A model generated the notes under the pieces. That model was not told where the DNA came from. It did not search any database and saw only the letters and a list, made by a program, of their open reading frames with translations. Position numbers and translations under genes: made by a program. From assembly GCF_041320705.1 (NCBI RefSeq), contig NZ_JBGGTQ010000008.1, positions 124,001 through 188,000 of the forward strand: a DNA stretch of 64,000 bases. Reading direction: 5' to 3'. The stretch comes from Kineococcus mangrovi (lineage in GTDB: Bacteria > Actinomycetota > Actinomycetes > Actinomycetales > Kineococcaceae). Positions 1 through 64,000 of the stretch are shown here, in pieces (position 1 is the first letter of the stretch; each line of letters opens with the position of its first letter).

Positions 1-1
1 C

Positions 2-1072
2 GGGCCCGCGGACGATGTGCCCGTCCTCTTCGTCCCCGGCGGGCCGGGCATGGCGACCGTCCTGCCCTACGAGCGGTTGCGGGCGACGGCGGCCGCCCAC
101 GGCGTCGGCAGCGTCATGGTCGAGCACCGCGGGACCGGGCTGTCGCGCGAGGACTCCCGCGGCCGGGACCTGAGCCTGGGCGACGTCACCGTGGAGGCGG
201 CGGCCGACGACCTCGCGGCCGTGCTGGACCACCTGCGCGTCGAGCGGGCGGTCGTCCACGGCAGCTCCTACGGCACCTACCTGGCTCAGGTCTTCGGCGT
301 CCGGCACCCGGGGCGCGTCGCCGCGATGGTGCTCGACTCACCGCTGCTGTCCGTCGCGGGCGACCTCGCCGACGTCCGGGCGCACCGGCGCCGCCTGCTG
401 TGGGACGCCGACACGGACCTGGCCGCGGCCGTGCGCTCGGCGCCGGCACCGGCCGACGAGGTCGCCGCGGTCGTCCCGACCGTCTACGAGTTCGCCGGCC
501 CCGACGCGCTGCTGCGCCTGCTGGCGGCCCGGCGCGAGGGGCGGCTGGGGACGGTGTGGCGGCAGCTGGCGCACCTGGTCGACGGCGAGTTCGAGGGCCG
601 CGGAGTGCGGCACGTCACCGAACCTGACCTGGTCGCGGGCATCGCCTTCGGCCAGCTCGGGTTCGGCCTGCCCCCCGACGGCGGGCCGCTGGACCCGCAG
701 GTGGCCTTCGCGCGCGTCGCCGCCGACCGCCCGCCCTACCGGGGGGAACCGTACGACCTGCCCTCGCTGCTGCCCGGTTTCCCGTGGCCGACGGTCGTCG
801 TCTCCGGCGAGCGCGACCTGACGACACCCCGGTCCACCGCCGAGCGGGTGGCCGGTCTGCTGCCCGCGGGGGTCCTGCTCGACCTGCCCGGCCTGGGGCA
901 CAGCGCGATGGACACCCACCAGCGGGCGGCCGTCCTCGTCGCCGCCGCGGTCCGGGCCGGCAACGCCCGCCGGTTGCCGGCGCTGGCCGAGCGCATCGCG
1001 GCCCTGCCCCGGCGGGGGGCCTCGCGCTGGCTCGGCACGGCCGTGCGGGCGGCGGTCCGCCTCGGCGGGTAG
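2..1072 (+). CDS. Alpha/beta hydrolase, proline-iminopeptidase-like (5' end outside window)
   Basis: A serine hydrolase of the alpha/beta fold, probably a peptidase or esterase. Visible motifs are an oxyanion-type GGPG loop just after the first visible strand, the nucleophile elbow HGSSYG near position 260, and a late His in LPGLGHSAMD. The reading frame is open to the window edge and its first codons (GPADDV) precede a GTG at 17. The true start therefore probably lies upstream and the GTG is internal. The GGPG motif and length fit the tripeptidyl/prolyl aminopeptidase subfamily, but substrate cannot be assigned. It converges with recQ, leaving only 9 bases between the two stops. Confidence 0.8.
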   Translation, partial: GPADDVPVLFVPGGPGMATVLPYERLRATAAAHGVGSVMVEHRGTGLSREDSRGRDLSLGDVTVEAAADDLAAVLDHLRVERAVVHGSSYGTYLAQVFGVRHPGRVAAMVLDSPLLSVAGDLADVRAHRRRLLWDADTDLAAAVRSAPAPADEVAAVVPTVYEFAGPDALLRLLAARREGRLGTVWRQLAHLVDGEFEGRGVRHVTEPDLVAGIAFGQLGFGLPPDGGPLDPQVAFARVAADRPPYRGEPYDLPSLLPGFPWPTVVVSGERDLTTPRSTAERVAGLLPAGVLLDLPGLGHSAMDTHQRAAVLVAAAVRAGNARRLPALAERIAALPRRGASRWLGTAVRAAVRLGG

Positions 1073-1081
1073 GCCCGGTCC

Positions 1082-3253
<2,172 letters not shown>

Positions 3254-3405
3254 GCCCCGGATGCTGCCACCGTCCTCCGACACGGGGCGGCGGCGGACCG
3301 GGGGGCTGTGGACGACACGGCCACCCGCCGCCCGAGGGCGGGCACCGCCCGCCGACGCCGCCGTCCCACCGGGTCGCCCCGGCGGGCAGGTGCTTGACTG
3401 CGTCG

Positions 3406-4431
3406 GTGCGCTACGTCGTCATCGGAGCAGGAGCCATCGGCGGGACCCTCGGGGGCCGCCTGGGCCAGCACGGTCACGAGGTCGTCCTCGTCGCCCGTGG
3501 GGCGCACGCCGACCGCCTGCGCGCCAAGGGGTTGCGACTCCTGACGCCGACCGGTCCCGTCGAGCTGCACGCCCCCGTCGCCAACTCCCCGGCCGACGTC
3601 GAGCTCACCGCCGACGACGTGCTGGTCCTGGCCGTGAAGGTGCAGGACGCGGCGGGCCCGCTCGCCGACTGGGCCGCCGCCCCCGTCGGCGGCTCCACGG
3701 CCGGGCAGACGCTGCCGGTGGTCTGCGCGCAGAACGGCGTCGAGGGCGAACGGCTGGCGCTGCGCTGGTTCCGGCGGGTCGTCGGGGCCTGCGTGTTCCT
3801 GCCGGCCAGCCACCTCGAACCCGGTGTGGTGATCTCCGAGGGCGCGCCCGTCTCCGGCGGCCTCGTCCTGGGGCGGTACCCGCACGGGCGCGACGAGGTC
3901 GTCGAGCGCATCGCGGCCGACCTCGCCGCGTCCGGCTTCGCGACGGCCGTCAGCGACGACGTCATGGCCGCCAAGCGCGGCAAGCTGCTCGACAACAGCG
4001 GCAACGCGCTCGACGCGGTCTGCCGCCCGGGGCCGGGCTGGGAGGACCTGCGGGAGCGGGCCCGCGCCGAGGGCGAGGCCGCCCTGGCCGCCGCCGGGAC
4101 CCCGGCGCTGGGCCGGGAGCAGGCCCTCCCGCAGCTGGCCGAGATCGGCTTCCGGACCGCGCAGGTCGCCGGGACCGAACGGCTGGGCTCCTCGAGCTGG
4201 CAGAGCCTGCACCGCGGCGGGTCCATCGAGACCGACTGGCTCAACGGCGAGATCGTCCACCTCGGCCGGCAGCACGGGGTGCCGACCCCGGTCAACGAAG
4301 CCCTGCAGCTGCTGGCGGCGACGTCGGTGCGCGAGGAGCTCGGTCCCCGCGCCTTCGAGGTCGCCGACGTCCTGGCCCGCTGCGGGGCCCGCACCGGGGG
4401 GCCCGCGGCGGTCGGCGCGGAACGGGCCTGA
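3406..4431 (+). CDS. Ketopantoate reductase family protein (PanE/ApbA-like)
   Basis: A NAD(P)H-dependent 2-dehydropantoate 2-reductase family enzyme of 341 residues. The start GTG at 3406 places a Rossmann glycine motif GAGAIGG at residues 7-13, the expected distance from the N-terminus. The middle carries the family's Lys (AAKRGKLLDN) and the C-terminal domain the SIETDWLNGEI pattern typical of PanE paralogues. Many actinobacteria carry several such paralogues, so a role in pantothenate synthesis is possible but not shown: no panB/panC neighbours are present. It sits 13 bases before the VOC gene and is probably co-transcribed with it. Confidence 0.8.
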   Translation: MRYVVIGAGAIGGTLGGRLGQHGHEVVLVARGAHADRLRAKGLRLLTPTGPVELHAPVANSPADVELTADDVLVLAVKVQDAAGPLADWAAAPVGGSTAGQTLPVVCAQNGVEGERLALRWFRRVVGACVFLPASHLEPGVVISEGAPVSGGLVLGRYPHGRDEVVERIAADLAASGFATAVSDDVMAAKRGKLLDNSGNALDAVCRPGPGWEDLRERARAEGEAALAAAGTPALGREQALPQLAEIGFRTAQVAGTERLGSSSWQSLHRGGSIETDWLNGEIVHLGRQHGVPTPVNEALQLLAATSVREELGPRAFEVADVLARCGARTGGPAAVGAERA

Positions 4432-4444
4432 GAAGCTGACCGGC

Positions 4445-5095
4445 ATGCGCGTGGACCACGTCGGCTTCGCCGCCGGGCCCCAGGGCTTGTCCGAGACCGC
4501 CCGGTCCCTGGCGGCACGGCTCGGCGTGCGCGTCGTCGACGGTGGGCCCCACCCCCGCTTCGGCACCCGCAACGTCGTCCTGCCGTTGTCCGAGGGCACC
4601 TACGTCGAGGTCGTCGAGGTGCTCGACCACCCCGTCGCCGACAAGGCGCTCTTCGGCCGGGCCGTCCGCGAGCGCACCGAGGCCGGCGGTGGCTGGTTCG
4701 CCTGGAGCGTCCTCGTCGACGACCTCGAGAGCTACCGCGACCGCCTCGGCGAGGAGATCGAGGAGGGCGTCCGCCGCCGTCCCGACGGGGTCGAGCTGCG
4801 CTGGCGGCAGATCGGCGCCCCCGCGCTCAACACCGAACCGCAGCTGCCGCTGCTCATCGAGTGGGACGGCCCGCAGACCCAGCACCCGTCGGCGCTGTCG
4901 CTGGCCGGCGGCACCCGGCTGACCGGTCTGACGATCGCCGGCCAGCGCTCGCGCGTCCGCAACTGGCTGGGACTGCCGCCGGAGTTCAGCACCGACCGCG
5001 TCGAGTTCACCTGGCTCGACGTCGTCGGCAGTCCCCGCGCCACGGGCCTGCGCTCGGTGACGTTCGAGACCACCCGCGGTACCGTCGAGATCTGA
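4445..5095 (+). CDS. VOC (glyoxalase-like) domain protein
   Basis: A 216-residue protein of the vicinal-oxygen-chelate superfamily, Glyoxalase_3-like form. It opens with the characteristic first beta strand and metal-ligand-type His (MRVDHVGFA) and has an ExxxY-like strand (GTYVEVVEVLD). The second half repeats the fold less clearly. The family covers dioxygenases, isomerases and resistance proteins, so no reaction is assigned. It follows the PanE-like gene closely and precedes cardiolipin synthase by 11 bases, suggesting one transcript of mixed function. Confidence 0.72.
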   Translation: MRVDHVGFAAGPQGLSETARSLAARLGVRVVDGGPHPRFGTRNVVLPLSEGTYVEVVEVLDHPVADKALFGRAVRERTEAGGGWFAWSVLVDDLESYRDRLGEEIEEGVRRRPDGVELRWRQIGAPALNTEPQLPLLIEWDGPQTQHPSALSLAGGTRLTGLTIAGQRSRVRNWLGLPPEFSTDRVEFTWLDVVGSPRATGLRSVTFETTRGTVEI

Positions 5096-5106
5096 GCGAC
5101 CACCCG

Positions 5107-6579
5107 GTGGACTGGCCCGACTGGCTCCCTTCGCTGACGGCGTCGGCCGTCGCCCTGCTCGTCGTCGACCTCGTCGTGCGCGTCACGGCCGTCGCCGTCG
5201 TCCCCGTCAACCGCCGCCCCAGTTCCGCCCTGGCCTGGTTGCTGACGATCTTCTTCGTCCCCTACCTCGGTGTCGCCGCGTTCCTGCTCATCGGCAACCC
5301 CAAGCTGCCGCGGGCCCGTCGGCGCAAGCAGCGCGAGATCAACCGGCTGATCCTGGACTCCACCAAGGGCATGGACCTCGTCTCCACCGAACACCCCTGG
5401 CCGCCGTGGCTGTCCGGGATCGTGGAGCTGAACCGCAACCTCGGGTCGATGCCGCTCGTCGGGGGGAACTCCGCGGTGCTGTGCGGGGAGTACGACGAGG
5501 CGATCCGGGCGATGGCGCGCAGCATCGACGCTGCCCGCGAGTACGTCCACGTCGAGTTCTACATCATGACCAAGGACGCCACGAGCGAACCGTTCTTCAC
5601 CGCTCTGCAGCGCGCGGTCGAGCGTGGCGTGAAGGTCCGTCTGCTGCTGGACCACGTGGGGTCCCTGCGCTACCCGGGGTACCGCCGCACGATCCGCTTC
5701 CTCGACAGGATCGGCGTCGAGTGGCACCCGATGCTGCCCGTCCAGCTGCACAAGCTGAAGTACCAGCGCCCGGACCTGCGCAACCACCGCAAGCTGCTCG
5801 TCGTCGACGGCGAGACCGCGTGGCTGGGTTCGCAGAACGTGCTGGACCGCAGCTACAACAAGCGCGCCAACGTCAAGCGCGGTCTGCAGTGGCAGGACCT
5901 CATGGTCCACCTCGAGGGGCCGGTCGTGTCCGGGGTCGAGGCCATGTTCATCACCGACTGGTACTCCGAGACCGACGAACTGCTGCAGGCCGAACGGCCG
6001 GAGGTGTCCCCGGTGGGGTCGCCGGGCCGGCTGGAGTGCCAGGTCGTGCCGAGCGGCCCGGGGTTCGACGGGGAGAACAACCTCAAGCTGTTCAACGCGC
6101 TGCTCTACTCGGCCCAGCGCCGCATCTCCATCACGAGCCCGTACTTCGTGCCGGACGAGTCGATGCTGTCGGCGATCACGACGGCCGCCGAACGGGGGGT
6201 GGACGTCGAGCTGTTCGTCTCCGAGTACGGCGACCAGTTCTTCGTGCACTACGCCGAGTGCTCCTACTACGAGAACCTGCTGCGCTCCGGGGTGCGGATC
6301 TTCCGCTACCCCGCGCCGTACGTGCTGCACGCCAAGCACATGACCATCGACGAGGAGGTCGGCGTCATCGGTTCCTCGAACATGGACATGCGCTCGTTCA
6401 TGCTCGACCTCGAACTCACCCTCATGGTGTGCGGGCGGGAGTTCTCCGAGGCGCTGCGCCGCGTCGAGGACGGTTACCGGGCCAAGTGCACCGAGCTGAC
6501 GCTGGAGCAGTGGCTGGCGCGGTCGCGGATGCAGGTCATCAAGGAGAACGTCGCGCGGCTCACGTCCGCGCTGCAGTGA
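5107..6579 (+). CDS. cls: Cardiolipin synthase (phospholipase D family)
   Basis: Joins phosphatidylglycerol or CDP-diacylglycerol units to make cardiolipin at the inner face of the membrane. With the GTG at 5107 the protein has 490 residues. Two N-terminal membrane helices (around residues 8-28 and 38-62) are followed by two PLD catalytic motifs: H227-x-K229-x4-D234 (HRKLLVVD) and H408-x-K410-x4-D415 (HAKHMTID). Each is followed by the usual GSxN. The first domain also has the conserved REYVHVEFYIM strand. Its 3' end overlaps by 20 bases the 3' end of the convergent gene. The start is chosen because it lies just after the upstream stop and keeps both helices. Confidence 0.92.
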   Translation: MDWPDWLPSLTASAVALLVVDLVVRVTAVAVVPVNRRPSSALAWLLTIFFVPYLGVAAFLLIGNPKLPRARRRKQREINRLILDSTKGMDLVSTEHPWPPWLSGIVELNRNLGSMPLVGGNSAVLCGEYDEAIRAMARSIDAAREYVHVEFYIMTKDATSEPFFTALQRAVERGVKVRLLLDHVGSLRYPGYRRTIRFLDRIGVEWHPMLPVQLHKLKYQRPDLRNHRKLLVVDGETAWLGSQNVLDRSYNKRANVKRGLQWQDLMVHLEGPVVSGVEAMFITDWYSETDELLQAERPEVSPVGSPGRLECQVVPSGPGFDGENNLKLFNALLYSAQRRISITSPYFVPDESMLSAITTAAERGVDVELFVSEYGDQFFVHYAECSYYENLLRSGVRIFRYPAPYVLHAKHMTIDEEVGVIGSSNMDMRSFMLDLELTLMVCGREFSEALRRVEDGYRAKCTELTLEQWLARSRMQVIKENVARLTSALQ

Positions 6580-7186
6580 GCCCCCGGGCCCGCCGGACCC
6601 CCAGCGCCGCCAGTTCCAGGTCCGCCAGCGACCCCACGACCGTCGCCTCGCCCCGCAGCCAGGCCGTCGCGGGGTCGGGGTCGAGGCCCAGCAGGACCTC
6701 GCCCGGGCTGCGCTGCAACGCCCGCAGCGCCAGCACCCGTTCCCCGGCCGCGGTGCCGGCGAGCCGGTGCGCGTCCCGGACCCGCGCGGCCCATCGCAGG
6801 CGTTGCACGGCCCGCACGCCCACGACGAGCGCGATCGGCAGCAGCGCCGTCAGCAGACCGAGGACGACGGCCAGGTGGAGCACGGCGTCGCGCTGCTCAC
6901 CGGCGGCCCGGGCCAGGGAGGCGGCGCTGTCGGCCGACCGGCCCAGCAGGTCCGCCACGTCGTCGCCGACCAGGGGCGCGCGCCCCAGCGAACCGCCCGT
7001 CGACCGCAACCCGTCGGCCAGCGCCGTCGACCCGTCCGCGAACCGGCGTGCCGGTTCGGCCACGCCCGCGACGGCCGCGTGCACCGCGCGGCCGGCCGCC
7101 ACCGAGGCGACGACGACGAGCAGGCAGCCGGCGTCGGCGACCACCTGCCGGGTCCGGCGGGCGGGGAGGTCGGCGTAGAGGGGCAC
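6560..7186 (-). CDS. Hypothetical two-helix membrane protein
   Basis: Not recognised as a named family. With a GTG start at 7186 the protein has 208 residues and two clear hydrophobic segments, VVADAGCLLVVVASVAAG near residues 15-35 and LHLAVVLGLLTALLPIALVV near 100-120. An Ala/Arg-rich, probably helical linker of about 60 residues separates them. A soluble tail rich in Leu/Arg/Ala follows. The loop between helices has a repeated ADGLRS/GRSADSAASLARA pattern that may be coiled coil. It sits downstream of the antiporter on the same strand, 28 bases after its stop, and may be co-transcribed. Confidence 0.6.
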   Translation of the reverse strand: MPLYADLPARRTRQVVADAGCLLVVVASVAAGRAVHAAVAGVAEPARRFADGSTALADGLRSTGGSLGRAPLVGDDVADLLGRSADSAASLARAAGEQRDAVLHLAVVLGLLTALLPIALVVGVRAVQRLRWAARVRDAHRLAGTAAGERVLALRALQRSPGEVLLGLDPDPATAWLRGEATVVGSLADLELAALGVRRARGLTAART

Positions 7187-7214
7187 TGCTCCAGTCTGGT
7201 TCAGCCGGGCCGGT

Positions 7215-9098
7215 TCAGCCGAGCCGGGCGTCCACCCAGCACCACCGCCACGCCTCACCGGGTTCGGCGCTGACCACCGTCGGGTGCGCGGTGGCGGTGA
7301 AGTGGGCCCGGGAGTGCTGGAGCTCGGAGGAGTCGCAGCACCCGGTGTGGCCGCAGTGCAGGCAGGTCCGCAGGTGGACCCACGCCGTGCCCGCGGCGAC
7401 GCACTCGTGGCACTCCAGCGGTGGCTCGCCCCAGCGGGCGGTCGCCTCCTCGCGGCCGACGGAGACCCGCAGGTGGTCGCAACCGTCCCCGCCCGAGCGC
7501 GGGGCCAGCGCGCGGTCGGGGGCCAGCGGCTCCAGCTCCTCGAGGCGGTCCAGCAGCGACTCCTCGACGTCGACGTCGGCCAGGGCGCGCCGCAGGACCT
7601 CCGGGCTCGCGGCGCCGCGGTCGCGGGCCTCGACGACGACCGCGCGTTCGGCGGCGAGCATCTCCAGCCGCAGCCTGGAGTACAGGACCGAGGGGGTCGT
7701 GACGTCCGTCAGGGGCCGGCCCAGCCGCTCCCACGCCGCGTGCGAGCGGGCCCGGGAACGGCCGCGCAGCTGCCTGACCACGTGCTCGGGTTCGTCGCCG
7801 GTCAGGAGGTCGTCGAGGCGCCGCAGCCCCGCGCCGGCCGCGGCGTCCCCGAGGGCGGCGGCCGCCAGTGCGTCCTGGGCGGGGTCGGGACCGGGGATCG
7901 CGAGCCGCCGGACGACCGTCGGCAGGGTCAGCCCCTGCACGAGCAGCGTGCCGACCACCGTGGCGAACGCCGCCAGCAGCAGGACGTCGCGGCCGGGCAC
8001 GTCCCCCGGGATGAGCTGCGCGGCGGCGAGGGTCACGACCCCGCGCATCCCCGCCCAGGACAGCAGCAGGGACACCCCCGGTGACCAGGCGCGCGGACGC
8101 AGCCGCGGCACGGCGTGGAAGAACCCCGACGCGGCGAACACGAACGCGAACCGCGCCGCGATCGTCGCGGCCAGGACGCCGAGGCAGACGGCGAGGACGC
8201 GGGCGCCGGAGTACCCGCTGTCACCGGCCCCGGCCAGCAGCAGGGGGAACTGCAGCCCGATGAGCAGGAACACCGCGTTCTCCAGCAGGAACGCGACCGT
8301 CCGCCAGTTCAGCGTCTCGGCCACGCGGGAGGCCGCCGTCTGCACGCGCGGGGAGACGTGCGCCATCGCCAGGCCCGTGACGACCACGGCCAGCACCCCG
8401 GACACGCCGGCGGCCTCGGCGGGCAGGAACGCCAGGTACGGGGCGAGGAAGGAGACCGTGGTGTCCAGGACGGGGTTCTGGATGCGGCGCCGGGCGACGG
8501 CGAGCACGACCGCGACGACCCCGCCGACGGCGACCGCCCCCACGACGGTGAGGACGAACTGGCCGCCGATGCGCCACGGCGACAGCTCCGTCGTCAGCGC
8601 CGCCGTCGCCGTGGCGAGGGCGATGAGGGCGGAGGCGTCGTTGAGCAGGCTCTCCTCCTCCAGCATCGTCGCGACCCGGCGGGGCAGGCCGAGGCGCCGC
8701 CCGATCGCCGTGGCCGCCACCGCGTCCGGCGGGGCGACGACCGCACCCAGCGCCATGCACGCCGCCAGCGCCACCCCCGGCAGCAGCCACGACGTCGTCC
8801 AGCCCACGACGAGCGTCGTGAACACCACGAGGACGACCGACAGCAGGACCGTCGGGGTCTTGTTGCGGCGGAAGTCGACGAGCGACGTGGACGCCGTGGC
8901 GGCGTAGAGCAGGGGCGGGAGCAGGCCGTTGAGGACGAGCTCGGGGCCGAGGGTGAAGGTCGGGACCCCCGGGACGAGGGCGGCGAGCGCCCCGACGACG
9001 ACGAGGACCAGCGGGGTCGGCCACCCGAACCGGTCGCACGCCGCCGCCACCGCGCACACCCCGACCGTCAGCGCCACGAGCGCGAACGCGATCTCCAC
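7215..9098 (-). CDS. Na+/H+ antiporter (CPA1 type) with C-terminal UBP-type zinc finger
   Basis: A 627-residue monovalent cation/proton antiporter. About 12 membrane helices occupy residues 1-400 and include the family hallmarks VVAPPDAVAATAI and EEESLLNDASAL, the paired acidic site of CPA1 transporters. After a ~130-residue soluble helical region the last ~70 residues form a zinc finger of the ubiquitin-specific-protease kind (ZnF_UBP). Visible Cys/His ligands are C-D-H, CHEC, CLHCGHTGCC, then His residues in HSRAHFTATAHPT. In eukaryotes this fold reads the C-terminus of ubiquitin; here its partner is unknown. The start is the ATG beginning MEIAFALVAL. No regulator is adjacent. Confidence 0.88.
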   Translation of the reverse strand: MEIAFALVALTVGVCAVAAACDRFGWPTPLVLVVVGALAALVPGVPTFTLGPELVLNGLLPPLLYAATASTSLVDFRRNKTPTVLLSVVLVVFTTLVVGWTTSWLLPGVALAACMALGAVVAPPDAVAATAIGRRLGLPRRVATMLEEESLLNDASALIALATATAALTTELSPWRIGGQFVLTVVGAVAVGGVVAVVLAVARRRIQNPVLDTTVSFLAPYLAFLPAEAAGVSGVLAVVVTGLAMAHVSPRVQTAASRVAETLNWRTVAFLLENAVFLLIGLQFPLLLAGAGDSGYSGARVLAVCLGVLAATIAARFAFVFAASGFFHAVPRLRPRAWSPGVSLLLSWAGMRGVVTLAAAQLIPGDVPGRDVLLLAAFATVVGTLLVQGLTLPTVVRRLAIPGPDPAQDALAAAALGDAAAGAGLRRLDDLLTGDEPEHVVRQLRGRSRARSHAAWERLGRPLTDVTTPSVLYSRLRLEMLAAERAVVVEARDRGAASPEVLRRALADVDVEESLLDRLEELEPLAPDRALAPRSGGDGCDHLRVSVGREEATARWGEPPLECHECVAAGTAWVHLRTCLHCGHTGCCDSSELQHSRAHFTATAHPTVVSAEPGEAWRWCWVDARLG

Positions 9099-9130
9099 GG
9101 CGCGGAGACTACGGCGCGCCCCTGCGCGGC

Positions 9131-9170
9131 GGGGCCGGTCCCACGGTGGCGACGACGTGGGACCGGCCCC
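9131..9170 (-). terminator. Hairpin terminator after the aldehyde dehydrogenase gene
   Basis: A perfect 14-bp inverted repeat, GGGGCCGGTCCCAC at 9131-9144 and GTGGGACCGGCCCC at 9157-9170, with a 12-base loop. It lies 10 bases beyond the stop of the aldehyde dehydrogenase. It lacks a T-tract, as is common for GC-rich actinobacterial terminators. It also separates this gene from the antiporter start region. Confidence 0.7.
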
Positions 9171-9179
9171 GGGGTCCCG

Positions 9180-10643
9180 TCAGAACGGGTAGGACCCCGG
9201 CCGGCGGCGCACCGTGATCCACCGCGTCTCGGTGAACGCCTCGACGTTCGCCTCCACCCCGCCGTGCCGCGACCCCGTGCCCGAGGACCCGACGCCGCCG
9301 AAGGGGGCGTTCGCCTCGTCGTTCACCGTCTGGTCGTTGATGTGCACGATGCCGGTCGGGATGCGCTGCGCGAGTTCGTACCCGGCCATCGCGTCGGCCG
9401 TCACGATCCCCAGGGACAGGCCGTACTCGGAGTCGGTGGCCAGGGCCACGGCCTCGTCGTCGTCGCGGAAGGGAACGACGGAGGCGACCGGGCCGAACAC
9501 CTCGTCGCAGTACGCGGCGGCGTCGCGCGGCGGGTTCGCCAGCACCGTCGGCCGGTAGAACAGGCCCTCGTAGGTGCCCCCGGCGCGCAGGTCGGCGCCC
9601 TTCGCGACGGCGTCGGTGACGAGGCCGTGGACGCGGTCGCGCTGCGTCTCGTCGATGAGCGGGCCGAGGTGGACCTGACCGGCCGCGGGGTCGCCCACGT
9701 GCATCGACTCCGCCTTCGCCGCGAGCTCGTCGACGTAGGACTCGTAGAGCGACTCGTGCACGAGGTGGCGGCCCACGGTCATGCAGATCTGCCCCTGGTG
9801 CAGGAACGCGCCCCACGTCGCGAGGTTCACGGCCTCGTCGACGTCGGCGTCGTGCCGGACGAGGAAGGCGGAGTTCCCGCCGAGCTCGAGGTGGGCGCGC
9901 TTGAGGTGCTTGCCGGCGAGCTCGCCGACGCTGCGCCCGGCGCGGGTGGAACCGGTGAAGGCGATGACGCGCACGCGCGGGTCCGTGACGAGGGCCTGCC
10001 CGACGTCGCCGCCACCGGGGAGGAGCTGCAGCACCCCCGGCGGCAGCCCCGCCTCCTCGAAGATCCGGACCATCGTCACGCCGCCGGTGACGACCGTGCG
10101 GGGGTCGGGCTTGAGCAGGACGGCGTTGCCGAGGGCCAGCGCCGGTGCGACGGCGCGGATGCCGAGGATGAGCGGCACGTTGAAGGGGGAGATGACGCCG
10201 ACGACGCCGACCGGGACGCGCTGGGCCAGCGACAGCCGCGGTTCCTCGCTGGTCAGCACCGACCCCGACGTCGCCGACGGCAGCGCCGACGCCTCGTAGC
10301 ACTCGGCGGCGGTCACGTGCAGGGCGAACCCGGCCAGCGGCGGGACGGCGCCGACCTCGCGCACGTTCCAGCCGGAGATCTCCTCGGCGTGCTCCTCCCA
10401 CAACTGCCCGGCGCGGCGCAGGACGGCGGCGCGGGCGGGGTGGGGCAGGGCGGCCCACGCGCGCTGGGCCTTGGCGGCGCCCTCCGCGGCGCGGGCGACG
10501 TCGTCCGCGTCGGCCATCCCGACCTCGACGAGGGTCTTGCCCGTGGCGGGTTCGAGGCTGGGGGTGGTGCCGCCGCCGCCGGGCACCCAGGCGCCGTCGA
10601 CGTGGATGCGGCCGGCGAAGTCCTGCGGGTCCAGAAGTGTCAC
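9180..10643 (-). CDS. Aldehyde dehydrogenase (benzaldehyde/vanillin dehydrogenase-like)
   Basis: A 487-residue NAD(P)-dependent aldehyde dehydrogenase oxidising an aldehyde to the acid. The catalytic Cys is C287 in HQGQICMTVGR, and the general base Glu is in LELGGNSAFLV. The NAD-binding region reads AFTGSTRAGR. The order of motifs (SPFNVPLILGIRAVAPALALGNAVLLKPDP, HINDQTVNDE, PFGGVGSSG) matches aromatic-aldehyde dehydrogenases. The GTG at 10643 is chosen because a GAGGAGG ribosome site lies a few bases before it. The next gene upstream is an alcohol dehydrogenase 43 bases away, so the pair could oxidise an alcohol to an acid in two steps. Confidence 0.87.
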   Translation of the reverse strand: MTLLDPQDFAGRIHVDGAWVPGGGGTTPSLEPATGKTLVEVGMADADDVARAAEGAAKAQRAWAALPHPARAAVLRRAGQLWEEHAEEISGWNVREVGAVPPLAGFALHVTAAECYEASALPSATSGSVLTSEEPRLSLAQRVPVGVVGVISPFNVPLILGIRAVAPALALGNAVLLKPDPRTVVTGGVTMVRIFEEAGLPPGVLQLLPGGGDVGQALVTDPRVRVIAFTGSTRAGRSVGELAGKHLKRAHLELGGNSAFLVRHDADVDEAVNLATWGAFLHQGQICMTVGRHLVHESLYESYVDELAAKAESMHVGDPAAGQVHLGPLIDETQRDRVHGLVTDAVAKGADLRAGGTYEGLFYRPTVLANPPRDAAAYCDEVFGPVASVVPFRDDDEAVALATDSEYGLSLGIVTADAMAGYELAQRIPTGIVHINDQTVNDEANAPFGGVGSSGTGSRHGGVEANVEAFTETRWITVRRRPGSYPF

Positions 10644-10686
10644 GAGTCCTCCTCGACAGGTGTGGACCCCCATCGTGCCGGACGCG

Positions 10687-11715
10687 TCAGGGCCGCAGGA
10701 CGGTGATCCCCGCCGTCGTCGCGGCGCCCACCTCGGCCAGGGCGCGGGGCCCGGCCTCCAGCGGCAGTTCGCGGGTCACGAGCTGCGCCAGCGGGAAGCG
10801 CCCCGAGGTCACGAGCGCCAGCAGGCGCGGGTAGTCGTGGGCCGCCATGCCGTGGCTGCCGAGCACCTGCAGCTCCCCGGCGATGACGAGGTCCATCGGC
10901 ACCGCCGGTCTGCCCGCGGCCGCGGGCAGCAGGCCGACCTGCACGTGCCGCCCGCGCCGGCGCAACGAGCGGACGGACCCCTCGCACGTCGCCGGCAGCC
11001 CGACGGCGTCGAGGGAGACGTGCGCTCCGCCGCCGGTGAGGTCGCGGACCGCCTCGACGGCCCCGTCGGCGGCGACGGCGTGCTCGGCCCCGAACGTCAG
11101 GGCCAGGTCGCGGGCGGCCGGGGAGGGGTCGACGGCGACGACGCGCGCCCCGGCCGCCGCGGCGACGGCGACCGCGGACAGGCCCACCCCGCCCGCGCCG
11201 TGGACGGCGACGAACTCCCCGGCGCGCACGGCCCCCACGTCGGTGACGGCCCGGAAGGCCGTCGCCACCCGGCAGCCCAGCGCGGCCGCGGAGGAGGCGG
11301 GGAAACCCTCGGGCAGCGCCACGAGGTTCACGTCGGCGTGGTCGAGCGCGACGAGGTCGGCGAAGGAACCCCAGCCGGTGAACCCCGGCTGGGTCTGCGA
11401 CCGGCACACCTGCTGGGCGCCGGCGGCGCACTCCGGGCACGTCCCGCAGGCCGTGACGAACGGCGTCGTGACGCGGTCCCCGACGTGCCAGTCCCGCACG
11501 TCGGCACCGACCGCGGCGACCGTCCCGGCCAGTTCGTGCCCCGGCACGTGCGGCAGGACGACGTCGTCGTCGTGCCCCTGCCAGGCGTGCCAGTCGCTGC
11601 GGCACACGCCCGTGGCCTCGACGGCCACGACGACCCCGTGCGGGGCCGGGGCCGGGTCCTCGACGTCGGCCAGGCGCGCCGGGGCGCCGAACCCGGTGAC
11701 CAGGACGGCGCGCAC
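10687..11715 (-). CDS. Zinc-dependent alcohol dehydrogenase (MDR family)
   Basis: A 342-residue medium-chain dehydrogenase. It has catalytic zinc ligands in GVCRSDWH and the GHEL motif, the four-cysteine structural zinc lobe CGTCPECAAGAQQVC, and a Rossmann glycine motif GAGGVGLSAV. These mark an active alcohol or formaldehyde-type dehydrogenase. It starts with GTG one base after the purB stop, so translation is probably coupled to purB. The aldehyde dehydrogenase lies just downstream, so a two-step alcohol oxidation is the simplest reading. The true substrate is unknown. Confidence 0.85.
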   Translation of the reverse strand: MRAVLVTGFGAPARLADVEDPAPAPHGVVVAVEATGVCRSDWHAWQGHDDDVVLPHVPGHELAGTVAAVGADVRDWHVGDRVTTPFVTACGTCPECAAGAQQVCRSQTQPGFTGWGSFADLVALDHADVNLVALPEGFPASSAAALGCRVATAFRAVTDVGAVRAGEFVAVHGAGGVGLSAVAVAAAAGARVVAVDPSPAARDLALTFGAEHAVAADGAVEAVRDLTGGGAHVSLDAVGLPATCEGSVRSLRRRGRHVQVGLLPAAAGRPAVPMDLVIAGELQVLGSHGMAAHDYPRLLALVTSGRFPLAQLVTRELPLEAGPRALAEVGAATTAGITVLRP

Positions 11716-11716
11716 G

Positions 11717-13135
11717 TCAGCCCTCGTCGAGGACGGAGACCAGCGCGGAGGCGTCCCCGGTGTAGTCGGCCGGCGTCAGCAGCGACAGCCGCGCCGCCTC
11801 GCCCTCGGGCAACCCGAGACCGGCGACGAACTCCTGCAGCTTCGCCTGGTCGACCTTGCGGCCGCGGGTGAGTTCCTTGAGGCGCTCGTAGGGCTTGGGC
11901 AGCCCGTGCACGCGCATGACCGACTGCACGGCCTCGCCGAGGACCTCCCAGTTGTGGTCCAGGTCGGCGGCCAGGGCCGCGGGGACGGCGTCCAGACCGG
12001 CCAGCCCGCGCCGGGCGTTCTCGATCGCCAGCAGCGAGTGCCCGAACGCGACACCGATGTTGCGCTGCATCGAGGAGTCGGTGAGGTCGCGCTGCATCCG
12101 CGACGTCGTCAGCGTCTCCTCCAGCACCCGGAACAACCCGCCGGAGACCTCGAGGTTGGCCTCGGCGTTCTCGAACCGGATGGGGTTCACCTTGTGCGGC
12201 ATGGTGGACGAGCCGACGGTGCCCTGGCCGCGGACCTGGGCGAAGAACCCGTAGGAGATGTACGTCCACACGTCGGTGCAGAGGTTGTGCAGCACCCGGC
12301 CGAAGCGGGAGACGTCGGCGTACAGCTCGGCCTGCCAGTCGTGCGACTCGATCTGCGTCGTGAGCGGGTTCCAGGTGAGACCGAGCCCGGTGACGAACTC
12401 GCGCGAGACGGCCGGCCAGTCCGTCGAGGGGACGGCGGCGCGGTGCGCGGCGTAGGTGCCCGTCGCGCCGTTGAACTTGCCGAGGAACTCCGACTCCCCG
12501 ACGCGACCCAGCTGGCGGCGCAGCCGGTGGGCGAGCACGGCGAGTTCCTTGCCGAGCGTCGTCGGCGTCGCGGGCTGGCCGTGGGTGCGCGACAGCATCG
12601 GCACGTCGCGCAGGTCGTGGGCCATCCGCACCACGTCGTCGACGAGGTCCGTCGCGGCCGGCAGCCAGACCTGCTGCACGGCGTCGCGCACCATGAGGGC
12701 GTAGGACAGGTTGTTGATGTCCTCGCTGGTGCAGAACAGGTGGGTGAGTTCGGCGACGTCGGCCAGCGACGTGCCCTCCAGGCGGCGCTTGATCCAGTAC
12801 TCGACGGCCTTGACGTCGTGGACGGTGACGCGCTCGATCTCACCGAGTTCAGCGACGGCCGCCGCGTCGAAGCGCAGGGGGAGTTCGCGCAGGAACGCGG
12901 TCTCCTCGTCCGTGAGCCGGCGGACGCCGGGGACGACGTCGTGGGTGCCGAGGAACACGAGCCACTCGACCTCGACGTGGACGCGCCGTCGGTTCAGCGC
13001 GGCCTCGGACAGGTGCGCGGCCAGCGGCGCGACGGAGCGGCGGTAGCGCCCGTCCAGGGGGCCCAGCGCGGGCTCGCCCAGGTCGGCGGCGGTGAGGGTG
13101 GTGGCGGCGTCCGGCTCGTTCGTCACGGGCCACAT
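11717..13135 (-). CDS. purB: Adenylosuccinate lyase
   Basis: Catalyses two beta-eliminations in purine synthesis, releasing fumarate from SAICAR and from adenylosuccinate. The 472-residue protein carries the fumarase/aspartase signature GSSTMPHKVNPI, the catalytic-His region SRTHGQPATPTTLGKE, and TSEDINNLSYALM near the N-terminal third. The length and the GPLDGRYR start match the long (E. coli-like) PurB subclass. It stands apart from other purine genes here, with the two dehydrogenase genes behind it. An alternative GTG start four codons in (VTNEPD) is possible. Confidence 0.95.
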   Translation of the reverse strand: MWPVTNEPDAATTLTAADLGEPALGPLDGRYRRSVAPLAAHLSEAALNRRRVHVEVEWLVFLGTHDVVPGVRRLTDEETAFLRELPLRFDAAAVAELGEIERVTVHDVKAVEYWIKRRLEGTSLADVAELTHLFCTSEDINNLSYALMVRDAVQQVWLPAATDLVDDVVRMAHDLRDVPMLSRTHGQPATPTTLGKELAVLAHRLRRQLGRVGESEFLGKFNGATGTYAAHRAAVPSTDWPAVSREFVTGLGLTWNPLTTQIESHDWQAELYADVSRFGRVLHNLCTDVWTYISYGFFAQVRGQGTVGSSTMPHKVNPIRFENAEANLEVSGGLFRVLEETLTTSRMQRDLTDSSMQRNIGVAFGHSLLAIENARRGLAGLDAVPAALAADLDHNWEVLGEAVQSVMRVHGLPKPYERLKELTRGRKVDQAKLQEFVAGLGLPEGEAARLSLLTPADYTGDASALVSVLDEG

Positions 13136-13187
13136 GGTCCCACGCCGCCACCACCGCTCCCGCGGCTGCGGTGCGTACCCGGCCGGG

Positions 13188-13388
13188 TCAGGTCTTGTCG
13201 ACCGAGGACTCCTTGTGCGCGGCCTCCTTGCCGGACTTCTCGCTCTCCACGATGACCTGCGGGTCGTCCTCGGACGCCTTGCGCTTCTGGCCGTACAGCT
13301 CGAAGTCGTCGGTCTTCTTGTCCGTGACCTTCCCCTCGGTCGTCCCCTGGGGGGTGTTCCACTCGACGTGATCGCCCTTCTTCACCAT
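13188..13388 (-). CDS. DUF2945 (HVA1/TUDOR-like) small protein
   Basis: A 66-residue, highly charged protein. It matches the DUF2945 pattern: an initial basic GDHVEWNTPQGTTEGKV strand pair, a K/D-rich middle, then ASEDDPQVIVESEKSGKEAAHKES. The family folds as a small beta-barrel resembling Tudor domains and is common in soil bacteria and fungi. Its function is not established. It has its own start preceded by an open region, and codon use is normal for the window. The length is typical of the family. Confidence 0.82.
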   Translation of the reverse strand: MVKKGDHVEWNTPQGTTEGKVTDKKTDDFELYGQKRKASEDDPQVIVESEKSGKEAAHKESSVDKT

Positions 13389-13424
13389 GGGGTCAGCGTC
13401 GGGGCACTCCCGGTACCCCGCACG

Positions 13425-14006
13425 TCAGGGCAGCGGGTGCCGGCGCAGCACGGGCTCTCCCGCGCGGGCGGGGTCCAGCGGGACGGGCGAGCGCAGCACC
13501 CCGGCGCCGAGGGCGAGGTGGCCGTCCGTCGTCGGGGTGCAGCGCAGGCCGCCGCGCCCGCGCAGCGCCCGGTGGGCCCCGGGGGCGGCGACGCGGTCCA
13601 TCCAGGCGCACGGGTTCGCCGGCCGGCCGCCGTGGAACGTCACCGACCCGGCCGCCGTCACCACCTCGAAGTCGTGGCCCCGCAACGGGTCCAGCTCGAC
13701 CCCGCGGACGACGACGTTGCGCCGCGCCAGCAGCGGGTCGGGGACGGCGTCCAGCTCCAGGTCGCGGGCGACGGCCTCCCACGCCTCCAGGGCGAAGAAC
13801 GTGACCGCCGCGTCCATGTGCGCGGCCTTGCCGAAGAACCGGTCCCCGCGGATCCCCTTGCCGGCGACGACCTCGACGACGTCGGGGGTGTGCGTCGGGA
13901 CGTCCGCCGCGCCGTCGCGGGGACGGCCGAAGTAGGCGTGCTCGGGGGAGACCAGCAGGTGCACGACCTCGACCGGGTGGTCGATCCAGTGCTCGTGGCC
14001 CGTCAC
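13425..14006 (-). CDS. MOSC-domain protein
   Basis: A 193-residue protein with a MOSC (molybdenum cofactor sulfurase C-terminal) fold. It has the glycine-rich KGIRGDRFFGK motif of the domain and the conserved Cys in NPCAWMD. MOSC proteins carry sulfur or bind molybdenum cofactor. The GTG start at 14006 overlaps the stop of the upstream fructosamine-kinase-like gene in a GTGA arrangement, indicating translational coupling. This start also removes an unrelated upstream extension. The functional link between the two genes is unclear. Confidence 0.8.
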   Translation of the reverse strand: MTGHEHWIDHPVEVVHLLVSPEHAYFGRPRDGAADVPTHTPDVVEVVAGKGIRGDRFFGKAAHMDAAVTFFALEAWEAVARDLELDAVPDPLLARRNVVVRGVELDPLRGHDFEVVTAAGSVTFHGGRPANPCAWMDRVAAPGAHRALRGRGGLRCTPTTDGHLALGAGVLRSPVPLDPARAGEPVLRRHPLP

Positions 14007-14776
14007 AGGGCCAGGGTCTCGCGCGCGGCGCGGACCGCCTGCCCGGCGTACCCGCCGCCGAACAGGACGGTGTGCACCAGCAGCGGGTGCAACTGGTGCA
14101 GCGCCACGCGGCGACGCCACCCCGGCGGGGTCGAGGCGGCCTCGGTGTACGCGGCGAGCACGCGGTCCAGGTGCGGGAGCCCGAACAGCGCCAGCATCGC
14201 CAGGTCCGTCTCGGGGTGACCGCCGTGCGCGGCCGGGTCGATGAGCACCGCCCCCTCGCGCGACCACAGGACGTTGCCCGACCACAGGTCCCCGTGCAGC
14301 CGGGCCGGTGCGGACGGTTCCCCGGGCAGGTCCCCGGCGCCCAGGCGCTCGCAGACCGCCTCCAGGACCCCGGCGTCGGCCGTGGACAGGTCACCGGCGT
14401 CCCGCGCGGCGCGCAGGTAGGGGCGCAACCGCTGCTCGGCGTAGAAGGAGCCCCACGACGCCGGTTCCGCCGTCGTCATCGGCAGCGGCAGCGCCGCGAT
14501 CCAGCCGTCCCCGTCCAGGCCCGGGGGCGGCGCGCCGAACCGTTCCGCCCCGGCCGCGTGGGTGCGCGCCAGGGACCGGCCGAACTCCTCGGCCGCCCCG
14601 GGGGTGGGGCGCACCTCCTCGACGCGCTCCAGGACCAACCCGTCGTCGCGGACGGCCAGGACGGGGCAGACGGGGACCGCGTCCGCGGCGGCCAGCCACC
14701 GCAGGCCCGCGGCCTCCGCGTCCCGCGGCCCGGGCCGGTCGTGGCGCTTGAGGAACGTCCCGGGCACCTGGTTCAC
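14003..14776 (-). CDS. Fructosamine kinase family protein
   Basis: A 257-residue kinase-fold enzyme of the fructosamine/ketosamine-3-kinase family. It phosphorylates sugars attached to amines so that glycation can be reversed. The catalytic loop LHGDLWSGNVLW and the metal-binding LIDPAAHGGHPETDLAML are intact, and the family's long C-terminal helical stretch (HQLHPLLVHTVLFGGGYAGQA) is present. The GTG start at 14776 (VNQVPGTFLKR) fits the family start. Its stop overlaps the MOSC gene start by four bases. Confidence 0.88.
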   Translation of the reverse strand: MNQVPGTFLKRHDRPGPRDAEAAGLRWLAAADAVPVCPVLAVRDDGLVLERVEEVRPTPGAAEEFGRSLARTHAAGAERFGAPPPGLDGDGWIAALPLPMTTAEPASWGSFYAEQRLRPYLRAARDAGDLSTADAGVLEAVCERLGAGDLPGEPSAPARLHGDLWSGNVLWSREGAVLIDPAAHGGHPETDLAMLALFGLPHLDRVLAAYTEAASTPPGWRRRVALHQLHPLLVHTVLFGGGYAGQAVRAARETLAL

Positions 14777-14951
14777 CCCGCCATCTTCGCGCTGGGGACG
14801 CGGGACCGCAGCGGACGCCCCGGTCCCCACAGGGCGCGGTGCCGGCGGTCCGTCCACACCAGGGCCCGCCGCCGCCGCGGGCACCGACGCGCCCGACCTA
14901 CGGTCGCCCCGGCGTCGACCACGGCGCCTCCCCCCACGGCAGGAGCTGAGC

Positions 14952-15200
14952 ATGGATCCCGGTCAGGCCCACGTCGACACCCTGGCCCGCCGCCTCGCCG
15001 TGGAGGCCGACGACGTCCGCGCCGTCCGGCGCCACCTGCTCACCTCCGCGGACGTGGGGTGGACGGGCGCGGCCGCCACCCGCTTCCGCGCCGAGCTCGG
15101 CCTCGCCGGCGAGCGGGTCGACCGGCTGGCCCGGGCCGTCGAGGACGCGGCGGGCAGCCTCCGGGCGCACTCCGCTGCGATGGCGGGGGGTCCGGCGTGA
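14952..15200 (+). CDS. WXG100-like small helical protein
   Basis: An 82-residue protein predicted to form two long helices around a W37-T38-G39 turn (VGWTGAAATRF). This is the size and shape of WXG100/ESAT-6 proteins, which are dimeric substrates or adaptors of type VII secretion. AGGAG lies six bases before the ATG. Its stop overlaps the start of the next gene in a GTGA junction, so the two are made together. The usual C-terminal YxxxD/E secretion signal is not evident. No Ecc secretion genes occur in the window, so export is an inference. Confidence 0.7.
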   Translation: MDPGQAHVDTLARRLAVEADDVRAVRRHLLTSADVGWTGAAATRFRAELGLAGERVDRLARAVEDAAGSLRAHSAAMAGGPA

Positions 15201-16732
15201 GCGGCGGGATCACCGTCGACGCGGGGCTGGCCGTGGACCCCGACCAGCTCGACGCGGTGGCGGCGCAGCTCGCGGGGACGGCGGCCACGGTGGCCGGGGT
15301 CGGTGCCGTCGCCGTGCAGACGGCCGCCGACCCCGTGTTCGCGATGTCCGTCCCCCTCGCGCCGGTGACGGCCGCCCGGGCGGCCGGTGACCTCGCCCGG
15401 GTCGTCGTGGGGGGCGCCTCGGCCCCCGCCGTCGCCGCCCGGGTCCTGGACCTGGCCACCCGCCTGGAGGTGGTCTCGCTGCGCTACCGCGTCGGGGACG
15501 GGACCGCCGCGGCCGTCGTGGCGCTGGCCCGTCGGGCGGTGGCCGGCGCCGTCGTCGAGGCGGCCCCCGAACTGGCCGGTGCGGCCGGGACGCTCGTGGC
15601 CGCCGACGTCCTGTTCCGGGTGCGCGAGGCCGGGTACCGCGTCCTCGTCGCGGCCGTCGCCCAGGCCGTCGAGGGCGACGTCGACCTCGACGCGCTCGGC
15701 GCCACGGCGGCCGCCGAAGCGGGGGAGGTCGACGACCGGGTGCTCGCCGACCTGCGGGGCGCGGGGACGCTGCTCGCCGCGCACCCGGGGGTCGTCCGCG
15801 AGCTGGCCGCGTCGACGCCGTACCTGGCCGCGGCCGCCGGGGTGCCCGGGGTCGAGGACGTGGGGGACGTCGCCGCCCTCCTCACCTCCGCGGGCGCGGT
15901 GACGCCGCTGTTCCGCGAGACCCCCGTGCGGGTCACCCCGCAGACCGTCCCCCGAGCCGTCCCGTCCCGTCCCCCGCGCGGGCTCGCCGAGGTCCTGGAC
16001 GGGGTGGCCCACCAGTCCACCGGGTACGAGGCCGCGCACGGGTCGGTGGGCGGTCGCCTGGCGAGCGCCGGGAAGCCGGATCCCGGCGGCCTCCGGCTGG
16101 AACGCGTCACCCACGCCGACGGGAGCGTCGCGTGGATCGTGGAGGTCCCCGGCACCCAGGACTGGACCCCGCTGCCCGGCAGCACCCGCACCCCGATGGA
16201 CCTGACGACGAACCTGCGCGCCGTCGCCGGCGAACCCACGGCCACGGGAGCCGCCGTCGTGGACGCCCTGCGGCAGGCGGGAGTTCGGCCCGACGAACCG
16301 GTGCTGCTCGCCGGGCACAGCCAGGGCGGGCTCACCGCGGCCGCGCTGGCCGCCGACCCGGCCGTCGTCGCGGAGTTCCACGTCACGCACGTGCTGACCG
16401 CCGGGTCCCCGACCGACGGCCTGCCCGCCGCCCCCGGGATCCGCACCGTCTCCCTGGAGCACACCGGCGACGTGGTCCCCGCCCTCGACGGCACGGACGC
16501 GGAGGGCTCGGCGGACCGGACGGTCGTGCGGCGGGACGTCTCGGACGAGGAGGAGGTTCGCGAGAACCCCGTGGCCGCCCACGGGTGGTCGCGCTACCTG
16601 CGGACGGCGGCGCTCGCCGACGCCTCCGAGGACCCCGCGCTGAGGACCTTCCGCGAGTCCGGCAGCGCGTTCTTCGACGCTCCCGGGGCGCGGGTGGACG
16701 TCTTCGACTACACCGCGGAACGGGTGCCGTGA
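15197..16732 (+). CDS. Large protein with helical N-terminus and C-terminal alpha/beta hydrolase (lipase-like) domain
   Basis: A 511-residue protein. Residues 1-250 are Ala/Val-rich and probably helical, with no recognisable catalytic motif and a composition resembling WXG/LXG-type export partners. Residues ~290-511 are an alpha/beta hydrolase of the PGAP1/lipase type: nucleophile elbow GHSQGG at 373-378 (Ser375), an acidic residue in HTGDVVPALDGTD, and a candidate catalytic His in NPVAAHGWSRY. No signal peptide is visible. It begins with GTG overlapping the stop of the WXG100-like gene. The pair looks like a two-gene cassette of a possible secreted enzyme and its small partner; the target is unknown. 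Confidence 0.75.
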   Translation: MSGGITVDAGLAVDPDQLDAVAAQLAGTAATVAGVGAVAVQTAADPVFAMSVPLAPVTAARAAGDLARVVVGGASAPAVAARVLDLATRLEVVSLRYRVGDGTAAAVVALARRAVAGAVVEAAPELAGAAGTLVAADVLFRVREAGYRVLVAAVAQAVEGDVDLDALGATAAAEAGEVDDRVLADLRGAGTLLAAHPGVVRELAASTPYLAAAAGVPGVEDVGDVAALLTSAGAVTPLFRETPVRVTPQTVPRAVPSRPPRGLAEVLDGVAHQSTGYEAAHGSVGGRLASAGKPDPGGLRLERVTHADGSVAWIVEVPGTQDWTPLPGSTRTPMDLTTNLRAVAGEPTATGAAVVDALRQAGVRPDEPVLLAGHSQGGLTAAALAADPAVVAEFHVTHVLTAGSPTDGLPAAPGIRTVSLEHTGDVVPALDGTDAEGSADRTVVRRDVSDEEEVRENPVAAHGWSRYLRTAALADASEDPALRTFRESGSAFFDAPGARVDVFDYTAERVP

Positions 16733-16935
16733 TCCGCTCGCGCCCGGAAGCCCGTGGCGCGGCTGGTGCCCGCGCGCTCGCGAGCCGCACCGGTGCCGGG
16801 CACGTCGAAGGGGCAGCTGGCCGGCGCCCGGGCCGCACGGCGCTCCCCGGCCGTCGTCACGGTCGACCGGCGCTCCAGCGCCGACGACGTCCGGCTCCCG
16901 CACACCTCCCGGGCGGCCCCGGGGACGGACGCCTC
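16733..16935. other. Non-coding gap
   Basis: About 200 bases between the hydrolase stop and the convergent NADPH-FMN reductase. A short open frame continues in the hydrolase frame after its stop (16754-16939) but is Arg/Ala-rich and low in complexity. I see no promoter, terminator or RNA structure of note. Confidence 0.5.
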
Positions 16936-17499
16936 CTAGGCCGGCGGCTGCGCCGCGCCGCGGGTCTGCCGCCCGGCGCTCGCGGTCGCCCGCAGCGTCG
17001 TCCCCCACCGGCCGACGTAGGCGGCCAGCGCCGGGGTGTCGGCGCCCTGGGCCTCGGCCTCCCGGTCGATGAGGTAGAGCCCCGGCGCCGGCACGGCCGC
17101 GCCGAGTTCGACGAGCACGGGCTTGAGCAGCAAGTCGGGTGCCATCGCGTGCGCCGGGCCGGCGCCGAGCATGAGCGGCACGGCGGTGACGCCGCGCAGA
17201 CCCTCACCACCGGCGAACTGGTCGAGGAACAGCTTGAGCAGGCCGGTGTAGGTGGCCTTGAAGGTCGGGGAGGCCACGACGAGCAGGTCGGCGGAGGCGA
17301 CGTCGGTGACGACCTGCCGCACGGTCGGGTCGCCCCAGCCGAGCAGCCCCGGGCCCAGGGTCGTGACGTCGACGACCTGGTCCACGGGCGCCTGCGCCAC
17401 CAGCTCGGCCGTCGTGACGGCAGCGGTCAGCGTCCGGGAGGCCGGTTTGGGGTTCCCGGTGACGACGACGGTCCTCATCGCGGTGACGGGCCCGCTCAC
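16936..17499 (-). CDS. NADPH-dependent FMN reductase family protein
   Basis: A flavodoxin-fold reductase that passes electrons from NAD(P)H to FMN. It begins with the family strand MRTVVVTGNPKPASRT, where the phosphate-binding Ser/Thr follow the first beta strand, and has the ASPTFKATYTGLLKLFLDQF segment conserved in the SsuE/MsuE group. The GTG at 17499 overlaps the upstream stop (GTGA); an ATG at 17478 is an equally good start. With the flavin-reductase-like gene just upstream it makes a two-gene unit able to supply reduced flavin to a monooxygenase, but no monooxygenase is adjacent. Confidence 0.82.
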   Translation of the reverse strand: MSGPVTAMRTVVVTGNPKPASRTLTAAVTTAELVAQAPVDQVVDVTTLGPGLLGWGDPTVRQVVTDVASADLLVVASPTFKATYTGLLKLFLDQFAGGEGLRGVTAVPLMLGAGPAHAMAPDLLLKPVLVELGAAVPAPGLYLIDREAEAQGADTPALAAYVGRWGTTLRATASAGRQTRGAAQPPA

Positions 17500-18035
17500 C
17501 CGGCGGTCTTCGGGGTCAGGGTGCGGAAGCCGGAGGAGTGCCAGACGAGGGGTTCGGTGTCGGGGGCGGTGCCGGCGGCCTGGACCTGCAGGAGGACGAC
17601 GTCGTGGTCGCCGGCGGGGAACTCCGAGTGGACGGAGGCCTCGATCCAGACGGGCGCGCCGTGGATGAAGTGGGCGCCGCTGTCCGTGGTGGTGGTCCGG
17701 ATGCCGGCGAAGCGGTCGGTGGCCTTCGACGCGAGCTGGCGGGCGGCCAGGTCGTGGGCCTCACCGAGCACGGAGACCCCGATGCGGGGGGCGGCCTTGA
17801 GCTTGGGCCAGCTGGTGGAGGTGTGCTGGACGGCGAACAGGACCAGCGGGGGGTCCAGGGAGATGCCGACCTGGAAGGAGGACGCGACCAGCACGACCGG
17901 TTCGGGGCCCTGACCGCTGTCGACGACGGCGGAGAGGGCGGCGACGCCGGTGGGGAAGAGGGCGAAGGTGGTGCGCAGCGCCATCGGGTCGGCGTCGACG
18001 GCGACGAGGTCGGGCGGGGTGGGGGTCTCGGTCAC
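17496..18035 (-). CDS. Flavin reductase-like domain protein
   Basis: A 179-residue split-barrel FMN-binding protein of the HpaC/flavin reductase family. Recognisable pieces are the FPTGVAALSAV start of the barrel, ASSFQVGISLDPPLVLFAV, and GVSVLGEAHDLAARQLAS. The family supplies reduced flavin to two-component monooxygenases. The GTG at 18035 has an AGGAGG ribosome site about seven bases before it. It overlaps the FMN reductase gene, so both are probably expressed together. It diverges from the aminotransferase gene, leaving about 110 bases for the two promoters. Confidence 0.85.
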   Translation of the reverse strand: MTETPTPPDLVAVDADPMALRTTFALFPTGVAALSAVVDSGQGPEPVVLVASSFQVGISLDPPLVLFAVQHTSTSWPKLKAAPRIGVSVLGEAHDLAARQLASKATDRFAGIRTTTTDSGAHFIHGAPVWIEASVHSEFPAGDHDVVLLQVQAAGTAPDTEPLVWHSSGFRTLTPKTAG

Positions 18036-18147
18036 GGTGGGGCCTCCTGCTGGTGGGGACGTGGCGTCCGAGTCAACCGCACGCCGTCGCCCCGCCTTCC
18101 GCGGGCGTGACGGAAGTCGCAGCCCCGGCGTCCGTACCCTGGCGCGC

Positions 18148-19251
18148 ATGACGACTCCCAGCACCCCCCCGGCCCCGCGGCTGCGGGCCAGCATGGCCAA
18201 GGTCCCGGCGTACGTCGCGGGGAAGCCGGCCGTGGCCCGGGAGGGCCTGGAGGTCTTCAAGCTGTCCTCCAACGAGAACCCGTACCCGCCGCTGCCGAGC
18301 GTCCTCACCGCGATCACCCGCGCTGCGGCGACCGTGAACCGCTACCCCGACCCGGTGGCGACGCGGATGGTGGCGACGATCGCGGGGACGTGGGGCGTCG
18401 AGCCGGCGAACCTCGCCGCCGCGACAGGCAGCGTGCGGCTGCTGGCCCAGCTCGCCGAGATCACCTGCGCCCCCGGGGACGAGGTCGTCTACGCCTGGCG
18501 GTCCTTCGAGGCGTACCCCATCACGGTCGCCATCTCCGACGCCGTGCCCGTCGAGGTCCCCCTGACGGCCGACGCCCGGCACGACCTGCCCGCGATGCTC
18601 GCCGCGATCACCGAGCGGACGCGGCTGGTCGTCCTGTGCTCGCCCAACAACCCGACCGGTCCGGCGCTGCGCCGCGGCGAGCTGGCGGAGTTCCTGTCCC
18701 AGGTGCCCCGCGACGTCCTCGTCGTCCTCGACGAGGCCTACCGCGAGTTCGTCGACGACCCCGACGTGCCGGACGGCGTCGACGTCGCGCGCGAGCACCA
18801 GAACGTCGTCGTGCTCCGGACCTTCTCCAAGGCGTACGGCCTGGCGGGTCTGCGGGTCGGGGTCGCCGTGGCCCACCCGGAGGTCGCGGCCACGCTGCGC
18901 AAGGCGGCCACGCCCTTCGGCGTCTCGGCCATCGCCCAGGCCGCCGTCGTCGCCTCGCTGCAGACCGCCGCCGAGGCCGAGCTGATGGAGCGGGTGTCCG
19001 CCCTCGTCGCGCAGCGCCGCGTCGTCGTGGACGGGCTGCGCGCCCAGGGCTGGGACGTCCCCGACGCGCAGGGCAACTTCCTGTGGCTGCCGGTGGGCGA
19101 GGACGCCGTGCCGCTGGCGGAGGCGTTCGCGGCCGAGGGGCTCGTGGTGCGCGCGTTCGCCGGCGCCGGCATCCGCGTCACCGTGGCCGAGGAGGCGGCG
19201 AACGCGCGTCTCCTGGACGTCGCGGGGGCGTTGCTCGCCGCGCGCGCCTGA
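18148..19251 (+). CDS. Histidinol-phosphate/aromatic aminotransferase (class I/II)
   Basis: A 367-residue pyridoxal-phosphate enzyme. It has the N-terminal KLSSNENPYPP motif of HisC-like transaminases, the CSPNNPTG loop, the DEAYREF aspartate strand, and the Schiff-base lysine in TFSKAYGLAGLRVG. No other histidine genes are nearby. The isolated actinobacterial copies of this family are often aromatic amino acid (phenylalanine) aminotransferases, so that role is as likely as histidine synthesis. ATG at 18148 is used. Confidence 0.87.
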   Translation: MTTPSTPPAPRLRASMAKVPAYVAGKPAVAREGLEVFKLSSNENPYPPLPSVLTAITRAAATVNRYPDPVATRMVATIAGTWGVEPANLAAATGSVRLLAQLAEITCAPGDEVVYAWRSFEAYPITVAISDAVPVEVPLTADARHDLPAMLAAITERTRLVVLCSPNNPTGPALRRGELAEFLSQVPRDVLVVLDEAYREFVDDPDVPDGVDVAREHQNVVVLRTFSKAYGLAGLRVGVAVAHPEVAATLRKAATPFGVSAIAQAAVVASLQTAAEAELMERVSALVAQRRVVVDGLRAQGWDVPDAQGNFLWLPVGEDAVPLAEAFAAEGLVVRAFAGAGIRVTVAEEAANARLLDVAGALLAARA

Positions 19252-19295
19252 CCCCGAGCAGCCGGACCGGTCCACCCGCGTGGCGGTTCGCAACC

Positions 19296-19340
19296 TACGG
19301 TTCCGTAACGTACGCTCGCGTCACCTACGGAACCGTAGGT
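19296..19340. promoter_or_regulatory. Double palindromic operator upstream of the 2-oxoacid dehydrogenase operon
   Basis: Two related palindromes lie in the 140-base gap before the E1 alpha gene. The first core is TACGGTTCCGTA at 19296-19307. The second is ACCTACGGAACCGTAGGT at 19323-19340, with perfect 8-bp arms. Their centres are exactly 30 bases apart, so they face the same side of the helix. The shared form TACGGnnCCGTA resembles TetR-family operators. No TetR gene is in the window, so the regulator would be encoded elsewhere. Confidence 0.75.
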
Positions 19341-19391
19341 TGGTGACGATCGTCAGAGTGCTCGCACCCGACGACCCACGGAGGAACGCAC

Positions 19392-20564
19392 GTGACCGAC
19401 ACGGCGGTCGGCCCGGTACGGGCCCACGCGCAGCAGCCCGCGCCCCGGCGGCAGGAGATGGTCCAGCTCCTCGACGAGCACGGGGTGCGCCACCACGACC
19501 CCGAGCACGACGTCGACCTCTCGCCCGCCGAGCTCCGCGGGCTCTACCGCGAGATGGTGCTCATGCGCCGCCTCGACAGCGAGGCCGAGGCCCTGCAGCG
19601 CAAGGGGCAGCTCGGCCTGTGGGCCGGCAGTCGCGGCCAGGAGGCCTCCCAGGTCGGTGCCGGCCGCGCGGTCCGCCGCCAGGACCAGCTCTTCCCCAGC
19701 TACCGCGACCACGGCGCGCTGCTGGCCCGCGGGGTGGACCCGCTGCACGTCCTCAGCCTCTTCCGCGGCGTCGACCACGGCGGCTGGGACCCGGTCGAGG
19801 TGGGGGTCCACCCCTACACCCTCGTCATCGCCGCGCAGATGCTGCCCGCCGTCGGGTACGCCATGGGCGTGCAGCGCGACGGGGCCGTCGGCACGGGCGA
19901 CCCGGACCGCGACACGGCCGCCATCGCCTTCTTCGGCGACGGCGCCACGTCCCAGGGCGAGGCCGCCGAGGCGCTGAACTGGGCGTCGGTCTTCAACGCC
20001 CCGGTCGTCTTCTTCTGCCAGAACAACCAGTGGGCCATCTCCGAGCCGGTCTCGCGCCAGTCGCCCGTCCCGCTGCACCGGCGGGCCGAGGGCGCCGGGA
20101 TGCCCGGCGTGCTCGTCGACGGCAACGACGTGCTCGCCGTTCTGTCCGTCGTGCGCAGCGCGCTGGACCGCGCCCGCGGCGGCGGCGGCCCCACCTTCGT
20201 GGAGTCCTTCACCTTCCGGATGGGGGCGCACACGACGTCGGACGACCCGACCCGCTACCGCCTCGCCGCCGAGGTCGACGCCTGGCGCGAGAAGGACCCG
20301 ATCGACCGCCTGCGGACGTACCTGACCGCCGAGGGCGAGCTGGACGAGGAGTTCGAGACCGCCCTCGCGGCCGAGAGCGAGGCCTTCGCGGTGCGGCTGC
20401 GCGAGGGCGTGCCCGCCCTGCAGGACCCCGCCCCGGCCTCCATGTTCGACCACGCCTACGCCGAACCCCACCCCCAGGTGCTCGCCGAGCGCGACGAGTT
20501 CCTCGCCGCCTGGGAGCAGCAGGACGCCGACGCACACGCCGCAGCTCACGGAGGGACGCGCTGA
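19392..20564 (+). CDS. Thiamine-dependent 2-oxoacid dehydrogenase E1 alpha subunit (pyruvate or branched-chain type)
   Basis: The alpha half of the decarboxylase component of a 2-oxoacid dehydrogenase complex; it forms the alpha2beta2 E1 with the next gene. The thiamine-diphosphate motif is GDGATSQGEAAEALNWA...NN, followed by the phosphorylation-loop-like region AHTTSDDPTRYR. The length of 390 residues is normal. The GTG start at 19392 is preceded by GGAGG. The stop overlaps the ATG of E1 beta by one base (TGATG). Sequence alone does not separate pyruvate from branched-chain substrates. Expression is probably controlled by the double palindrome upstream. Confidence 0.9.
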   Translation: MTDTAVGPVRAHAQQPAPRRQEMVQLLDEHGVRHHDPEHDVDLSPAELRGLYREMVLMRRLDSEAEALQRKGQLGLWAGSRGQEASQVGAGRAVRRQDQLFPSYRDHGALLARGVDPLHVLSLFRGVDHGGWDPVEVGVHPYTLVIAAQMLPAVGYAMGVQRDGAVGTGDPDRDTAAIAFFGDGATSQGEAAEALNWASVFNAPVVFFCQNNQWAISEPVSRQSPVPLHRRAEGAGMPGVLVDGNDVLAVLSVVRSALDRARGGGGPTFVESFTFRMGAHTTSDDPTRYRLAAEVDAWREKDPIDRLRTYLTAEGELDEEFETALAAESEAFAVRLREGVPALQDPAPASMFDHAYAEPHPQVLAERDEFLAAWEQQDADAHAAAHGGTR

Positions 20565-21547
20565 TGGAGACCATGGCGATCGGCCGCGCGATCAACGCCG
20601 GCCTGCGAGCGGCGATGGACCGCGACCCGCGGGTCCTGCTCATGGGTGAGGACATCGGCGCCCTCGGCGGGGTGTTCCGCGTCACCGACGGCCTGCAGAA
20701 GGACTTCGGCGAGGACCGCGTCATCGACACCCCGCTCGCCGAGGCCGGCATCGTCGGCACCGCGATCGGGATGGCGCTGCGCGGGTACCGCCCCGTCTGC
20801 GAGATGCAGTTCAACGGGTTCGTGTTCCCCGCGTTCAACCAGATCACGACCCAGCTGGCCAAGCTGCGCGCGCGTTCCCGGGGCCGGCTGTCGGTGCCCG
20901 TCGTCCTGCGCATCCCCAGCGGCGGCGGCATCGGGTCGGTCGAGCACCACTCCGAGAGCCCCGAGGTCCTCTTCGCCCACACCGCCGGGTTGCGGGTCGT
21001 CGCCCCCAGCACCCCGCACGACGCGTACTGGATGGTCCAGCAGTCCATCGCCTCGGCCGACCCCGTGCTGTTCCTCGAACCCGAACGCCGCTACTGGCAG
21101 AAGGGCGAGGTCGACACCGACCTCGGTCCGGGCCAGGTCACCCCGCTGCACCGGGCCCGCGTCCTGCGGCCCGGCACGGACGCGACCCTGGTCGCCTACG
21201 GGCCGACGACGCAGCTCGCCCTGGACGCCGCGGCCGCCGCCGCGCAGGACGGCACCGAGCTCGAGGTGGTCGACCTGCGCTCGATCTCCCCGCTCGACGT
21301 CGACACGGTCGCGGAGTCGGTGCGCCGCACCGGCCGCCTCGTCACCGTCTCCGAGGCGCCCACGTTCCACGGGCCGATGGCCGAACTCGCCGCGCGCATC
21401 CAGGAGTCGTGCTTCTACTCCCTGGAGGCCCCCGTCAAGCGCGTCGGCGGCTGGCACCTGCCCTACCCGGTCGCCCGGGTGGAGGAGCACTACCTGCCGT
21501 CGGTCGACCGCGTGCTCGACGCCGTCGAGCAGTCGCTGGCCGCCTGA
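20564..21547 (+). CDS. 2-oxoacid dehydrogenase E1 beta subunit
   Basis: The 327-residue beta subunit of E1. It has the transketolase-like pyrimidine domain with [17 protein letters not shown], the conserved [17 protein letters not shown], the [10 protein letters not shown] active-site loop, and a C-terminal domain with [15 protein letters not shown]. All are typical of PdhB/BkdB. It starts one base into the previous stop and ends 26 bases before E2, in line with the fixed E1alpha-E1beta-E2 order of branched-chain-type operons. Confidence 0.91.
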
Positions 21548-21573
21548 GAAACCCCTACCCCCGAAGGACTCCG

Positions 21574-22854
21574 TTGAACCAGCGGTTCGCCCTGCCCGAC
21601 GTCGGTGAAGGCCTCGCCGAGGCCGAGATCGTCTCCTGGAAGGTCCGGCCCGGTGACACCGTCGCCGTGAACGACGTCCTCGTCGAGATCGAGACGGCGA
21701 AGTCGCTCGTGGAACTGCCGAGCCCGTGGGCCGGCACGGTCGCCGAACTCCTCGCGGCCGAGGGCGACACCGTCGAGGTCGGCACGGACATCGTCGTCGT
21801 CAGCGACGGTTCGGCGACCCCGGAACCCGCGCCGGCACCGGCCACCCCGGAACCCGAGGCGGCTCCTGCGCAGGACGGGTCGGGTGCGACCCTCGTCGGG
21901 TACGGGACGAAGGAGAGCGCCCCCCGGCGCCGCCGCGGGACCCCGGCGCCTGCTCCCGCCCCGAGCGCCCCGGCCGTCCCCGCCGAGGTGCACGTCCTGG
22001 CCAAACCCCCCGTGCGCAAGCTCGCGCGCGACCTCGGCGTCGACCTCACCGCGGCGACGCCCACGGGCCCGGGGGGCACGGTGAGCCGCGCCGACGTCCT
22101 CGCGCTGGTGCCCGCCACGCCCGCCGAACCCGAGCGGCGCTTCGTCGAGCACGAACGCGAACGACACGTCCCGATCCGCGGTGTCCGCAAGGCGACGGCC
22201 GCGGCGATGGTGGAGAGCGCGTTCTCGGCCCCGCACGTCACCGTGTTCACGACCGTCGACGCGACCCGCACGATGAAACTGGTGCAGCGGCTCAAGACCG
22301 ACCCGGAGTACGCCGGCATCCGCGTCTCGCCCCTGCTGCTCGTGGCCAAGGCGCTGCTCGTGGCGGCCAAGCGCAACCCCGACATCAACTCCACGTGGGA
22401 CGAGGCCAACCAGGTCATCGTCGTGAAGAACTACGTGAACCTCGGCATCGCCGTCGCCACCCCGCGCGGTCTGCTCGTCCCGAACGTCAAGGACGCCGAC
22501 GACATGTCGCTCAAGGAGCTCGCCGTCCACCTGGGTGAACTGGCCGCGACGGCCCGGGAGGGCAAGGCGAAACCTCGCGACCTGGCCGAGGGCACCATCA
22601 CCATCACCAACGTCGGGACGTTCGGGATCGACACGGGGACGCCGATCCTCAACCCCGGCGAGGCGGCGATCCTCGCGGTCGGCAAGATCTCCCAGCGGCC
22701 GTGGGTGCACAAGGGCAAGGTCAAACCCCGCTACCTGGCTCAGCTCGGCCTGTCGTTCGACCACCGCATGCTGGACGGGGAGAGCGGGTCCCGCGCCCTG
22801 GCCGACATCGCCGCCGTCCTGGAGGACCCGGCCCGCGCGCTCACCTGGAGCTGA
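21574..22854 (+). CDS. Dihydrolipoamide acyltransferase (E2 component)
   Basis: The acyltransferase core of the complex, 426 residues. One lipoyl domain (residues ~1-78) has the lipoylated Lys in [13 protein letters not shown] Pro/Ala-rich linker follows. The E1/E3-binding domain reads [15 protein letters not shown]. The catalytic domain ends with the [10 protein letters not shown] motif carrying the active-site His and Asp. The start appears to be TTG at 21574, five bases after AAGGA; no ATG or GTG gives a sensible N-terminus. E3 (lipoamide dehydrogenase) is not in the window and must be supplied from elsewhere. Confidence 0.9.
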
Positions 22855-22883
22855 CCGCTGCCGGCGGCAGGGGGTGGCCCGGG

Positions 22884-22899
22884 CGGGGGCTCACCCCCG
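22884..22899. terminator. Short hairpin between convergent genes
   Basis: CGGGGG at 22884-22889 and CCCCCG at 22894-22899 form a 6-bp stem with a CTCA loop. It lies in the 50-base gap between the E2 stop and the stop of the convergent lyase, where a shared terminator is expected. It is small and has no T-tract, so this is tentative. Confidence 0.4.
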
Positions 22900-22904
22900 G
22901 CTCG

Positions 22905-23756
22905 TCACAGGGGGCGGATGCCGTAGGCGTCGGCGAGTTCCTGGATGCGGCGGGCGCGACCCAGGCGCGGCAGGTCCGAGCCGTCGCGGACGACGCCGCC
23001 GCTGCGCTCGAAGTCGGCGATGAAGTCGCGCGCCCACGTGGCGTCCGAGACGTTGGGGCTCATGACCTCGTTGATGACGTAGGTCTGCTCGGCGTCCAGG
23101 CACAGCTTGCCCATCATGCCCATCGCGACGCCGACGCCGGAGGCCTCGCGCAGCTCGGGGTGACCACCGCCGGTGGTGGGTCCGTCGATCGGTCCGGGCA
23201 GCTTGCCGATGGCGCTGGCGATGACGAGCTTCGTGCGCGGGTAGGCCATCGCCATGTCCTCCGCGCTGGCCCCGGTGTCGCGGCGGTAGTCGCCGGAGCC
23301 GAACGCGAGCCGGAACGTGCCCTTGGCGCAGGCGATCTCGCGGGCGGCCTCGATGCCGAGCGCGGACTCGCACAGGGCGACGACGGGGACGGACCCGCCG
23401 AGGGCGTGCCAGGTCGCCTCGACCTGCTCACCGGCCTCGGTCTTGGCGAGCATGACGCCCAGGAGGTTCGGGACGCCCTTGAGCGCGTCGACGTCGTCGC
23501 GCCAGTGCGGGGTCGTCACGTCGTTGATGCGGACGAACGCCTGCCCGCCGCCCGCGAGCCACTCGATCGAGTCGGCACGCGCGGAGTCCTTGCGGCTGGG
23601 GTCCACCGCGTCCTCGATGTCCAGGACGACCTGGTCGGCGCGCGAGCGCGCGGCCACGTCGAAGAGGTCCGTGCGGGTCGCGTTCACGAGCAGCCACGTC
23701 CGCGCGTACTTGGGCTCGACGATGTGCACCTGGCGTTCGGCGGGTTCTGCGGTCAT
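22905..23756 (-). CDS. HpcH/HpaI aldolase / CitE-like CoA ester lyase
   Basis: A 283-residue TIM-barrel lyase related to the citrate lyase beta subunit. It has the metal-binding VVLDIEDAVDPSRKD and ALCESALGIEAAREIA regions and the FGSGDYRRDTG strand. Stand-alone CitE-like proteins cleave or hydrolyse acyl-CoA compounds such as malyl-CoA, citramalyl-CoA or methylmalyl-CoA. The exact substrate is not evident. It faces the E2 gene tail-to-tail and lies just downstream of the amidohydrolase on the same strand, about 70 bases away. Confidence 0.82.
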   Translation of the reverse strand: MTAEPAERQVHIVEPKYARTWLLVNATRTDLFDVAARSRADQVVLDIEDAVDPSRKDSARADSIEWLAGGGQAFVRINDVTTPHWRDDVDALKGVPNLLGVMLAKTEAGEQVEATWHALGGSVPVVALCESALGIEAAREIACAKGTFRLAFGSGDYRRDTGASAEDMAMAYPRTKLVIASAIGKLPGPIDGPTTGGGHPELREASGVGVAMGMMGKLCLDAEQTYVINEVMSPNVSDATWARDFIADFERSGGVVRDGSDLPRLGRARRIQELADAYGIRPL

Positions 23757-23825
23757 GGCACCCGACCGTAGCGCCGCCGCGACGGTGGGTCCGTCCGGCC
23801 GGCACGCCGAGTGGGGAGTCTCACG

Positions 23826-25181
23826 TCACCCCCGGGCCAGGACCCGTCCGCGGGCGGCGACGAGGTCGGCCACGGCCCGGTCGACGTCGGTGGTGCGCAG
23901 CCGCCCGTCCTCCACGACGACCCGGCCCTCGACGGTCGACAGCGCCAGCGGTGGGGTCGGTCCCACGACGAGCGCGACGACGGGGTCGTCGAGGTCGGCG
24001 TGACCGAGGCCGGTGAGGTCCCACAGGGCCAGGTCGGCCCGCTTGCCCACCTCGATCGAGCCGATCTCGCCGTCCCGCCCCAGGCACGTGGCCCCGCCGA
24101 CGGTCGCCGCGCGCAGCGCGTCGCGGGCGGAGACAGCGGTCGGACCGCCGACGGCGCGGGCGACGTAGAGCATCTGCCGCAGCTCGTCGGCGAGGCTGCC
24201 CTGCTCGCTGGAGGCCGCGCCGTCCACGCCGAGGCCGACGGGGACGCCGGCGGCCAGCAGGTCGCGGGTCCGCGCGATGCCCGCGCCGAGCCGGGCGTTG
24301 GAGCTGGGGCAGTGCGCCACCGACGTGCCGGTGCGGGCGAGCGTGGCGATGTCGGGGTCGGACAGGTGGACGCAGTGGGCCAGCCAGACGTCCGGGCCCA
24401 GCCAGCCGAGGTCCTCCAGGACCTCGACGGGGCGGCGGCCGAAGGTCTGGGCGCAGTACTCCTCCTCGTCGGCGGTCTCGGCGAGGTGGGTGTGCCGGCG
24501 GATGCCGAGCTCGGCGGCCTGGGCGGCGCTCTGGCGCAGCAGGTCGGGGGAGACGGAGAACGGGGAGCAGGGGGCGGCGCCCACCCGCACCATCGCGCCC
24601 GGTGCGGGGTCGTGGAAGCGGGCGACGGCGTCGGCCGTCGCGGCCAGGACCGCGTCGACGGTCTCCACGACGGAGTCCGGCGGCAGTCCGCCGGCGGCGG
24701 CGCCGAGGTCCATCGAGCCGCGGGTGGGGGAGAAGCGCAGGCCGACCGTGCGCGCCGCCTCGACGGTCGCGGCGAGCTGGTCGCCGCCGTCGCGGGGGTG
24801 CAGGTAGTGGTGGTCGCTCGTCGTCGTGCAGCCGGTGAGGGCGAGGCGCGCCAGGCCCGCCCGGGCGGCGGCCTCGACGTCCGCGGCGTCCAGGCGCGCC
24901 CACACCGGGTACAGCGTCGTCAGCCACTCGAACAGGCCCGCGTCGACGGCGAAACCCCGGGTGGCCCACTGGTAGAGGTGGTGGTGGGTGTTGACGAACC
25001 CCGGCGTCAGCAGGTGCCCGCGGCCGTCGAGGACCCGGTCCGCGGTGGTCCCGGGCGGCGGGTCACCCGGCCCGACGGCGGCGACGACGCCGTCCTCCAC
25101 GACGACGAAACCCCTCCGGTGTTCCGTGCCGGAGGGGTCGACGGTGGCCACGGCGGCCCCGGTGATCAGCAGGGTCGGCAT
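23826..25181 (-). CDS. Amidohydrolase, 8-oxoguanine-deaminase-like
   Basis: A 451-residue metal-dependent deaminase of the TrzN/AtzA/guanine deaminase group. Metal ligands are seen in NTHHHLYQ, HTHLAET, CVHLSD and GLGVDGAASSEQ. The NTHHHLYQ motif and the surrounding ATRGFAVDAGLFEWL are the form found in 8-oxoguanine deaminases, which return oxidised guanine to uric acid. An ATG at 25181 gives the usual MPTLLITGAAVAT start with the two-strand N-terminal domain. It might act in purine salvage or repair; it could equally be an S-adenosylhomocysteine-type deaminase. Confidence 0.8.
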   Translation of the reverse strand: MPTLLITGAAVATVDPSGTEHRRGFVVVEDGVVAAVGPGDPPPGTTADRVLDGRGHLLTPGFVNTHHHLYQWATRGFAVDAGLFEWLTTLYPVWARLDAADVEAAARAGLARLALTGCTTTSDHHYLHPRDGGDQLAATVEAARTVGLRFSPTRGSMDLGAAAGGLPPDSVVETVDAVLAATADAVARFHDPAPGAMVRVGAAPCSPFSVSPDLLRQSAAQAAELGIRRHTHLAETADEEEYCAQTFGRRPVEVLEDLGWLGPDVWLAHCVHLSDPDIATLARTGTSVAHCPSSNARLGAGIARTRDLLAAGVPVGLGVDGAASSEQGSLADELRQMLYVARAVGGPTAVSARDALRAATVGGATCLGRDGEIGSIEVGKRADLALWDLTGLGHADLDDPVVALVVGPTPPLALSTVEGRVVVEDGRLRTTDVDRAVADLVAARGRVLARG

Positions 25182-25224
25182 GGGCCGATCCTGCCCGACC
25201 GGGGCCGCCGGGCGGTGCTGGTGC

Positions 25225-25752
25225 TCAGCGACGGCGCGGCGCGCGGTTCTCCGCACCGATCAGCCAGGCCTGCTTCTCCAGGCCGAGGATGAAGCCGTGC
25301 AGCAGGTCGGCGGTCGAGGGGTCCTCGGCGTCGATCGGGTCGTGCACGCGGCGGATGGTGTCGACCGCGCGGCGGGTCATCGCGACGATCGCCTCGACGG
25401 CGGCCCGGGTGTCGATCTCGTCCGCGCCGAAGTCGCCGATGGTCGTGGTGGTCGCGACGGTGGTGGGGCGGGCGTCGGGGACACCGCCGACGGCGCGCAT
25501 GCGCTCGGCCGCGTCGTCGGCGTAGGTGCGTGCGGCGTCGATGAGCTCGTCGAGCTGCAGGTGCAGGTCGCGGAAGTTCGCCCCGACGATGTTCCAGTGG
25601 GCCTGCTTGCCCTGCAGGTGCAGCGCGGTGAGGTCGACGAGGACCTCCTGCAGACCCGAGTTCAGGCGCGAGCTGGCGTCGAAGCCGACGACGGCGCTCT
25701 GGGTGAGGCCGGCGGTGGTGATGTCGTCGATCGTGGTCACGGTGTCCTCCAT
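25225..25752 (-). CDS. dps: DNA-protection ferritin Dps
   Basis: A 175-residue Dps protein. It forms a 12-subunit shell that oxidises and stores iron with hydrogen peroxide and shields DNA in starvation. The ferroxidase signature is H52-W and H64-x3-D68 within [20 protein letters not shown]. The C-terminus (ENRAPRRR) is basic and may bind DNA. It lies 40 bases downstream of the Fur-family gene on the same strand. That pairing suggests shared control through the palindrome at the Fur promoter. Confidence 0.92.
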
Positions 25753-25792
25753 GAGTGGGGTGTCGGGTCGGGGGTTCAGCGGGTGCGGGGGT

Positions 25793-26230
25793 TCAACGGG
25801 GTGCGGGGGCGCAGTCGGTGCACAGCCCCCACCACGTGACCTCCGCCTGGTGGACGACCGGGAAGCCCGGCGCCTCCGCGGGGGTCAGGCAGGGACTCGT
25901 GCCGACGGCGCACGGGACGTCGACGACGGTCCCGCACCCGCGGCAGACCAGGTGGTGGTGCTCGCCCGCCACCGCCGTCTCGTAGCGCGGGGTCGAGCCC
26001 GCCGGTTGGATGCTGCGCAGGAGGCCCGTCCGGGTCAGGTCCTCCAGCACGTTGTAGAGGCTCTGCCGGGACATGCGGTGACCCGCCGTCCCGAGCAGCT
26101 CGGCCAGTCCCGCGGCGGTCACGTGCGGGTGGTCGGCCACGGCTTCCAGGACCGTCCGCCGCGGGGCCGTGCTGCGCAGGCCGGCCTCGCGCAGCACCTC
26201 CTCCGGGGGGGTGCGGTCGGTCGGCGTCAT
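25793..26230 (-). CDS. Fur-family metalloregulator
   Basis: A 145-residue iron- or peroxide-sensing repressor. The N-terminal winged helix ([19 protein letters not shown] ... [12 protein letters not shown]) is followed by the dimer/metal domain with [10 protein letters not shown] and a final CTDC zinc pair. The ATG at 26230 is taken because the upstream GTG lies inside the operator palindrome and no ribosome site precedes either. The message may have a very short leader. Neighbouring dps supports a peroxide-responsive (FurA/PerR-like) role, but the sensing metal cannot be told from sequence. Confidence 0.88.
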
Positions 26231-26242
26231 GGTTCGAGAGTA

Positions 26243-26273
26243 CACCTTCTTTGGACTGTGTCAAAAGAAGGTG
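26243..26273. promoter_or_regulatory. Large palindromic operator at the Fur promoter
   Basis: A 31-base near-perfect palindrome centred at 26258. The outer arms are CACCTTCTTT (26243-26252) and AAAGAAGGTG (26264-26273). Inside them, GAC and GTC also pair, leaving only two mismatched pairs and one central base. It is unusually A/T-rich for this DNA and ends 13 bases before the Fur ATG. This placement suits Fur autorepression, extending to dps downstream. Confidence 0.8.
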
Positions 26274-26324
26274 AGGCTCGCTTTCGTTCGGTCAGCCTCA
26301 CCACATCGTCTGCCGCAGAACGGG

Positions 26325-26358
26325 GCAGGGCCCCGGAGCGGGTGCTCCGGGGCCCTGC
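26325..26358 (-). terminator. Terminator after the MFS gene
   Basis: A perfect 15-bp stem, GCAGGGCCCCGGAGC at 26325-26339 and GCTCCGGGGCCCTGC at 26344-26358, with a GGGT loop. It begins 17 bases past the MFS stop on the minus strand. It separates that unit from the Fur promoter. No T-tract. Confidence 0.75.
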
Positions 26359-26374
26359 GGGGGTGTGCGTGCTG

Positions 26375-28390
26375 TCAGTTCTGCGCGCCGAGCTCCTCGC
26401 GCGCGGGGACGTCCTCGCTCGCCCCGGCGTGCCGGCCGCGCGGGGTGGCGGCGTCCTCGCCGAGCGCCGCCTCGATCGAGGCCTCGTCGAGGCCGAGGTC
26501 GCGCAGGTTCTCCACCGCCGCGTCGAACGCGGCCTCGCGGCGCTCCGCCTCCAGGGCCAGCTCGGCCATGGCCTGCTGGGCCGCCTTGGCCTGCTGGACC
26601 CCGCTGCGGAGGCGTTCGGCCAGTTCCCCGGGGGCCATCGACTCGTTCACGGGCTCGACGGTAGCGACGCCGGCGGCGACCGCGCCACCGCTGGTCGCCA
26701 GCGGCGCACCGGCCGCCTGGGCGGGGGAGGCGGCCGCGGCGGTCGCGGTGCCGACCGGGCTCTGGTCGGTGCCCTCGGGGGCCGGGCCGGCGGCCGCCGG
26801 TGCGCCGCCCTTCAGGGGCAGCGACGGCAGGAACAGCATGGTGACCAGACCGGCCAGCATGACGAACGTCGCGACGAGGTAGATCGTGCTCGTCGACTCG
26901 GTGAACCCGACCTTGAACGGGTGGGCCAGGACGCTCGGCAGCTGCCCCAGGACCGAGGTGTCGTCGGTCGCGCGGCCCAGCGTGGCCTGCAGGTCCCCGC
27001 CCCAGGTCTGCAGCGCCCGGCCGAACTCCGGGGTGGTGGACGCCGACTCGTAGGAGCTGGAGACCTTCTCGCCCAGGGTGGAGAACAGGATCGAGAGGAA
27101 CACCGCGGTGCCGAGCGTGCCGCCCATCTGGCGGAAGAACGTCACCGAACTGGTGGCGACGCCCAGTTCGCTGCGCTTGGCCGCGTTCTGGACGGCCAGG
27201 ATGACCGGCTGCATGTTGCCGCCCAGGCCCCAGCCCATGATCAGCATGACGATCATCGTCTGCCAGATCGGGGTGTCGGCGTTCACGCGGGAGAACAGGA
27301 ACAGGGCGACGACCATGAGGCCGGTGCCGACGACGGGCAGGACCTTGTAGGTGCCGGTGCGGGCGATGAAGCGCCCCGAGAACATGCTCCCGGACATGAT
27401 GCCGACGACGACCGGGAGCATCGCGAGCCCGCCCCTGGTGGGACTGAGGTCCTTGACGACCTGCAGGTACTGCGGCAGGACGGCGAACACCCCGAACATC
27501 CCCATGCCCAGGATGAACGAGCCCAGCGAGCCGACGACGAACGTGCGGCCGCGGAACATCCGCAGCGGCAGCAGGGCCTCGTCGCCGTAGGCGCGTTCGG
27601 CGAGGATGAACCCGACGAGGCCGACGACGCCGATGACGTAGCAGACGATCGACTTGGTGTCGCCCCAGCCCCACTCCCGGCCCTGCTCGGCCACGATGAG
27701 CAGCGGCACCAGGGTCGTGACGAGGGTGAGCGCGCCGGGCCAGTCGATCCGGTGGTGGCTGGACCGCTTGGGCAGGTGCAGGTTCTTGGAGACGACGAGG
27801 AGCGCGAAGGCGCCGATCGGGACGTTGAGCCAGAAGATCCAGCGCCACCCGGCCAGCCCCGCGAGGGAGTCCAGGCCGGAGAAGAACCCGCCGGCGACGG
27901 GCCCGAGCACGCTGGAGGTGCCGAACACCATCATGAAGTAGGCCTGGTACTTGGCCCGCTCCCGCGGCGGGACGATGTCACCGATGATCGTCAGGGCCAG
28001 CGACATCAGGCCACCGGCGCCCAGGCCCTGCAGGGCGCGGAACCCGGCCAGCTCGTACATCGAGGTCGAGATCCCGCACAGGGCGGAACCGACGATGAAG
28101 ATGAGGATGGCGGCGATGAAGAACTTCCGCCGGCCGTACATGTCGGACAACTTGCCGTACAGCGGCGTGGAGATCGTCGACGTGATGAGGAAGGCGGTCG
28201 TGGCCCACGCCTGCAGCGAGAAGCCGTCGAGGTCGTCGGCGATCGTGCGGATGGCCGTCGAGACGATCGTCTGGTCCAGGGCGCCGAGGAACATCCCCAG
28301 CAGCAGGCCGGACAGGATCGCCATGATCTGGCGGTGGGTGAAGACCGGGGCCTCCGGTGCCGGCGCTGCGCCGGCGGTCGTGCTGCTCAT
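26375..28390 (-). CDS. MFS multidrug efflux transporter (DHA2/EmrB-QacA, 14 helices)
   Basis: A 671-residue proton-driven exporter. The first helix carries GALDQTIVSTAIRTI, then STPLYGKLSDMYGRRK (motif A), and GPVAGGFFSG-like motif C. The helix count of about 14 fits the DHA2 family. After the last helix there is an unusual ~120-residue soluble tail: an Ala/Gly-rich linker, then a charged helical region (ELAERLRSGVQQAKAAQQAM, NLRDLGLDEASIEAALGE). Its ATG overlaps the stop of the MarR gene (ATGA), making a coupled regulator-pump operon. Likely substrates are hydrophobic drugs or dyes. Confidence 0.9.
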   Translation of the reverse strand: MSSTTAGAAPAPEAPVFTHRQIMAILSGLLLGMFLGALDQTIVSTAIRTIADDLDGFSLQAWATTAFLITSTISTPLYGKLSDMYGRRKFFIAAILIFIVGSALCGISTSMYELAGFRALQGLGAGGLMSLALTIIGDIVPPRERAKYQAYFMMVFGTSSVLGPVAGGFFSGLDSLAGLAGWRWIFWLNVPIGAFALLVVSKNLHLPKRSSHHRIDWPGALTLVTTLVPLLIVAEQGREWGWGDTKSIVCYVIGVVGLVGFILAERAYGDEALLPLRMFRGRTFVVGSLGSFILGMGMFGVFAVLPQYLQVVKDLSPTRGGLAMLPVVVGIMSGSMFSGRFIARTGTYKVLPVVGTGLMVVALFLFSRVNADTPIWQTMIVMLIMGWGLGGNMQPVILAVQNAAKRSELGVATSSVTFFRQMGGTLGTAVFLSILFSTLGEKVSSSYESASTTPEFGRALQTWGGDLQATLGRATDDTSVLGQLPSVLAHPFKVGFTESTSTIYLVATFVMLAGLVTMLFLPSLPLKGGAPAAAGPAPEGTDQSPVGTATAAAASPAQAAGAPLATSGGAVAAGVATVEPVNESMAPGELAERLRSGVQQAKAAQQAMAELALEAERREAAFDAAVENLRDLGLDEASIEAALGEDAATPRGRHAGASEDVPAREELGAQN

Positions 28391-28947
28391 GCGTTCTCCC
28401 CAGGGGCGGTCGTGGTGGTCCGGAGGCAGTCGGTGCGGGCTCGTTCGAGCCCACCGGCGAAGCGGGACAGCAGGGCGGTGAACGTCGCCAGGTCCTCGTC
28501 GGAGAAACCGTCGACCGCGCGGGCGAGGTGCTCGTGGCGCCGCTGCTTCATCTGGGCGACGACCTCGTGGCCGGTGCCGGTGACGTCCAGCAGGCTCGCG
28601 CGCCCGTCGTCGGGGTCGGGCAGCTTGCGCAGCAGGCCGCGGCGCATGAGCTCGCCCGTCTGCCGGCTCGTCGTGGACGGGTCGGTGCCCAGCCTCTCGG
28701 CCAGGGCGCTGCCCCGCAGGGGGCCGACGTCGGCCAGCACGTACAGGACGACGTGCATGGCCCGCTCGACGTCGCTCTCGCCGCGGGCGATCTGGGCCTT
28801 GAAGGAGTGCAGGGCCCGCAGCTGGCGACCGACCTGGTCGGCGACGGCGGCCACGAGCGCTTCGTGCCCGTCGAGGTCGGACGCGGTGGCCGGTGGGGTG
28901 CTGGCCGAGGTGCCGGCCGGCTCCTCGGTGGTGGTGCGGGTGGTCAT
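28387..28947 (-). CDS. MarR-family transcriptional regulator
   Basis: A 186-residue winged-helix repressor. The DNA-binding segment is LRGSALAERLGTDPSTTSRQTGELMRRGLL followed by the wing DPDDGRASLLDVT. Long helices at both ends form the dimer interface. MarR proteins usually repress an adjacent pump and let go when a phenolic or drug ligand binds. The stop overlaps the MFS start by four bases, so it most likely controls this pump and itself. Upstream, GTGCT (29001-29005) and AGCAC (29013-29017) make a small inverted repeat that could be its site. Confidence 0.9.
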   Translation of the reverse strand: MTTRTTTEEPAGTSASTPPATASDLDGHEALVAAVADQVGRQLRALHSFKAQIARGESDVERAMHVVLYVLADVGPLRGSALAERLGTDPSTTSRQTGELMRRGLLRKLPDPDDGRASLLDVTGTGHEVVAQMKQRRHEHLARAVDGFSDEDLATFTALLSRFAGGLERARTDCLRTTTTAPGENA

Positions 28948-29264
28948 CCGGGTGCCCCCACGGGTCTGTCGGGTGTGTCGTCTGGTCGAACGACCGTCGC
29001 GTGCTGTAACGGAGCACGGTCGTGCGGCGAACTACTCCCGGGACTTCGGCCCGGCCGGAGCGATCCTTGAGTGCTACACGCAACGACATGGACAAGCTAG
29101 CAGGCTCGAGCGAGGACCGGGGGTCTCTCATGAGGGTGGAGCGCGCACCGTGGGGACGGCGACCGGCGGGTGCCGGGTCCCGGGCGGCGGCCGGGTGGGC
29201 CGCGCTGTCGGGTGAGTCCTGCGCTACCGTTCCTGATAACCCTACGTACCAGGAGAGTCACTCA
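28948..29264. other. Intergenic region between divergent MarR and ATPase genes
   Basis: 317 bases with no convincing gene. It must hold the promoters of the MarR-MFS operon (left) and the anti-sigma-type ATPase (right). The left part has the small GTGCT/AGCAC repeat with flanking CGACCGT/CGGTCG similarity. The right end has AGGAG at 29251-29255 serving the ATPase start. An upstream in-frame extension of the ATPase is open but has no family features, so I leave it out. Confidence 0.5.
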
Positions 29265-29684
29265 GTGTCGTTCACGAACTGGTCGCGCGAGACGACGCTG
29301 GCACCCGTGCCGCTGTCCTCGCGAGCGGCCCGGCACTTCGTGGCCGACTGGTGCATCAGCGAGGGCGTCATCGGCGACGTCGTCGACACCCTGCTCCTCC
29401 TGACGGCCGAGACCGTCACCAACGCCGTGCTGCACGGCCGCAGCGACGTCGTCCTGCGCATCGGCCGCGTCGGGTCCCGCGTCCGCGTCGCCGTCGGCGA
29501 CGAGAACACCCGCCTGCCGATGCGCCGGGAGTCCGACCCCGAAGCCCTCAACGGCCGCGGCATCGCCCTCGTCGAGGCCCTGGCCGACGCGCACGGCGTC
29601 GACGTCGACCCCCTCGGCAAGACCGTCTGGTTCGACGTGGCCACCGCCCTGGCCCCCGTCCGGTCGGTCCGCGCCACCGCGTGA
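29265..29684 (+). CDS. Histidine-kinase-like ATPase, anti-sigma-factor type
   Basis: A 139-residue single-domain GHKL ATPase of the RsbW/SpoIIAB-like class common in actinobacteria. These act as switch kinases, binding a sigma factor or phosphorylating an anti-sigma antagonist. The N-box LTAETVTNAVLHGRSDV and the G-box region NGRGIALVEALADAHGV are both present. The GTG at 29265 is chosen from the AGGAG nine bases upstream. No sigma factor or antagonist gene is adjacent, so its partner is unknown. Confidence 0.82.
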   Translation: MSFTNWSRETTLAPVPLSSRAARHFVADWCISEGVIGDVVDTLLLLTAETVTNAVLHGRSDVVLRIGRVGSRVRVAVGDENTRLPMRRESDPEALNGRGIALVEALADAHGVDVDPLGKTVWFDVATALAPVRSVRATA

Positions 29685-29746
29685 GCCCGCTCACCCGAGG
29701 CGTCGCGGGGGGCCGAGCCCCCGCTGGCGCGACCTACTCTTGAGGG

Positions 29747-31765
29747 GTGGCCGCTCCTCCCCGCACGGCCCGCAGCGCACCCGGCGCGAACGGCCTCCTG
29801 CTCACCTCCTCGGCCGTCGTCCTCGCCGCGCTCGCGGTCCTGCTCACCGCCCTCGCCCTCGCCGGCGGGCTGAACCCCTCCGTCCTCGGCGATCCCGGCG
29901 CCCTCGTCCGCTACGGGCTCCCGATCACCCGGACGGTGCACGACCTGTCCGCCGCCCTGGCCGTCGGCGGCTTCGCCGTCGCCACCTGCCTGCTGCCGCA
30001 CCCCAGCGACGCCTGGGACCGCGCCGTCCGCGCGGCGGGTGTCGCGGCGGGCGCGTGGGCGGTCACCGCGTTGCTCGTCCTGGTCCTCACAGCGATGGAC
30101 GTCATCGGCGCCGCGCCCGGTGCTCCCGGCTTCGGGGCCCAGTTCGCCCAGTTCGCCCAGTCGATCGACCTCGGGCGCGCCCTGCTCGTGACGACCGTCC
30201 TCGCCGCCGTCGTCGCCACCGTCGGCGCGGCGGCCGCGACCCCCACGGGCGCGGCGTGGGGCCTCGCGCTGTCCGTGCTCGCCCTCATGCCCCTGTCGCT
30301 GTCCGGCCACGCGTCCGGGTCGGCCTCGCACGAGACGGCCGTCAGCTCGCTGGCCATGCACCTCGTCGGCGTCACCGTGTGGGTCGGTGGGCTCGCCGCC
30401 GTGCTGCTCGTCCTGCCGCTGACCGGCCGGGGCGGCAGCACCGCCAAGGGGCGCCGGCCCGTCGACCTCACCGCGCTCGCCTCCCGGTACTCCACCGTGG
30501 CGCTGTGGTGCTTCGCCGCGGTCGCGCTGTCCGGGGTCCTCAACGCCTCCGTCCGCCTCGGCGGGTGGTCCGGGCTCGCGACCGCCTACGGGGCGCTCGT
30601 CGTCGGCAAGGTCGTCGCGCTCGTCGCGCTGGGCGCCCTGGGCGCCTGGCACCGCCGCCGCACGATCCCGCTGCTGGCCACCCGTCCGGCGGCCTTCGCC
30701 CGCATCGCCGCCGGCGAGCTCGTCCTCATGGGCGCCGCGATCGGCCTGGGCGTGGCGCTGAGCCGCAGCCCCACGCCCGTGCCGGACGACGTCCCGGGCA
30801 CGGGCCGTGCCGAGGCGCTGCTCGGCGAACCGCTGCCGCCGATGCCGGTCACCGTCGGGCGCTGGTTCACGCAGGTCAGCCCCGACCTGCTGTGGCTGAC
30901 CATCGGCGGGCTCGCCCTCGTCGGCTACCTGCTCGGCGTGCGGCGGCTGCGGTCGCGCGGGGACTCCTGGCCCGTGGGACGCACGATCTGGTGGGTGGCC
31001 GGCTGCCTCGCGCTGCTGTTCGTCACCAGCGGCGGCCCGGCCGCCTACGGGCGGATCACGTTCAGCGCGCACATGCTGCAGCACATGCTGCTGACGATGG
31101 CGGCGCCGCCGCTGCTCGTCCTCGGGGCACCCGTCACCCTGGCGATGCGCGTGCTGCCGGCGCGCCGGGACCACTCCCGGGGCGCCCGCGAGTGGCTGCT
31201 GGAGCTGGTCCACTCGCGCTACCTCGCCGTCGCGGGCCACCCGCTCGTGGCGGCCGTCCTCTTCGCCGGCTCGCTCATCGTCTTCTACTACTCGCCGCTG
31301 TTCGAGCTCGCCCTGCGCACCCACGTCGGGCACGAGCTCATGATGTTCCACTTCCTCGGCACCGGGTACCTGTTCTCCTCGGCGCTCATCGGGGTGGACC
31401 CGGGCGGCCAGCGACCCGCCTACCCGCTGCGGCTCATCCTGCTGCTCGCCACGATGGGCTTCCACGCCTTCTTCGGCGTCGCGCTCATGCAGGGCACGAC
31501 CCTGCTGGCCCCCGACTGGTTCGCGCAGATGACCCCCGACGCCGACCTGTTGGCGAACCAGCAGGAGGGCGGGGACATCGCCTGGGGCATCGGTGAGGTC
31601 CCCACGCTCGTCCTCGTCCTGGGGGTGGCGATCGGCTGGTCGCGCTCGGACGACCGGGAGAACCGCCGCCGCGACCGCAAGGCCGCGCGCGACGGCGACG
31701 CCGACCTCGCCGACTACAACGCGATGCTGCAGCGGCTGGCCGACCGGGAGGGTCCCCGGACCTGA
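29747..31765 (+). CDS. CopD-CtaG fusion membrane protein (copper transport / cytochrome oxidase assembly)
   Basis: A 672-residue polytopic protein. The N-terminal half (~1-330) is CopD-like, with conserved His in TRTVHDLSAAL, SGHASGSASHETAVSSLAMHLVGVTVWVGGLA. The C-terminal half (~370-640) is a caa3_CtaG domain with the histidine-rich SAHMLQHMLLTMAAPPLL, HELMMFHFLGTGYLFSSALIG and MGFHAFFGVALM. Such fusions are found in actinobacteria and are thought to handle copper for cytochrome c oxidase. About 15 membrane helices are visible, ending in a charged cytoplasmic tail. GTG at 29747 is used. Confidence 0.88.
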   Translation: MAAPPRTARSAPGANGLLLTSSAVVLAALAVLLTALALAGGLNPSVLGDPGALVRYGLPITRTVHDLSAALAVGGFAVATCLLPHPSDAWDRAVRAAGVAAGAWAVTALLVLVLTAMDVIGAAPGAPGFGAQFAQFAQSIDLGRALLVTTVLAAVVATVGAAAATPTGAAWGLALSVLALMPLSLSGHASGSASHETAVSSLAMHLVGVTVWVGGLAAVLLVLPLTGRGGSTAKGRRPVDLTALASRYSTVALWCFAAVALSGVLNASVRLGGWSGLATAYGALVVGKVVALVALGALGAWHRRRTIPLLATRPAAFARIAAGELVLMGAAIGLGVALSRSPTPVPDDVPGTGRAEALLGEPLPPMPVTVGRWFTQVSPDLLWLTIGGLALVGYLLGVRRLRSRGDSWPVGRTIWWVAGCLALLFVTSGGPAAYGRITFSAHMLQHMLLTMAAPPLLVLGAPVTLAMRVLPARRDHSRGAREWLLELVHSRYLAVAGHPLVAAVLFAGSLIVFYYSPLFELALRTHVGHELMMFHFLGTGYLFSSALIGVDPGGQRPAYPLRLILLLATMGFHAFFGVALMQGTTLLAPDWFAQMTPDADLLANQQEGGDIAWGIGEVPTLVLVLGVAIGWSRSDDRENRRRDRKAARDGDADLADYNAMLQRLADREGPRT

Positions 31766-31804
31766 CGGCCGGCCTGGTGGCGGGCCCGGTGGCGGGGCAG
31801 GAGC

Positions 31805-32206
31805 TCAGACCAGCCGCACCTGCAGCACCTGCGCGTCGATCGTCTTGGTGAACGGGCAGATCGCCAGCGCCTGCTGCAGGACCGCGTCGGCGTCGCCGCC
31901 CGCGTCCGGCAGCTCCACGCCGAGGTCGTAGCGCGCCGAGTACCCGGCGCCCTCGCCCGCGGACAACGTCACGCGGGCCTCCACGCTCGCCCCCTCGGTG
32001 CTGCCCCCGGCGCTCGAGGCGGCGATGCGCAGGGACTCCAGCAGGCACGAGCCGAGGGCCGCGGCCATGAGCTGCTCGGGGTTGGTGCCCTCGCCGGAAC
32101 CCTGCAGGGCGGTCGGTTCGTGCACGTCGAGGGACAGGGCGCCGTCGTCCGAGCGGGCCGAGCCCTCGGTGGCGGTCACGGTGCCGGTGTACAGGTCGTC
32201 AGCCAT
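31805..32206 (-). CDS. OsmC/Ohr-family peroxiredoxin-like protein
   Basis: A 133-residue protein of the OsmC superfamily, which reduces organic hydroperoxides with two cysteines. Both are present: one in AAALGSCLLESLRIA and one in AICPFTKTIDA. The region GEGTNPEQLMAAAL is the usual strand before the first Cys. The length and a starting MADDLYTGTVTATEG fit the Ohr subclass closely. No OhrR-type MarR gene is adjacent. It diverges from the phosphofructokinase gene. Confidence 0.87.
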   Translation of the reverse strand: MADDLYTGTVTATEGSARSDDGALSLDVHEPTALQGSGEGTNPEQLMAAALGSCLLESLRIAASSAGGSTEGASVEARVTLSAGEGAGYSARYDLGVELPDAGGDADAVLQQALAICPFTKTIDAQVLQVRLV

Positions 32207-32339
32207 GGGGCCGACGCTAGGCACGGAACGGCGCGAGCGCGCGACGGGCGGTGCCCGTGGACCCCCGGGGTGATCGGGGTCACGGGTCTGACCGATGATG
32301 GGGGTTCGCCCTCCTCCGTCGCGAAAGGACCGCGCGCTC

Positions 32340-33737
32340 ATGGCCGAGCCCACCGACCGTCCCACGAGCCGTGAGCCCATCGACTTCACCGTCGAGACGC
32401 TCGGTCCGTGCACCGTCGACTCGCCGCTGGCGCCCCGGTTGCAGGCCCGTCGCACCACGCACCACTACATCGACGAGAGCGACCGCGTGCTGTTCGACGA
32501 CACGCTGTCGAAGGTCTCCCGCCGCGACGGCGACCTCACCGACCTGCCGAGCCTGGAGCCGACGGGCCCCCGCAAGCGGATCTTCTTCGACCCGTCCAAG
32601 ACGCGCGTCGGCATCGTCACCTGCGGCGGGCTGTGCCCGGGCATCAACAACGTCATCCGCGGCCTGGTCTCGGAGCTGACGACCCACTACGGCGTCCGCC
32701 GCATCCACGGCTTCAAGAACGGCTACCAGGGTTTCATCCCGCGCTACGGCCACGACGTCATCGACCTCACCCCGCAGGTCGTGGAGAACATCGACGGCGA
32801 GGGCGGCACGATCCTGGGGACCTCCCGCGGTCAGCAGGACTTCGTCGAGGTCGTGGACTGCCTCGAGCGCATGGGCATCTCGATCCTGTTCGTCATCGGC
32901 GGGGACGGGACGATGCGCGGGGCGCAGAAGATCGCCGCCGAGATCAAGGAGCGCGACCTGAAGATCGCGATCGTCGGCATCCCCAAGACGATCGACAACG
33001 ACATCCCGTTCATCGACCAGAGCTTCGGGTTCCAGTCCGCGTTCAGCGAGGCGTCCCGCTCGATCCGGTCGGCCAAGGTGGAGGCGCGCACCGCGCCGAA
33101 CGGGGTCAGCGTCGTCAAGCTCATGGGGCGGCACTCGGGGTTCATCGCGTGCTACGCCGCCCTGGCCCAGAACGACGCCGACTTCGTCCTCATCCCCGAG
33201 GTGCCGTTCACGCTCGACGGCCCGGGGGGTTTCCTGGAGCGGTTGCGCGAGAAGGTGGCGACGCAGGGGCACGCGCTCGTCGTGGCGGCCGAGGGGGCCG
33301 GGCAGGAGCTGTTCGACCCCGCCGACGCCGCCGCCTCGCTCAAGGACGCCTCGGGGAACAAGCGGCTGCAGGACGTCGGCCGTCTGCTGCGGCAGGCGAT
33401 CACGGACGACTTCGCCGCGCACGACCTCGAGCTGAACATGCGCTACATCGACCCCAGCTACGTCATCCGCAGCGTCCCGGCGAACCCGTACGACGCCGTG
33501 TACTGCATCCGCCTGGCGCACGCCGCGGTGCACGCGGCGATGGCCGGGCGGACGAACATGGTCGTCGGCCGGTGGCGGCGGCGCTTCGTGCACATCCCGA
33601 TCGGGCTGGCCGTCTCGGACCGCAACCAGGTCGACCCGCACGGGGACCTGTGGTGGTCGGTGCTGGAGGCGACGGGCCAGCCGTGGTCGTTCGGGGAGTT
33701 CTCGGCCGAGCAGGTCACGGCGTTCGGCGGGCAGTGA
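32340..33737 (+). CDS. 6-phosphofructokinase (long clade)
   Basis: A 465-residue phosphofructokinase. The N-terminal ~80 residues precede the first nucleotide-binding strand VGIVTCGGLCPGINNVIRG. The phosphodonor loop is GGDGT (187-191), and the catalytic segment PKTIDNDIP (215-223) carries the catalytic Asp219. The Gly at 190 is the ATP-type residue, whereas Lys216 is the residue usual in pyrophosphate enzymes. This mix is known in the ATP-using clade related to protist and plant enzymes. ATG at 32340 follows AAAGGA; an earlier ATG at 32295 is possible. Confidence 0.9.
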   Translation: MAEPTDRPTSREPIDFTVETLGPCTVDSPLAPRLQARRTTHHYIDESDRVLFDDTLSKVSRRDGDLTDLPSLEPTGPRKRIFFDPSKTRVGIVTCGGLCPGINNVIRGLVSELTTHYGVRRIHGFKNGYQGFIPRYGHDVIDLTPQVVENIDGEGGTILGTSRGQQDFVEVVDCLERMGISILFVIGGDGTMRGAQKIAAEIKERDLKIAIVGIPKTIDNDIPFIDQSFGFQSAFSEASRSIRSAKVEARTAPNGVSVVKLMGRHSGFIACYAALAQNDADFVLIPEVPFTLDGPGGFLERLREKVATQGHALVVAAEGAGQELFDPADAAASLKDASGNKRLQDVGRLLRQAITDDFAAHDLELNMRYIDPSYVIRSVPANPYDAVYCIRLAHAAVHAAMAGRTNMVVGRWRRRFVHIPIGLAVSDRNQVDPHGDLWWSVLEATGQPWSFGEFSAEQVTAFGGQ

Positions 33738-33823
33738 CGTTCCGGTGAGCTTCCGGTGGTGGACACCGGTGGTTCACAGAGGTCCCACAGGGTGGGGGCA
33801 CCCCGACCGAGAGGTGCACTCCC

Positions 33824-35875
33824 GTGCGAGAGCCCACCCGTCCCCCCGCCCGTCCCCGGCGTCGTGCCCTGGCGCTCGGCGCCGGTGTCCTCCTGGGCGC
33901 CGGCGCCCTGACCCAGGTGCCCAGTTCCGCGGCCCCCGAGGCCACCACCACCCCCGCCGAACGACCCCCCTACGTCGGCGCGGTCGAAGTCGTCCGCGAC
34001 GTCGCCTCCCCCAGCACCCGTTCCGGCGGCGGCGAGGTGCTGCGCGGGAAGGTGTTCGACGACAGCGACCGCGACGGCCGCAGTTCCGGCGACGAGGGGG
34101 TCGAAGGCGTCTCGGTGTCCAACGGCCGCGAGGTCGTCGTCACCGACGCGGACGGGAACTACGAACTCCCCGTCCGCGACGGCATGACCGCCTTCGTCAC
34201 CCAGCCCGCCGGCTGGCAGGTCCCCGTCGACGCCGACGGCGTCGCGCAGTTCTCCTACCACCACCTGCCCGCCGGTTCCCCCGAGCTCCGGTTCGGCGGC
34301 CTGGGACCGACCGGGCCGCTGCCCTCGGCGGTGAACTTCCCGATCGCCCGCGGCGGCGAGACCGCCCAGGACGACACCACCCGTTGCGCGGTGCTGGCCG
34401 ACGTCCAGACCTACAGCGGCCGCGAACTCGGGTTCGCCCGCGACGGCCTGCTCGCCGACCTGGTGCAGGAGGAGGACGTCGCCGAGTGCGGTGCCCTCCT
34501 GCTCGGTGACGTGGCCGGTGACGACCTCGGGCTGTACCCGCGCATCAAGGAGGTCCTCGGGGCCTCCGGTCTGCCGCTGCGGTTCGTCCCCGGCAACCAC
34601 GACCTCGACCTGGACGCCACCGACGCCGCCCACTCCTTCGACACGTTCAAGCGCGAACTCGGGCCCACGACCTACAGCTACGACGTCGCCGACGTCCACT
34701 ACGTCGTCCTGAACAACGTGAAGTACCCCTGCACGCCGCTGGACGACACCGACGGGAAGCGCCCGCACTGCGCCGACCCGGAGAACGCCCCGACCTACTC
34801 CGGGCAGCTCGGCGACGACCAGGTGACCTGGCTGGAGAACGACCTCGCGCAGGTCCCCGAGGACAAGCTCGTCGTCCTCGCCTCGCACGTCCCGCTCGTC
34901 TCCTTCGCCGACCAGACCTCCACCAAGCACCAGACGAAGGAGGTCCGCGAGGTGCACGAACTCCTCGAGGGCCGTCCCGCGCTGTCGGTCTCCGGGCACA
35001 CCCACTCCACCGAGCGGATGAACACCGGTGACAGCTACGCCGGCTGGAGGACCGCCGTCGGGGTCGACGAACTGCCGTTCCCGCACGTCGTCGCGGGCGC
35101 ACCCAGCGGTGACTGGTACTCCGGTGACCTCGGGGTCGACGGCCGCCCGATGGCGCTGCAGCGCGACGGCGCCCGCCCGGGGTACCTGGTGCTCGACGTC
35201 GAGGGGTCGGACTACGTCGACAGCTTCCGCGCCATCGGCGAACCCGACGGGAAGCAGATGGCCGTCTCGCTGAACTCCCCGCGCTGGCGCGAGTGGTACA
35301 CGACGATCACCGAGTGGGCGCAGACCCGCGAGGGCTGGGAGGAGGCGCCCCCGGTCAACGTCAACGACCTCGGCGACCCCGGCCTGGTGACGACGGCCGA
35401 CGTCGCCGCCGACACGTTCCTCACGGCGAACGTCTGGTACGGCTCGACCGACACCGAGGTCTCGGTCTCCCTCGACGGGGGTGAGGCGCAGGCCGCGACC
35501 CGCACCCAGCAGGCCGCGGGGGAGGCGGCGAAGACCGGTGCGCTGCACGCCGATCCGGCCGCGGCGACCCGGCAGCTGCAGGTCGCCCGCTTCGGGTTCG
35601 CCTCGACCTCCGGGGACGAGTCGGCCCAGGGGTTCGAGTTGTACGCGGGCAGCGACTACGGCCCCGGCCCCGCCCAGCCCGGGAACAACGTCGCCGACCG
35701 CGCGACGCACCTCTGGCAGTTCCGCCTCCCCAGCGGGCTGTCCGAGGGCGTGCACACCGCCGAGGTGACGGCCACCGACTCCTTCGGCCGCGCGTTCACC
35801 GAGACGCACGTGTTCGAGGTGCGGTCCGAGCTGCCGCAGCAGGGGTTCCGCACGGACCTCTTCGCGCAGGACTGA
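33824..35875 (+). CDS. Secreted calcineurin-like metallophosphoesterase
   Basis: A 683-residue exported enzyme. A twin-arginine-like signal peptide (RPRRRALALGAGVLLGAG, cleavage near residue 36) leads a small beta domain resembling SdrD-B repeats (GKVFDDSDRDGRSSGDEGVEG). The metallophosphoesterase core follows, with GNHDLDLDAT and SHVPLV plus SGHTHSTER supplying metal-binding Asn/His/Asp. A first DVQ motif (LADVQTY) replaces the common DxH. C-terminal ~200 residues form a beta-rich Metallophos_C-like domain. It ends at a strong hairpin. Substrate is not known; phosphodiesters or nucleotides outside the cell are plausible. Confidence 0.85.
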   Translation: MREPTRPPARPRRRALALGAGVLLGAGALTQVPSSAAPEATTTPAERPPYVGAVEVVRDVASPSTRSGGGEVLRGKVFDDSDRDGRSSGDEGVEGVSVSNGREVVVTDADGNYELPVRDGMTAFVTQPAGWQVPVDADGVAQFSYHHLPAGSPELRFGGLGPTGPLPSAVNFPIARGGETAQDDTTRCAVLADVQTYSGRELGFARDGLLADLVQEEDVAECGALLLGDVAGDDLGLYPRIKEVLGASGLPLRFVPGNHDLDLDATDAAHSFDTFKRELGPTTYSYDVADVHYVVLNNVKYPCTPLDDTDGKRPHCADPENAPTYSGQLGDDQVTWLENDLAQVPEDKLVVLASHVPLVSFADQTSTKHQTKEVREVHELLEGRPALSVSGHTHSTERMNTGDSYAGWRTAVGVDELPFPHVVAGAPSGDWYSGDLGVDGRPMALQRDGARPGYLVLDVEGSDYVDSFRAIGEPDGKQMAVSLNSPRWREWYTTITEWAQTREGWEEAPPVNVNDLGDPGLVTTADVAADTFLTANVWYGSTDTEVSVSLDGGEAQAATRTQQAAGEAAKTGALHADPAAATRQLQVARFGFASTSGDESAQGFELYAGSDYGPGPAQPGNNVADRATHLWQFRLPSGLSEGVHTAEVTATDSFGRAFTETHVFEVRSELPQQGFRTDLFAQD

Positions 35876-35905
35876 CCCGTCCTGCGCCGTGCGGGGTTGG
35901 TCCTC

Positions 35906-35946
35906 GTTGCCTCCCCGGGGCCGGTCATCGGCCCTGGGGAGGCAAC
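35906..35946. terminator. Strong bidirectional hairpin between convergent genes
   Basis: An 18-bp stem with a single G-U pair. The outer arms are GTTGCCTCCCC (35906-35916) and GGGGAGGCAAC (35936-35946). The inner arms are GGGCCG and CGGCCC around a 5-base loop. It lies 30 bases after the phosphoesterase stop and 28 bases after the polymerase stop on the other strand, so it can serve both. No T-tract on either side. Confidence 0.85.
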
Positions 35947-35974
35947 GGGGGCACCGCCGTCACCGCGGGGAGGG

Positions 35975-37738
35975 TCACTTCGCCTCCGACCACCGCCGCA
36001 CCACCGACACGTCGGCGACGAACCGCACCCCCGAACCCGCCGCCCACCGCGTCGCGGTCTGCTGCAGCGCCGACTCCAGCAGCCCCGCGGCCCGGTGGGC
36101 GGCGGGTTCGGGCACGTGCAGCAGCAGCTCGTCGTGCAGGCACAGCACGACCCGCCCGCCCGACCCGGCGAGCCCGGCCCGCACCGTCGCGGCCCACGCC
36201 TTGAACAGTTCCGCCGCCGCGCCCTGGACGACGGCGTTGCGCGCGAACCGCCCGCGGGCGGCGGTGGCGGCACCGGGTTCGGCGGGGGCCAGGTCGGAGA
36301 TCCGCACGAGCCGGCCGCCGTAGGTCCGCACGTCGCGGCCCTCCCGGCCGGCCTCCTCCGCCGCGCGCAGGTACGCCAGGGCCCGCGGGTAGGCGCGCTC
36401 CATGCGGCGCAACGCCTCTCCCGCCGCCCCGGACGTCTGGCCGTACATCGCGGCGAGCACGGCGACCTTCGCGGTGGGCCGGTCCGCCCCGAGCGCCGCG
36501 GCGACGGGGGCGTAGAGGTCCTCGTCGCGGGTCGCCGCGACCAGACCGGGGTCACCGGAGACGGCCGCGAGCACGCGCGGTTCGACCTGGCCGAGGTCGG
36601 CGCGGACCAGGACGTGCCCGGGTTCGGCGGCCACCGCCGGCCGCAGTTCCGCCGGGAGGTTGTGCAACCCCGCCTGCGCCGTCATCCGTCCCGCCGCGGC
36701 GTCGGCCGACGACCAGGCCCCGCGCAACCGCCCGTCGGTCCCGACGTGCTCGTCGAGCCAGGGGTAGCCGTACGTCGTCGCGAGGCGTTCGGCCTTGCGC
36801 CACACCAGGAGCGCGGCGACGGCGGGGTGCGCCTCGCGCAGCCGTTCCAGCCGGTGCGCGCGGGTGTCGGGCAGGTCGAAACCCAGGCCGCGCAGCGCGG
36901 CGAGGACGTGGGCGGGGTTGCGGAGGTCGACCGTCGCGCCGCCCGGGCCGAGGTGCCGGCGCACGAGGTCGTCGCGCGCCGCGCGGGCCCCCCGCTCCGC
37001 TGCGGCGTCGGCCGGACGGGGGCCGACGGCGGTCCGCACGATCTCCTCCGCCGTCGCCCGGTCCAGCGGCAACCCCGTGCGGGACAGCTCGACCGCGAGC
37101 GCCGCGGCCGCCGACTCGGCGTAGCCCGTCTGCACGGGCAGGGGTGGTCCGGCCGGTTCGGGGCGCCGGTCGGGCAGGGCGGTGAGCCGGGCGTCCTGGG
37201 TGTCGGCGACGTCGAGGGCGAGGGCGGCCCACCGTCCGGCGCGTTCGAGGCGTTCCGCGGGGTCGGTGTCGAACGCGCGGCCGTCGGCCCACGCCGGGGC
37301 CAGCGACCCGTCCGCCGCGACGGGTTCGCCGCTGTCCGCCGCGCCGTCGAGGTCGAGCAGCCCGGTGCCGTGGGCGGCGGCCGGTCGCCGCGAGGGCGGG
37401 GACGGGACGGGGAGCCCTCGCGCCGCCGCCCAGACCGCACCCGGGTCCTCCCGGGAACCACCGTCGAGGACGCGGTGGACGGCGGCGAGGTCGTGGCAGC
37501 GGGCGAGGTGGACCGGTGGGAGGTGCCCGAGCACGGCGGCCGCGGACCACCACGTCCAGCGCGGGGCGAACTCGACGTCCAGCGCGGTGAGCAGCCCGGC
37601 GGGGTCGGTGGTGGGGACCGCCCACCCCTGCCCGGGGACGGCGAGCCCGATGCCGCCGGGGACGACGGCCAGCCCGAGGCGGGGCACGCGGCCGAGGGGC
37701 CGGAGCCGGTCGACGACCTGCTGCTCGGCGACGTGCAC
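35975..37738 (-). CDS. Family A DNA polymerase with degenerate 3'-5' exonuclease domain
   Basis: A 587-residue PolA-like enzyme, shorter than DNA polymerase I and lacking the 5' nuclease. The C-terminal polymerase domain has motif A as [19 protein letters not shown], an O-helix-like segment [16 protein letters not shown], and motif C as [15 protein letters not shown]. Motif A reads DLGQVEPR where PolA has DYSQIELR, a substitution seen in this actinobacterial subfamily. Residues 1-200 align loosely with the exonuclease fold but lack a clear set of catalytic acidic residues. GTG at 37738 (VHVAEQQVV) is the likely start. A repair or lesion role is possible. Confidence 0.83.
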
Positions 37739-37907
37739 GGGGTCAGTCTGGACCAGCGCCCGGGGTTCTCGTGCGGCGGCGGGACGGGCCGGGCCGCTGC
37801 TCCGAACGGGCGACGGTGGTCCACTCCACCGCTCGTGGCGACGAGACACGGGAGAGGAGCCCGGTGGAACAGGCCGCCGGACCGAGCGCAGGAGGAGGGA
37901 CCGGACG

Positions 37908-39515
37908 ATGACCCTCGTGGCGCGCCGGATGGGAGTGGGAGTCCGCCTGGGGGTGGCGTTCGGCGTCGTGCTGGTCCTGCTCGGCCTGACCGGGGCGGCG
38001 GCCCTGGTGGGCGGACGGGCGCAGACCCGGGCCGCGGACCACACGGCCGACCTCGCCGTCCTGACGGCCTACGTGGCCGACCAGAAGTACTACGACGCGG
38101 ACGTGTCCGGCTGGCAGGCCGCGTACGCGTGGGACACCTACCGCCTCGGGCCGGCCGCGGCCGTGGCGCCGGAGGCGGCGAACCGCGCCGGGTTCCTCAC
38201 CGACAAGGCCGCGCTCCTCGCCGCGCTCGACGCCGCTCCGGTCGAGCACATGACGGCCGCCGAGCGGGCCGTCAACGAGACGATCGCCGCGAAGTGGGCC
38301 GCCTACTTCGACTCCGACGACCGGGCCGTCGCGCAGTACGGCGCGGGTGACCTCGCCGGGGCCGAGGACACCATCCAGAACGAGAGCTGGGTCGTCTACG
38401 CCGACATCCTCGCCGAGACGCAGAAGCTCACCGACTCCGTCGCCGGGCGGGCCGCCGCCGTGCAGGCCGACGGGCGCGCCGCAGCCGACCGCAGCCGGGT
38501 GCTCGTCCTGGTGGCCGTCGCCGCGGCCCTCGTGCTCGTGGTCCTGCTGCTCCTGGTGCTGACGCGCAGCATCGTGGTCCCGCTGCGGCGCAGCGTCTCG
38601 GACCTGGGCCGCATCGCCGGCGGCGACCTGACGGTCGAACCGGTCGTGGACGGCCGGGACGAGTTCCGGCAGATGGCGCAGGCCCTGGCCGCCGCGGTCG
38701 GCGCGACGCGCAGCACCGTGGCCGGGGTGGACGAGCAGGCGCGGGCCGTCGCCGGTCAGGCCGACGACCTCGCCTCCCGCGCGGCGTCCCTGTCGGCCGC
38801 CAACGCCCGCACGGGCACCGAGACCGAACGCGCGGCGGCGTCGGCGGGTTCGGTCTCCGGCGAGGTCACGACCCTGGCCACCGGTGCCGAGGAGCTGGGC
38901 GCCTCCATCGCCGAGATCTCCGCCGGCATGGCCTCCTCGGCGTCGGTGGCGCGCGAGGCGGTCGAGGTCGCGGAGGCGACGCGCGCCGCCGTGGCCGGGC
39001 TCGGTGAGGCGACCCGCGACATCGCCACCGTCGTCGGGACGATCACGTCCATCGCCGCGCAGACCAACCTGCTGGCCCTGAACGCCACGATCGAGGCCGC
39101 TCGCGCCGGTGAGGCCGGGCGCGGTTTCGCGGTGGTCGCCGGTGAGGTCAAGGAGCTCGCCCAGGAGACCGGGGCCGCGACCGAGGACATCGCCGGGAAG
39201 GTCGCGGCGATCCAGCGCGGCAGCGAGGAGGCGGCGACCGCGATCAGCCGCATCGCCGAGGTCATCGGACGCATCGACGACTACCAGGCCTCCATCTCCG
39301 CGGCCGTGGAGGAGCAGAGCGCGGTGACCGCGGACCTCGCCCGCACGGTGGCCGGCGCGGCCGCCGGCGCGGACGACATCTCGACGATGCTCGCGGACGT
39401 CGCCGCCTCCGGGGCCGATGACCGGGTCAGCCTGGAGGTCGTCACCGGATCGGTGGAATCGCTGCGCGAGAGCGCGTCCCGGCTGCGAGGGGCCGTCGGC
39501 GCCTTCCGGCTGTGA
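37908..39515 (+). CDS. Methyl-accepting chemotaxis protein (transmembrane)
   Basis: A 535-residue receptor. One helix near residues 10-35, a periplasmic helical sensor of ~150 residues (TarH/4HB-like), a second helix near 197-220 ([21 protein letters not shown]), a HAMP segment, then the signalling coiled coil. The hairpin tip is [36 protein letters not shown], the conserved CheA/CheW contact. It passes ligand binding to the flagellar switch. AGGAGGGA precedes the ATG closely. No che genes are adjacent. It diverges from the polymerase gene. Confidence 0.93.
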
Positions 39516-39560
39516 ACGCCTCCCCGGCCCGTGTCGGAGGAGGGGGGTAGGACTGGTCGG

Positions 39561-41636
39561 GTGCCGGACACCACCGCCAGCTCCGCTCCCTCCTCCGCGT
39601 TCGCCGACCTGGACGCCTTCACCGCGCTGCCGCGCGTCAGCGGCCTGGCCCTGTCCCACGACGGGACGCGCCTGGTGACGACCGTCGCGACGCTCACCCC
39701 GGACCGCACCCGGTGGCGGGGTGCGCTGTGGGAGGTCGACCCGGTGGGGGGACGCCCGGCCCGCCGCCTGACCCGCGGTGCCGCCGCGGAGTCCTCACCG
39801 GTGTTCACCCCCGACGGCACGCTGCTGTTCACCTCGGCGCGGCCGGACCCGCAGGCCCCCGCCACCGACGACCCGCCCGCGGCGCTGTGGGCGCTGCCGC
39901 CGACGGGGGAGGCGCGCTGCGTCGCCGCGCGACCCGGCGGGGTCTGCGGTCCCCGGACGGCGCGGACGTCAGCGGCCGTCGTCGTCGCGTCCCCGACGCT
40001 GCCCGGCGCCGACGACAGCACCGAGGGGCCGACGTCGGACGCGGCGCGCCGCGAGGCCCGCGAGGACGCGAAGGTGTCGGCCGTCCTGCACGCGGGGTAC
40101 CCCGTCCGGTACTGGGACGCCGACCTCGGACCCGACGAACCCCGCTGGCTCACGCTGGACCTGCCGGCGGACACACCCGCGGGCGCGCGGGACGAGGTGC
40201 GGTGGCGCGACCTCACCCCCGCCCCCGGTCGCCGTTTCGACGAGGCGTCGGCGGCCCTGGTCCCCGACGGCTCCGCCCTCGTCACCACCGAGAACGTGGC
40301 CGGTCCGGGCGGGTCGCAGCGCACCCGGCTCGTCGTCCTCGACCGTGCCGACGGCTCCGTGCGCGCCCTGGCGGACGATCCCGGGCGGGAGTTCACCTCG
40401 CCGTCGGTCTCCCCGGACGGGCGGTGGGTCGCGGCCGTCGCCGAGAGCCTGTCGACCCCCACCAGCCCGCCGACGCTGCGGCTGGTGCTCGTCCCGCTCG
40501 ACGGTTCCGCGGCGCCGCGCGACGTGGTCCCCGGCTGGGAGGTCTGGGGGACGGGCACCCCGCAGTGGGGGCCGGGGTCGGACGCCCTGTTCCTCGCCGT
40601 CGACGACCACGGCCGCGCCCCCGTGCACCGCGTCGACGTGGCGGACGGTTCGGTGCGCCGCCTCAGCACGGACGACGGTGCCTACTCCGACCTGCAGGTC
40701 GCGCCCGACGGCACGGCGGTCTACGCCGTCCGCTCGGCCGTCGACGCCCCTCCGGCGGTCGTGCGCCTCGACGCGTCGAGGCCGGGGGACCCGGTCGTCC
40801 TCCCCGGTCCGGCGCCCCGACCGGAGCTGCCCGGCACGCTGACGGAGGTGTCCACGACGGCCGCGGACGGCGCCGAGGTCCGGGCCTGGTTGTGCCTGCC
40901 GGCGGACGCCGGGCCCGAGCACCCGGCCCCGCTGCTGCTGTGGATCCACGGCGGCCCGCTGTCCTCGTGGAACGCCTGGTCGTGGCGGTGGAACCCCTGG
41001 CTGGCCGTGGCCCGCGGTTACGCCGTCCTGCTCCCGGACCCGGGGCTGTCGACGGGGTACGGCGCGCAGTTCCTGGCCCGCGGCTGGGGGGCGTGGGGCG
41101 CGGAGCCGTACACCGACCTCATGGCCGTCACCGACGCCGCGCTGGAACGCGACGACCTCGACCCGGAGCGCACGGCCGCGATGGGCGGTTCGTTCGGCGG
41201 GTACGTGGCGAACTGGGTCGCCGGGCACACCAACCGGTTCCGCGCGATCGTCACCCACGCGAGCCTGTTCGCGCTCGAGCAGTTCGGGGCCACGACGGAC
41301 GCGGCGCACTACTGGGAACGGGAGATGACCCCGGCGATGGTGGCGGCCAACGACCCGGCCGCGCACGCCGCGAACATCGTCACGCCGATGCTCGTGATCC
41401 ACGGCGACAAGGACTACCGCGTGCCGGTCGGGGAGGCCCTGCGGCTGTGGTGGGTCCTGAACCGGCAGTGGACGGGCGACCCGGCGGACCTGCCGCACCG
41501 GTTCCTGCACTTCCCGGACGAGAACCACTGGGTGCTCACCCCCCGGCACGCGGTGCTCTGGTACGAGACGGTGTTCGCGTTCCTCGCCGCGCACGTGCAC
41601 GGGGTGCCGTTCCGGACGCCGGAGCTGCTGCGGTGA
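39561..41636 (+). CDS. S9 prolyl oligopeptidase-family peptidase
   Basis: A 691-residue serine peptidase. The first ~400 residues form a beta-propeller of WD-like strands (SPVFTPDGTLLFTSARPD, SPSVSPDGRWVAAV, DLQVAPDGTAVYAV). The C-terminal alpha/beta domain has the nucleophile elbow GGSFGGYVANW, the Asp in VIHGDKDYRVP, and the His in PDENHWVL. This is the acylaminoacyl-peptidase/S9C pattern. There is no signal peptide, so it probably acts in the cytoplasm on small peptides. GTG at 39561 gives the start. Confidence 0.92.
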   Translation: MPDTTASSAPSSAFADLDAFTALPRVSGLALSHDGTRLVTTVATLTPDRTRWRGALWEVDPVGGRPARRLTRGAAAESSPVFTPDGTLLFTSARPDPQAPATDDPPAALWALPPTGEARCVAARPGGVCGPRTARTSAAVVVASPTLPGADDSTEGPTSDAARREAREDAKVSAVLHAGYPVRYWDADLGPDEPRWLTLDLPADTPAGARDEVRWRDLTPAPGRRFDEASAALVPDGSALVTTENVAGPGGSQRTRLVVLDRADGSVRALADDPGREFTSPSVSPDGRWVAAVAESLSTPTSPPTLRLVLVPLDGSAAPRDVVPGWEVWGTGTPQWGPGSDALFLAVDDHGRAPVHRVDVADGSVRRLSTDDGAYSDLQVAPDGTAVYAVRSAVDAPPAVVRLDASRPGDPVVLPGPAPRPELPGTLTEVSTTAADGAEVRAWLCLPADAGPEHPAPLLLWIHGGPLSSWNAWSWRWNPWLAVARGYAVLLPDPGLSTGYGAQFLARGWGAWGAEPYTDLMAVTDAALERDDLDPERTAAMGGSFGGYVANWVAGHTNRFRAIVTHASLFALEQFGATTDAAHYWEREMTPAMVAANDPAAHAANIVTPMLVIHGDKDYRVPVGEALRLWWVLNRQWTGDPADLPHRFLHFPDENHWVLTPRHAVLWYETVFAFLAAHVHGVPFRTPELLR

Positions 41637-41667
41637 CGGCGCTGCGGGCACGGATCGGCCTCGGCCC

Positions 41668-42345
41668 GTGAGCGGGCGCGCGAGCCTCACCGTCCAGGGC
41701 GAGGGCCGGGTCGAGGGCCCGCCCGAACTGGCGACGGTGTCCGCGGTGCTGCACACCTCCGGCCGCAGCCCCACCGTCGTCACCGGGGCGCTCGCCGACC
41801 TCGCGCGGCAGGTCCACGAGGTCCTTTCCGGGTTCGCCCCCGACTCGGTCCGCACCGACCCGTTGTCGGTGAGCCCCGTCGTCGACCGCCGTTCCGGCAC
41901 CCGGATCACGGGCTGGACCGGCCGGTTCTCGACGCGGGTGACCCTCGCCGCCGACGCCACCGACCTCTCCGCCCTCGTCGTCGCGTTCACCGGCCTGCCC
42001 GGTGTCGCGGTCGACGGACCCTGGTGGTCGCTGCGTCCCGGCTCCGACCTGGAACGGCGGGCCCGGGCGGCCGCCGTCGCCGCCGCGGTCGCCCGCGCGC
42101 ACGACGACGCGGCGGCCCTCGGCGCCACCCTCGGCGACCTCCTGGAGCTGTCCGACGCCGGGGGCTCCCCGTTCCCGACGCCCCGGATGGCGGCCACGGC
42201 CTTCCCGGCCGCGGACGGATCCCCGCCCGAGCTCGACCTCGACCCCCAGCCCCAGACCGTCGCGGCCGTGGTGACGGCGCGGTTCGAGCTCGTCGACGTG
42301 CCCCCGTCGGCCGAGCTGCCCGGTGCCCCGGGACGGGCCGGCTGA
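41668..42345 (+). CDS. SIMPL-domain protein (DUF541)
   Basis: A 225-residue protein with the SIMPL/DUF541 fold: LTVQGEGRVEGPPELATVSAVL at the start, VRTDPLSVSPVVDRRSGTRITGWTGRFSTRVTL in the middle, and RARAAAVAAAVARAHDDAAALGATLG in the helical part. Most family members are exported, but this copy has no signal peptide. The function of the family is unknown. It follows the S9 peptidase by 31 bases and may share its transcript. Confidence 0.83.
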   Translation: MSGRASLTVQGEGRVEGPPELATVSAVLHTSGRSPTVVTGALADLARQVHEVLSGFAPDSVRTDPLSVSPVVDRRSGTRITGWTGRFSTRVTLAADATDLSALVVAFTGLPGVAVDGPWWSLRPGSDLERRARAAAVAAAVARAHDDAAALGATLGDLLELSDAGGSPFPTPRMAATAFPAADGSPPELDLDPQPQTVAAVVTARFELVDVPPSAELPGAPGRAG

Positions 42346-42374
42346 GGTCTCGTGGGGTCTCGTCGGGCGGCGTG

Positions 42375-42414
42375 CGCCGGTGGCAGAGTGCGGGCATGCG
42401 CTCTGCCACCGGCG
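42375..42414 (+). promoter_or_regulatory. Perfect 14-bp inverted repeat surrounding a start codon
   Basis: Arms CGCCGGTGGCAGAG (42375-42388) and CTCTGCCACCGGCG (42401-42414) pair without mismatch across a 12-base loop. The ATG of the O-methyltransferase (42396-42398) lies in the loop and the right arm is codons 2-7. As RNA the hairpin would occlude initiation; as DNA it could be an operator. No Shine-Dalgarno sequence is seen, so initiation may be leaderless or structure-dependent. Confidence 0.75.
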
Positions 42415-43085
42415 ACCACGACCCCGGCTCGGCGTGGACGGAGGTCGACGAGTACCTCGTCCAGACGTTGCTGCCCGAGGACGAGGTCCTCGAACTCGTC
42501 GTCGACGAGAACCAGGCCGCCGGGTTGCCGGCGATCGACGTGTCCCCGCTGCAGGGGTCGCTGCTCTCGCTGCTCGTGCGGATGACCGGAGCCCGGCGGG
42601 TCCTGGAGATCGGCACGCTCGGCGGGTTCAGCACGATCCACCTGGCGCGAGCCCTGCCGCCCGGCGGCCGGGTCGTCACGTGCGAGTACGAGCCCCGGCA
42701 CGCCGAGGTCGCCCGCCGCAACCTCGACCGGGCCCGTTTCTCCGACGTCGTGGACGTCCGCGTGGGCGCCGCCCTCGACACGCTGCCGCAGCTCGCGGCG
42801 GAGGGCGGCGACCCGTTCGACCTCGTCTTCATCGACGCCGACAAGCCGAACAACCCGCACTACCTCGAGTGGGCCCTGCGGCTGACCCGCCCCGGCAGCG
42901 TCATCGTCGGGGACAACGTCGTGCGCGGCGGCCGGGTCGCCGAGGAGGCGAGCACGGACCCCGCGATCACGGGGACCCGCACGTTCCTGGAGGCGCTGGG
43001 GGAGGACCCGCGCCTGGAGGTCACCGCGCTGCAGACCGTCGGGGCGAAGGGGTGGGACGGGTTCGCCCTCGCGCTCGTGCGCTGA
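42396..43085 (+). CDS. O-methyltransferase (class I SAM-dependent, CCoAOMT-like)
   Basis: A 229-residue methyltransferase similar to caffeoyl-CoA/catechol O-methyltransferases. The SAM loop is VLEIGTLGGFSTIHLARALP, then TCEYEPRHAEVARRN, and the metal-binding aspartate region LVFIDADKPNNPHYLEWAL. The ATG at 42396 fits the family start (WTEVDEYLVQTLLPED), and no other start nearby would do. Its start codon sits in the loop of a long hairpin, which suggests post-transcriptional control. The methyl acceptor is unknown. Confidence 0.9.
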   Translation: MRSATGDHDPGSAWTEVDEYLVQTLLPEDEVLELVVDENQAAGLPAIDVSPLQGSLLSLLVRMTGARRVLEIGTLGGFSTIHLARALPPGGRVVTCEYEPRHAEVARRNLDRARFSDVVDVRVGAALDTLPQLAAEGGDPFDLVFIDADKPNNPHYLEWALRLTRPGSVIVGDNVVRGGRVAEEASTDPAITGTRTFLEALGEDPRLEVTALQTVGAKGWDGFALALVR

Positions 43086-43094
43086 GCCGCGGGG

Positions 43095-43523
43095 TCAGGA
43101 CGGCGGCAGCTCCGGCGCGATGTCCGCGAGGCGGGCCGCGACGGCCGCCTCGAGGCGCTCCGACGGGGCGATCGCGAAGAACTCCTCGTCCAGCCGGTCC
43201 CACAGCTCCTCGTCGGCGGCGGACAACTCCTCGTACCCGGTGGGCCGGAACCGCAGGAACTCCCGACGTGCTCCGAGGACGAGGTCCGCGACGTCGTCCA
43301 GGCCCAGCCACCGCAGGCCCGCCGCAGCGTCGTCGACGGAGTCCAGGCGCCGGCTGAAGAAGAGGTTCTCCACGCCCCCGCCCACCAGCCCGCCGTTCTC
43401 GGCGATGCCGTGCAGGGCCAGCACCGCCCCCAGGGATCGCAGACCCGGGGTGGCGGCGTCGTCCCCCCACTCGTAGGCCGTGATCGCCGGGACGTTCAGC
43501 GCGTCGAGCAGCGGGGTGCCCAC
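43095..43523 (-). CDS. DUF4375/DMP19-like hypothetical protein
   Basis: A 142-residue protein resembling the DMP19/DUF4375 family. It has an early ITAYEWGDD, then ALHGIAENGGLVGGGVENLFFSRRLDSVDDA, where the family has NGGFxQFF, and a helical C-terminal half. Many members sit in toxin-immunity or mobile loci, but nothing of that kind is adjacent. The GTG at 43523 is eight bases past the stop of the VOC gene, so the two are likely co-transcribed. Function unknown. Confidence 0.6.
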   Translation of the reverse strand: MGTPLLDALNVPAITAYEWGDDAATPGLRSLGAVLALHGIAENGGLVGGGVENLFFSRRLDSVDDAAAGLRWLGLDDVADLVLGARREFLRFRPTGYEELSAADEELWDRLDEEFFAIAPSERLEAAVAARLADIAPELPPS

Positions 43524-43530
43524 GGGTCCG

Positions 43531-43893
43531 TCAGTCGCCCTCGGAGTACCCGTGCAGGTCGAGCTCGGCACCGTGCACCTGGACGTCGCGCTCGTCCGGG
43601 TCGGTGACGTGCAGGACGCGGCCGTCGACCCGCGCGGGGAAACCCGCGTCCTGCAGCCGCGCGGCCACGGTCTCCAGCGGCTCGGTCGTCGAGAACGCCA
43701 GGTCGGTCGTGCCGGCCTCGCGCGGCGCGGCGGCGGTGGCGACGTCGTGGAGCCCGACCTCCCCGCCGCCGGCGGCTTCCAGGCTCACCCAGGACCCGTC
43801 CTCGCTGCTCTGCGTGCCCGCGAGGCCGAGAGCGCTCAGGAAGCGCCGCATGGCGGCGACGTCGCGGGTGAAGCGGACGGGAGTGACCTTCAC
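43531..43893 (-). CDS. VOC (glyoxalase/bleomycin-resistance-like) protein
   Basis: A 120-residue single-domain VOC protein. The order of strands (VKVTPVRFTRDVAAMRRFLSALGL, SWVSLEAAGGGEVGLHDV, TTDLAFSTTEPLETVAARLQDAGFPARV, VTDPDERDVQVHG) matches lactoylglutathione-lyase-like proteins. The GTG at 43893 has GAAGG eight bases before it; a GTG at 43902 is less likely. It overlaps no other gene and precedes the DUF4375 gene on the same strand. Confidence 0.75.
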   Translation of the reverse strand: MKVTPVRFTRDVAAMRRFLSALGLAGTQSSEDGSWVSLEAAGGGEVGLHDVATAAAPREAGTTDLAFSTTEPLETVAARLQDAGFPARVDGRVLHVTDPDERDVQVHGAELDLHGYSEGD

Positions 43894-43968
43894 GGGACCC
43901 ACCTTCGATCGGAGCGTGCTGCGGGACGATCATGCCCGCCCGCGGCGCCGGGCGCGCGTCGCGCCGAG

Positions 43969-44348
43969 GTGTCGGGGCAGCTGCCCGGGGTCACCGTTCC
44001 CGGGTCCGCCGGCGGAACCGTCGACCTCGGCGGCAAGACCGTCCGACGACTCGGCCACGGCGCCACGCGCATCACCGGTGACGGCGACGTCGTCATCGCC
44101 ACCGAGGGCGGGCTGACCCGCACGGCCCGGACGTGTGGCCGCCGCTGGGCCGCCCGGAGCACCTGCGCCGGTTCGGCGTCGACGACGTGGAGGAGGCCCG
44201 GGCGGCCGGGCTGGGCATCGCCTCGGTGCAGAACCGCTACGACCTCGGCGACCGGCGGGCCGAGGACCTGCTGACGCACTGCGAGGAGCAGGGCATCGCC
44301 TTCACCCCGTGGGTCCCCGTCGACGCCGGCAGCCTGGCCCGTCGGCGT
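43969..44348 (+). pseudogene. Decayed aldo/keto reductase
   Basis: A remnant of an aldo/keto reductase with several lesions. An in-frame stretch from GTG 43969 reads LPGVTVPGSAGGTVDLGG and KTVRRLGHGATRITG, the family N-terminus. It then jumps to DVVIATEGGLTRT, a later strand of the barrel. At about 44130 the frame shifts, and WPPLGRPEHLRR continues in another frame. This joins to VQNRYDLGDRRAEDLLTHCEEQGIAF and TPWVPVDAGSLARR, late barrel strands, and then runs into the response-regulator gene. Roughly 125 of ~285 residues remain, with two internal deletions, one frameshift and a lost C-terminus. Confidence 0.8.
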
Positions 44349-45032
44349 TCAGGCGTCCAGGAGCCCCGCGTCGTGCGCCACGATCGCGACCTGCACGCGG
44401 TTGTGGGCCTCCAGCTTGGTGAGCAGCCGCGACACGTGCGTCTTCACCGTCGCCTCGCTCATGAACAGCTCCTTGCCGATCTCGGCGTTCGACAACCCCC
44501 GGCCGACGGCGCCGAGCACCTCGCGCTCGCGGTCGGTGAGCAGCTGCAGCCGTTCGGCGGCCTCGCGGCGGCGCGGGTTCACGGTGTCGGCGGCGTAGTG
44601 CCCGACGAGCCGGCGGGTCACGGTGGGCGAGAGCATCGCCTCGCCCGCGGCGACGACACGGACGGCGGAGACGAGCTCGCGCGGCGGGGTGTCCTTGAGC
44701 AGGAACCCCGTCGCGCCCGCCTGCAGCGCCTGGAAGACGTACTCGTCCAGGTCGAAGGTCGTGAGCATGACGACGCTGGGGGCCTGCGGTCGCTCGGTGA
44801 TGGCCTTGGCGGCGGTCAACCCGTCCATGACGGGCATCCGCACGTCCATGAGGACGATGTCGGGCCGGTGCGCGGCGACACCCTCGAGGGCCTGGGCGCC
44901 GTTCTCGGCCTCACCGACGACCTCGACGTCCTCGGCGCTGGACAGGATCATCCGCAGACCGGCACGCACCAGCGCGTCGTCGTCCACCAGCAGGACCCTC
45001 GTCGGCCTGCCCCGCTGCTCGTCCGCGTTCAC
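44349..45032 (-). CDS. LuxR-family response regulator
   Basis: A 227-residue NarL-type regulator. The receiver domain has the acidic pair in VLLVDDDALVRAGL, the phospho-acceptor Asp in IVLMDVRMPVMDGL, and the Lys in LLKDTP. The C-terminal LuxR helix-turn-helix is LTDREREVLGAVGRGLSNAEIGKELFMSEATVKTHVSRLL. It is paired with the sensor kinase immediately upstream. A GTG at 45050, one base from the kinase stop, is an alternative start; 45032 is closer to the family start. Target genes are not evident. Confidence 0.92.
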   Translation of the reverse strand: MNADEQRGRPTRVLLVDDDALVRAGLRMILSSAEDVEVVGEAENGAQALEGVAAHRPDIVLMDVRMPVMDGLTAAKAITERPQAPSVVMLTTFDLDEYVFQALQAGATGFLLKDTPPRELVSAVRVVAAGEAMLSPTVTRRLVGHYAADTVNPRRREAAERLQLLTDREREVLGAVGRGLSNAEIGKELFMSEATVKTHVSRLLTKLEAHNRVQVAIVAHDAGLLDA

Positions 45033-45051
45033 GTCGGCGTCCGCCTCCACC

Positions 45052-46404
45052 TCAGCCGTTCCCCTCGCCCGTGCCGGAGCCGGCCGGTGCGCGGACGATC
45101 CTCGCATCCGGCGGGGTCCAGGCGGCGGAGGCGCCGGGACGCGCCCGCCCGTCCGGGGCCGGCCACGGCATCCGGGCGCGGACGGCGAAACCACCGCCCG
45201 GTTCGGGGCCGGAGGTGATGGTGCCGTCGGCCAGGCCCACGCGCTCGGACAACCCGACGAGCCCGGACCCCGCGCCCGGCAACCCCGCGGGCGCCCCGTG
45301 CGGGCGGGCGTTGACCACCGAGACGAGCATCTCCCGGCCCACCTCGCCGGAGACGGTGACGACCGTCTGCGCCGACGGAGCGTGCTTGTGCACGTTCGTC
45401 AGCGCCTCCTGCACCACCCGGTAGACGGTCCGGCCGAGGTCGGCCGGCACGTCGGCGTGGACGGGCACGTCCGTCCGGAACACGGCGTCCACCCCGGCCT
45501 CCCGCGTCGACTCCACCAGCCGCCGGACGTCGACGAGCGTCGGCTGCGGCACGAGCTCGGCCGCGGTGGTGGCCGCGGACCCCGTGCCCGGCGCCCGCAG
45601 CACCCCCAGCACCCGGCGCAGGTCCTCCAGCGCGGTCCGGGCGGTCTCGCGGATCGTCGCCGCGGTCGTCTCGACCTGGTCGGGGCCGACGTCCGGGCGC
45701 ACCTCCAGGCCCCCGGCGTGCAGGGCGACGAGCGAGATGCGGTGGGCCAGGACGTCGTGCATCTCGCGGGCGATGCGGGTCCGCTCGGCCAGCCGGGCCT
45801 GCTCGGCCCGCAGCACCTGCTCGTGCTCGGCCCGTTCGGCGCGCTCGCGCAGGGAGGTCACCAGGTCGCGGCGGGCGCCGACGAACGCGCCGACGAAGAC
45901 GCACAGCGAGACCCCGACGACCGCGAAGACCGCCGACCAGACGAGCCCGTTCCCGGTCGTGCGCAACGACACCAGCGTGGCGGCGACCCCGGCCACCACC
46001 GACAGCAGGACGAGCAGGCGGTCGCGCCGGCGCGCCGCCAACGTCAGCAGCGCGAAGCACAGCGCCCCGTCGAAGGCCAGCACCCCGGCCGCGGCCAGGG
46101 ACACCAGGCACAGCAGGACCGGCTGGCTGCGCCGCCACCACAGGGCCAGGCAGTTCGCGACGACCAGGACGCAGGCGAGCACCTCGCCCACCCCGGCCCC
46201 GGTGACCCACGACAGCCCGTCGAAGAGGACCGGGGGCCCACCGGGCTGCGGCCGGACCGGGCCCACGACGACCGCGTGGAACCAGGTCACGGCCAGGGCG
46301 AGGGCCAGCAGGACGGCGACGACGTCCCGGGCCCGGGGGGCGAACCGCCAGCGCGTCGCCCACGGGTCGGCGGGCGGAGCGACGGGGTGCGCGAGCTGGC
46401 TCAC
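45052..46404 (-). CDS. Sensor histidine kinase (HisKA_3 type)
   Basis: A 450-residue membrane kinase, partner of the downstream regulator. About five to six hydrophobic helices occupy residues 20-170 and leave no large extracellular sensor. A coiled linker follows (RERAERAEHEQVLRAEQARLAERTRI). The phosphorylated His is in REMHDVLAHRISLVALHAG. The ATPase domain has the N-box VVQEALTNVHKHAP and the G-box region GSGLVGLSERVGLADG. GTG at 46404 gives a normal N-terminus; an in-frame start at 46479 would add 25 residues. Signal unknown. Confidence 0.9.
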   Translation of the reverse strand: MSQLAHPVAPPADPWATRWRFAPRARDVVAVLLALALAVTWFHAVVVGPVRPQPGGPPVLFDGLSWVTGAGVGEVLACVLVVANCLALWWRRSQPVLLCLVSLAAAGVLAFDGALCFALLTLAARRRDRLLVLLSVVAGVAATLVSLRTTGNGLVWSAVFAVVGVSLCVFVGAFVGARRDLVTSLRERAERAEHEQVLRAEQARLAERTRIAREMHDVLAHRISLVALHAGGLEVRPDVGPDQVETTAATIRETARTALEDLRRVLGVLRAPGTGSAATTAAELVPQPTLVDVRRLVESTREAGVDAVFRTDVPVHADVPADLGRTVYRVVQEALTNVHKHAPSAQTVVTVSGEVGREMLVSVVNARPHGAPAGLPGAGSGLVGLSERVGLADGTITSGPEPGGGFAVRARMPWPAPDGRARPGASAAWTPPDARIVRAPAGSGTGEGNG

Positions 46405-46530
46405 CGCCTCAGGGTAGGGAGGTGGTTGAGCGTCCGTCGTCCCCCGATCGTCCCTGCGCTCCTCCGGCGTCCGTCGCACCCGTCACCCCGCGCGTCACCC
46501 ACCGTGTCGCCCGTCCCCGAGGAACGCCCC

Positions 46531-47391
46531 GTGAACCCTGCTGAACCCCGCTCCACGATCGCCTTCCTCGGCCTGGGCCGGATGGGCCGCGTCCTGGCCG
46601 GCCACCTCCTGGGGGCCGGCCACGACCTGCGCGTCTGGAACCGCACCCCCGGCCGCGACGGCGAGCTCGTCGCCGCCGGCGCGACCTCCGCCTCGTCCGC
46701 GGCGCAGGCCCTCGACGGTGCCGACGTCCTGGTCACCGCCCTGTTCGGACCACCCGCCGTCCGCGAGGTCGTCCTCGACGGGCTGTCCCCGGCGGCCGGG
46801 ACGTTGTGGATCGACGTCACGACGATCGCCCCCGCCGACGCCGCCGAGCACGCGCGCTGGGCCGCCGGGCGCGGCGTCGACCACGTCCACTCCCCGGTCG
46901 TCGGGTCGCTCGGCCCGGCCGCGAACCGCTCCCTGGGCGTCCTGGCCGGTGGGCCGCGAGCCGAGCGGGCGCTGCCCTACGTGTCCCTGTGGGCCGACCC
47001 GGACCGGTTGCAGGTCCTGCCCGAGGCCGCCGCCGCCGCGACGGGGAAGCTCGTGGCAAACCTGGCGCTCGCCGTCTCCTTCCAGGGGCTCGTCGAAGCC
47101 GTCCGGCTCGGCGCCTCCGGGGGTCTGGACGTCGAGCAGGTCCTCACCACGCTGAGGGGCACGGGGCTGGGTCCGATCGCGGCGATGAAGGGGCAGAACC
47201 TGCGGACGGGGGAGTTCGGGGACACCCAGTTCTCGACCGACCTGCTGCTGAAGGACACGGGTCTGATGATCGACACGTCCCGCTTCCCGCTGCCGGCCCT
47301 GACGGTGGCGGCCCAGGCGCTGCTGGCCGCCCGACGGGCCGGGCACGGGGACGAGGACTTCTCCGTCGTGGCCCGCGACGAACCCCGCTGA
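46531..47391 (+). CDS. NAD(P)-dependent beta-hydroxyacid dehydrogenase-like protein
   Basis: A 286-residue reductase of the 6-phosphogluconate/3-hydroxyisobutyrate dehydrogenase superfamily. The Rossmann motif GLGRMG is followed by WNRTPGR, the substrate-binding SPVVGSLGPAANRSLGVLAGG, and the catalytic Lys region GKLVANLALAVSFQGLVEA. The family also includes glyoxylate and succinic semialdehyde reductases. The GTG at 46531 has GAGGAA six bases upstream. It diverges from the sensor kinase gene. It has no obvious pathway partner here. Confidence 0.85.
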   Translation: MNPAEPRSTIAFLGLGRMGRVLAGHLLGAGHDLRVWNRTPGRDGELVAAGATSASSAAQALDGADVLVTALFGPPAVREVVLDGLSPAAGTLWIDVTTIAPADAAEHARWAAGRGVDHVHSPVVGSLGPAANRSLGVLAGGPRAERALPYVSLWADPDRLQVLPEAAAAATGKLVANLALAVSFQGLVEAVRLGASGGLDVEQVLTTLRGTGLGPIAAMKGQNLRTGEFGDTQFSTDLLLKDTGLMIDTSRFPLPALTVAAQALLAARRAGHGDEDFSVVARDEPR

Positions 47392-47480
47392 GCCTGCGCG
47401 GGACCCGCGGCCTGGACGGGGCACCCGCCGGGAGCGGGTAGACTCCTGCCTGCCGGTCCCGGTCACGGGATCGACGCTGG

Positions 47481-47553
47481 GGCCCCGTTGTGTAGCGGCC
47501 CAGCACGCCGCCCTCTCACGGCGGTAGCGCGGGTTCGAATCCCGTCGGGGCTA
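47481..47553 (+). tRNA. tRNA-Glu (anticodon CTC)
   Basis: A 73-base cloverleaf. The acceptor arms GGCCCCG and CGGGGCT pair, with a G-U at the end. The D arm has the AGCGGCCCAGCA form of tRNA-Glu. The anticodon stem CCGCC/GGCGG encloses CTCTCAC with anticodon CTC. The T arm GCGGGTTCGAATCCCGT has the standard TTCGAAT loop. The 3' CCA is not encoded. A TAGACT -10-like element lies at 47439-47444, but no clear -35 box is found. A terminator follows seven bases later. Confidence 0.96.
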
Positions 47554-47559
47554 CCGAGG

Positions 47560-47591
47560 AAGGCCCCCGGTCCACCTGGACCGGGGGCCTT
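47560..47591 (+). terminator. Terminator after tRNA-Glu
   Basis: A perfect 15-bp inverted repeat, AAGGCCCCCGGTCCA at 47560-47574 and TGGACCGGGGGCCTT at 47577-47591, with a 2-base gap. The base of the stem is AAGG/CCTT and TCTCG follows. It starts seven bases after the tRNA. Confidence 0.88.
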
Positions 47592-47694
47592 CTCGCGTCC
47601 CGGGTCCGTCCGCTCGCCGGTGCAACGCACCGGCCGTCCAGCGCGTCTGCTGCTCGGAGGTCGCAGGGGGCGGCCCGGTGGAGGGGAGGACGGC

Positions 47695-48513
47695 GTGAGT
47701 GGTCACCGGAGGGGAGCCGACCCGGCGGAGGACGACCTGGTCCGTGCGCTGCGGCGCGCGGGCACGGCCGACGCCGGGGTCGACGTGACCGTCCTCGTCG
47801 CAGGAGCGCGGGGGCGCGCCCGCACCCTGCGCCGTCGCCGCCGGGGGGTGGCCGGTGTCGTCGCCGTCCTCGCCCTCGGGCTGCCGCTCGGGGTGTCCCA
47901 GTGGGCCCAGGACCCGACGACGGTGCGGCCCGTCGTCCCCGCCACGACGCCCCCGGCGACGGCGGTCCCCAACGAGGCCCTGCTGACCACGCGGGACGTC
48001 GAGGCGGTCGTGCCCGGTCTGGAGCTGTCGGGGCAGAACGTCTCCGTGAACTCCGGCTTCTGCCAGGACGACGCCTACGACGGGACGGACACGATCGTCG
48101 ACAGCCGGGCGGCGGGGTGGGGCGGGTCGCCGACCGCGCGCCCGGGCCCGCCGGAGGACGTCGGGCTGCGCGTGCTGCTGTTCCGCGGCACGGCCGCACA
48201 GGACTGGACGGCCGCCACCGAGCAGGACGCCCGGGACTGCGCGACGACGCAGCTGGAGGGCGCGTCCTGGACGCTCGCCCCCGCGGCCGTCGCCGCCGAG
48301 CAGGTGATCGCCGGCTACCGCCCGGCCACCCTCGGCGACGACCCGTCGTGGCAGGCGATCGTGGTGGCGCGCTCGGGCCAGCTCGTCGTGAAGGTCACGA
48401 CGACCACCTACCAGCCCGACGGGCAGGCCACCCTCGACCAGGCCGCCGCCCTGGCCTCGCGCGAGCTCGACCTCGCGGCGGCCCTCACCGAGGCCGGGGG
48501 TGCGCCGCGGTGA
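47695..48513 (+). CDS. Single-pass membrane protein of a sigma-factor operon
   Basis: A 272-residue protein with a cytoplasmic N-terminus of ~55 residues, basic before the single helix (GVAGVVAVLALGLPLGV, about residues 55-72), and an outer domain of ~190 residues. It has two cysteines in the outer part (GFCQDDAY and DARDCATTQ) that may pair. It starts at GTG 47695 after GGAGGA and overlaps the sigma-factor start (GTGA). Position and topology suggest an anti-sigma or signalling role, though no zinc-finger anti-sigma motif is seen, so this is inferred only from context. Confidence 0.65.
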   Translation: MSGHRRGADPAEDDLVRALRRAGTADAGVDVTVLVAGARGRARTLRRRRRGVAGVVAVLALGLPLGVSQWAQDPTTVRPVVPATTPPATAVPNEALLTTRDVEAVVPGLELSGQNVSVNSGFCQDDAYDGTDTIVDSRAAGWGGSPTARPGPPEDVGLRVLLFRGTAAQDWTAATEQDARDCATTQLEGASWTLAPAAVAAEQVIAGYRPATLGDDPSWQAIVVARSGQLVVKVTTTTYQPDGQATLDQAAALASRELDLAAALTEAGGAPR

Positions 48514-49034
48514 CGATCCCCGGCACGCCCACCCGTCCGCCCGGCACCGGGGCCCTCACCTTCGAGGAGTTCGTCACCGCCCGCGGCCCGGCGCTCGTGC
48601 GCCTGGCCCGCGGGCTGCTCCGCGACCCGCACGCGGCCGAGGACGTCGTCCAGGACGTGCTCGCCAAGGCCCTGCTGAAGTGGGGCCGGGTGAGCGCGGC
48701 CGACGACCCGGTCGCCTACGTGAACCGCATGGTGGTCAACGCCTCCACCTCCTTCTGGCGGCGGGCCGCGCGGCGCGAACGCCCCACCGGGGACCTGCCC
48801 GAGAGCGCGACCGCCGACCGCAGCGGGCAGTTCGCCGACCGCGACGAGCTGCTCACCGCGCTGCGCCGGTTGCCGACCAAGCAGCGCACGGTGCTCGTCC
48901 TGCGCCACTTCGAGGACTGCTCGGACGAGCAGATCGCCGACCTGCTCGACGTCACGACGGGCACGGTCCGCAGCAACGCCCACCGCGGGCTGGCGACCCT
49001 GCGCGAGCACCTGGCGGGGGACCGGGGCCGCTGA
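48510..49034 (+). CDS. SigE-family RNA polymerase sigma-70 factor (ECF)
   Basis: A 174-residue ECF sigma factor. Region 2 is [43 protein letters not shown] with the core-binding DVVQDV. Region 4 is [51 protein letters not shown]. This SigE subfamily in actinobacteria is often followed by a membrane protein gene. Here the membrane protein comes first and overlaps it. The promoter it reads cannot be given from sequence. No autoregulatory promoter was found. Confidence 0.93.
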
Positions 49035-49119
49035 CCTCAAGTTCCCCCCGCACCCGGCCGAAGTACTCACAGGAGCACCGCTTCTAGAACTTTCGTCACC
49101 CGGTGTGGGGGAGCTACCA

Positions 49120-50673
49120 GTGTTCGGACGCCAGAAGGTCACCGTCGGTCACGTCGCCACGGGACCGATGCCGCGCGACGTCGAAGCGCTGGAGGCGGTC
49201 CTCGCCGCGCTCGACGGGGGCATCACCACCGAGCTGGAGGCCCAGCTCGCCTGCGTCCGGGCGCTCGCGGGGGCGCTCGACCTCAGCTACGGCGCGGTCT
49301 GGCTGCCCGGTCCGGACGGCCGCTTCACCGTCGCGGCGGAGGTGGGTCCGCTGAGCCAGGCCCTGTCCTCGAGCCGGTCCATCGCCGTCGGCGCCGGGGA
49401 CGGGTGCGGCGGCAAGGCCATCACCTCCCGCGAACCGGTGCAGTGCGACGACTCCCCCGAGGCGATGGCCTGCCAGCGCTGGCGCGACGCCCGCGCCGCC
49501 GGGGCCAAGAGCGGTGGTCAGCTGCCCGTCGTGGAGAACGGCCGGGTGGTCGCGATCCACGAGTACTACTCGCGCAACGAGCTGCCGTTCTTCGGGGGCC
49601 GGGCCGAGAAGTGGTCGGCCATCCAGCGGGTCGCCGCGCACTCCCGCCGCCGCGCGCTGGACACGGCGACCCTGCAGGAGACCCTCAACGACCGCGCCGC
49701 GGTGACGACCGTCGTGACCACCGTCGGTGCCGCCGCCACCCAGGAGGCCGCGCTGCGCACCGCCCTGGAGACCGTGCGCGAGGCGTTCGGCTGGGCCTAC
49801 GGGTCGTACTGGGCGCTGGACGAGGAGAGCGCGACGCTGAGGTTCGCGGTCGAGTCGGGGTCGGCGGGGGAGGAGTTCCGCCGCGTCACCCTCGCCGCGA
49901 GCTTCGCCGAGGGCGTCGGCCTGTCCGGACGGGCCTGGCGCCAGCGCGACCTCGTCTACGTCCGCGACCTGGCCGAGGTGACCGACTGCGTCCGGGCCCC
50001 CGCGGCCCAGCGCGCCGGCGTGAAGTCCGGCGTGTGCTTCCCGGTCCTGTCCGAGGGCCGGGTCGTGGGGACCATGGACTTCTTCGCCACCGACGTCATC
50101 GAGCTGTCCGACTCGCGCGCCTCCTCGCTGCGCAACGTCCAGCAGCTCGTCTCGCAACGGCTGGACGTCCTGCGCCGCAGCGAGCACGACGCAGCCCGGT
50201 CGCACGAACTGCTCGACACGGTCTCGCGGCTGCGCGACGCGGTGAACGACGCGGGCCGCGTCGCGGACGCCGCCGTGGGCCAGGCCTCGACCATGACGGG
50301 TGAGGTGGACGCGCTCACCCAGGCGTCGGCGGCGGTCGGGGAGGTCATCAAGATCATCTCCGGGATCGCCGACCAGACGAACCTCCTCGCGCTCAACGCC
50401 ACGATCGAGGCCGCCCGCGCCGGGGAGCTCGGCCGGGGTTTCGCCGTCGTCGCCAGCGAGGTCAAGGACCTGGCGCGCGAGACCGCCGACGCCACCCAGC
50501 GCGTCGCGCAGCAGGTCGCCGGCATCCAGGCCTCCAGCTCGGCCGTCTCCGGCGGCATCAACGAGACCGCCGCGATCATCCGCGAACTGGACGCGGTGCA
50601 GGCGCGCATCTCCGAGGTCATCGACGAGCAGGTCGCGATGGCGACCGCGTACGAGCACCCCTCGTCGCGCTGA
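49120..50673 (+). CDS. Soluble GAF-domain methyl-accepting chemotaxis protein
   Basis: A 517-residue cytoplasmic receptor with no membrane helix. Two GAF domains precede the signalling part: residues ~25-185 ([22 protein letters not shown] ... GDGCGGKAI ... [18 protein letters not shown]) and ~205-360 ([18 protein letters not shown] ... VGLSGRAW ... [19 protein letters not shown]). The receptor tip is [39 protein letters not shown] domains usually bind small molecules or haem. The GTG at 49120 is used because GGGGAG lies seven bases before it. It follows the sigma factor by 85 bases and may be controlled by it. Confidence 0.9.
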
Positions 50674-50685
50674 CCCCCTGAACCC

Positions 50686-50724
50686 GCCGCACCGTCGTCC
50701 GCCCTGAGCGGACGGCGGTGCGGC
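50686..50724 (+). terminator. Terminator after the soluble chemotaxis receptor
   Basis: A 17-bp stem with one G-U pair. The left arm is GCCGCACCGTCGTCCGC at 50686-50702 and the right arm GCGGACGGCGGTGCGGC at 50708-50724, with a 5-base loop. It begins 12 bases after the receptor stop. No T-tract. Confidence 0.85.
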
Positions 50725-50774
50725 GGCCCCACCCGTCCCGTAGCGTCACCGGGAACCGACCGGTGGAGGTTCCC

Positions 50775-51134
50775 GTGCGCACGTCGACCGTCGTCCCGTC
50801 CCGCCGCGTGCGCCGCCGGCCGGACCCGCTGCTGCGCGACGTCCTCGGCGGCGTGCTGCGGGCCGAGCGGACCGCGCAGGCCCGCACCCTGTCCGACGTC
50901 GCCACCGCCGCGCGGGTGTCCCTGGCGCACCTGTCCGAGGTCGAGCGCGGGCGCAAGGAGCCGTCCTCGGAGGTGCTGGCCGCCATCTGCGGTGCCCTCG
51001 GCCTCGACCTCGCGGACCTGCTGCTGCGCACCGGCCGCCACGTGCGCGACCTGACGTCGGTCACCGCGCCGGCGGCCCCCGCCGCGGGGTCCTTCCGCGC
51101 CGGGCCCGGCGTCTCGCTCTCGCTCGTCGCCTGA
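50775..51134 (+). CDS. ClgR-like XRE-family regulator
   Basis: A 119-residue helix-turn-helix protein. The DNA-binding stretch RTLSDVATAARVSLAHLSEVERGRKEPSSEVLAAICGALGL is very close to ClgR/PopR regulators, which activate clpP genes in actinobacteria. ClgR usually ends in an Ala-Ala degradation tag; this copy ends SLSLVA, which may weakly resemble it. TGGAGG lies five bases before the GTG at 50775. A clpP pair sits about 8 kb downstream in this window, so a functional link is possible but unproven. The gene stands alone. Confidence 0.82.
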   Translation: MRTSTVVPSRRVRRRPDPLLRDVLGGVLRAERTAQARTLSDVATAARVSLAHLSEVERGRKEPSSEVLAAICGALGLDLADLLLRTGRHVRDLTSVTAPAAPAAGSFRAGPGVSLSLVA

Positions 51135-51179
51135 GCCGGCGGGTCCCACCCCGTCGGGGTCGCGGAGGCGTCGTGGACG

Positions 51180-52181
51180 TCAGGGCGTGCGCCGTCGCGG
51201 TGCCGGCCCGGTGGACCCCGCGGCGACGAGGTCGAGCATCCGGTCCCGCCCCCCGCCGGGAGCGCCCCGGTCGAGCTCGGAACGTATCGAGTCGGCGATG
51301 AAGGCGGCGGCGCCGGCGAAGTCGTAGCGGACGCTGCTGAGCGTCGGGGTGAGGAGCGCGCCGAACGGGTCCGCGTCCACGCCGACGACGGACAGGTCGC
51401 CGGGCACGTCGATCCCCTCGCGCGCCGCGGCGAGCAGGACCGCCCCCGCGAAGAGGTCGTTGAAGCAGCAGACGGCGGTCACCGGGTGCCTCCCGCCCAC
51501 CCACCGCCGCAGGACGGGCCGCAGGGCCTCGCCCGCGTCCGTGAGCGCTCCCGGGACCACGTGCGGCGGGACCGCGAGCCCGTGGGCCCGGGCTGCGAGC
51601 CGCACCCCCTGCGCGCGGTTCGCGCTGAGGGTGGCGAGCAGGGCGTCCTCGACGGTCACGTGCGCGAGCCGGCGGTGCCCCAGGGCCACGAGGTGCTGCA
51701 CCTGCAGGGCCCCGACGGCGCGTTCGAGGTGCTCGACCGAGTGGGCGATGCTCAGCACGGGGATGCCGGCCCCCCGCGCCGCGGACCGGTCGTCGGCGGT
51801 CAGGGGCATCACCTCGACGACGACCCCGGGGTTGACGTCGCGCAGCACGTCGGCCAGCCGGGCACCGCCGCCGGCGGTCCACGTGAGCAGCGACCGGCCC
51901 CGCTGGGCGAGGGCGTCGGTCAGCTGCCCCAGCAGCCGGTCCACGTTGCCCGCGAACGGGAGCCGGCCCAGCGCCACGAGGACGCAGTGGTAGTCCCCGC
52001 CCCGCAGGCTGCGCGCGGCGGCGTGGGGGATGTACGCCAGGCGCGAGGCGGCCTCCTCCACGCGCCGGCGCGTCTCCTCGGGGAAGGAGTGCCGGGTGCT
52101 GCCGCTCAGGACGTAGCTCACCGTCGACCGCGAGACACCGGCCGCGGCGGCCACGTCAGCGCTCGTCGCCCTCCTGTGCAC
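51180..52181 (-). CDS. LacI-family transcriptional regulator
   Basis: A 333-residue sugar-responsive repressor. The N-terminal helix-turn-helix is TSADVAAAAGVSRSTVSYVLSGSTRH with the hinge helix EEAASRLAYIPHAAARSL, followed by a periplasmic-binding-protein-like effector domain ending in the usual VGVDADPFGALLTPTLSSVRYD. GTG at 52181 with GGAGG upstream is chosen over an upstream extension. It diverges from the transporter-rhamnosidase operon, whose promoter contains a LacI-type palindrome. The effector is probably rhamnose or a rhamnoside. Confidence 0.9.
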   Translation of the reverse strand: MHRRATSADVAAAAGVSRSTVSYVLSGSTRHSFPEETRRRVEEAASRLAYIPHAAARSLRGGDYHCVLVALGRLPFAGNVDRLLGQLTDALAQRGRSLLTWTAGGGARLADVLRDVNPGVVVEVMPLTADDRSAARGAGIPVLSIAHSVEHLERAVGALQVQHLVALGHRRLAHVTVEDALLATLSANRAQGVRLAARAHGLAVPPHVVPGALTDAGEALRPVLRRWVGGRHPVTAVCCFNDLFAGAVLLAAAREGIDVPGDLSVVGVDADPFGALLTPTLSSVRYDFAGAAAFIADSIRSELDRGAPGGGRDRMLDLVAAGSTGPAPRRRTP

Positions 52182-52272
52182 GCGTCCTCCGTGGGTCTCG
52201 TCCCAGCGCACGGTAACCGATCGACCCACCCCGGTCGGCGGACCGCGCGAAGGGGTGGTTCCCTGGCACCCC

Positions 52273-52301
52273 TTGAGTGGATCGATTCAATCGCCTACCG
52301 T
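52273..52301 (+). promoter_or_regulatory. Promoter with LacI-type operator over the -35 box
   Basis: -35 TTGAGT (52273-52278) and -10 TACCGT (52296-52301) are separated by 17 bases. The imperfect palindrome TTGAGTGGATCGATTCAA (52273-52290) covers the -35 box and has the central GATC/TTGA..TCAA form of LacI-family sites. It lies 51 bases before the MFS start and would give repression by the adjacent LacI protein. Confidence 0.75.
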
Positions 52302-52303
52302 GG

Positions 52304-52315
52304 TCACACGTGTGA
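52304..52315. repeat. 12-bp perfect palindrome downstream of the -10
   Basis: TCACACGTGTGA at 52304-52315 is fully self-complementary. It sits at the expected transcription start of the MFS operon, so it may be a second operator or a start-region structure. Confidence 0.55.
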
Positions 52316-52351
52316 GTGAGAAGTACGCCCGAGTTCGAAGGAGAACCCGCC

Positions 52352-53659
52352 ATGTCCCCCCTCCCCACCCCGCCGTCCGACCCGTCGGTCGCCGCGCGCC
52401 CGAACCCCTGGCGCGTCGGCGTCATCGCCGGGATGGCGTCCTACATCGACGCCGCCGCCCTCGTGACGTCCGGCATCGCCCTGGTCATCTACGGGATGAC
52501 CGTCGGGATCACCCAGGACCAGATCGCCCTGCTGTCCGGGGCCCTGACGTTCAGCGTCGCCGCCGGAGCCCTGGTCGGCGGCCGGCTCGGCGACCGCTTC
52601 GGCCGGCGCCGCGTCTTCCTCGTGACGATGCTGTTCATCGTCGCGGGCTCCGCCCTCGCCACCGTCGGGACGACGTTCGGGGTCCTGCTGGTCGCGATCG
52701 TGCTGCTGGGCCTCGGGGTGGGCGCGGACCTGCCGGTCTCCCTCGCCACGATCGCGGAGGCCGCCGACGACGGGAACCGCGGCAAGATCATCATCCTGTC
52801 GAACTCGCTGTGGCTGGTCGGCATCATCGTCGCCGTCGGGATGGCGGCCTTCGTCGGTGACCTCGGACGCCTCGGCGGGCAGATCATGGTCGGACACGTC
52901 GGCGTCGTCGCCCTGGTCGTCCTGCTGGCCAGGCTCACGGTTCCCGAGTCGCAGGTCTGGCTGGCCGCCCGCCGCGCCGGGACCCTGCCCTCCACCACGC
53001 CCGGTGTCCGGGTGCGCGACCTCTTGCGCACCCCCTACGCCCGGCCGATGGTGGCGCTGGTGGTGTTCTACGCCCTGACGAACCTGGGCGCCAACACGTA
53101 CGGGCAGTACAACACCTTCATGGCGACCACCTACGCCGGGGCGACCGTGGCGCAGTTCAACCGGTGGGCGCTGGTGGTGCTCATCGCCTCGCTCGTCGTC
53201 GGCCTGGGTTACATGCGGTTCGTCGACACCCACCGCCGCTTCGCGTTCTTCGCGGTCGGCGCGCTGCTCACCACGTCCAGCTACTTCGTCCTCGGCATCG
53301 CCGGGTTCACCCTCACGACGCTCGTCGTCGCACTCGTGATCAGCAGCCTGGGCAACAGCGTGGCGTTCGAGGGCATCATGAAGATCTGGACCCAGGAGTC
53401 CTTCCCCACGACCCTGCGGTCCACCGCGCAGGGCACCATCGTCGCGGTCGCCCGCATCTCCGCGGCCATCCTCGCCGCCGCGACACCCGCCCTGCTCCGG
53501 TTCGACAACCAGGGTTTCTTCCTCGTCCTGGGTGCGGTCGTGGCCGTGGGGTTCCTCGTGGCGGGTCTGACGTTCCGGCGTCCTCCCGTGAACACCTTCG
53601 TCGACGACCCGACGACCCCGACCGCCGAGACCGGCCACCCGGCCACCGCCCGGTCCTGA
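52352..53659 (+). CDS. MFS sugar/metabolite transporter
   Basis: A 435-residue transporter with 12 membrane helices. Motif A reads GGRLGDRFGRRRVF between helices 2 and 3, and a related loop lies in the second half. The ATG at 52352 follows AAGGAG with a normal gap. It is closest to the sugar-porter/MHS-like MFS groups. As the first gene of the LacI-controlled operon before the rhamnosidase, it most likely imports a rhamnoside or its sugar; a different substrate cannot be ruled out. Confidence 0.87.
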   Translation: MSPLPTPPSDPSVAARPNPWRVGVIAGMASYIDAAALVTSGIALVIYGMTVGITQDQIALLSGALTFSVAAGALVGGRLGDRFGRRRVFLVTMLFIVAGSALATVGTTFGVLLVAIVLLGLGVGADLPVSLATIAEAADDGNRGKIIILSNSLWLVGIIVAVGMAAFVGDLGRLGGQIMVGHVGVVALVVLLARLTVPESQVWLAARRAGTLPSTTPGVRVRDLLRTPYARPMVALVVFYALTNLGANTYGQYNTFMATTYAGATVAQFNRWALVVLIASLVVGLGYMRFVDTHRRFAFFAVGALLTTSSYFVLGIAGFTLTTLVVALVISSLGNSVAFEGIMKIWTQESFPTTLRSTAQGTIVAVARISAAILAAATPALLRFDNQGFFLVLGAVVAVGFLVAGLTFRRPPVNTFVDDPTTPTAETGHPATARS

Positions 53660-53683
53660 TCCGCGACCCGCAGGAGTTTCTCG

Positions 53684-56311
53684 ATGGTCCCCACCCCGTC
53701 CGCCCCCGTCTTCGAGCACCACGCCCCTCACCGGCTGGGGACGGGGGAGGCGGCCCCGCGGCTGTCCTGGCTGGTCGACGGGGCGGCGCAGGGTTACCGG
53801 CAGCACGCCGCCCGGGTGCAGGTGCTCACGACGACGCCGCGCGGGCAGCAGACCCGCAGCACCCACCACCTGCCCGGTCCGGACCAGGTCCTCGTGCCCT
53901 GGCCCTCGGCGCCGGTCGCCTCCCGGACCCGGATCGCCGTGCGGGTCCAGGTGGACGACGGTGATGCCTGGAGCCCCTGGGGTCCGTGGGGGCACGTCGA
54001 GACCGGGCTCCTCGACCCGGCGGACTGGACGGCTCGACCCGTCGGCCCGCCACCGTCGCAGGACGGCGAGCCCGGCCGCGTGCGGGCGACGTTCCACCTG
54101 CCCGCCGACCCGGTGCACGCCCGGCTCTACCTGTCCGCCCACGGACTGGTAGAGGCGGAGGTCAACGGCCGGCGCGTGGGGGACGAGGAACTCACGCCAG
54201 GCTGGACGAGCTACCGCCACCGCCTGCGGTACGCCACCTTCGACGTCACCGAGCAGGTGCGCGCGGGGGAGAACGCGCTGGGCCTGTGGCTCGGGGACGG
54301 CTGGTGGCGGGGACGTCTGGGGTTCGGTGAGGGCGTCGAACGCTTCTACGGCGACCACCTCGCCGTCATCGCCCAGCTCGAGGTCGTGGACGCCGACGGC
54401 GAGCGGCACGTCGTGTCCTCGGGGCCGGGGTGGCGCACCGGTCGCGGTCCCGTGCGAGCCAGCGGCCTCTACGACGGCGAGCACGTCGACCTGCGCGACG
54501 ACGACCCCTCGTGGTCCACGCCGGAGCACGACGACGCCACGTGGGGACCGGTCGTCGTGCACGAGCTGGACCCCGGCAGCGCCCTCGTGGCCCCCACCGG
54601 GCCGCCGGTGCGCTGCGTGGAGGAGCTCGAACCCGTCTCGGCGGTCGAGCGGGAACCCGGTCGCTGGGTGCTCGACTTCGGGCAGAACCACAGCGGGCGC
54701 CTGCAGGTGCGGGCCTCGGGCCCGGCGGGGCACCAGCTGCGGTTCCGGCACGCGGAGGTGCTCGTCGACGGCGAGCTGCACACCGCGCCGCTGCGCAGCG
54801 CCCTGGCCACGGACGTGCTCGTCCTCGACGGGACCGACGTCGAGTGGGAACCCCGGTTCACCGTCCACGGCTACCGGTACGCGGAGGTCAGCGGCTGGTC
54901 CGGACCCCTGCGGCCCGGGGACGTGGTCTCCCGCGTCCTGAGTTCCGACGTGCCCCGGACCGGGTGGTTCCGCTGCTCCGACCCGCTGCTGCAGCGGCTG
55001 CACGAGAACGTGGTCTGGGGCGCGCGGTCGAACTTCGTCGACGTCCCGACGGACTGCCCGCAGCGGGACGAACGGCTCGGCTGGACGGGGGACCTGCAGG
55101 TGTTCGCGCCGACGGCGGCCTTCCTGTTCGGCGTGACCGGGATGCTCACCTCGTGGCTGCGCGACCTCGCGGCCGAGCAGGAGGAACTCGACTGGGTCCC
55201 ACCCTTCGTGCCCTACCTGCCGCTGCCCCCGTTCACGGAACTCCCGCGCGACCCGATGGCCGTCTGGGGAGACGTCGCGGTCCTGACACCCGACGTGCTG
55301 CACACGGCGACCGGGGACGCGGCCCTCCTGCGGGCGCAGCTGCCCAGCGCCGTCCGGTGGTTGCAGCACGTGGAGCGGTCGGCCGGGCCGGGTCGCGTGG
55401 TGCACGACACCGAGCAGCTCGGCGACTGGCTGGACCCGGCCGCCCCGCCGGAGAACCCCTTCGAGGCCACCACCGACCGCTTCCTCGTGGCCACCGCCTA
55501 CTTCGCGCACGCCGCCGCGCGGCTCGCCGCCACGGCCCGGACGCTGGGGGAGGACCGCCTCGCCCACGAGCAGGAGGTCCTGGCGGGCGAGGTGCGGTCC
55601 GCCTTCGCCCGCGAGTTCCTCACCCCCGACGGCCGCCCCCGCGACGACACCCAGACGGCGCACGCGCTCGCCACGGTGTTCGGGCTCTGGCCGGACGAGC
55701 GGACCGCGGCGGCAGGGGGTCGCCGGCTCGCCGAGCTCGTGCGGGAGGCCGACGGCCGCATCGCGACGGGTTTCGCGGGAACACCCGTCGTCTGCGACGC
55801 GCTCACCCGCGCCGGTCACGTCGAGGAGGCGTACCGGTTGCTGCAGTCGACGCACTGCCCCTCCTGGCTCTACACCGTCCTGCAGGGGGCGACGACGATC
55901 TGGGAGCGCTGGGACGCCATCCGCCCCGACGGCTCGGTCAACGACCCCACGATGACCTCGTTCAACCACTACGCCCTCGGAGCGGTCGCGGACTGGCTGC
56001 ACCGCGTCGTCGCCGGGCTCGCCCCCGCAGCCCCCGGGTACCGGCACGTCCTGTTCGCCCCCAGGCCCGGCGGGACCCTGACGAGCGCCGGGGCGACCCA
56101 CTCGTCCCCGTACGGGACGGTGTCGATCGACTGGTCCCTCGCGCCCGAGGGGATGCACGTGGAGGTCGTCGTCCCCCCGGGCGTCACCGCGACCGTCGAC
56201 CTGCCCGGTGCCCCGCCGGTGCAGGTCGAGCACGGCCGGCACACGTTCCACCAGCCGGTACCCCGCCACCCCGACCAGCACGACCAGCACGACGCCCAGG
56301 AGGCCCTGTGA
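53684..56311 (+). CDS. Alpha-L-rhamnosidase (GH78)
   Basis: An 875-residue inverting glycosidase that removes terminal alpha-L-rhamnose. The N-terminal Bac_rhamnosid_N and jelly-roll domains (LPADPVHARLYLSAHGLVEAEVNGRRVGDEELTPGWTSY) come first. The (alpha/alpha)6 catalytic barrel then has DCPQRDERLGWTGD, carrying the acidic catalytic region. GATTIWERWD and SFNHYALGAVADWL follow, and a C-terminal beta domain ends the fold. No signal peptide, so it acts in the cytoplasm on imported substrate. The last residues are an odd His/Asp/Gln-rich tail (HPDQHDQHDAQEAL). GGAG is placed normally before the ATG. Confidence 0.94.
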   Translation: MVPTPSAPVFEHHAPHRLGTGEAAPRLSWLVDGAAQGYRQHAARVQVLTTTPRGQQTRSTHHLPGPDQVLVPWPSAPVASRTRIAVRVQVDDGDAWSPWGPWGHVETGLLDPADWTARPVGPPPSQDGEPGRVRATFHLPADPVHARLYLSAHGLVEAEVNGRRVGDEELTPGWTSYRHRLRYATFDVTEQVRAGENALGLWLGDGWWRGRLGFGEGVERFYGDHLAVIAQLEVVDADGERHVVSSGPGWRTGRGPVRASGLYDGEHVDLRDDDPSWSTPEHDDATWGPVVVHELDPGSALVAPTGPPVRCVEELEPVSAVEREPGRWVLDFGQNHSGRLQVRASGPAGHQLRFRHAEVLVDGELHTAPLRSALATDVLVLDGTDVEWEPRFTVHGYRYAEVSGWSGPLRPGDVVSRVLSSDVPRTGWFRCSDPLLQRLHENVVWGARSNFVDVPTDCPQRDERLGWTGDLQVFAPTAAFLFGVTGMLTSWLRDLAAEQEELDWVPPFVPYLPLPPFTELPRDPMAVWGDVAVLTPDVLHTATGDAALLRAQLPSAVRWLQHVERSAGPGRVVHDTEQLGDWLDPAAPPENPFEATTDRFLVATAYFAHAAARLAATARTLGEDRLAHEQEVLAGEVRSAFAREFLTPDGRPRDDTQTAHALATVFGLWPDERTAAAGGRRLAELVREADGRIATGFAGTPVVCDALTRAGHVEEAYRLLQSTHCPSWLYTVLQGATTIWERWDAIRPDGSVNDPTMTSFNHYALGAVADWLHRVVAGLAPAAPGYRHVLFAPRPGGTLTSAGATHSSPYGTVSIDWSLAPEGMHVEVVVPPGVTATVDLPGAPPVQVEHGRHTFHQPVPRHPDQHDQHDAQEAL

Positions 56312-57168
56312 CCACGAGCACCCCGTCCACCACCGGGGACCGCGCCGTCGACGCCCAGGTCGGGATCGAGGTCGTGGACCGCACGGTGCCCGGACCGCAC
56401 GGCCCGGTCCCGGTCCGCGAGTACCGTCCCGCCGGACCGGTGGTGGCGGGTCTCGCGTGGGCGCACGGAGGGGCCTTCCAGCACGGTGACCTCGACGTCC
56501 CCGAAGCCGACTGGGTCAGCCGCTGCCTGGCCGCCGCAGGGGTCCGCACCGTCTCGGTGGACTACCGCCTCGCCGTCGGCGACGTGTTCTTCCCCGTCCC
56601 GAGCGACGACGTCCTCGCCGCCTGGACGTGGGCCTGGCACGAGGGGTTCCGCGACCTGCCGCCGGAGCGCCGCCACCTCGGGGGTGGCAGCGCCGGCGGG
56701 AACCTGGCGGCCTCGGTGAGCCTGCAGGTGCGCGACGGCGCCGGGCCGCTGCCCGCCACGACCGTGCTCGTCTACCCGGTGCTGCACTCGGTCCTGCCCG
56801 CTCCCTCCCCCGAGCTCGCCGCCGCGTTGGCGACGTCGGGGACGGGGGAGCGGTTCGACGCCGCCCGCACCCGCGAGCTGAACCTCGCCTACGTGGGCCG
56901 GGAGGAGCTGCTGTCGCACCCGTACGCGTTCCCGGCGCACGGTGACCTCACCGGGTTGCCGCCGACGCTCGTGGTGACCTCCGACCTCGACGACCTGCGG
57001 CCCTCGGGGGAGGCCTACGCGGCGGCGCTCGTCGCGGCCGGGGTCGAGGTCACGGTCGTCCGGGAACCCGGGGTGCCGCACGGGCACCTGAACTTCCCCG
57101 AGACGGCGGGGGCGCAGCGGACGGTGGCCCGGCTGGTCGCCTGGCTCACCGCGGGCGCCCGGCCCTGA
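56308..57168 (+). CDS. Alpha/beta hydrolase (HSL-type esterase)
   Basis: A 286-residue esterase of the hormone-sensitive-lipase group. The oxyanion motif HGGAF, the nucleophile elbow GGSAGGNLA, an Asp in DLDDLRPSGEAYAAAL and the His in PHGHLNFPE make a complete triad. The start GTG overlaps the rhamnosidase stop, so translation is coupled. It may remove acyl groups from rhamnosides so that the rhamnosidase can work. The stop lies in the loop of a hairpin shared with the next gene. Confidence 0.87.
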   Translation: MTTSTPSTTGDRAVDAQVGIEVVDRTVPGPHGPVPVREYRPAGPVVAGLAWAHGGAFQHGDLDVPEADWVSRCLAAAGVRTVSVDYRLAVGDVFFPVPSDDVLAAWTWAWHEGFRDLPPERRHLGGGSAGGNLAASVSLQVRDGAGPLPATTVLVYPVLHSVLPAPSPELAAALATSGTGERFDAARTRELNLAYVGREELLSHPYAFPAHGDLTGLPPTLVVTSDLDDLRPSGEAYAAALVAAGVEVTVVREPGVPHGHLNFPETAGAQRTVARLVAWLTAGARP

Positions 57169-57183
57169 GGAGCCGGGCGCCCG
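57152..57183. terminator. Bidirectional hairpin between convergent genes
   Basis: A 12-bp perfect stem, CGGGCGCCCGGC at 57152-57163 and GCCGGGCGCCCG at 57172-57183, with an 8-base loop that contains the esterase TGA stop. It ends five bases before the dehydrogenase stop on the other strand, so it can terminate both transcripts. No T-tract. Confidence 0.8.
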
Positions 57184-57187
57184 GCGG

Positions 57188-58204
57188 TCAGTCCAGGAGC
57201 ACGACGACCTTGTCGGCGGCGCCCGGGGTGGCTGCCAGCGTCAGCGCGTCGAGGGCACGGTCGAAGGGCAGGGTGTCGCTGACGACCACCGCGTACTCCT
57301 GCCAGTTCTGCACGAGGTCGTCGGTGACCTCGAAGATCTCCGTGGGGTACCCCATGGCCCACACGAGGTTCAGCTCCGTGGCCAGGACCGCGCCGAAGTC
57401 GATCTCGACGGGGGTCTTGTGCACCGCGACGACCCCGAAGGTGGCGCCGTGCTTGGCGATCGAGGTCACGGTGCGGGGGACGACCGGGGCGCCGGCCGCG
57501 TCGAGGTAGATGTCGGTCCCGGGACGCACACCCCGCACGCGCGGCGTGGAACCGTCCCCGTGCAGTTCCACCAGGCGGGCGGCGACGTCCTCCTCGGCGG
57601 AGTTCACGACGGCGTCCGCCCCCACCTGCAGCGCCTTCTCCAGGCGCGAGGGGACGATGTCCACGACGACGACGTGCTCGACCCCCTTGCGTCGGTACCC
57701 CAGGACGGCGCCCAGGCCGATCGGCCCGGCCCCGAACACGACCACCTTGTCCCCGGGGCCGGGAGCGGTGCGGTTGACCGCGTGCAGGGCGACGGCCATC
57801 GGCTCGTTGAGGGCGGCCACCTGCCAGGGGACGTGCCGGGGGATCACCTTCACCTGGCGACCCACCTCGGCGTCGCGGACCACGACGAACTCCGACAGCG
57901 CGCCCTGAGCCCCACCGCTCCCGAGCAGACCGTCGGTGAAGGCCATGGTGTCCAGCACGACGTGGTCGCCGACCGACAGGCCGTCGACCTGGTTCCCGAC
58001 CTCCACGACCTCCGCGGCCGGTTCGTGTCCCAGGGGGGTCGCGCCCTGGCGGGGCGGGATGCCGCCGTGGCTGGTGTAGAGGGCGTCGGACCCGCAGATC
58101 CCGCAGGCCCGGACCCGCAGGAGCACGTCGGCGGGTCCAGCGGTGGGGCGGTCCACCTCCACCCAGGACGCCGTGCCGGGGCCGGTGACGTGGACGGATC
58201 GCAT
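57188..58204 (-). CDS. Zinc-type (MDR) sugar-alcohol/threonine dehydrogenase-like enzyme
   Basis: A 338-residue medium-chain dehydrogenase related to sorbitol/threonine dehydrogenases. Catalytic zinc ligands are in ACGICGSDALYTSH and the GHEPAAEV motif. The Rossmann motif is GAGPIGLGAVLGYRRKGVEHVVVVD. The four-cysteine structural zinc lobe is absent: the segment after VVLDTMAF has no CxxC. GAGGAG lies before the ATG at 58204. It stands tail-to-tail with the esterase and may act on rhamnose-derived alcohols, but this is inferred only from position. Confidence 0.83.
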   Translation of the reverse strand: MRSVHVTGPGTASWVEVDRPTAGPADVLLRVRACGICGSDALYTSHGGIPPRQGATPLGHEPAAEVVEVGNQVDGLSVGDHVVLDTMAFTDGLLGSGGAQGALSEFVVVRDAEVGRQVKVIPRHVPWQVAALNEPMAVALHAVNRTAPGPGDKVVVFGAGPIGLGAVLGYRRKGVEHVVVVDIVPSRLEKALQVGADAVVNSAEEDVAARLVELHGDGSTPRVRGVRPGTDIYLDAAGAPVVPRTVTSIAKHGATFGVVAVHKTPVEIDFGAVLATELNLVWAMGYPTEIFEVTDDLVQNWQEYAVVVSDTLPFDRALDALTLAATPGAADKVVVLLD

Positions 58205-58337
58205 GACGGGTCTCCTCGGGTGGGGCGGGGACGGGGGCCGGGCACCGACGTGGTGCGGTGGGGCCATCCTGGTCGACGCGCCGGCGCGGGGCGTCACCCG
58301 TCCGGATGACGCCCAGCGCAGGACCGCGGGTCGAGGG

Positions 58338-58961
58338 TCACGCCGAGGGACCGGACCCCGAGGACGGGGTGAGCGCTGCGGCGGGCGAGACGACCCGGTC
58401 GGCCACCCCGTACTCCACCGCCGCGGCACCGGGCAGGACGAGGTCGCGGTCGAGGTCGCGGCGCAACACCTCGACGTCGCGGCCGGTGTGCCGGGCGAGC
58501 AGGTCCTCGATCTCCGACCGGATCCGCAGCACCTCCTTCGCCTGGATCTGCAGGTCCGCGGCGGTGCCCTGCGCCCCGCCGGACGGCTGGTGCAGCAGGA
58601 CGCGGGAGTGCTCCAGCACCGACCGCTTGCCGGGCGCGCCGGCCGCCAGGAGCACGGCCGCGGCCGAGGCGGCCTGCCCGACGCAGAACGTCGCGACGTC
58701 GGGCTGGATGAACCGCATCGTGTCGTAGACCGCCGTGAGCGCCGTCGCCGAACCTCCCGGGGAGTTGATGTAGAGGCTCACGTCGGCGGTCGCCGACTCC
58801 GACGCCAGGTGCACGAGCTGGGCGATGACGACGTTCGCGACGGCGTCGTCGATCTCGCCGTGCAGGAACACGATGCGGTCGGACAGCAAGCGGCTGAACA
58901 CGTCGGACGTGCGGTCGCCGCGGGGCGTGGACTCCACCACGTAGGGGATCGGCCAGCTCAT
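58338..58961 (-). CDS. clpP: ATP-dependent Clp protease proteolytic subunit ClpP (second of pair)
   Basis: A 207-residue ClpP. The catalytic triad is complete: Ser99 in [10 protein letters not shown], His124 in LLHQPSGG, and Asp173 in the DRDLVL loop (family ERDxF). The [11 protein letters not shown] oxyanion region is intact. Its ATG shares a base with the upstream clpP stop (TGATG), giving coupled translation and a likely mixed two-ring protease. No clpX or tig is next to it, unlike the housekeeping clpP1-clpP2-clpX order. The C-terminus ends [13 protein letters not shown], unusual and disordered. Confidence 0.92.
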
Positions 58962-59557
58962 CACAACCCCACCTTCCGGGCCGCGCCGAGGTGGACGTCG
59001 GAGACCGCCGTGACGACGTGGTCGACCATGCCGTACGCCAGGGCCTCCTCGGCCGTGAACCACCGGTCCCGTTCGGAGTCCGTCCGGATCGTGGTCTCGT
59101 CCTGGCCCGTGTGCTGCGCGGTCAACCGGGTGAGGACGGATCGCGTGTGCTCCAGGTTCTCGGCCTGGATCGCGATGTCGGCCGCGGTGCCCCCGATCCC
59201 GCCCGAGGGCTGGTGCATCATGACGCGCGCGTGCGGCAGGGCGTAGCGCTTGCCGGCCGTCCCCGCGCACAGCAGGAACTGCCCCATGCTCGCGGCCATC
59301 CCCAGGACGAGCGTCGAGACGTCGTTGGGGATCAGCCTCATGGTGTCGTAGATCGCGAGACCGGCCGTCACCGAACCACCGGGGGAGTTCACGTACAGGG
59401 CGATGTCGGAGCGCGGGTCGTCGGCCGACAGCAGCAGCAGTTGCGCGGTGATCCGGTTCGCGGCCGCGTCGTCGACCTCCTGCCCCAGGACGACGATCCG
59501 CTGGAACAGCAACCGTTGGGACAATTGGTCCTCGAACGGTCCGGTGGTGGTGGTCAT
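58961..59557 (-). CDS. clpP: ATP-dependent Clp protease proteolytic subunit ClpP (first of pair)
   Basis: A 198-residue ClpP with Ser90 in GMAASMGQ, His115 in MMHQPSGG and Asp164 in SERDRWF. The N-terminus is short ([12 protein letters not shown]), without the axial-loop propeptide of many ClpP1 proteins. A GGAGAGGAGA site lies before the ATG at 59557. It is the first gene of the pair, and its promoter lies in the 220 bases shared with the divergent SDR gene. A secondary, regulated Clp protease is the likeliest role, perhaps activated by a ClgR/PopR-type factor. Confidence 0.93.
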
Positions 59558-59646
59558 GCCCGGTCTCCTCTCCTGCGGGGACCCGGCGCCCCCGCACCAC
59601 CAGCGTCGTCGCGTCGGGCCGGAGGAGGGGAGGGTCTTCTGCCCGC

Positions 59647-59705
59647 AGGAGATCTCCTCCCGGCGAACAACCCCGTCGGCGTCGTTCTCACTCGGTGAGA
59701 AGGAC
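59647..59705. promoter_or_regulatory. Palindromic region between clpP and the SDR gene
   Basis: AGGAGATCTCCT (59647-59658) is a perfect 12-bp palindrome. A longer inverted repeat at 59681-59705 has arms TTCTCAC and GTGAGAA around TCG, with three further outer base pairs after one mismatch. GAACAAC (59665) and GTCGTTC (59681) also face each other with one mismatch. The divergent promoter region could therefore bind the IclR regulator encoded just downstream or a clpP regulator. The protein that binds is not known. Confidence 0.6.
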
Positions 59706-59777
59706 GCTGGACCCGGTGCCGGACGGACGGGTTGGCTGCCGGGCACCACAAGCCCCCACTGGTCGAGGAGGACTGGA

Positions 59778-60563
59778 ATGAGTTCGGACGCACGTGTCGC
59801 GGTGGTCACCGGAGCGGCTCGCGGGATCGGGCGCGGGATCGCCGAACGCCTCGGGCGCGACGGCCTGCACGTCGTGGTCGCCGACCTGCCCACCATGAAG
59901 AGCGGCATCGACGAGACCGTGCAGGCCATCGGGGACGCCGGGGGCACCGCCACCGGCGCCGAGGTCGACGTCACCAGCGAGGAGTCGAACGAGCTGGTGG
60001 TGCGCGCAGCCGTCGAGGCCGGCGGGCACCTCGACGTGTTCGTCGCCAACGCCGGGATCGCACAGGTCGATGAACTGCTGGAGTACGACACGGCCGACTT
60101 CGAGAAGATCTTCGATGTGAACGTCAAGGGCGTGTTCTTCGGGTACCGCGCCGCGGCCAAGCAGTTCATCGCCCAGGGCGGCGGCGGGAAGATCATCGGT
60201 GCGGCCTCGATCGTCGCGTTCCGCCCGTTCGCACTGCTCGGTCCGTACTCGGCGACGAAGTGGGCCGTTCGTGGTCTCACCCAGGCCGCCGCGATGGAGT
60301 GGGCCGAGCACGGCATCACCGTGAACGCCTACGGCCCCGGCATCGTCGGTACTGCGATGTGGGACCTCATCGACGAGAAGCTCGCGGCCAAGCACGGCCA
60401 GCAGAAGGGTGAGGCGCTGGCCGAGAACGCACGGTCGATCCTGCTCGGGCGCGTCTCCGTCCCCGACGACGTCGCGAAGATGGTGAGCTTCCTCGCCTCC
60501 CCGGACTCCGACTACGTCACGGGCCAGACGATGCTCGTCGACGGCGGGATCCAGTTCTCCTGA
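59778..60563 (+). CDS. SDR oxidoreductase, acetoin/diacetyl-reductase-like
   Basis: A 261-residue short-chain dehydrogenase. Cofactor motif TGAARGIGRG, NAG in VFVANAGI, catalytic Ser in GAASIVAF, and the Tyr-Lys pair YSATKWAVRGLTQAAAMEWAEHGITVNAYGPGIVGTAMWDLID. The last part is the form found in butanediol/acetoin and sorbitol dehydrogenases. GAGGAG precedes the ATG. It converges with the IclR gene at a shared hairpin, and that regulator may control it. A sugar-alcohol or diketone substrate is likely. Confidence 0.9.
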   Translation: MSSDARVAVVTGAARGIGRGIAERLGRDGLHVVVADLPTMKSGIDETVQAIGDAGGTATGAEVDVTSEESNELVVRAAVEAGGHLDVFVANAGIAQVDELLEYDTADFEKIFDVNVKGVFFGYRAAAKQFIAQGGGGKIIGAASIVAFRPFALLGPYSATKWAVRGLTQAAAMEWAEHGITVNAYGPGIVGTAMWDLIDEKLAAKHGQQKGEALAENARSILLGRVSVPDDVAKMVSFLASPDSDYVTGQTMLVDGGIQFS

Positions 60564-60571
60564 GCGGTCCT

Positions 60572-60605
60572 CGGGTCAGCCGGTGCGCAGCCACCGGCTG
60601 ACCCG
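60572..60605. terminator. Hairpin between the SDR gene and the IclR gene
   Basis: A perfect 14-bp stem at 60572-60585 and 60592-60605. Arms include GGGTCAGCCGGTG and CACCGGCTGACCC around a CGCAGC loop. It starts nine bases after the SDR stop and overlaps the last codons of the convergent IclR gene. It can end the SDR transcript; on the other side it forms within the IclR message end. Confidence 0.82.
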
Positions 60606-61400
60606 GTTCGCGCTCTCGCGCAGCGCGTTCTCGAGTTCACCGGCTCGGCGGAGGTCCACCTCGTCGTCCACGGTGCTGATCGCGACCGCGCCCACCACCG
60701 AACCCGCGGGGTCGTGCACGGCGACGGCCGCGCACGCCGCGCCGGGCACGAACTCCTCGCGCTCCCAAGCCAGGCCGCGCCGTGAAACCTCGGCCAGGTG
60801 GGCGCCCAGCGCGGACCGGTCGGTGATCGTCGTCGGCGTCAGCGCCGGGGTCCCGTGAGCGTCGAGGTACTCGGCGGCGTCCTGGGAGGACATCCCGGCC
60901 AGCAGGATCTTGCCGAAGGCCGTCGCGTGCGCGGCCTCGTGGAACCCGAAGTTCATGGGCGTCAGCCGCGGGTGCGCGGGGGAGTCCGCCACGTGCGCGA
61001 CGACGACGTCGGCCCCTCGGTACACCGCGAAGTAGGCCGCCGCCCGCACCGAACCGTGCAGCCGGCAGATCTCCTGCCGCACGGTGGGGGGGACCCCGAC
61101 CTGCCGGTGCAGGCTCACCCCGAGGCGGTCCAGCTTGTAGCCGAGCTCGAACCGCTTGTCGGCCTTGAGGTGGACGAGGTAGTCGCAGCCGACCAGGACC
61201 TGCAGCAGCCGGTACGTCGTCGGCAGCGGGAACCCCAGGGCCTGCGACACCTCCCTGGCCGTGGCCCCACCGCGCTCGGCCACGACCTCCAGCACCGCGA
61301 GCGTCTTCTCGGCCGTGGCGACCCCGCCGTCCCGTGAACGCCGTCCGCGGGCGTTCCCCCGGGCCGCACCGGCTGTCGGCCTCGTGTCGTCGTCGAGCAC
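60576..61400 (-). CDS. IclR-family transcriptional regulator
   Basis: A 274-residue regulator. The N-terminal winged helix is AEKTLAVLEVVAERGGATAREVSQALGFPLPTTYRLLQVL, and the C-terminal ligand domain has NFGFHEAAHATAFGKILLAGMS, the effector pocket region. IclR proteins bind small carboxylates or sugar-derived ligands. The GTG at 61400 is the chosen start; about 25 basic residues precede the helix-turn-helix. It sits between two SDR genes and probably controls one or both. The palindrome at 59681-59705 is a candidate site. Confidence 0.9.
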   Translation of the reverse strand: MLDDDTRPTAGAARGNARGRRSRDGGVATAEKTLAVLEVVAERGGATAREVSQALGFPLPTTYRLLQVLVGCDYLVHLKADKRFELGYKLDRLGVSLHRQVGVPPTVRQEICRLHGSVRAAAYFAVYRGADVVVAHVADSPAHPRLTPMNFGFHEAAHATAFGKILLAGMSSQDAAEYLDAHGTPALTPTTITDRSALGAHLAEVSRRGLAWEREEFVPGAACAAVAVHDPAGSVVGAVAISTVDDEVDLRRAGELENALRESANRVSRWLRTG

Positions 61401-61485
61401 GCCCGCAGTCTGGCGCGCCGGCCCCCGTCCGTCCACGTCGGGGCGGTGGACCGCCGGTGACCCCTGCGTGCGGTCGCGCGGCCCG

Positions 61486-62244
61486 TCAGGCCCGCCAACC
61501 ACCGTCGGAGAACAGCAGCTGCCCGTTGACCCAGCCCCCGCGGTCGGACAGGAGGAACGCGACGAGGTCGGCGGTGTCCTGCGGCGTGCCGAGCCGCCCG
61601 CGCGGGTTCGCGGCGAGCACCGAGGCGCGCAGGTCGTCGTCCATCCAGCCCGTGTCGACGGGGCCGGGGTTCACCACGTTGGCCGTGAGGCGCTGGTGCT
61701 GCAGTTCCCGCGCGGCGGCGAGGACGATCCGGTCCATCGCGGCCTTGCTCGCGCCGTACGGGAGGTTGTGGACGGTGTGGTCGCTCGTGATCGCGACGAT
61801 CCGGCCCGTGCCCGGTTCCACCCGCAGCCGGCGGGAGAACTCCGCGACGAGCAGCCACGTCGCCCGGGCGTTGAGCGCCATGTGCCGGTCGAAGCTCTCG
61901 ACGCTCGTGTCGAGGATGGAGGAGTCCACCGACTCGCAGTGGCACGCCACGAGCGCGGTCACCGGCCCCAGCGCCTCCTCCACCGCGTCGAAGAGCCGGG
62001 CCGGTGCGGCCGGGTCGGTGAGGTCGGCGGGAACGGCGGCGGTGCGCGCTCCGGCGGCCCGCAAGCCGGCGTGCACGTGGTCGGGGTCCTCGGGGTGCGG
62101 TCCCCACGGCATCCGCTCGTCGTACGGAGTCCAGTGGGTGGTCGCGACGTCCCAGCCGTCCCGCGCCAGCCGGGCGGCGACACCGGCACCGATGCCGACC
62201 CGTCTCCCGACCCCCGTCACGAGCACCACCGGTCGCCGCGTCAC
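61486..62244 (-). CDS. SDR family oxidoreductase
   Basis: A 252-residue classical short-chain dehydrogenase. The cofactor motif is unusual: TGVGRRVGIGAG rather than TGxxxGIG. The catalytic Tyr-Lys pair is in YGASKAAMDRIV with Ser in AITSDHTVHNLP. GPVDTGWMDDDL is the usual loop after the active site. The NAG motif is replaced by ACHCES, and the substrate loop has extra residues (RMPWGPHPEDPDHVHAG). GTG at 62244 begins VTRRPVVLVTGVG. Substrate not known. Confidence 0.85.
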   Translation of the reverse strand: MTRRPVVLVTGVGRRVGIGAGVAARLARDGWDVATTHWTPYDERMPWGPHPEDPDHVHAGLRAAGARTAAVPADLTDPAAPARLFDAVEEALGPVTALVACHCESVDSSILDTSVESFDRHMALNARATWLLVAEFSRRLRVEPGTGRIVAITSDHTVHNLPYGASKAAMDRIVLAAARELQHQRLTANVVNPGPVDTGWMDDDLRASVLAANPRGRLGTPQDTADLVAFLLSDRGGWVNGQLLFSDGGWRA

Positions 62245-62290
62245 GCCCCCACCCTGGCCCGGGCCGGGGTGGGGGACGCAACGGGTTTCC

Positions 62291-62536
62291 CTACTGGCGG
62301 TAGTGCTCGACCTCGTCGACGGGCCGGGCCGCCGCCTCCTGCGGGTCCTGCCCGGCGGCGCGGCGCGCGTCGCGCTGCCGCAGGAGGTCCCAGCACTGGT
62401 CGAGCGCCTCCTCGGCGGCCCGCAGCCGCGCGTGCTCCTCCTCGGCGCTCAGCTCGCCCCTCTGCAGGGCCTCCCGCAGGCGGTGCTCGGTGGCGACCAG
62501 GTCGCTGATCCGCTGGTGGATGTCGTGCTCGTCCAT
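62291..62536 (-). CDS. DUF2630 small protein
   Basis: An 81-residue, charged, helical protein. It fits DUF2630: MDEHDIHQRISDLVATEHRLREAL, then RLRAAEEALDQCWDLLRQRDARRAAGQDP, and ends RPVDEVEHYRQ. This is an actinobacterial family of unknown function, whose two helices probably form a coiled coil. It is separated from the SDR gene by 46 bases on the same strand. Confidence 0.85.
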   Translation of the reverse strand: MDEHDIHQRISDLVATEHRLREALQRGELSAEEEHARLRAAEEALDQCWDLLRQRDARRAAGQDPQEAAARPVDEVEHYRQ

Positions 62537-62631
62537 GCCCGGATCCTGCCGCGACGCGGGGCGGACCGCGAGCGCGGGGCGGGTTCGGGTTTCCCGGCGC
62601 GCACCGGCCCGGGAACTACTACCATTCCCGC

Positions 62632-63111
62632 GTGATCCCCACCGATCAGCAGGTCGACGAGGACGTCGAAGCGGTGCTCGCAGGTTCGCGGGCCATCGTG
62701 GGCATCAGCGTGCGCTCGCTCGCCGAGGCCATGGAGTCCCTCACGCTCCAGCAGTACCGCGTGCTCGTGCTCATCTGCGGGCGCGGACCGCTGCGCAGCG
62801 GGGCGCTGGCCGCGGCCATCGGTGTCCACCCGTCCACGTTCACGCGGGCCGTCGACCGGCTCGTCGCCGGTGGGTGGGTGACGCGCGAGGACAACCCGGA
62901 CACCCGCCGCGAGGTGCTGGTGGCCCCCACCGAGCGGGCCCGCGACCTCGTCGACCAGGTCCTCGCCCGCCGTCGCGCGTCGTTCGAAGCCGTCCTGGAA
63001 CGCATGGACGACGACGGCCGCGCCGCCGTGCGGGAGGGGTTCGCGCGCTTCGCCGAGGCCGCGGGGGACACCGACATGCCCGAGGCGACGACCCTGGGCT
63101 ACGAGAGCTGA
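62632..63111 (+). CDS. MarR-family transcriptional regulator
   Basis: A 159-residue winged-helix protein. The helix-turn-helix is LRSGALAAAIGVHPSTFTRAVDRLVAGGWVTREDNPDTRREVLV, with dimer helices on both sides. The start is GTG at 62632, a few bases after a TACCATT-like -10 (ACTACCATTCCC), so the message may be leaderless. Its last 13 bases overlap the end of the convergent thymidine kinase gene. No target gene is adjacent on its own strand. Confidence 0.87.
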   Translation: MIPTDQQVDEDVEAVLAGSRAIVGISVRSLAEAMESLTLQQYRVLVLICGRGPLRSGALAAAIGVHPSTFTRAVDRLVAGGWVTREDNPDTRREVLVAPTERARDLVDQVLARRRASFEAVLERMDDDGRAAVREGFARFAEAAGDTDMPEATTLGYES

Positions 63112-63755
63112 CGTTCTCGCAGGTCGATCTCCCGGTGGGTGGCGGTCTGCCGGCGCGTGTGGTGCCGGCGGCAGAGCACCTCGTAGGCCACGGTGCCCAC
63201 CGGGCCCACGTCGAGCGTCCCCTCCGCGCGGGTGAGGTCCCCCACGACGACCTGCTCGCCCGCGACGACCATCTCCCCGTCCACGGTGCGGGCGTTGTGG
63301 GTGGCGCGCCGTCCGCACCAGCACAGCGCCTCGACCTGCGGCACCTGCACGCGGTCGGCGAGCTCGATGAAGCGCGCGGACCCGGGGAACAGGCGCGTGC
63401 GGAAGTCGGACGTGATCCCGAACGCGAAGACGTCGACGTCGAGGTCGTCGACCACCCGGGCGAGCTGCTCGACCTGGTCGGGGTCGTAGAACTGCGCCTC
63501 GTCGCACACGACGTAGTCCAGCGGGTCGGCCGCGTGCCGTCCGCTGACCTCGACCCACAGGTCGGTGCCGGCGCCGACTTCGAGGGCCGCCCGCGCGAGC
63601 CCGATGCGGCTGGAGATGACCGCCGCCCCGGCGCGGTCGAAGCGGGTGAACAGCAGGCCCCGCCGTCCCTGGACCCGGTGGTTGTGGTCGGTCTGCAGCG
63701 CGAGCGTCGACTTCCCGCAGTCCATCGTCCCGGAGAAGAACACCAGCTCGGCCAC
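63099..63755 (-). CDS. tdk: Thymidine kinase
   Basis: Phosphorylates thymidine in pyrimidine salvage. The 218-residue protein has the type II P-loop FSGTMDCGKST, the DEAQFY magnesium site, and zinc-binding CWCGRRATHNAR plus CRRHH near the C-terminus. GTG at 63755 (VAELVFFSGTMDCGKST) is the normal family start; a GTG at 63773 would add six residues. It overlaps the MarR gene at the 3' end by 13 bases. The following gene on this strand is cut by the window edge. Confidence 0.94.
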   Translation of the reverse strand: MAELVFFSGTMDCGKSTLALQTDHNHRVQGRRGLLFTRFDRAGAAVISSRIGLARAALEVGAGTDLWVEVSGRHAADPLDYVVCDEAQFYDPDQVEQLARVVDDLDVDVFAFGITSDFRTRLFPGSARFIELADRVQVPQVEALCWCGRRATHNARTVDGEMVVAGEQVVVGDLTRAEGTLDVGPVGTVAYEVLCRRHHTRRQTATHREIDLRERQLS

Positions 63756-63799
63756 GGGCGTCGATCGTGCCACACGCCCGGGTCCGGGGTGCGGGGCCG

Positions 63800-64000
63800 T
63801 CAGGCGTCGCCGGCGGTGACGGCCTGCGCCTCGGCGGTCGAGTGCGGGGCCGGCTCCCCGTGCACGACGACGAGGTGGCGGCGGCCGGAGAGCAGCACGG
63901 CCAGGCCGACGACGACGCCGAGCGCCCCGAGCGCGAACGGCGACCAGTCGGTGAAGACCTCGCCGAGCTCGCCCGCGGCCCAGGCGGCGATGGCGCCGCC
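63800..64000 (-). CDS. Membrane protein, C-terminal fragment
   Basis: The last ~66 codons of a gene that continues beyond the window edge. Translation gives a short amphipathic start, a membrane helix FALGALGVVVGLAVLLSG, and a hydrophilic tail RRHLVVVHGEPAPHSTAEAQAVTAGDA. A last helix followed by a short soluble tail would suit a transporter of the MFS class, but nothing more specific can be said. Confidence 0.6.
   Translation of the reverse strand, partial: GGAIAAWAAGELGEVFTDWSPFALGALGVVVGLAVLLSGRRHLVVVHGEPAPHSTAEAQAVTAGDA

Follow-up and report, generated by a model that had tools for sequence, protein, structure and literature searches.

A CPA1-class monovalent cation/proton antiporter is predicted to be encoded in the window (the whole stretch of 64,000 nucleotides that we analyzed), and its C-terminal part is a UBP zinc finger of bacterial type, which we consider reasonably likely to be a cytosolic regulatory module, acting in gating or docking. 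The features of the gene are collected in Table 1. Fingers of this type are widespread in bacteria of the window's class, though named after ubiquitin, and their link to antiporters offers a concrete, assayable output, ion exchange, with which the role of a UBP finger can be tested. What most deserves follow-up, in our opinion, is the recurrence of the antiporter link along with a flavoprotein partner that lacks a CxxC motif.

Table 1. Features of the antiporter gene and of its product, in window positions.
Feature	Position	Strand	Basis or remark
CPA1 antiporter with C-terminal UBP-type zinc finger	7215..9098	-	single ORF, 627 amino acids, GTG start
Na_H_Exchanger membrane domain, amino acids 1-400	7899..9098	-	Pfam match at amino acids 17-397
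N153-D154, CPA1 'ND' motif	8637..8642	-	sequence motif
Helical linker, amino acids 401-539	7482..7898	-	presumed cytosolic; TIGR00831 match extends to amino acid 516
UBP-type zinc finger, amino acids 540-624	7227..7481	-	profile matches, predicted fold
C588-D589, where the ubiquitin pocket has Gly-Arg	7332..7337	-	alignment
C620, distal ligand (putative)	7239..7241	-	co-varies with N-terminal C540-x-H542 across the finger family

The first-pass annotation had described the product as a cation/proton antiporter joined to a UBP-type zinc finger, and profile searches bear out both halves of that description. The Pfam model Na_H_Exchanger matches the membrane part with an E value of 4.2e-51 (174.4 bits against a cut-off of 26.2). 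The best model, TIGR00831 (a_cpa1, NCBIfam), which we take to represent NhaP-like a-CPA1 Na+/H+ antiporters, scores 277.3 bits over amino acids 7-516 and narrowly misses its curated equivalog cut-off of 279.6; we therefore term the antiporter CPA1-type on the basis of Pfam, the motifs and the best model, and do not file it as an equivalog. The protein shares the PPD and ND motifs with the a-CPA1 antiporters and differs from them, apart from the score, by its extra C-terminal finger. PPD125 and N153-D154, the latter presumably the 'ND' motif of CPA1 antiporters, are invariant in 33 of 33 aligned CPA1-finger fusions (the fusions among the matches listed). Cation/proton exchange is the predicted activity of the product. 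The genome that contains the window (99.9% complete, 23 contigs) has four Na_H_Exchanger matches and a single zf-UBP match, which is this finger. An ORF on the minus strand at 6560-7258 of the window overlaps the 3' end of the antiporter gene, and a gene of about 212 amino acids recurs at four fusion loci of the same genus.

The finger is recognized by the Pfam model zf-UBP (PF02148) at amino acids 563-617 (E value of 7.2e-8 and a score of 33 bits, the cut-off being 22.7), and a structural model of it built from 81 sequences (mean pLDDT 92.9) matches solved UBP fingers in its predicted fold. The closest of these is 2IDA (RPA1320), a hypothetical protein of Rhodopseudomonas palustris, which aligns to amino acids 560-624 with an E value of 1.1e-18, to the finger family profile with 9.1e-32, and to the finger model with a Z score of 11.3 (rmsd 2.1 over 85 residues). 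The hallmarks common to the two are the VHLR hairpin insertion (W573-V-H-L-R577), the CCD motif (C587-C588-D589) and the distal W-x-W-C; RPA1320 differs in being a stand-alone chain of 102 residues with no transporter fused. The eukaryotic ZnF-UBP domains of HDAC6, USP5, USP16 and USP49 share the fold (Z scores of 7.2-10.0; 8.7-10.0 for HDAC6 and about 8 for USP5), the zinc-ligand pattern and the aromatic residues near the pocket. They differ in having Gly-Arg in the pocket where the window finger has Cys-Asp, and compared with USP49 and HDAC6 the window finger has a four-residue hairpin insertion.

All of the finger motifs named in the first-pass annotation are present: C540-D-H542, C563-H-E-C566, C579-L-H-C-G-H-T-G-C587-C588, and the His residues H595, H599 and H605; a distal C620 follows. 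C540, C563, C566, C579, C582, C587, H595, H599, H605 and C620 are each kept in 33 of 33 aligned fusions, and H542 in 29 of 33. Every finger with a distal Cys also has an N-terminal [CDH]-x-H (57 of 57), against 4 of 27 fingers without one; three of these four exceptions are an H-x-H ahead of a likely start codon, and the fourth, in locus L095, is a WCYKC tail misread by the pattern. This covariation supports the residues as a set of ligands for an additional zinc site. A full zinc-ligand pattern is thus supported at the level of residues, the zinc site itself being putative, and C588 is probably not a zinc ligand by comparison with the eukaryotic fold. Across the 33 fusions 25 of 58 finger-core positions are invariant, compared to 58 of 400 membrane positions, a difference that arises partly by construction, because loci were found with search patterns that included GCCD and PGExW[RV]WC.

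Matches to zf-UBP occur in 174 of 296 class genomes and, within the family, in 11 of 12. The CPA1-finger fusion is encoded, with the finger in frame and an antiporter identity of 71-91%, by seven of the other ten genomes of the genus. The other three (G003, G004 and G008) have short finger frames only, as judged by frame length (the G003 match lies at a contig end), and probably lack an antiporter-finger, which counts against a regulatory role. The 80 loci among the matches listed comprise 33 CPA1 fusions, 2 CPA2 fusions (one in a Chloroflexi MAG and one in a Phycisphaerae MAG) and 45 stand-alone fingers, and are biased to window-like fingers by the same search patterns. One locus without a whole finger (L112) was dropped, and a partial fusion (L158) was excluded from the fusion alignment and from the tree.

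The tree was built by a quick method, with long branches flagged, from 83 CPA1 antiporter domains and two other exchangers of the window genome. In it, 55 fused antiporters, including that of the window, group together with seven antiporters that are split from their finger (support 89, not starred), and 21 antiporters that merely neighbor a finger fall apart from this group. The seven split antiporters form a supported group (96) that adjoins the main fused group of 53, and their grouping with the fused lineage is an argument for regulation. The labels fused, split and neighbor require two changes on the tree, which is the minimum, as opposed to a mean of 25.3 for shuffled labels. Among the families represented in the fused lineage are Geodermatophilaceae, Pseudonocardiaceae, Nocardiaceae, Nocardioidaceae, Intrasporangiaceae and Micrococcaceae; that it spans many actinomycete families on one tree indicates an old, conserved fusion. 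The first-pass annotation had taken the fusion to be real and proposed a search for it across actinobacteria, and the seven in-frame loci of the genus and the 55 fusions on one tree agree with it and lead us to reject a frame error or a chance fusion.

The association of the finger with cation antiporters extends beyond this lineage. Three architectures end in the finger, namely CPA1, CPA2 and CPA2-TrkA_N, where the label 'CPA2' is a reading of the TrkA_N domain and of similarity groups. Outside the CPA1 group the finger ORFs number 26, of which ten have an Na_H_Exchanger match and five have TrkA_N. CPA2 antiporters with TrkA_N and a finger were recognized by Pfam in L064, L066, L073 and L077 and by similarity in L082, and those without TrkA_N by Pfam in L096 and by similarity in L075, L084, L086 and L090. 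A gene of 75 amino acids adjoins the antiporter, upstream, in all five CPA2 loci without TrkA_N; we take it to resemble KhtT by position only, and no Pfam family matched in the one case tested. Among the matches listed, 22 of the 45 stand-alone loci contain an unfused CPA1 gene, in some cases 3-4 kb off, and seven others contain a flavoprotein. The split form was seen at seven loci, from Micromonosporaceae and Actinopolymorpha: the antiporter gene there precedes the finger gene in the same orientation, and in six of the seven the finger gene has a candidate start that overlaps the antiporter stop by 4 bases. Pairing of finger and antiporter, whether by fusion, by overlapping genes or by neighborhood, is thus repeated in the genomic record, and as far as gene arrangement can speak to function it points to regulation.

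A systematic sample comprised 37 loci, every fourth of the best 150 Pfam matches listed for the class. The finger is fused to an antiporter in 6 of them, an unfused antiporter lies within the 12-kb locus in 5 (at most about 4 kb away), a TrxR-like gene is present in 11, and 15 have neither an antiporter match nor a flavoprotein nearby. The last number argues against regulation; it is to be read with the facts that antiporters were called by tblastn with three query antiporters, so that these loci may hide other exchangers, and that the sample was drawn from the best-scoring rows, so that weaker fingers like that of the window are under-represented. None of seven query genes (E<=1e-8) was found in 20 control loci taken from these genomes at a distance of 100 kb, and the search, when repeated with two positive-control loci, detected both. 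The full-length model of the antiporter also counts against regulation: in it the finger has low pLDDT (blocks of 35-65) and no reliable placement on the membrane part, which is predicted to be helical throughout. On a Rhizobium leguminosarum plasmid (L117, 7998-11833) a finger and a flavoprotein lie near a gene for an ion channel of the cyclic-nucleotide-gated type (Ion_trans and cNMP_binding), again a cation-transport neighbor of the finger.

The flavoprotein is a recurrent partner of the finger. It has about 560 amino acids, with pyridine-nucleotide oxidoreductase domains joined to either a receiver or a cyclic-nucleotide domain (the cyclic-nucleotide match of L117 falls short of the cut-off), and its loci often also encode a histidine kinase with a cNMP domain. 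Loci with this TrxR-like protein include L062, L068, L075, L077, L085, L096, L103, L107, L115 and L117. Plasmid annotations name it 'cyclic nucleotide-binding domain-containing thioredoxin-disulfide reductase' (Rhodococcus) or FAD-dependent oxidoreductase (Rhodococcus, Nocardia, Rhizobium). A CxxC motif is absent from all 15 flavoproteins checked (13 together with those of L115 and L117); CATC is present in the ordinary reductase of the window genome (L118). The partner is therefore not an ordinary disulfide reductase, that activity is rejected, and the annotation as a thioredoxin-disulfide reductase is, to judge from the residues, probably misleading. The plasmid locus L115 (Rhodococcus sp. 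PD04, 1197-9900) has in one run dnaK, grpE, a J protein gene, cbpM, clpB, trxA, the finger gene and the cNMP-flavoprotein gene, so that the finger module has genes for heat-shock chaperones and for thioredoxin as neighbors.

At a threshold of E<=1e-84, 133 of the 296 class genomes have both finger and flavoprotein, 41 the finger only, 8 the flavoprotein only and 114 neither (Fisher p 5e-36, relatedness ignored); at E<=1e-60 the corresponding numbers are 136, 38, 21 and 101. The flavoprotein and the cNMP-domain kinase are each found in ten of ten congeners, and the three congener loci examined have the order flavoprotein, kinase, stand-alone finger. In the window genome the best flavoprotein match (1.9e-48) is the ordinary TrxR with CATC, and there is no match to the cNMP-domain histidine kinase at E<=1e-20; a genome of the sister genus (G011) likewise gave no match to flavoprotein or kinase beyond the ordinary reductase. 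Compared with its ten congeners (G001-G010), the window genome (G000) has no stand-alone finger either, yet the antiporter-finger stays. The finger of the antiporter thus persists there without that module. Of the 15 class genomes from which a CPA1-finger fusion was retrieved, seven (G040, G044, G091, G092, G108, G268 and G292) likewise lack the flavoprotein at E<=1e-84; for the window genome and for these seven we reject the idea that the antiporter finger depends obligately on the flavoprotein. The two are encoded in the same locus in 1 of 22 CPA1 cases (L085, with kinase), which makes a direct flavoprotein link rare for CPA1 fingers, and in 3 of 10 CPA2 cases (L075 and L077 with kinase, and L096).

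A system of this kind is reportedly not without precedent: Burroughs, Iyer and Aravind (2011, Mol Biosyst) are said to have proposed that the bacterial ZF-UBP acts in a cyclic-nucleotide-dependent redox signaling system. Relatives resemble that system in encoding the finger with a TrxR-like flavoprotein fused to a cNMP or receiver domain and with a cNMP-domain kinase; the window genome is unlike it in having no match to flavoprotein or kinase and in that the finger sits on an antiporter. Burroughs et al. 2011 is cited in PMC4506424 and in PMC11354881, and the accessible part of the latter makes no mention of UBP. The domain itself is common in bacteria, is annotated as 'UBP-type zinc finger domain-containing protein', and is already known, since it has been surveyed in print (PMC2602986) and its structure has been solved (2IDA). 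In the part of the survey available to us, zf-UBP is a mini-protein group of bacteria and archaea, Actinobacteria included, with chimeras as the major pattern; it is the same Pfam domain as the window finger, and no antiporter or function is named there. PMC4245714, as far as its accessible text goes, treats zf-UBP in eukaryotes only. Judged by its listings, a literature search gave no paper that we recognized as dealing with antiporter-UBP-finger fusions, which does not make the fusion unpublished.

With respect to mechanism, the finger would lie in the cytosol at the C-terminus of the antiporter, after the helical linker, and would control or modulate exchange. It may also relay a redox or nucleotide state, a weaker suggestion that comes from the relatives with a CxxC-less flavoprotein and a cNMP-domain kinase. 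Since these partners have no match in the window genome, the finger there would have to use another partner or sense in cis, either through its zinc-thiolates or through Cys588, which lies in the former pocket. Redox or nucleotide sensing by the antiporter finger is thus a reasoned guess by analogy, and the absence of the flavoprotein partner weakens it for the window finger.

The most specific version of such sensing is a redox or electrophile switch, in which oxidation or alkylation of the zinc-thiolates or of C588 changes the gating of the antiporter; we regard it as possible, though on balance doubtful. KefB/C, for comparison, are gated by glutathione adducts. The pyridine-nucleotide oxidoreductase domains of the flavoprotein at many loci are in agreement with such a switch, as are a thioredoxin gene beside some fingers and the fusions of the finger to CPA2-TrkA_N. 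So is the residue found where eukaryotes have the pocket Gly, which is Cys in 82 of 84 scorable class fingers (Ser in the other two). However, the partner flavoprotein without CxxC is no ordinary disulfide reductase, and it is missing from the window genome and, at the stricter threshold, from the fusion genomes listed above. A more general proposal is that UBP fingers are plug-ins through which a flavin/cyclic-nucleotide signaling module controls several lineages of monovalent cation/proton antiporters, that the old pocket has become a reactive or cation-binding site at Cys588-Asp589, and that fused antiporters like that of the window have internalized the receiver and can work without the flavoprotein; taken as a whole we find this somewhat less probable than the switch, and speculative.

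That the finger serves only the folding, assembly or dimerization of the antiporter is unlikely. In favor of such a role, it is strongly conserved in the aligned fusions and the present data show no signal; however, the finger also occurs alone and with the flavoprotein, so that a signaling or adaptor module fits better. A sensor of zinc status that adjusts antiport is more improbable still: the full zinc-ligand pattern and the covarying N-terminal CxH and distal Cys would suit it, but structural zinc sites of the UBP-finger type are usually tight.

The first-pass annotation had considered a ubiquitin-like or Pup ligand for the finger, and binding to the C-terminus of such a protein now seems scarcely credible, although the fold is retained and Pup is present in the window genome. 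We know of no use of ubiquitin by bacteria. The Arg of the eukaryotic CGR motif holds the ubiquitin tail, and HMMER alignments with USP16 and USP49 place its Gly-Arg opposite the bacterial Cys-Asp (in the alignment with zebrafish HDAC6 the Arg is displaced by a one-residue gap). Of 86 distinct finger matches in Pfam-found loci of the window's class two fragments were dropped, and in the 84 scored the pocket-Arg position is Asp in 81, Glu, Ala and Asn in one each, and Arg in none; these fingers were located by a profile from eight seeds that all have Asp at this position. The window finger has Asp589 there. Loss of the ligand pocket had been set by the first-pass annotation as a refuting test: the Arg is lost, although the aromatics W617, W619 and W621 are kept. 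All 33 aligned fusions share W617 and W619, and at position 621 they carry Phe, Tyr or Trp (the window finger has Trp), the W-x-W-C stretch having doubled as a search pattern for those fusions.

Finger and Pup, moreover, occur independently of each other. Pup is found throughout the family (12 of 12 genomes), and one of these genomes (G011) has no UBP-finger match; in a control set of 14 genomes, the finger occurs without a Pup match in Deinobacterium chartae and Methanosarcina acetivorans, and Pup occurs without a finger match in Corynebacterium glutamicum. The missing pocket Arg argues against extending the label of ubiquitin reader to bacterial UBP fingers, and with the finger recurring on or beside several types of cation pump a control switch is likelier than such a reader; the recurrent partners are cation antiporters and the flavoprotein, and a ubiquitin or Pup ligand is rejected. 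One finger of mixed character was seen at 833-1282 on the minus strand of L095, a 3.6-kb contig of an 84%-complete genome: it lacks the VHLR insertion and has a eukaryote-like CYKC tail, yet it carries the bacterial CCD, and is possibly of an intermediate type.
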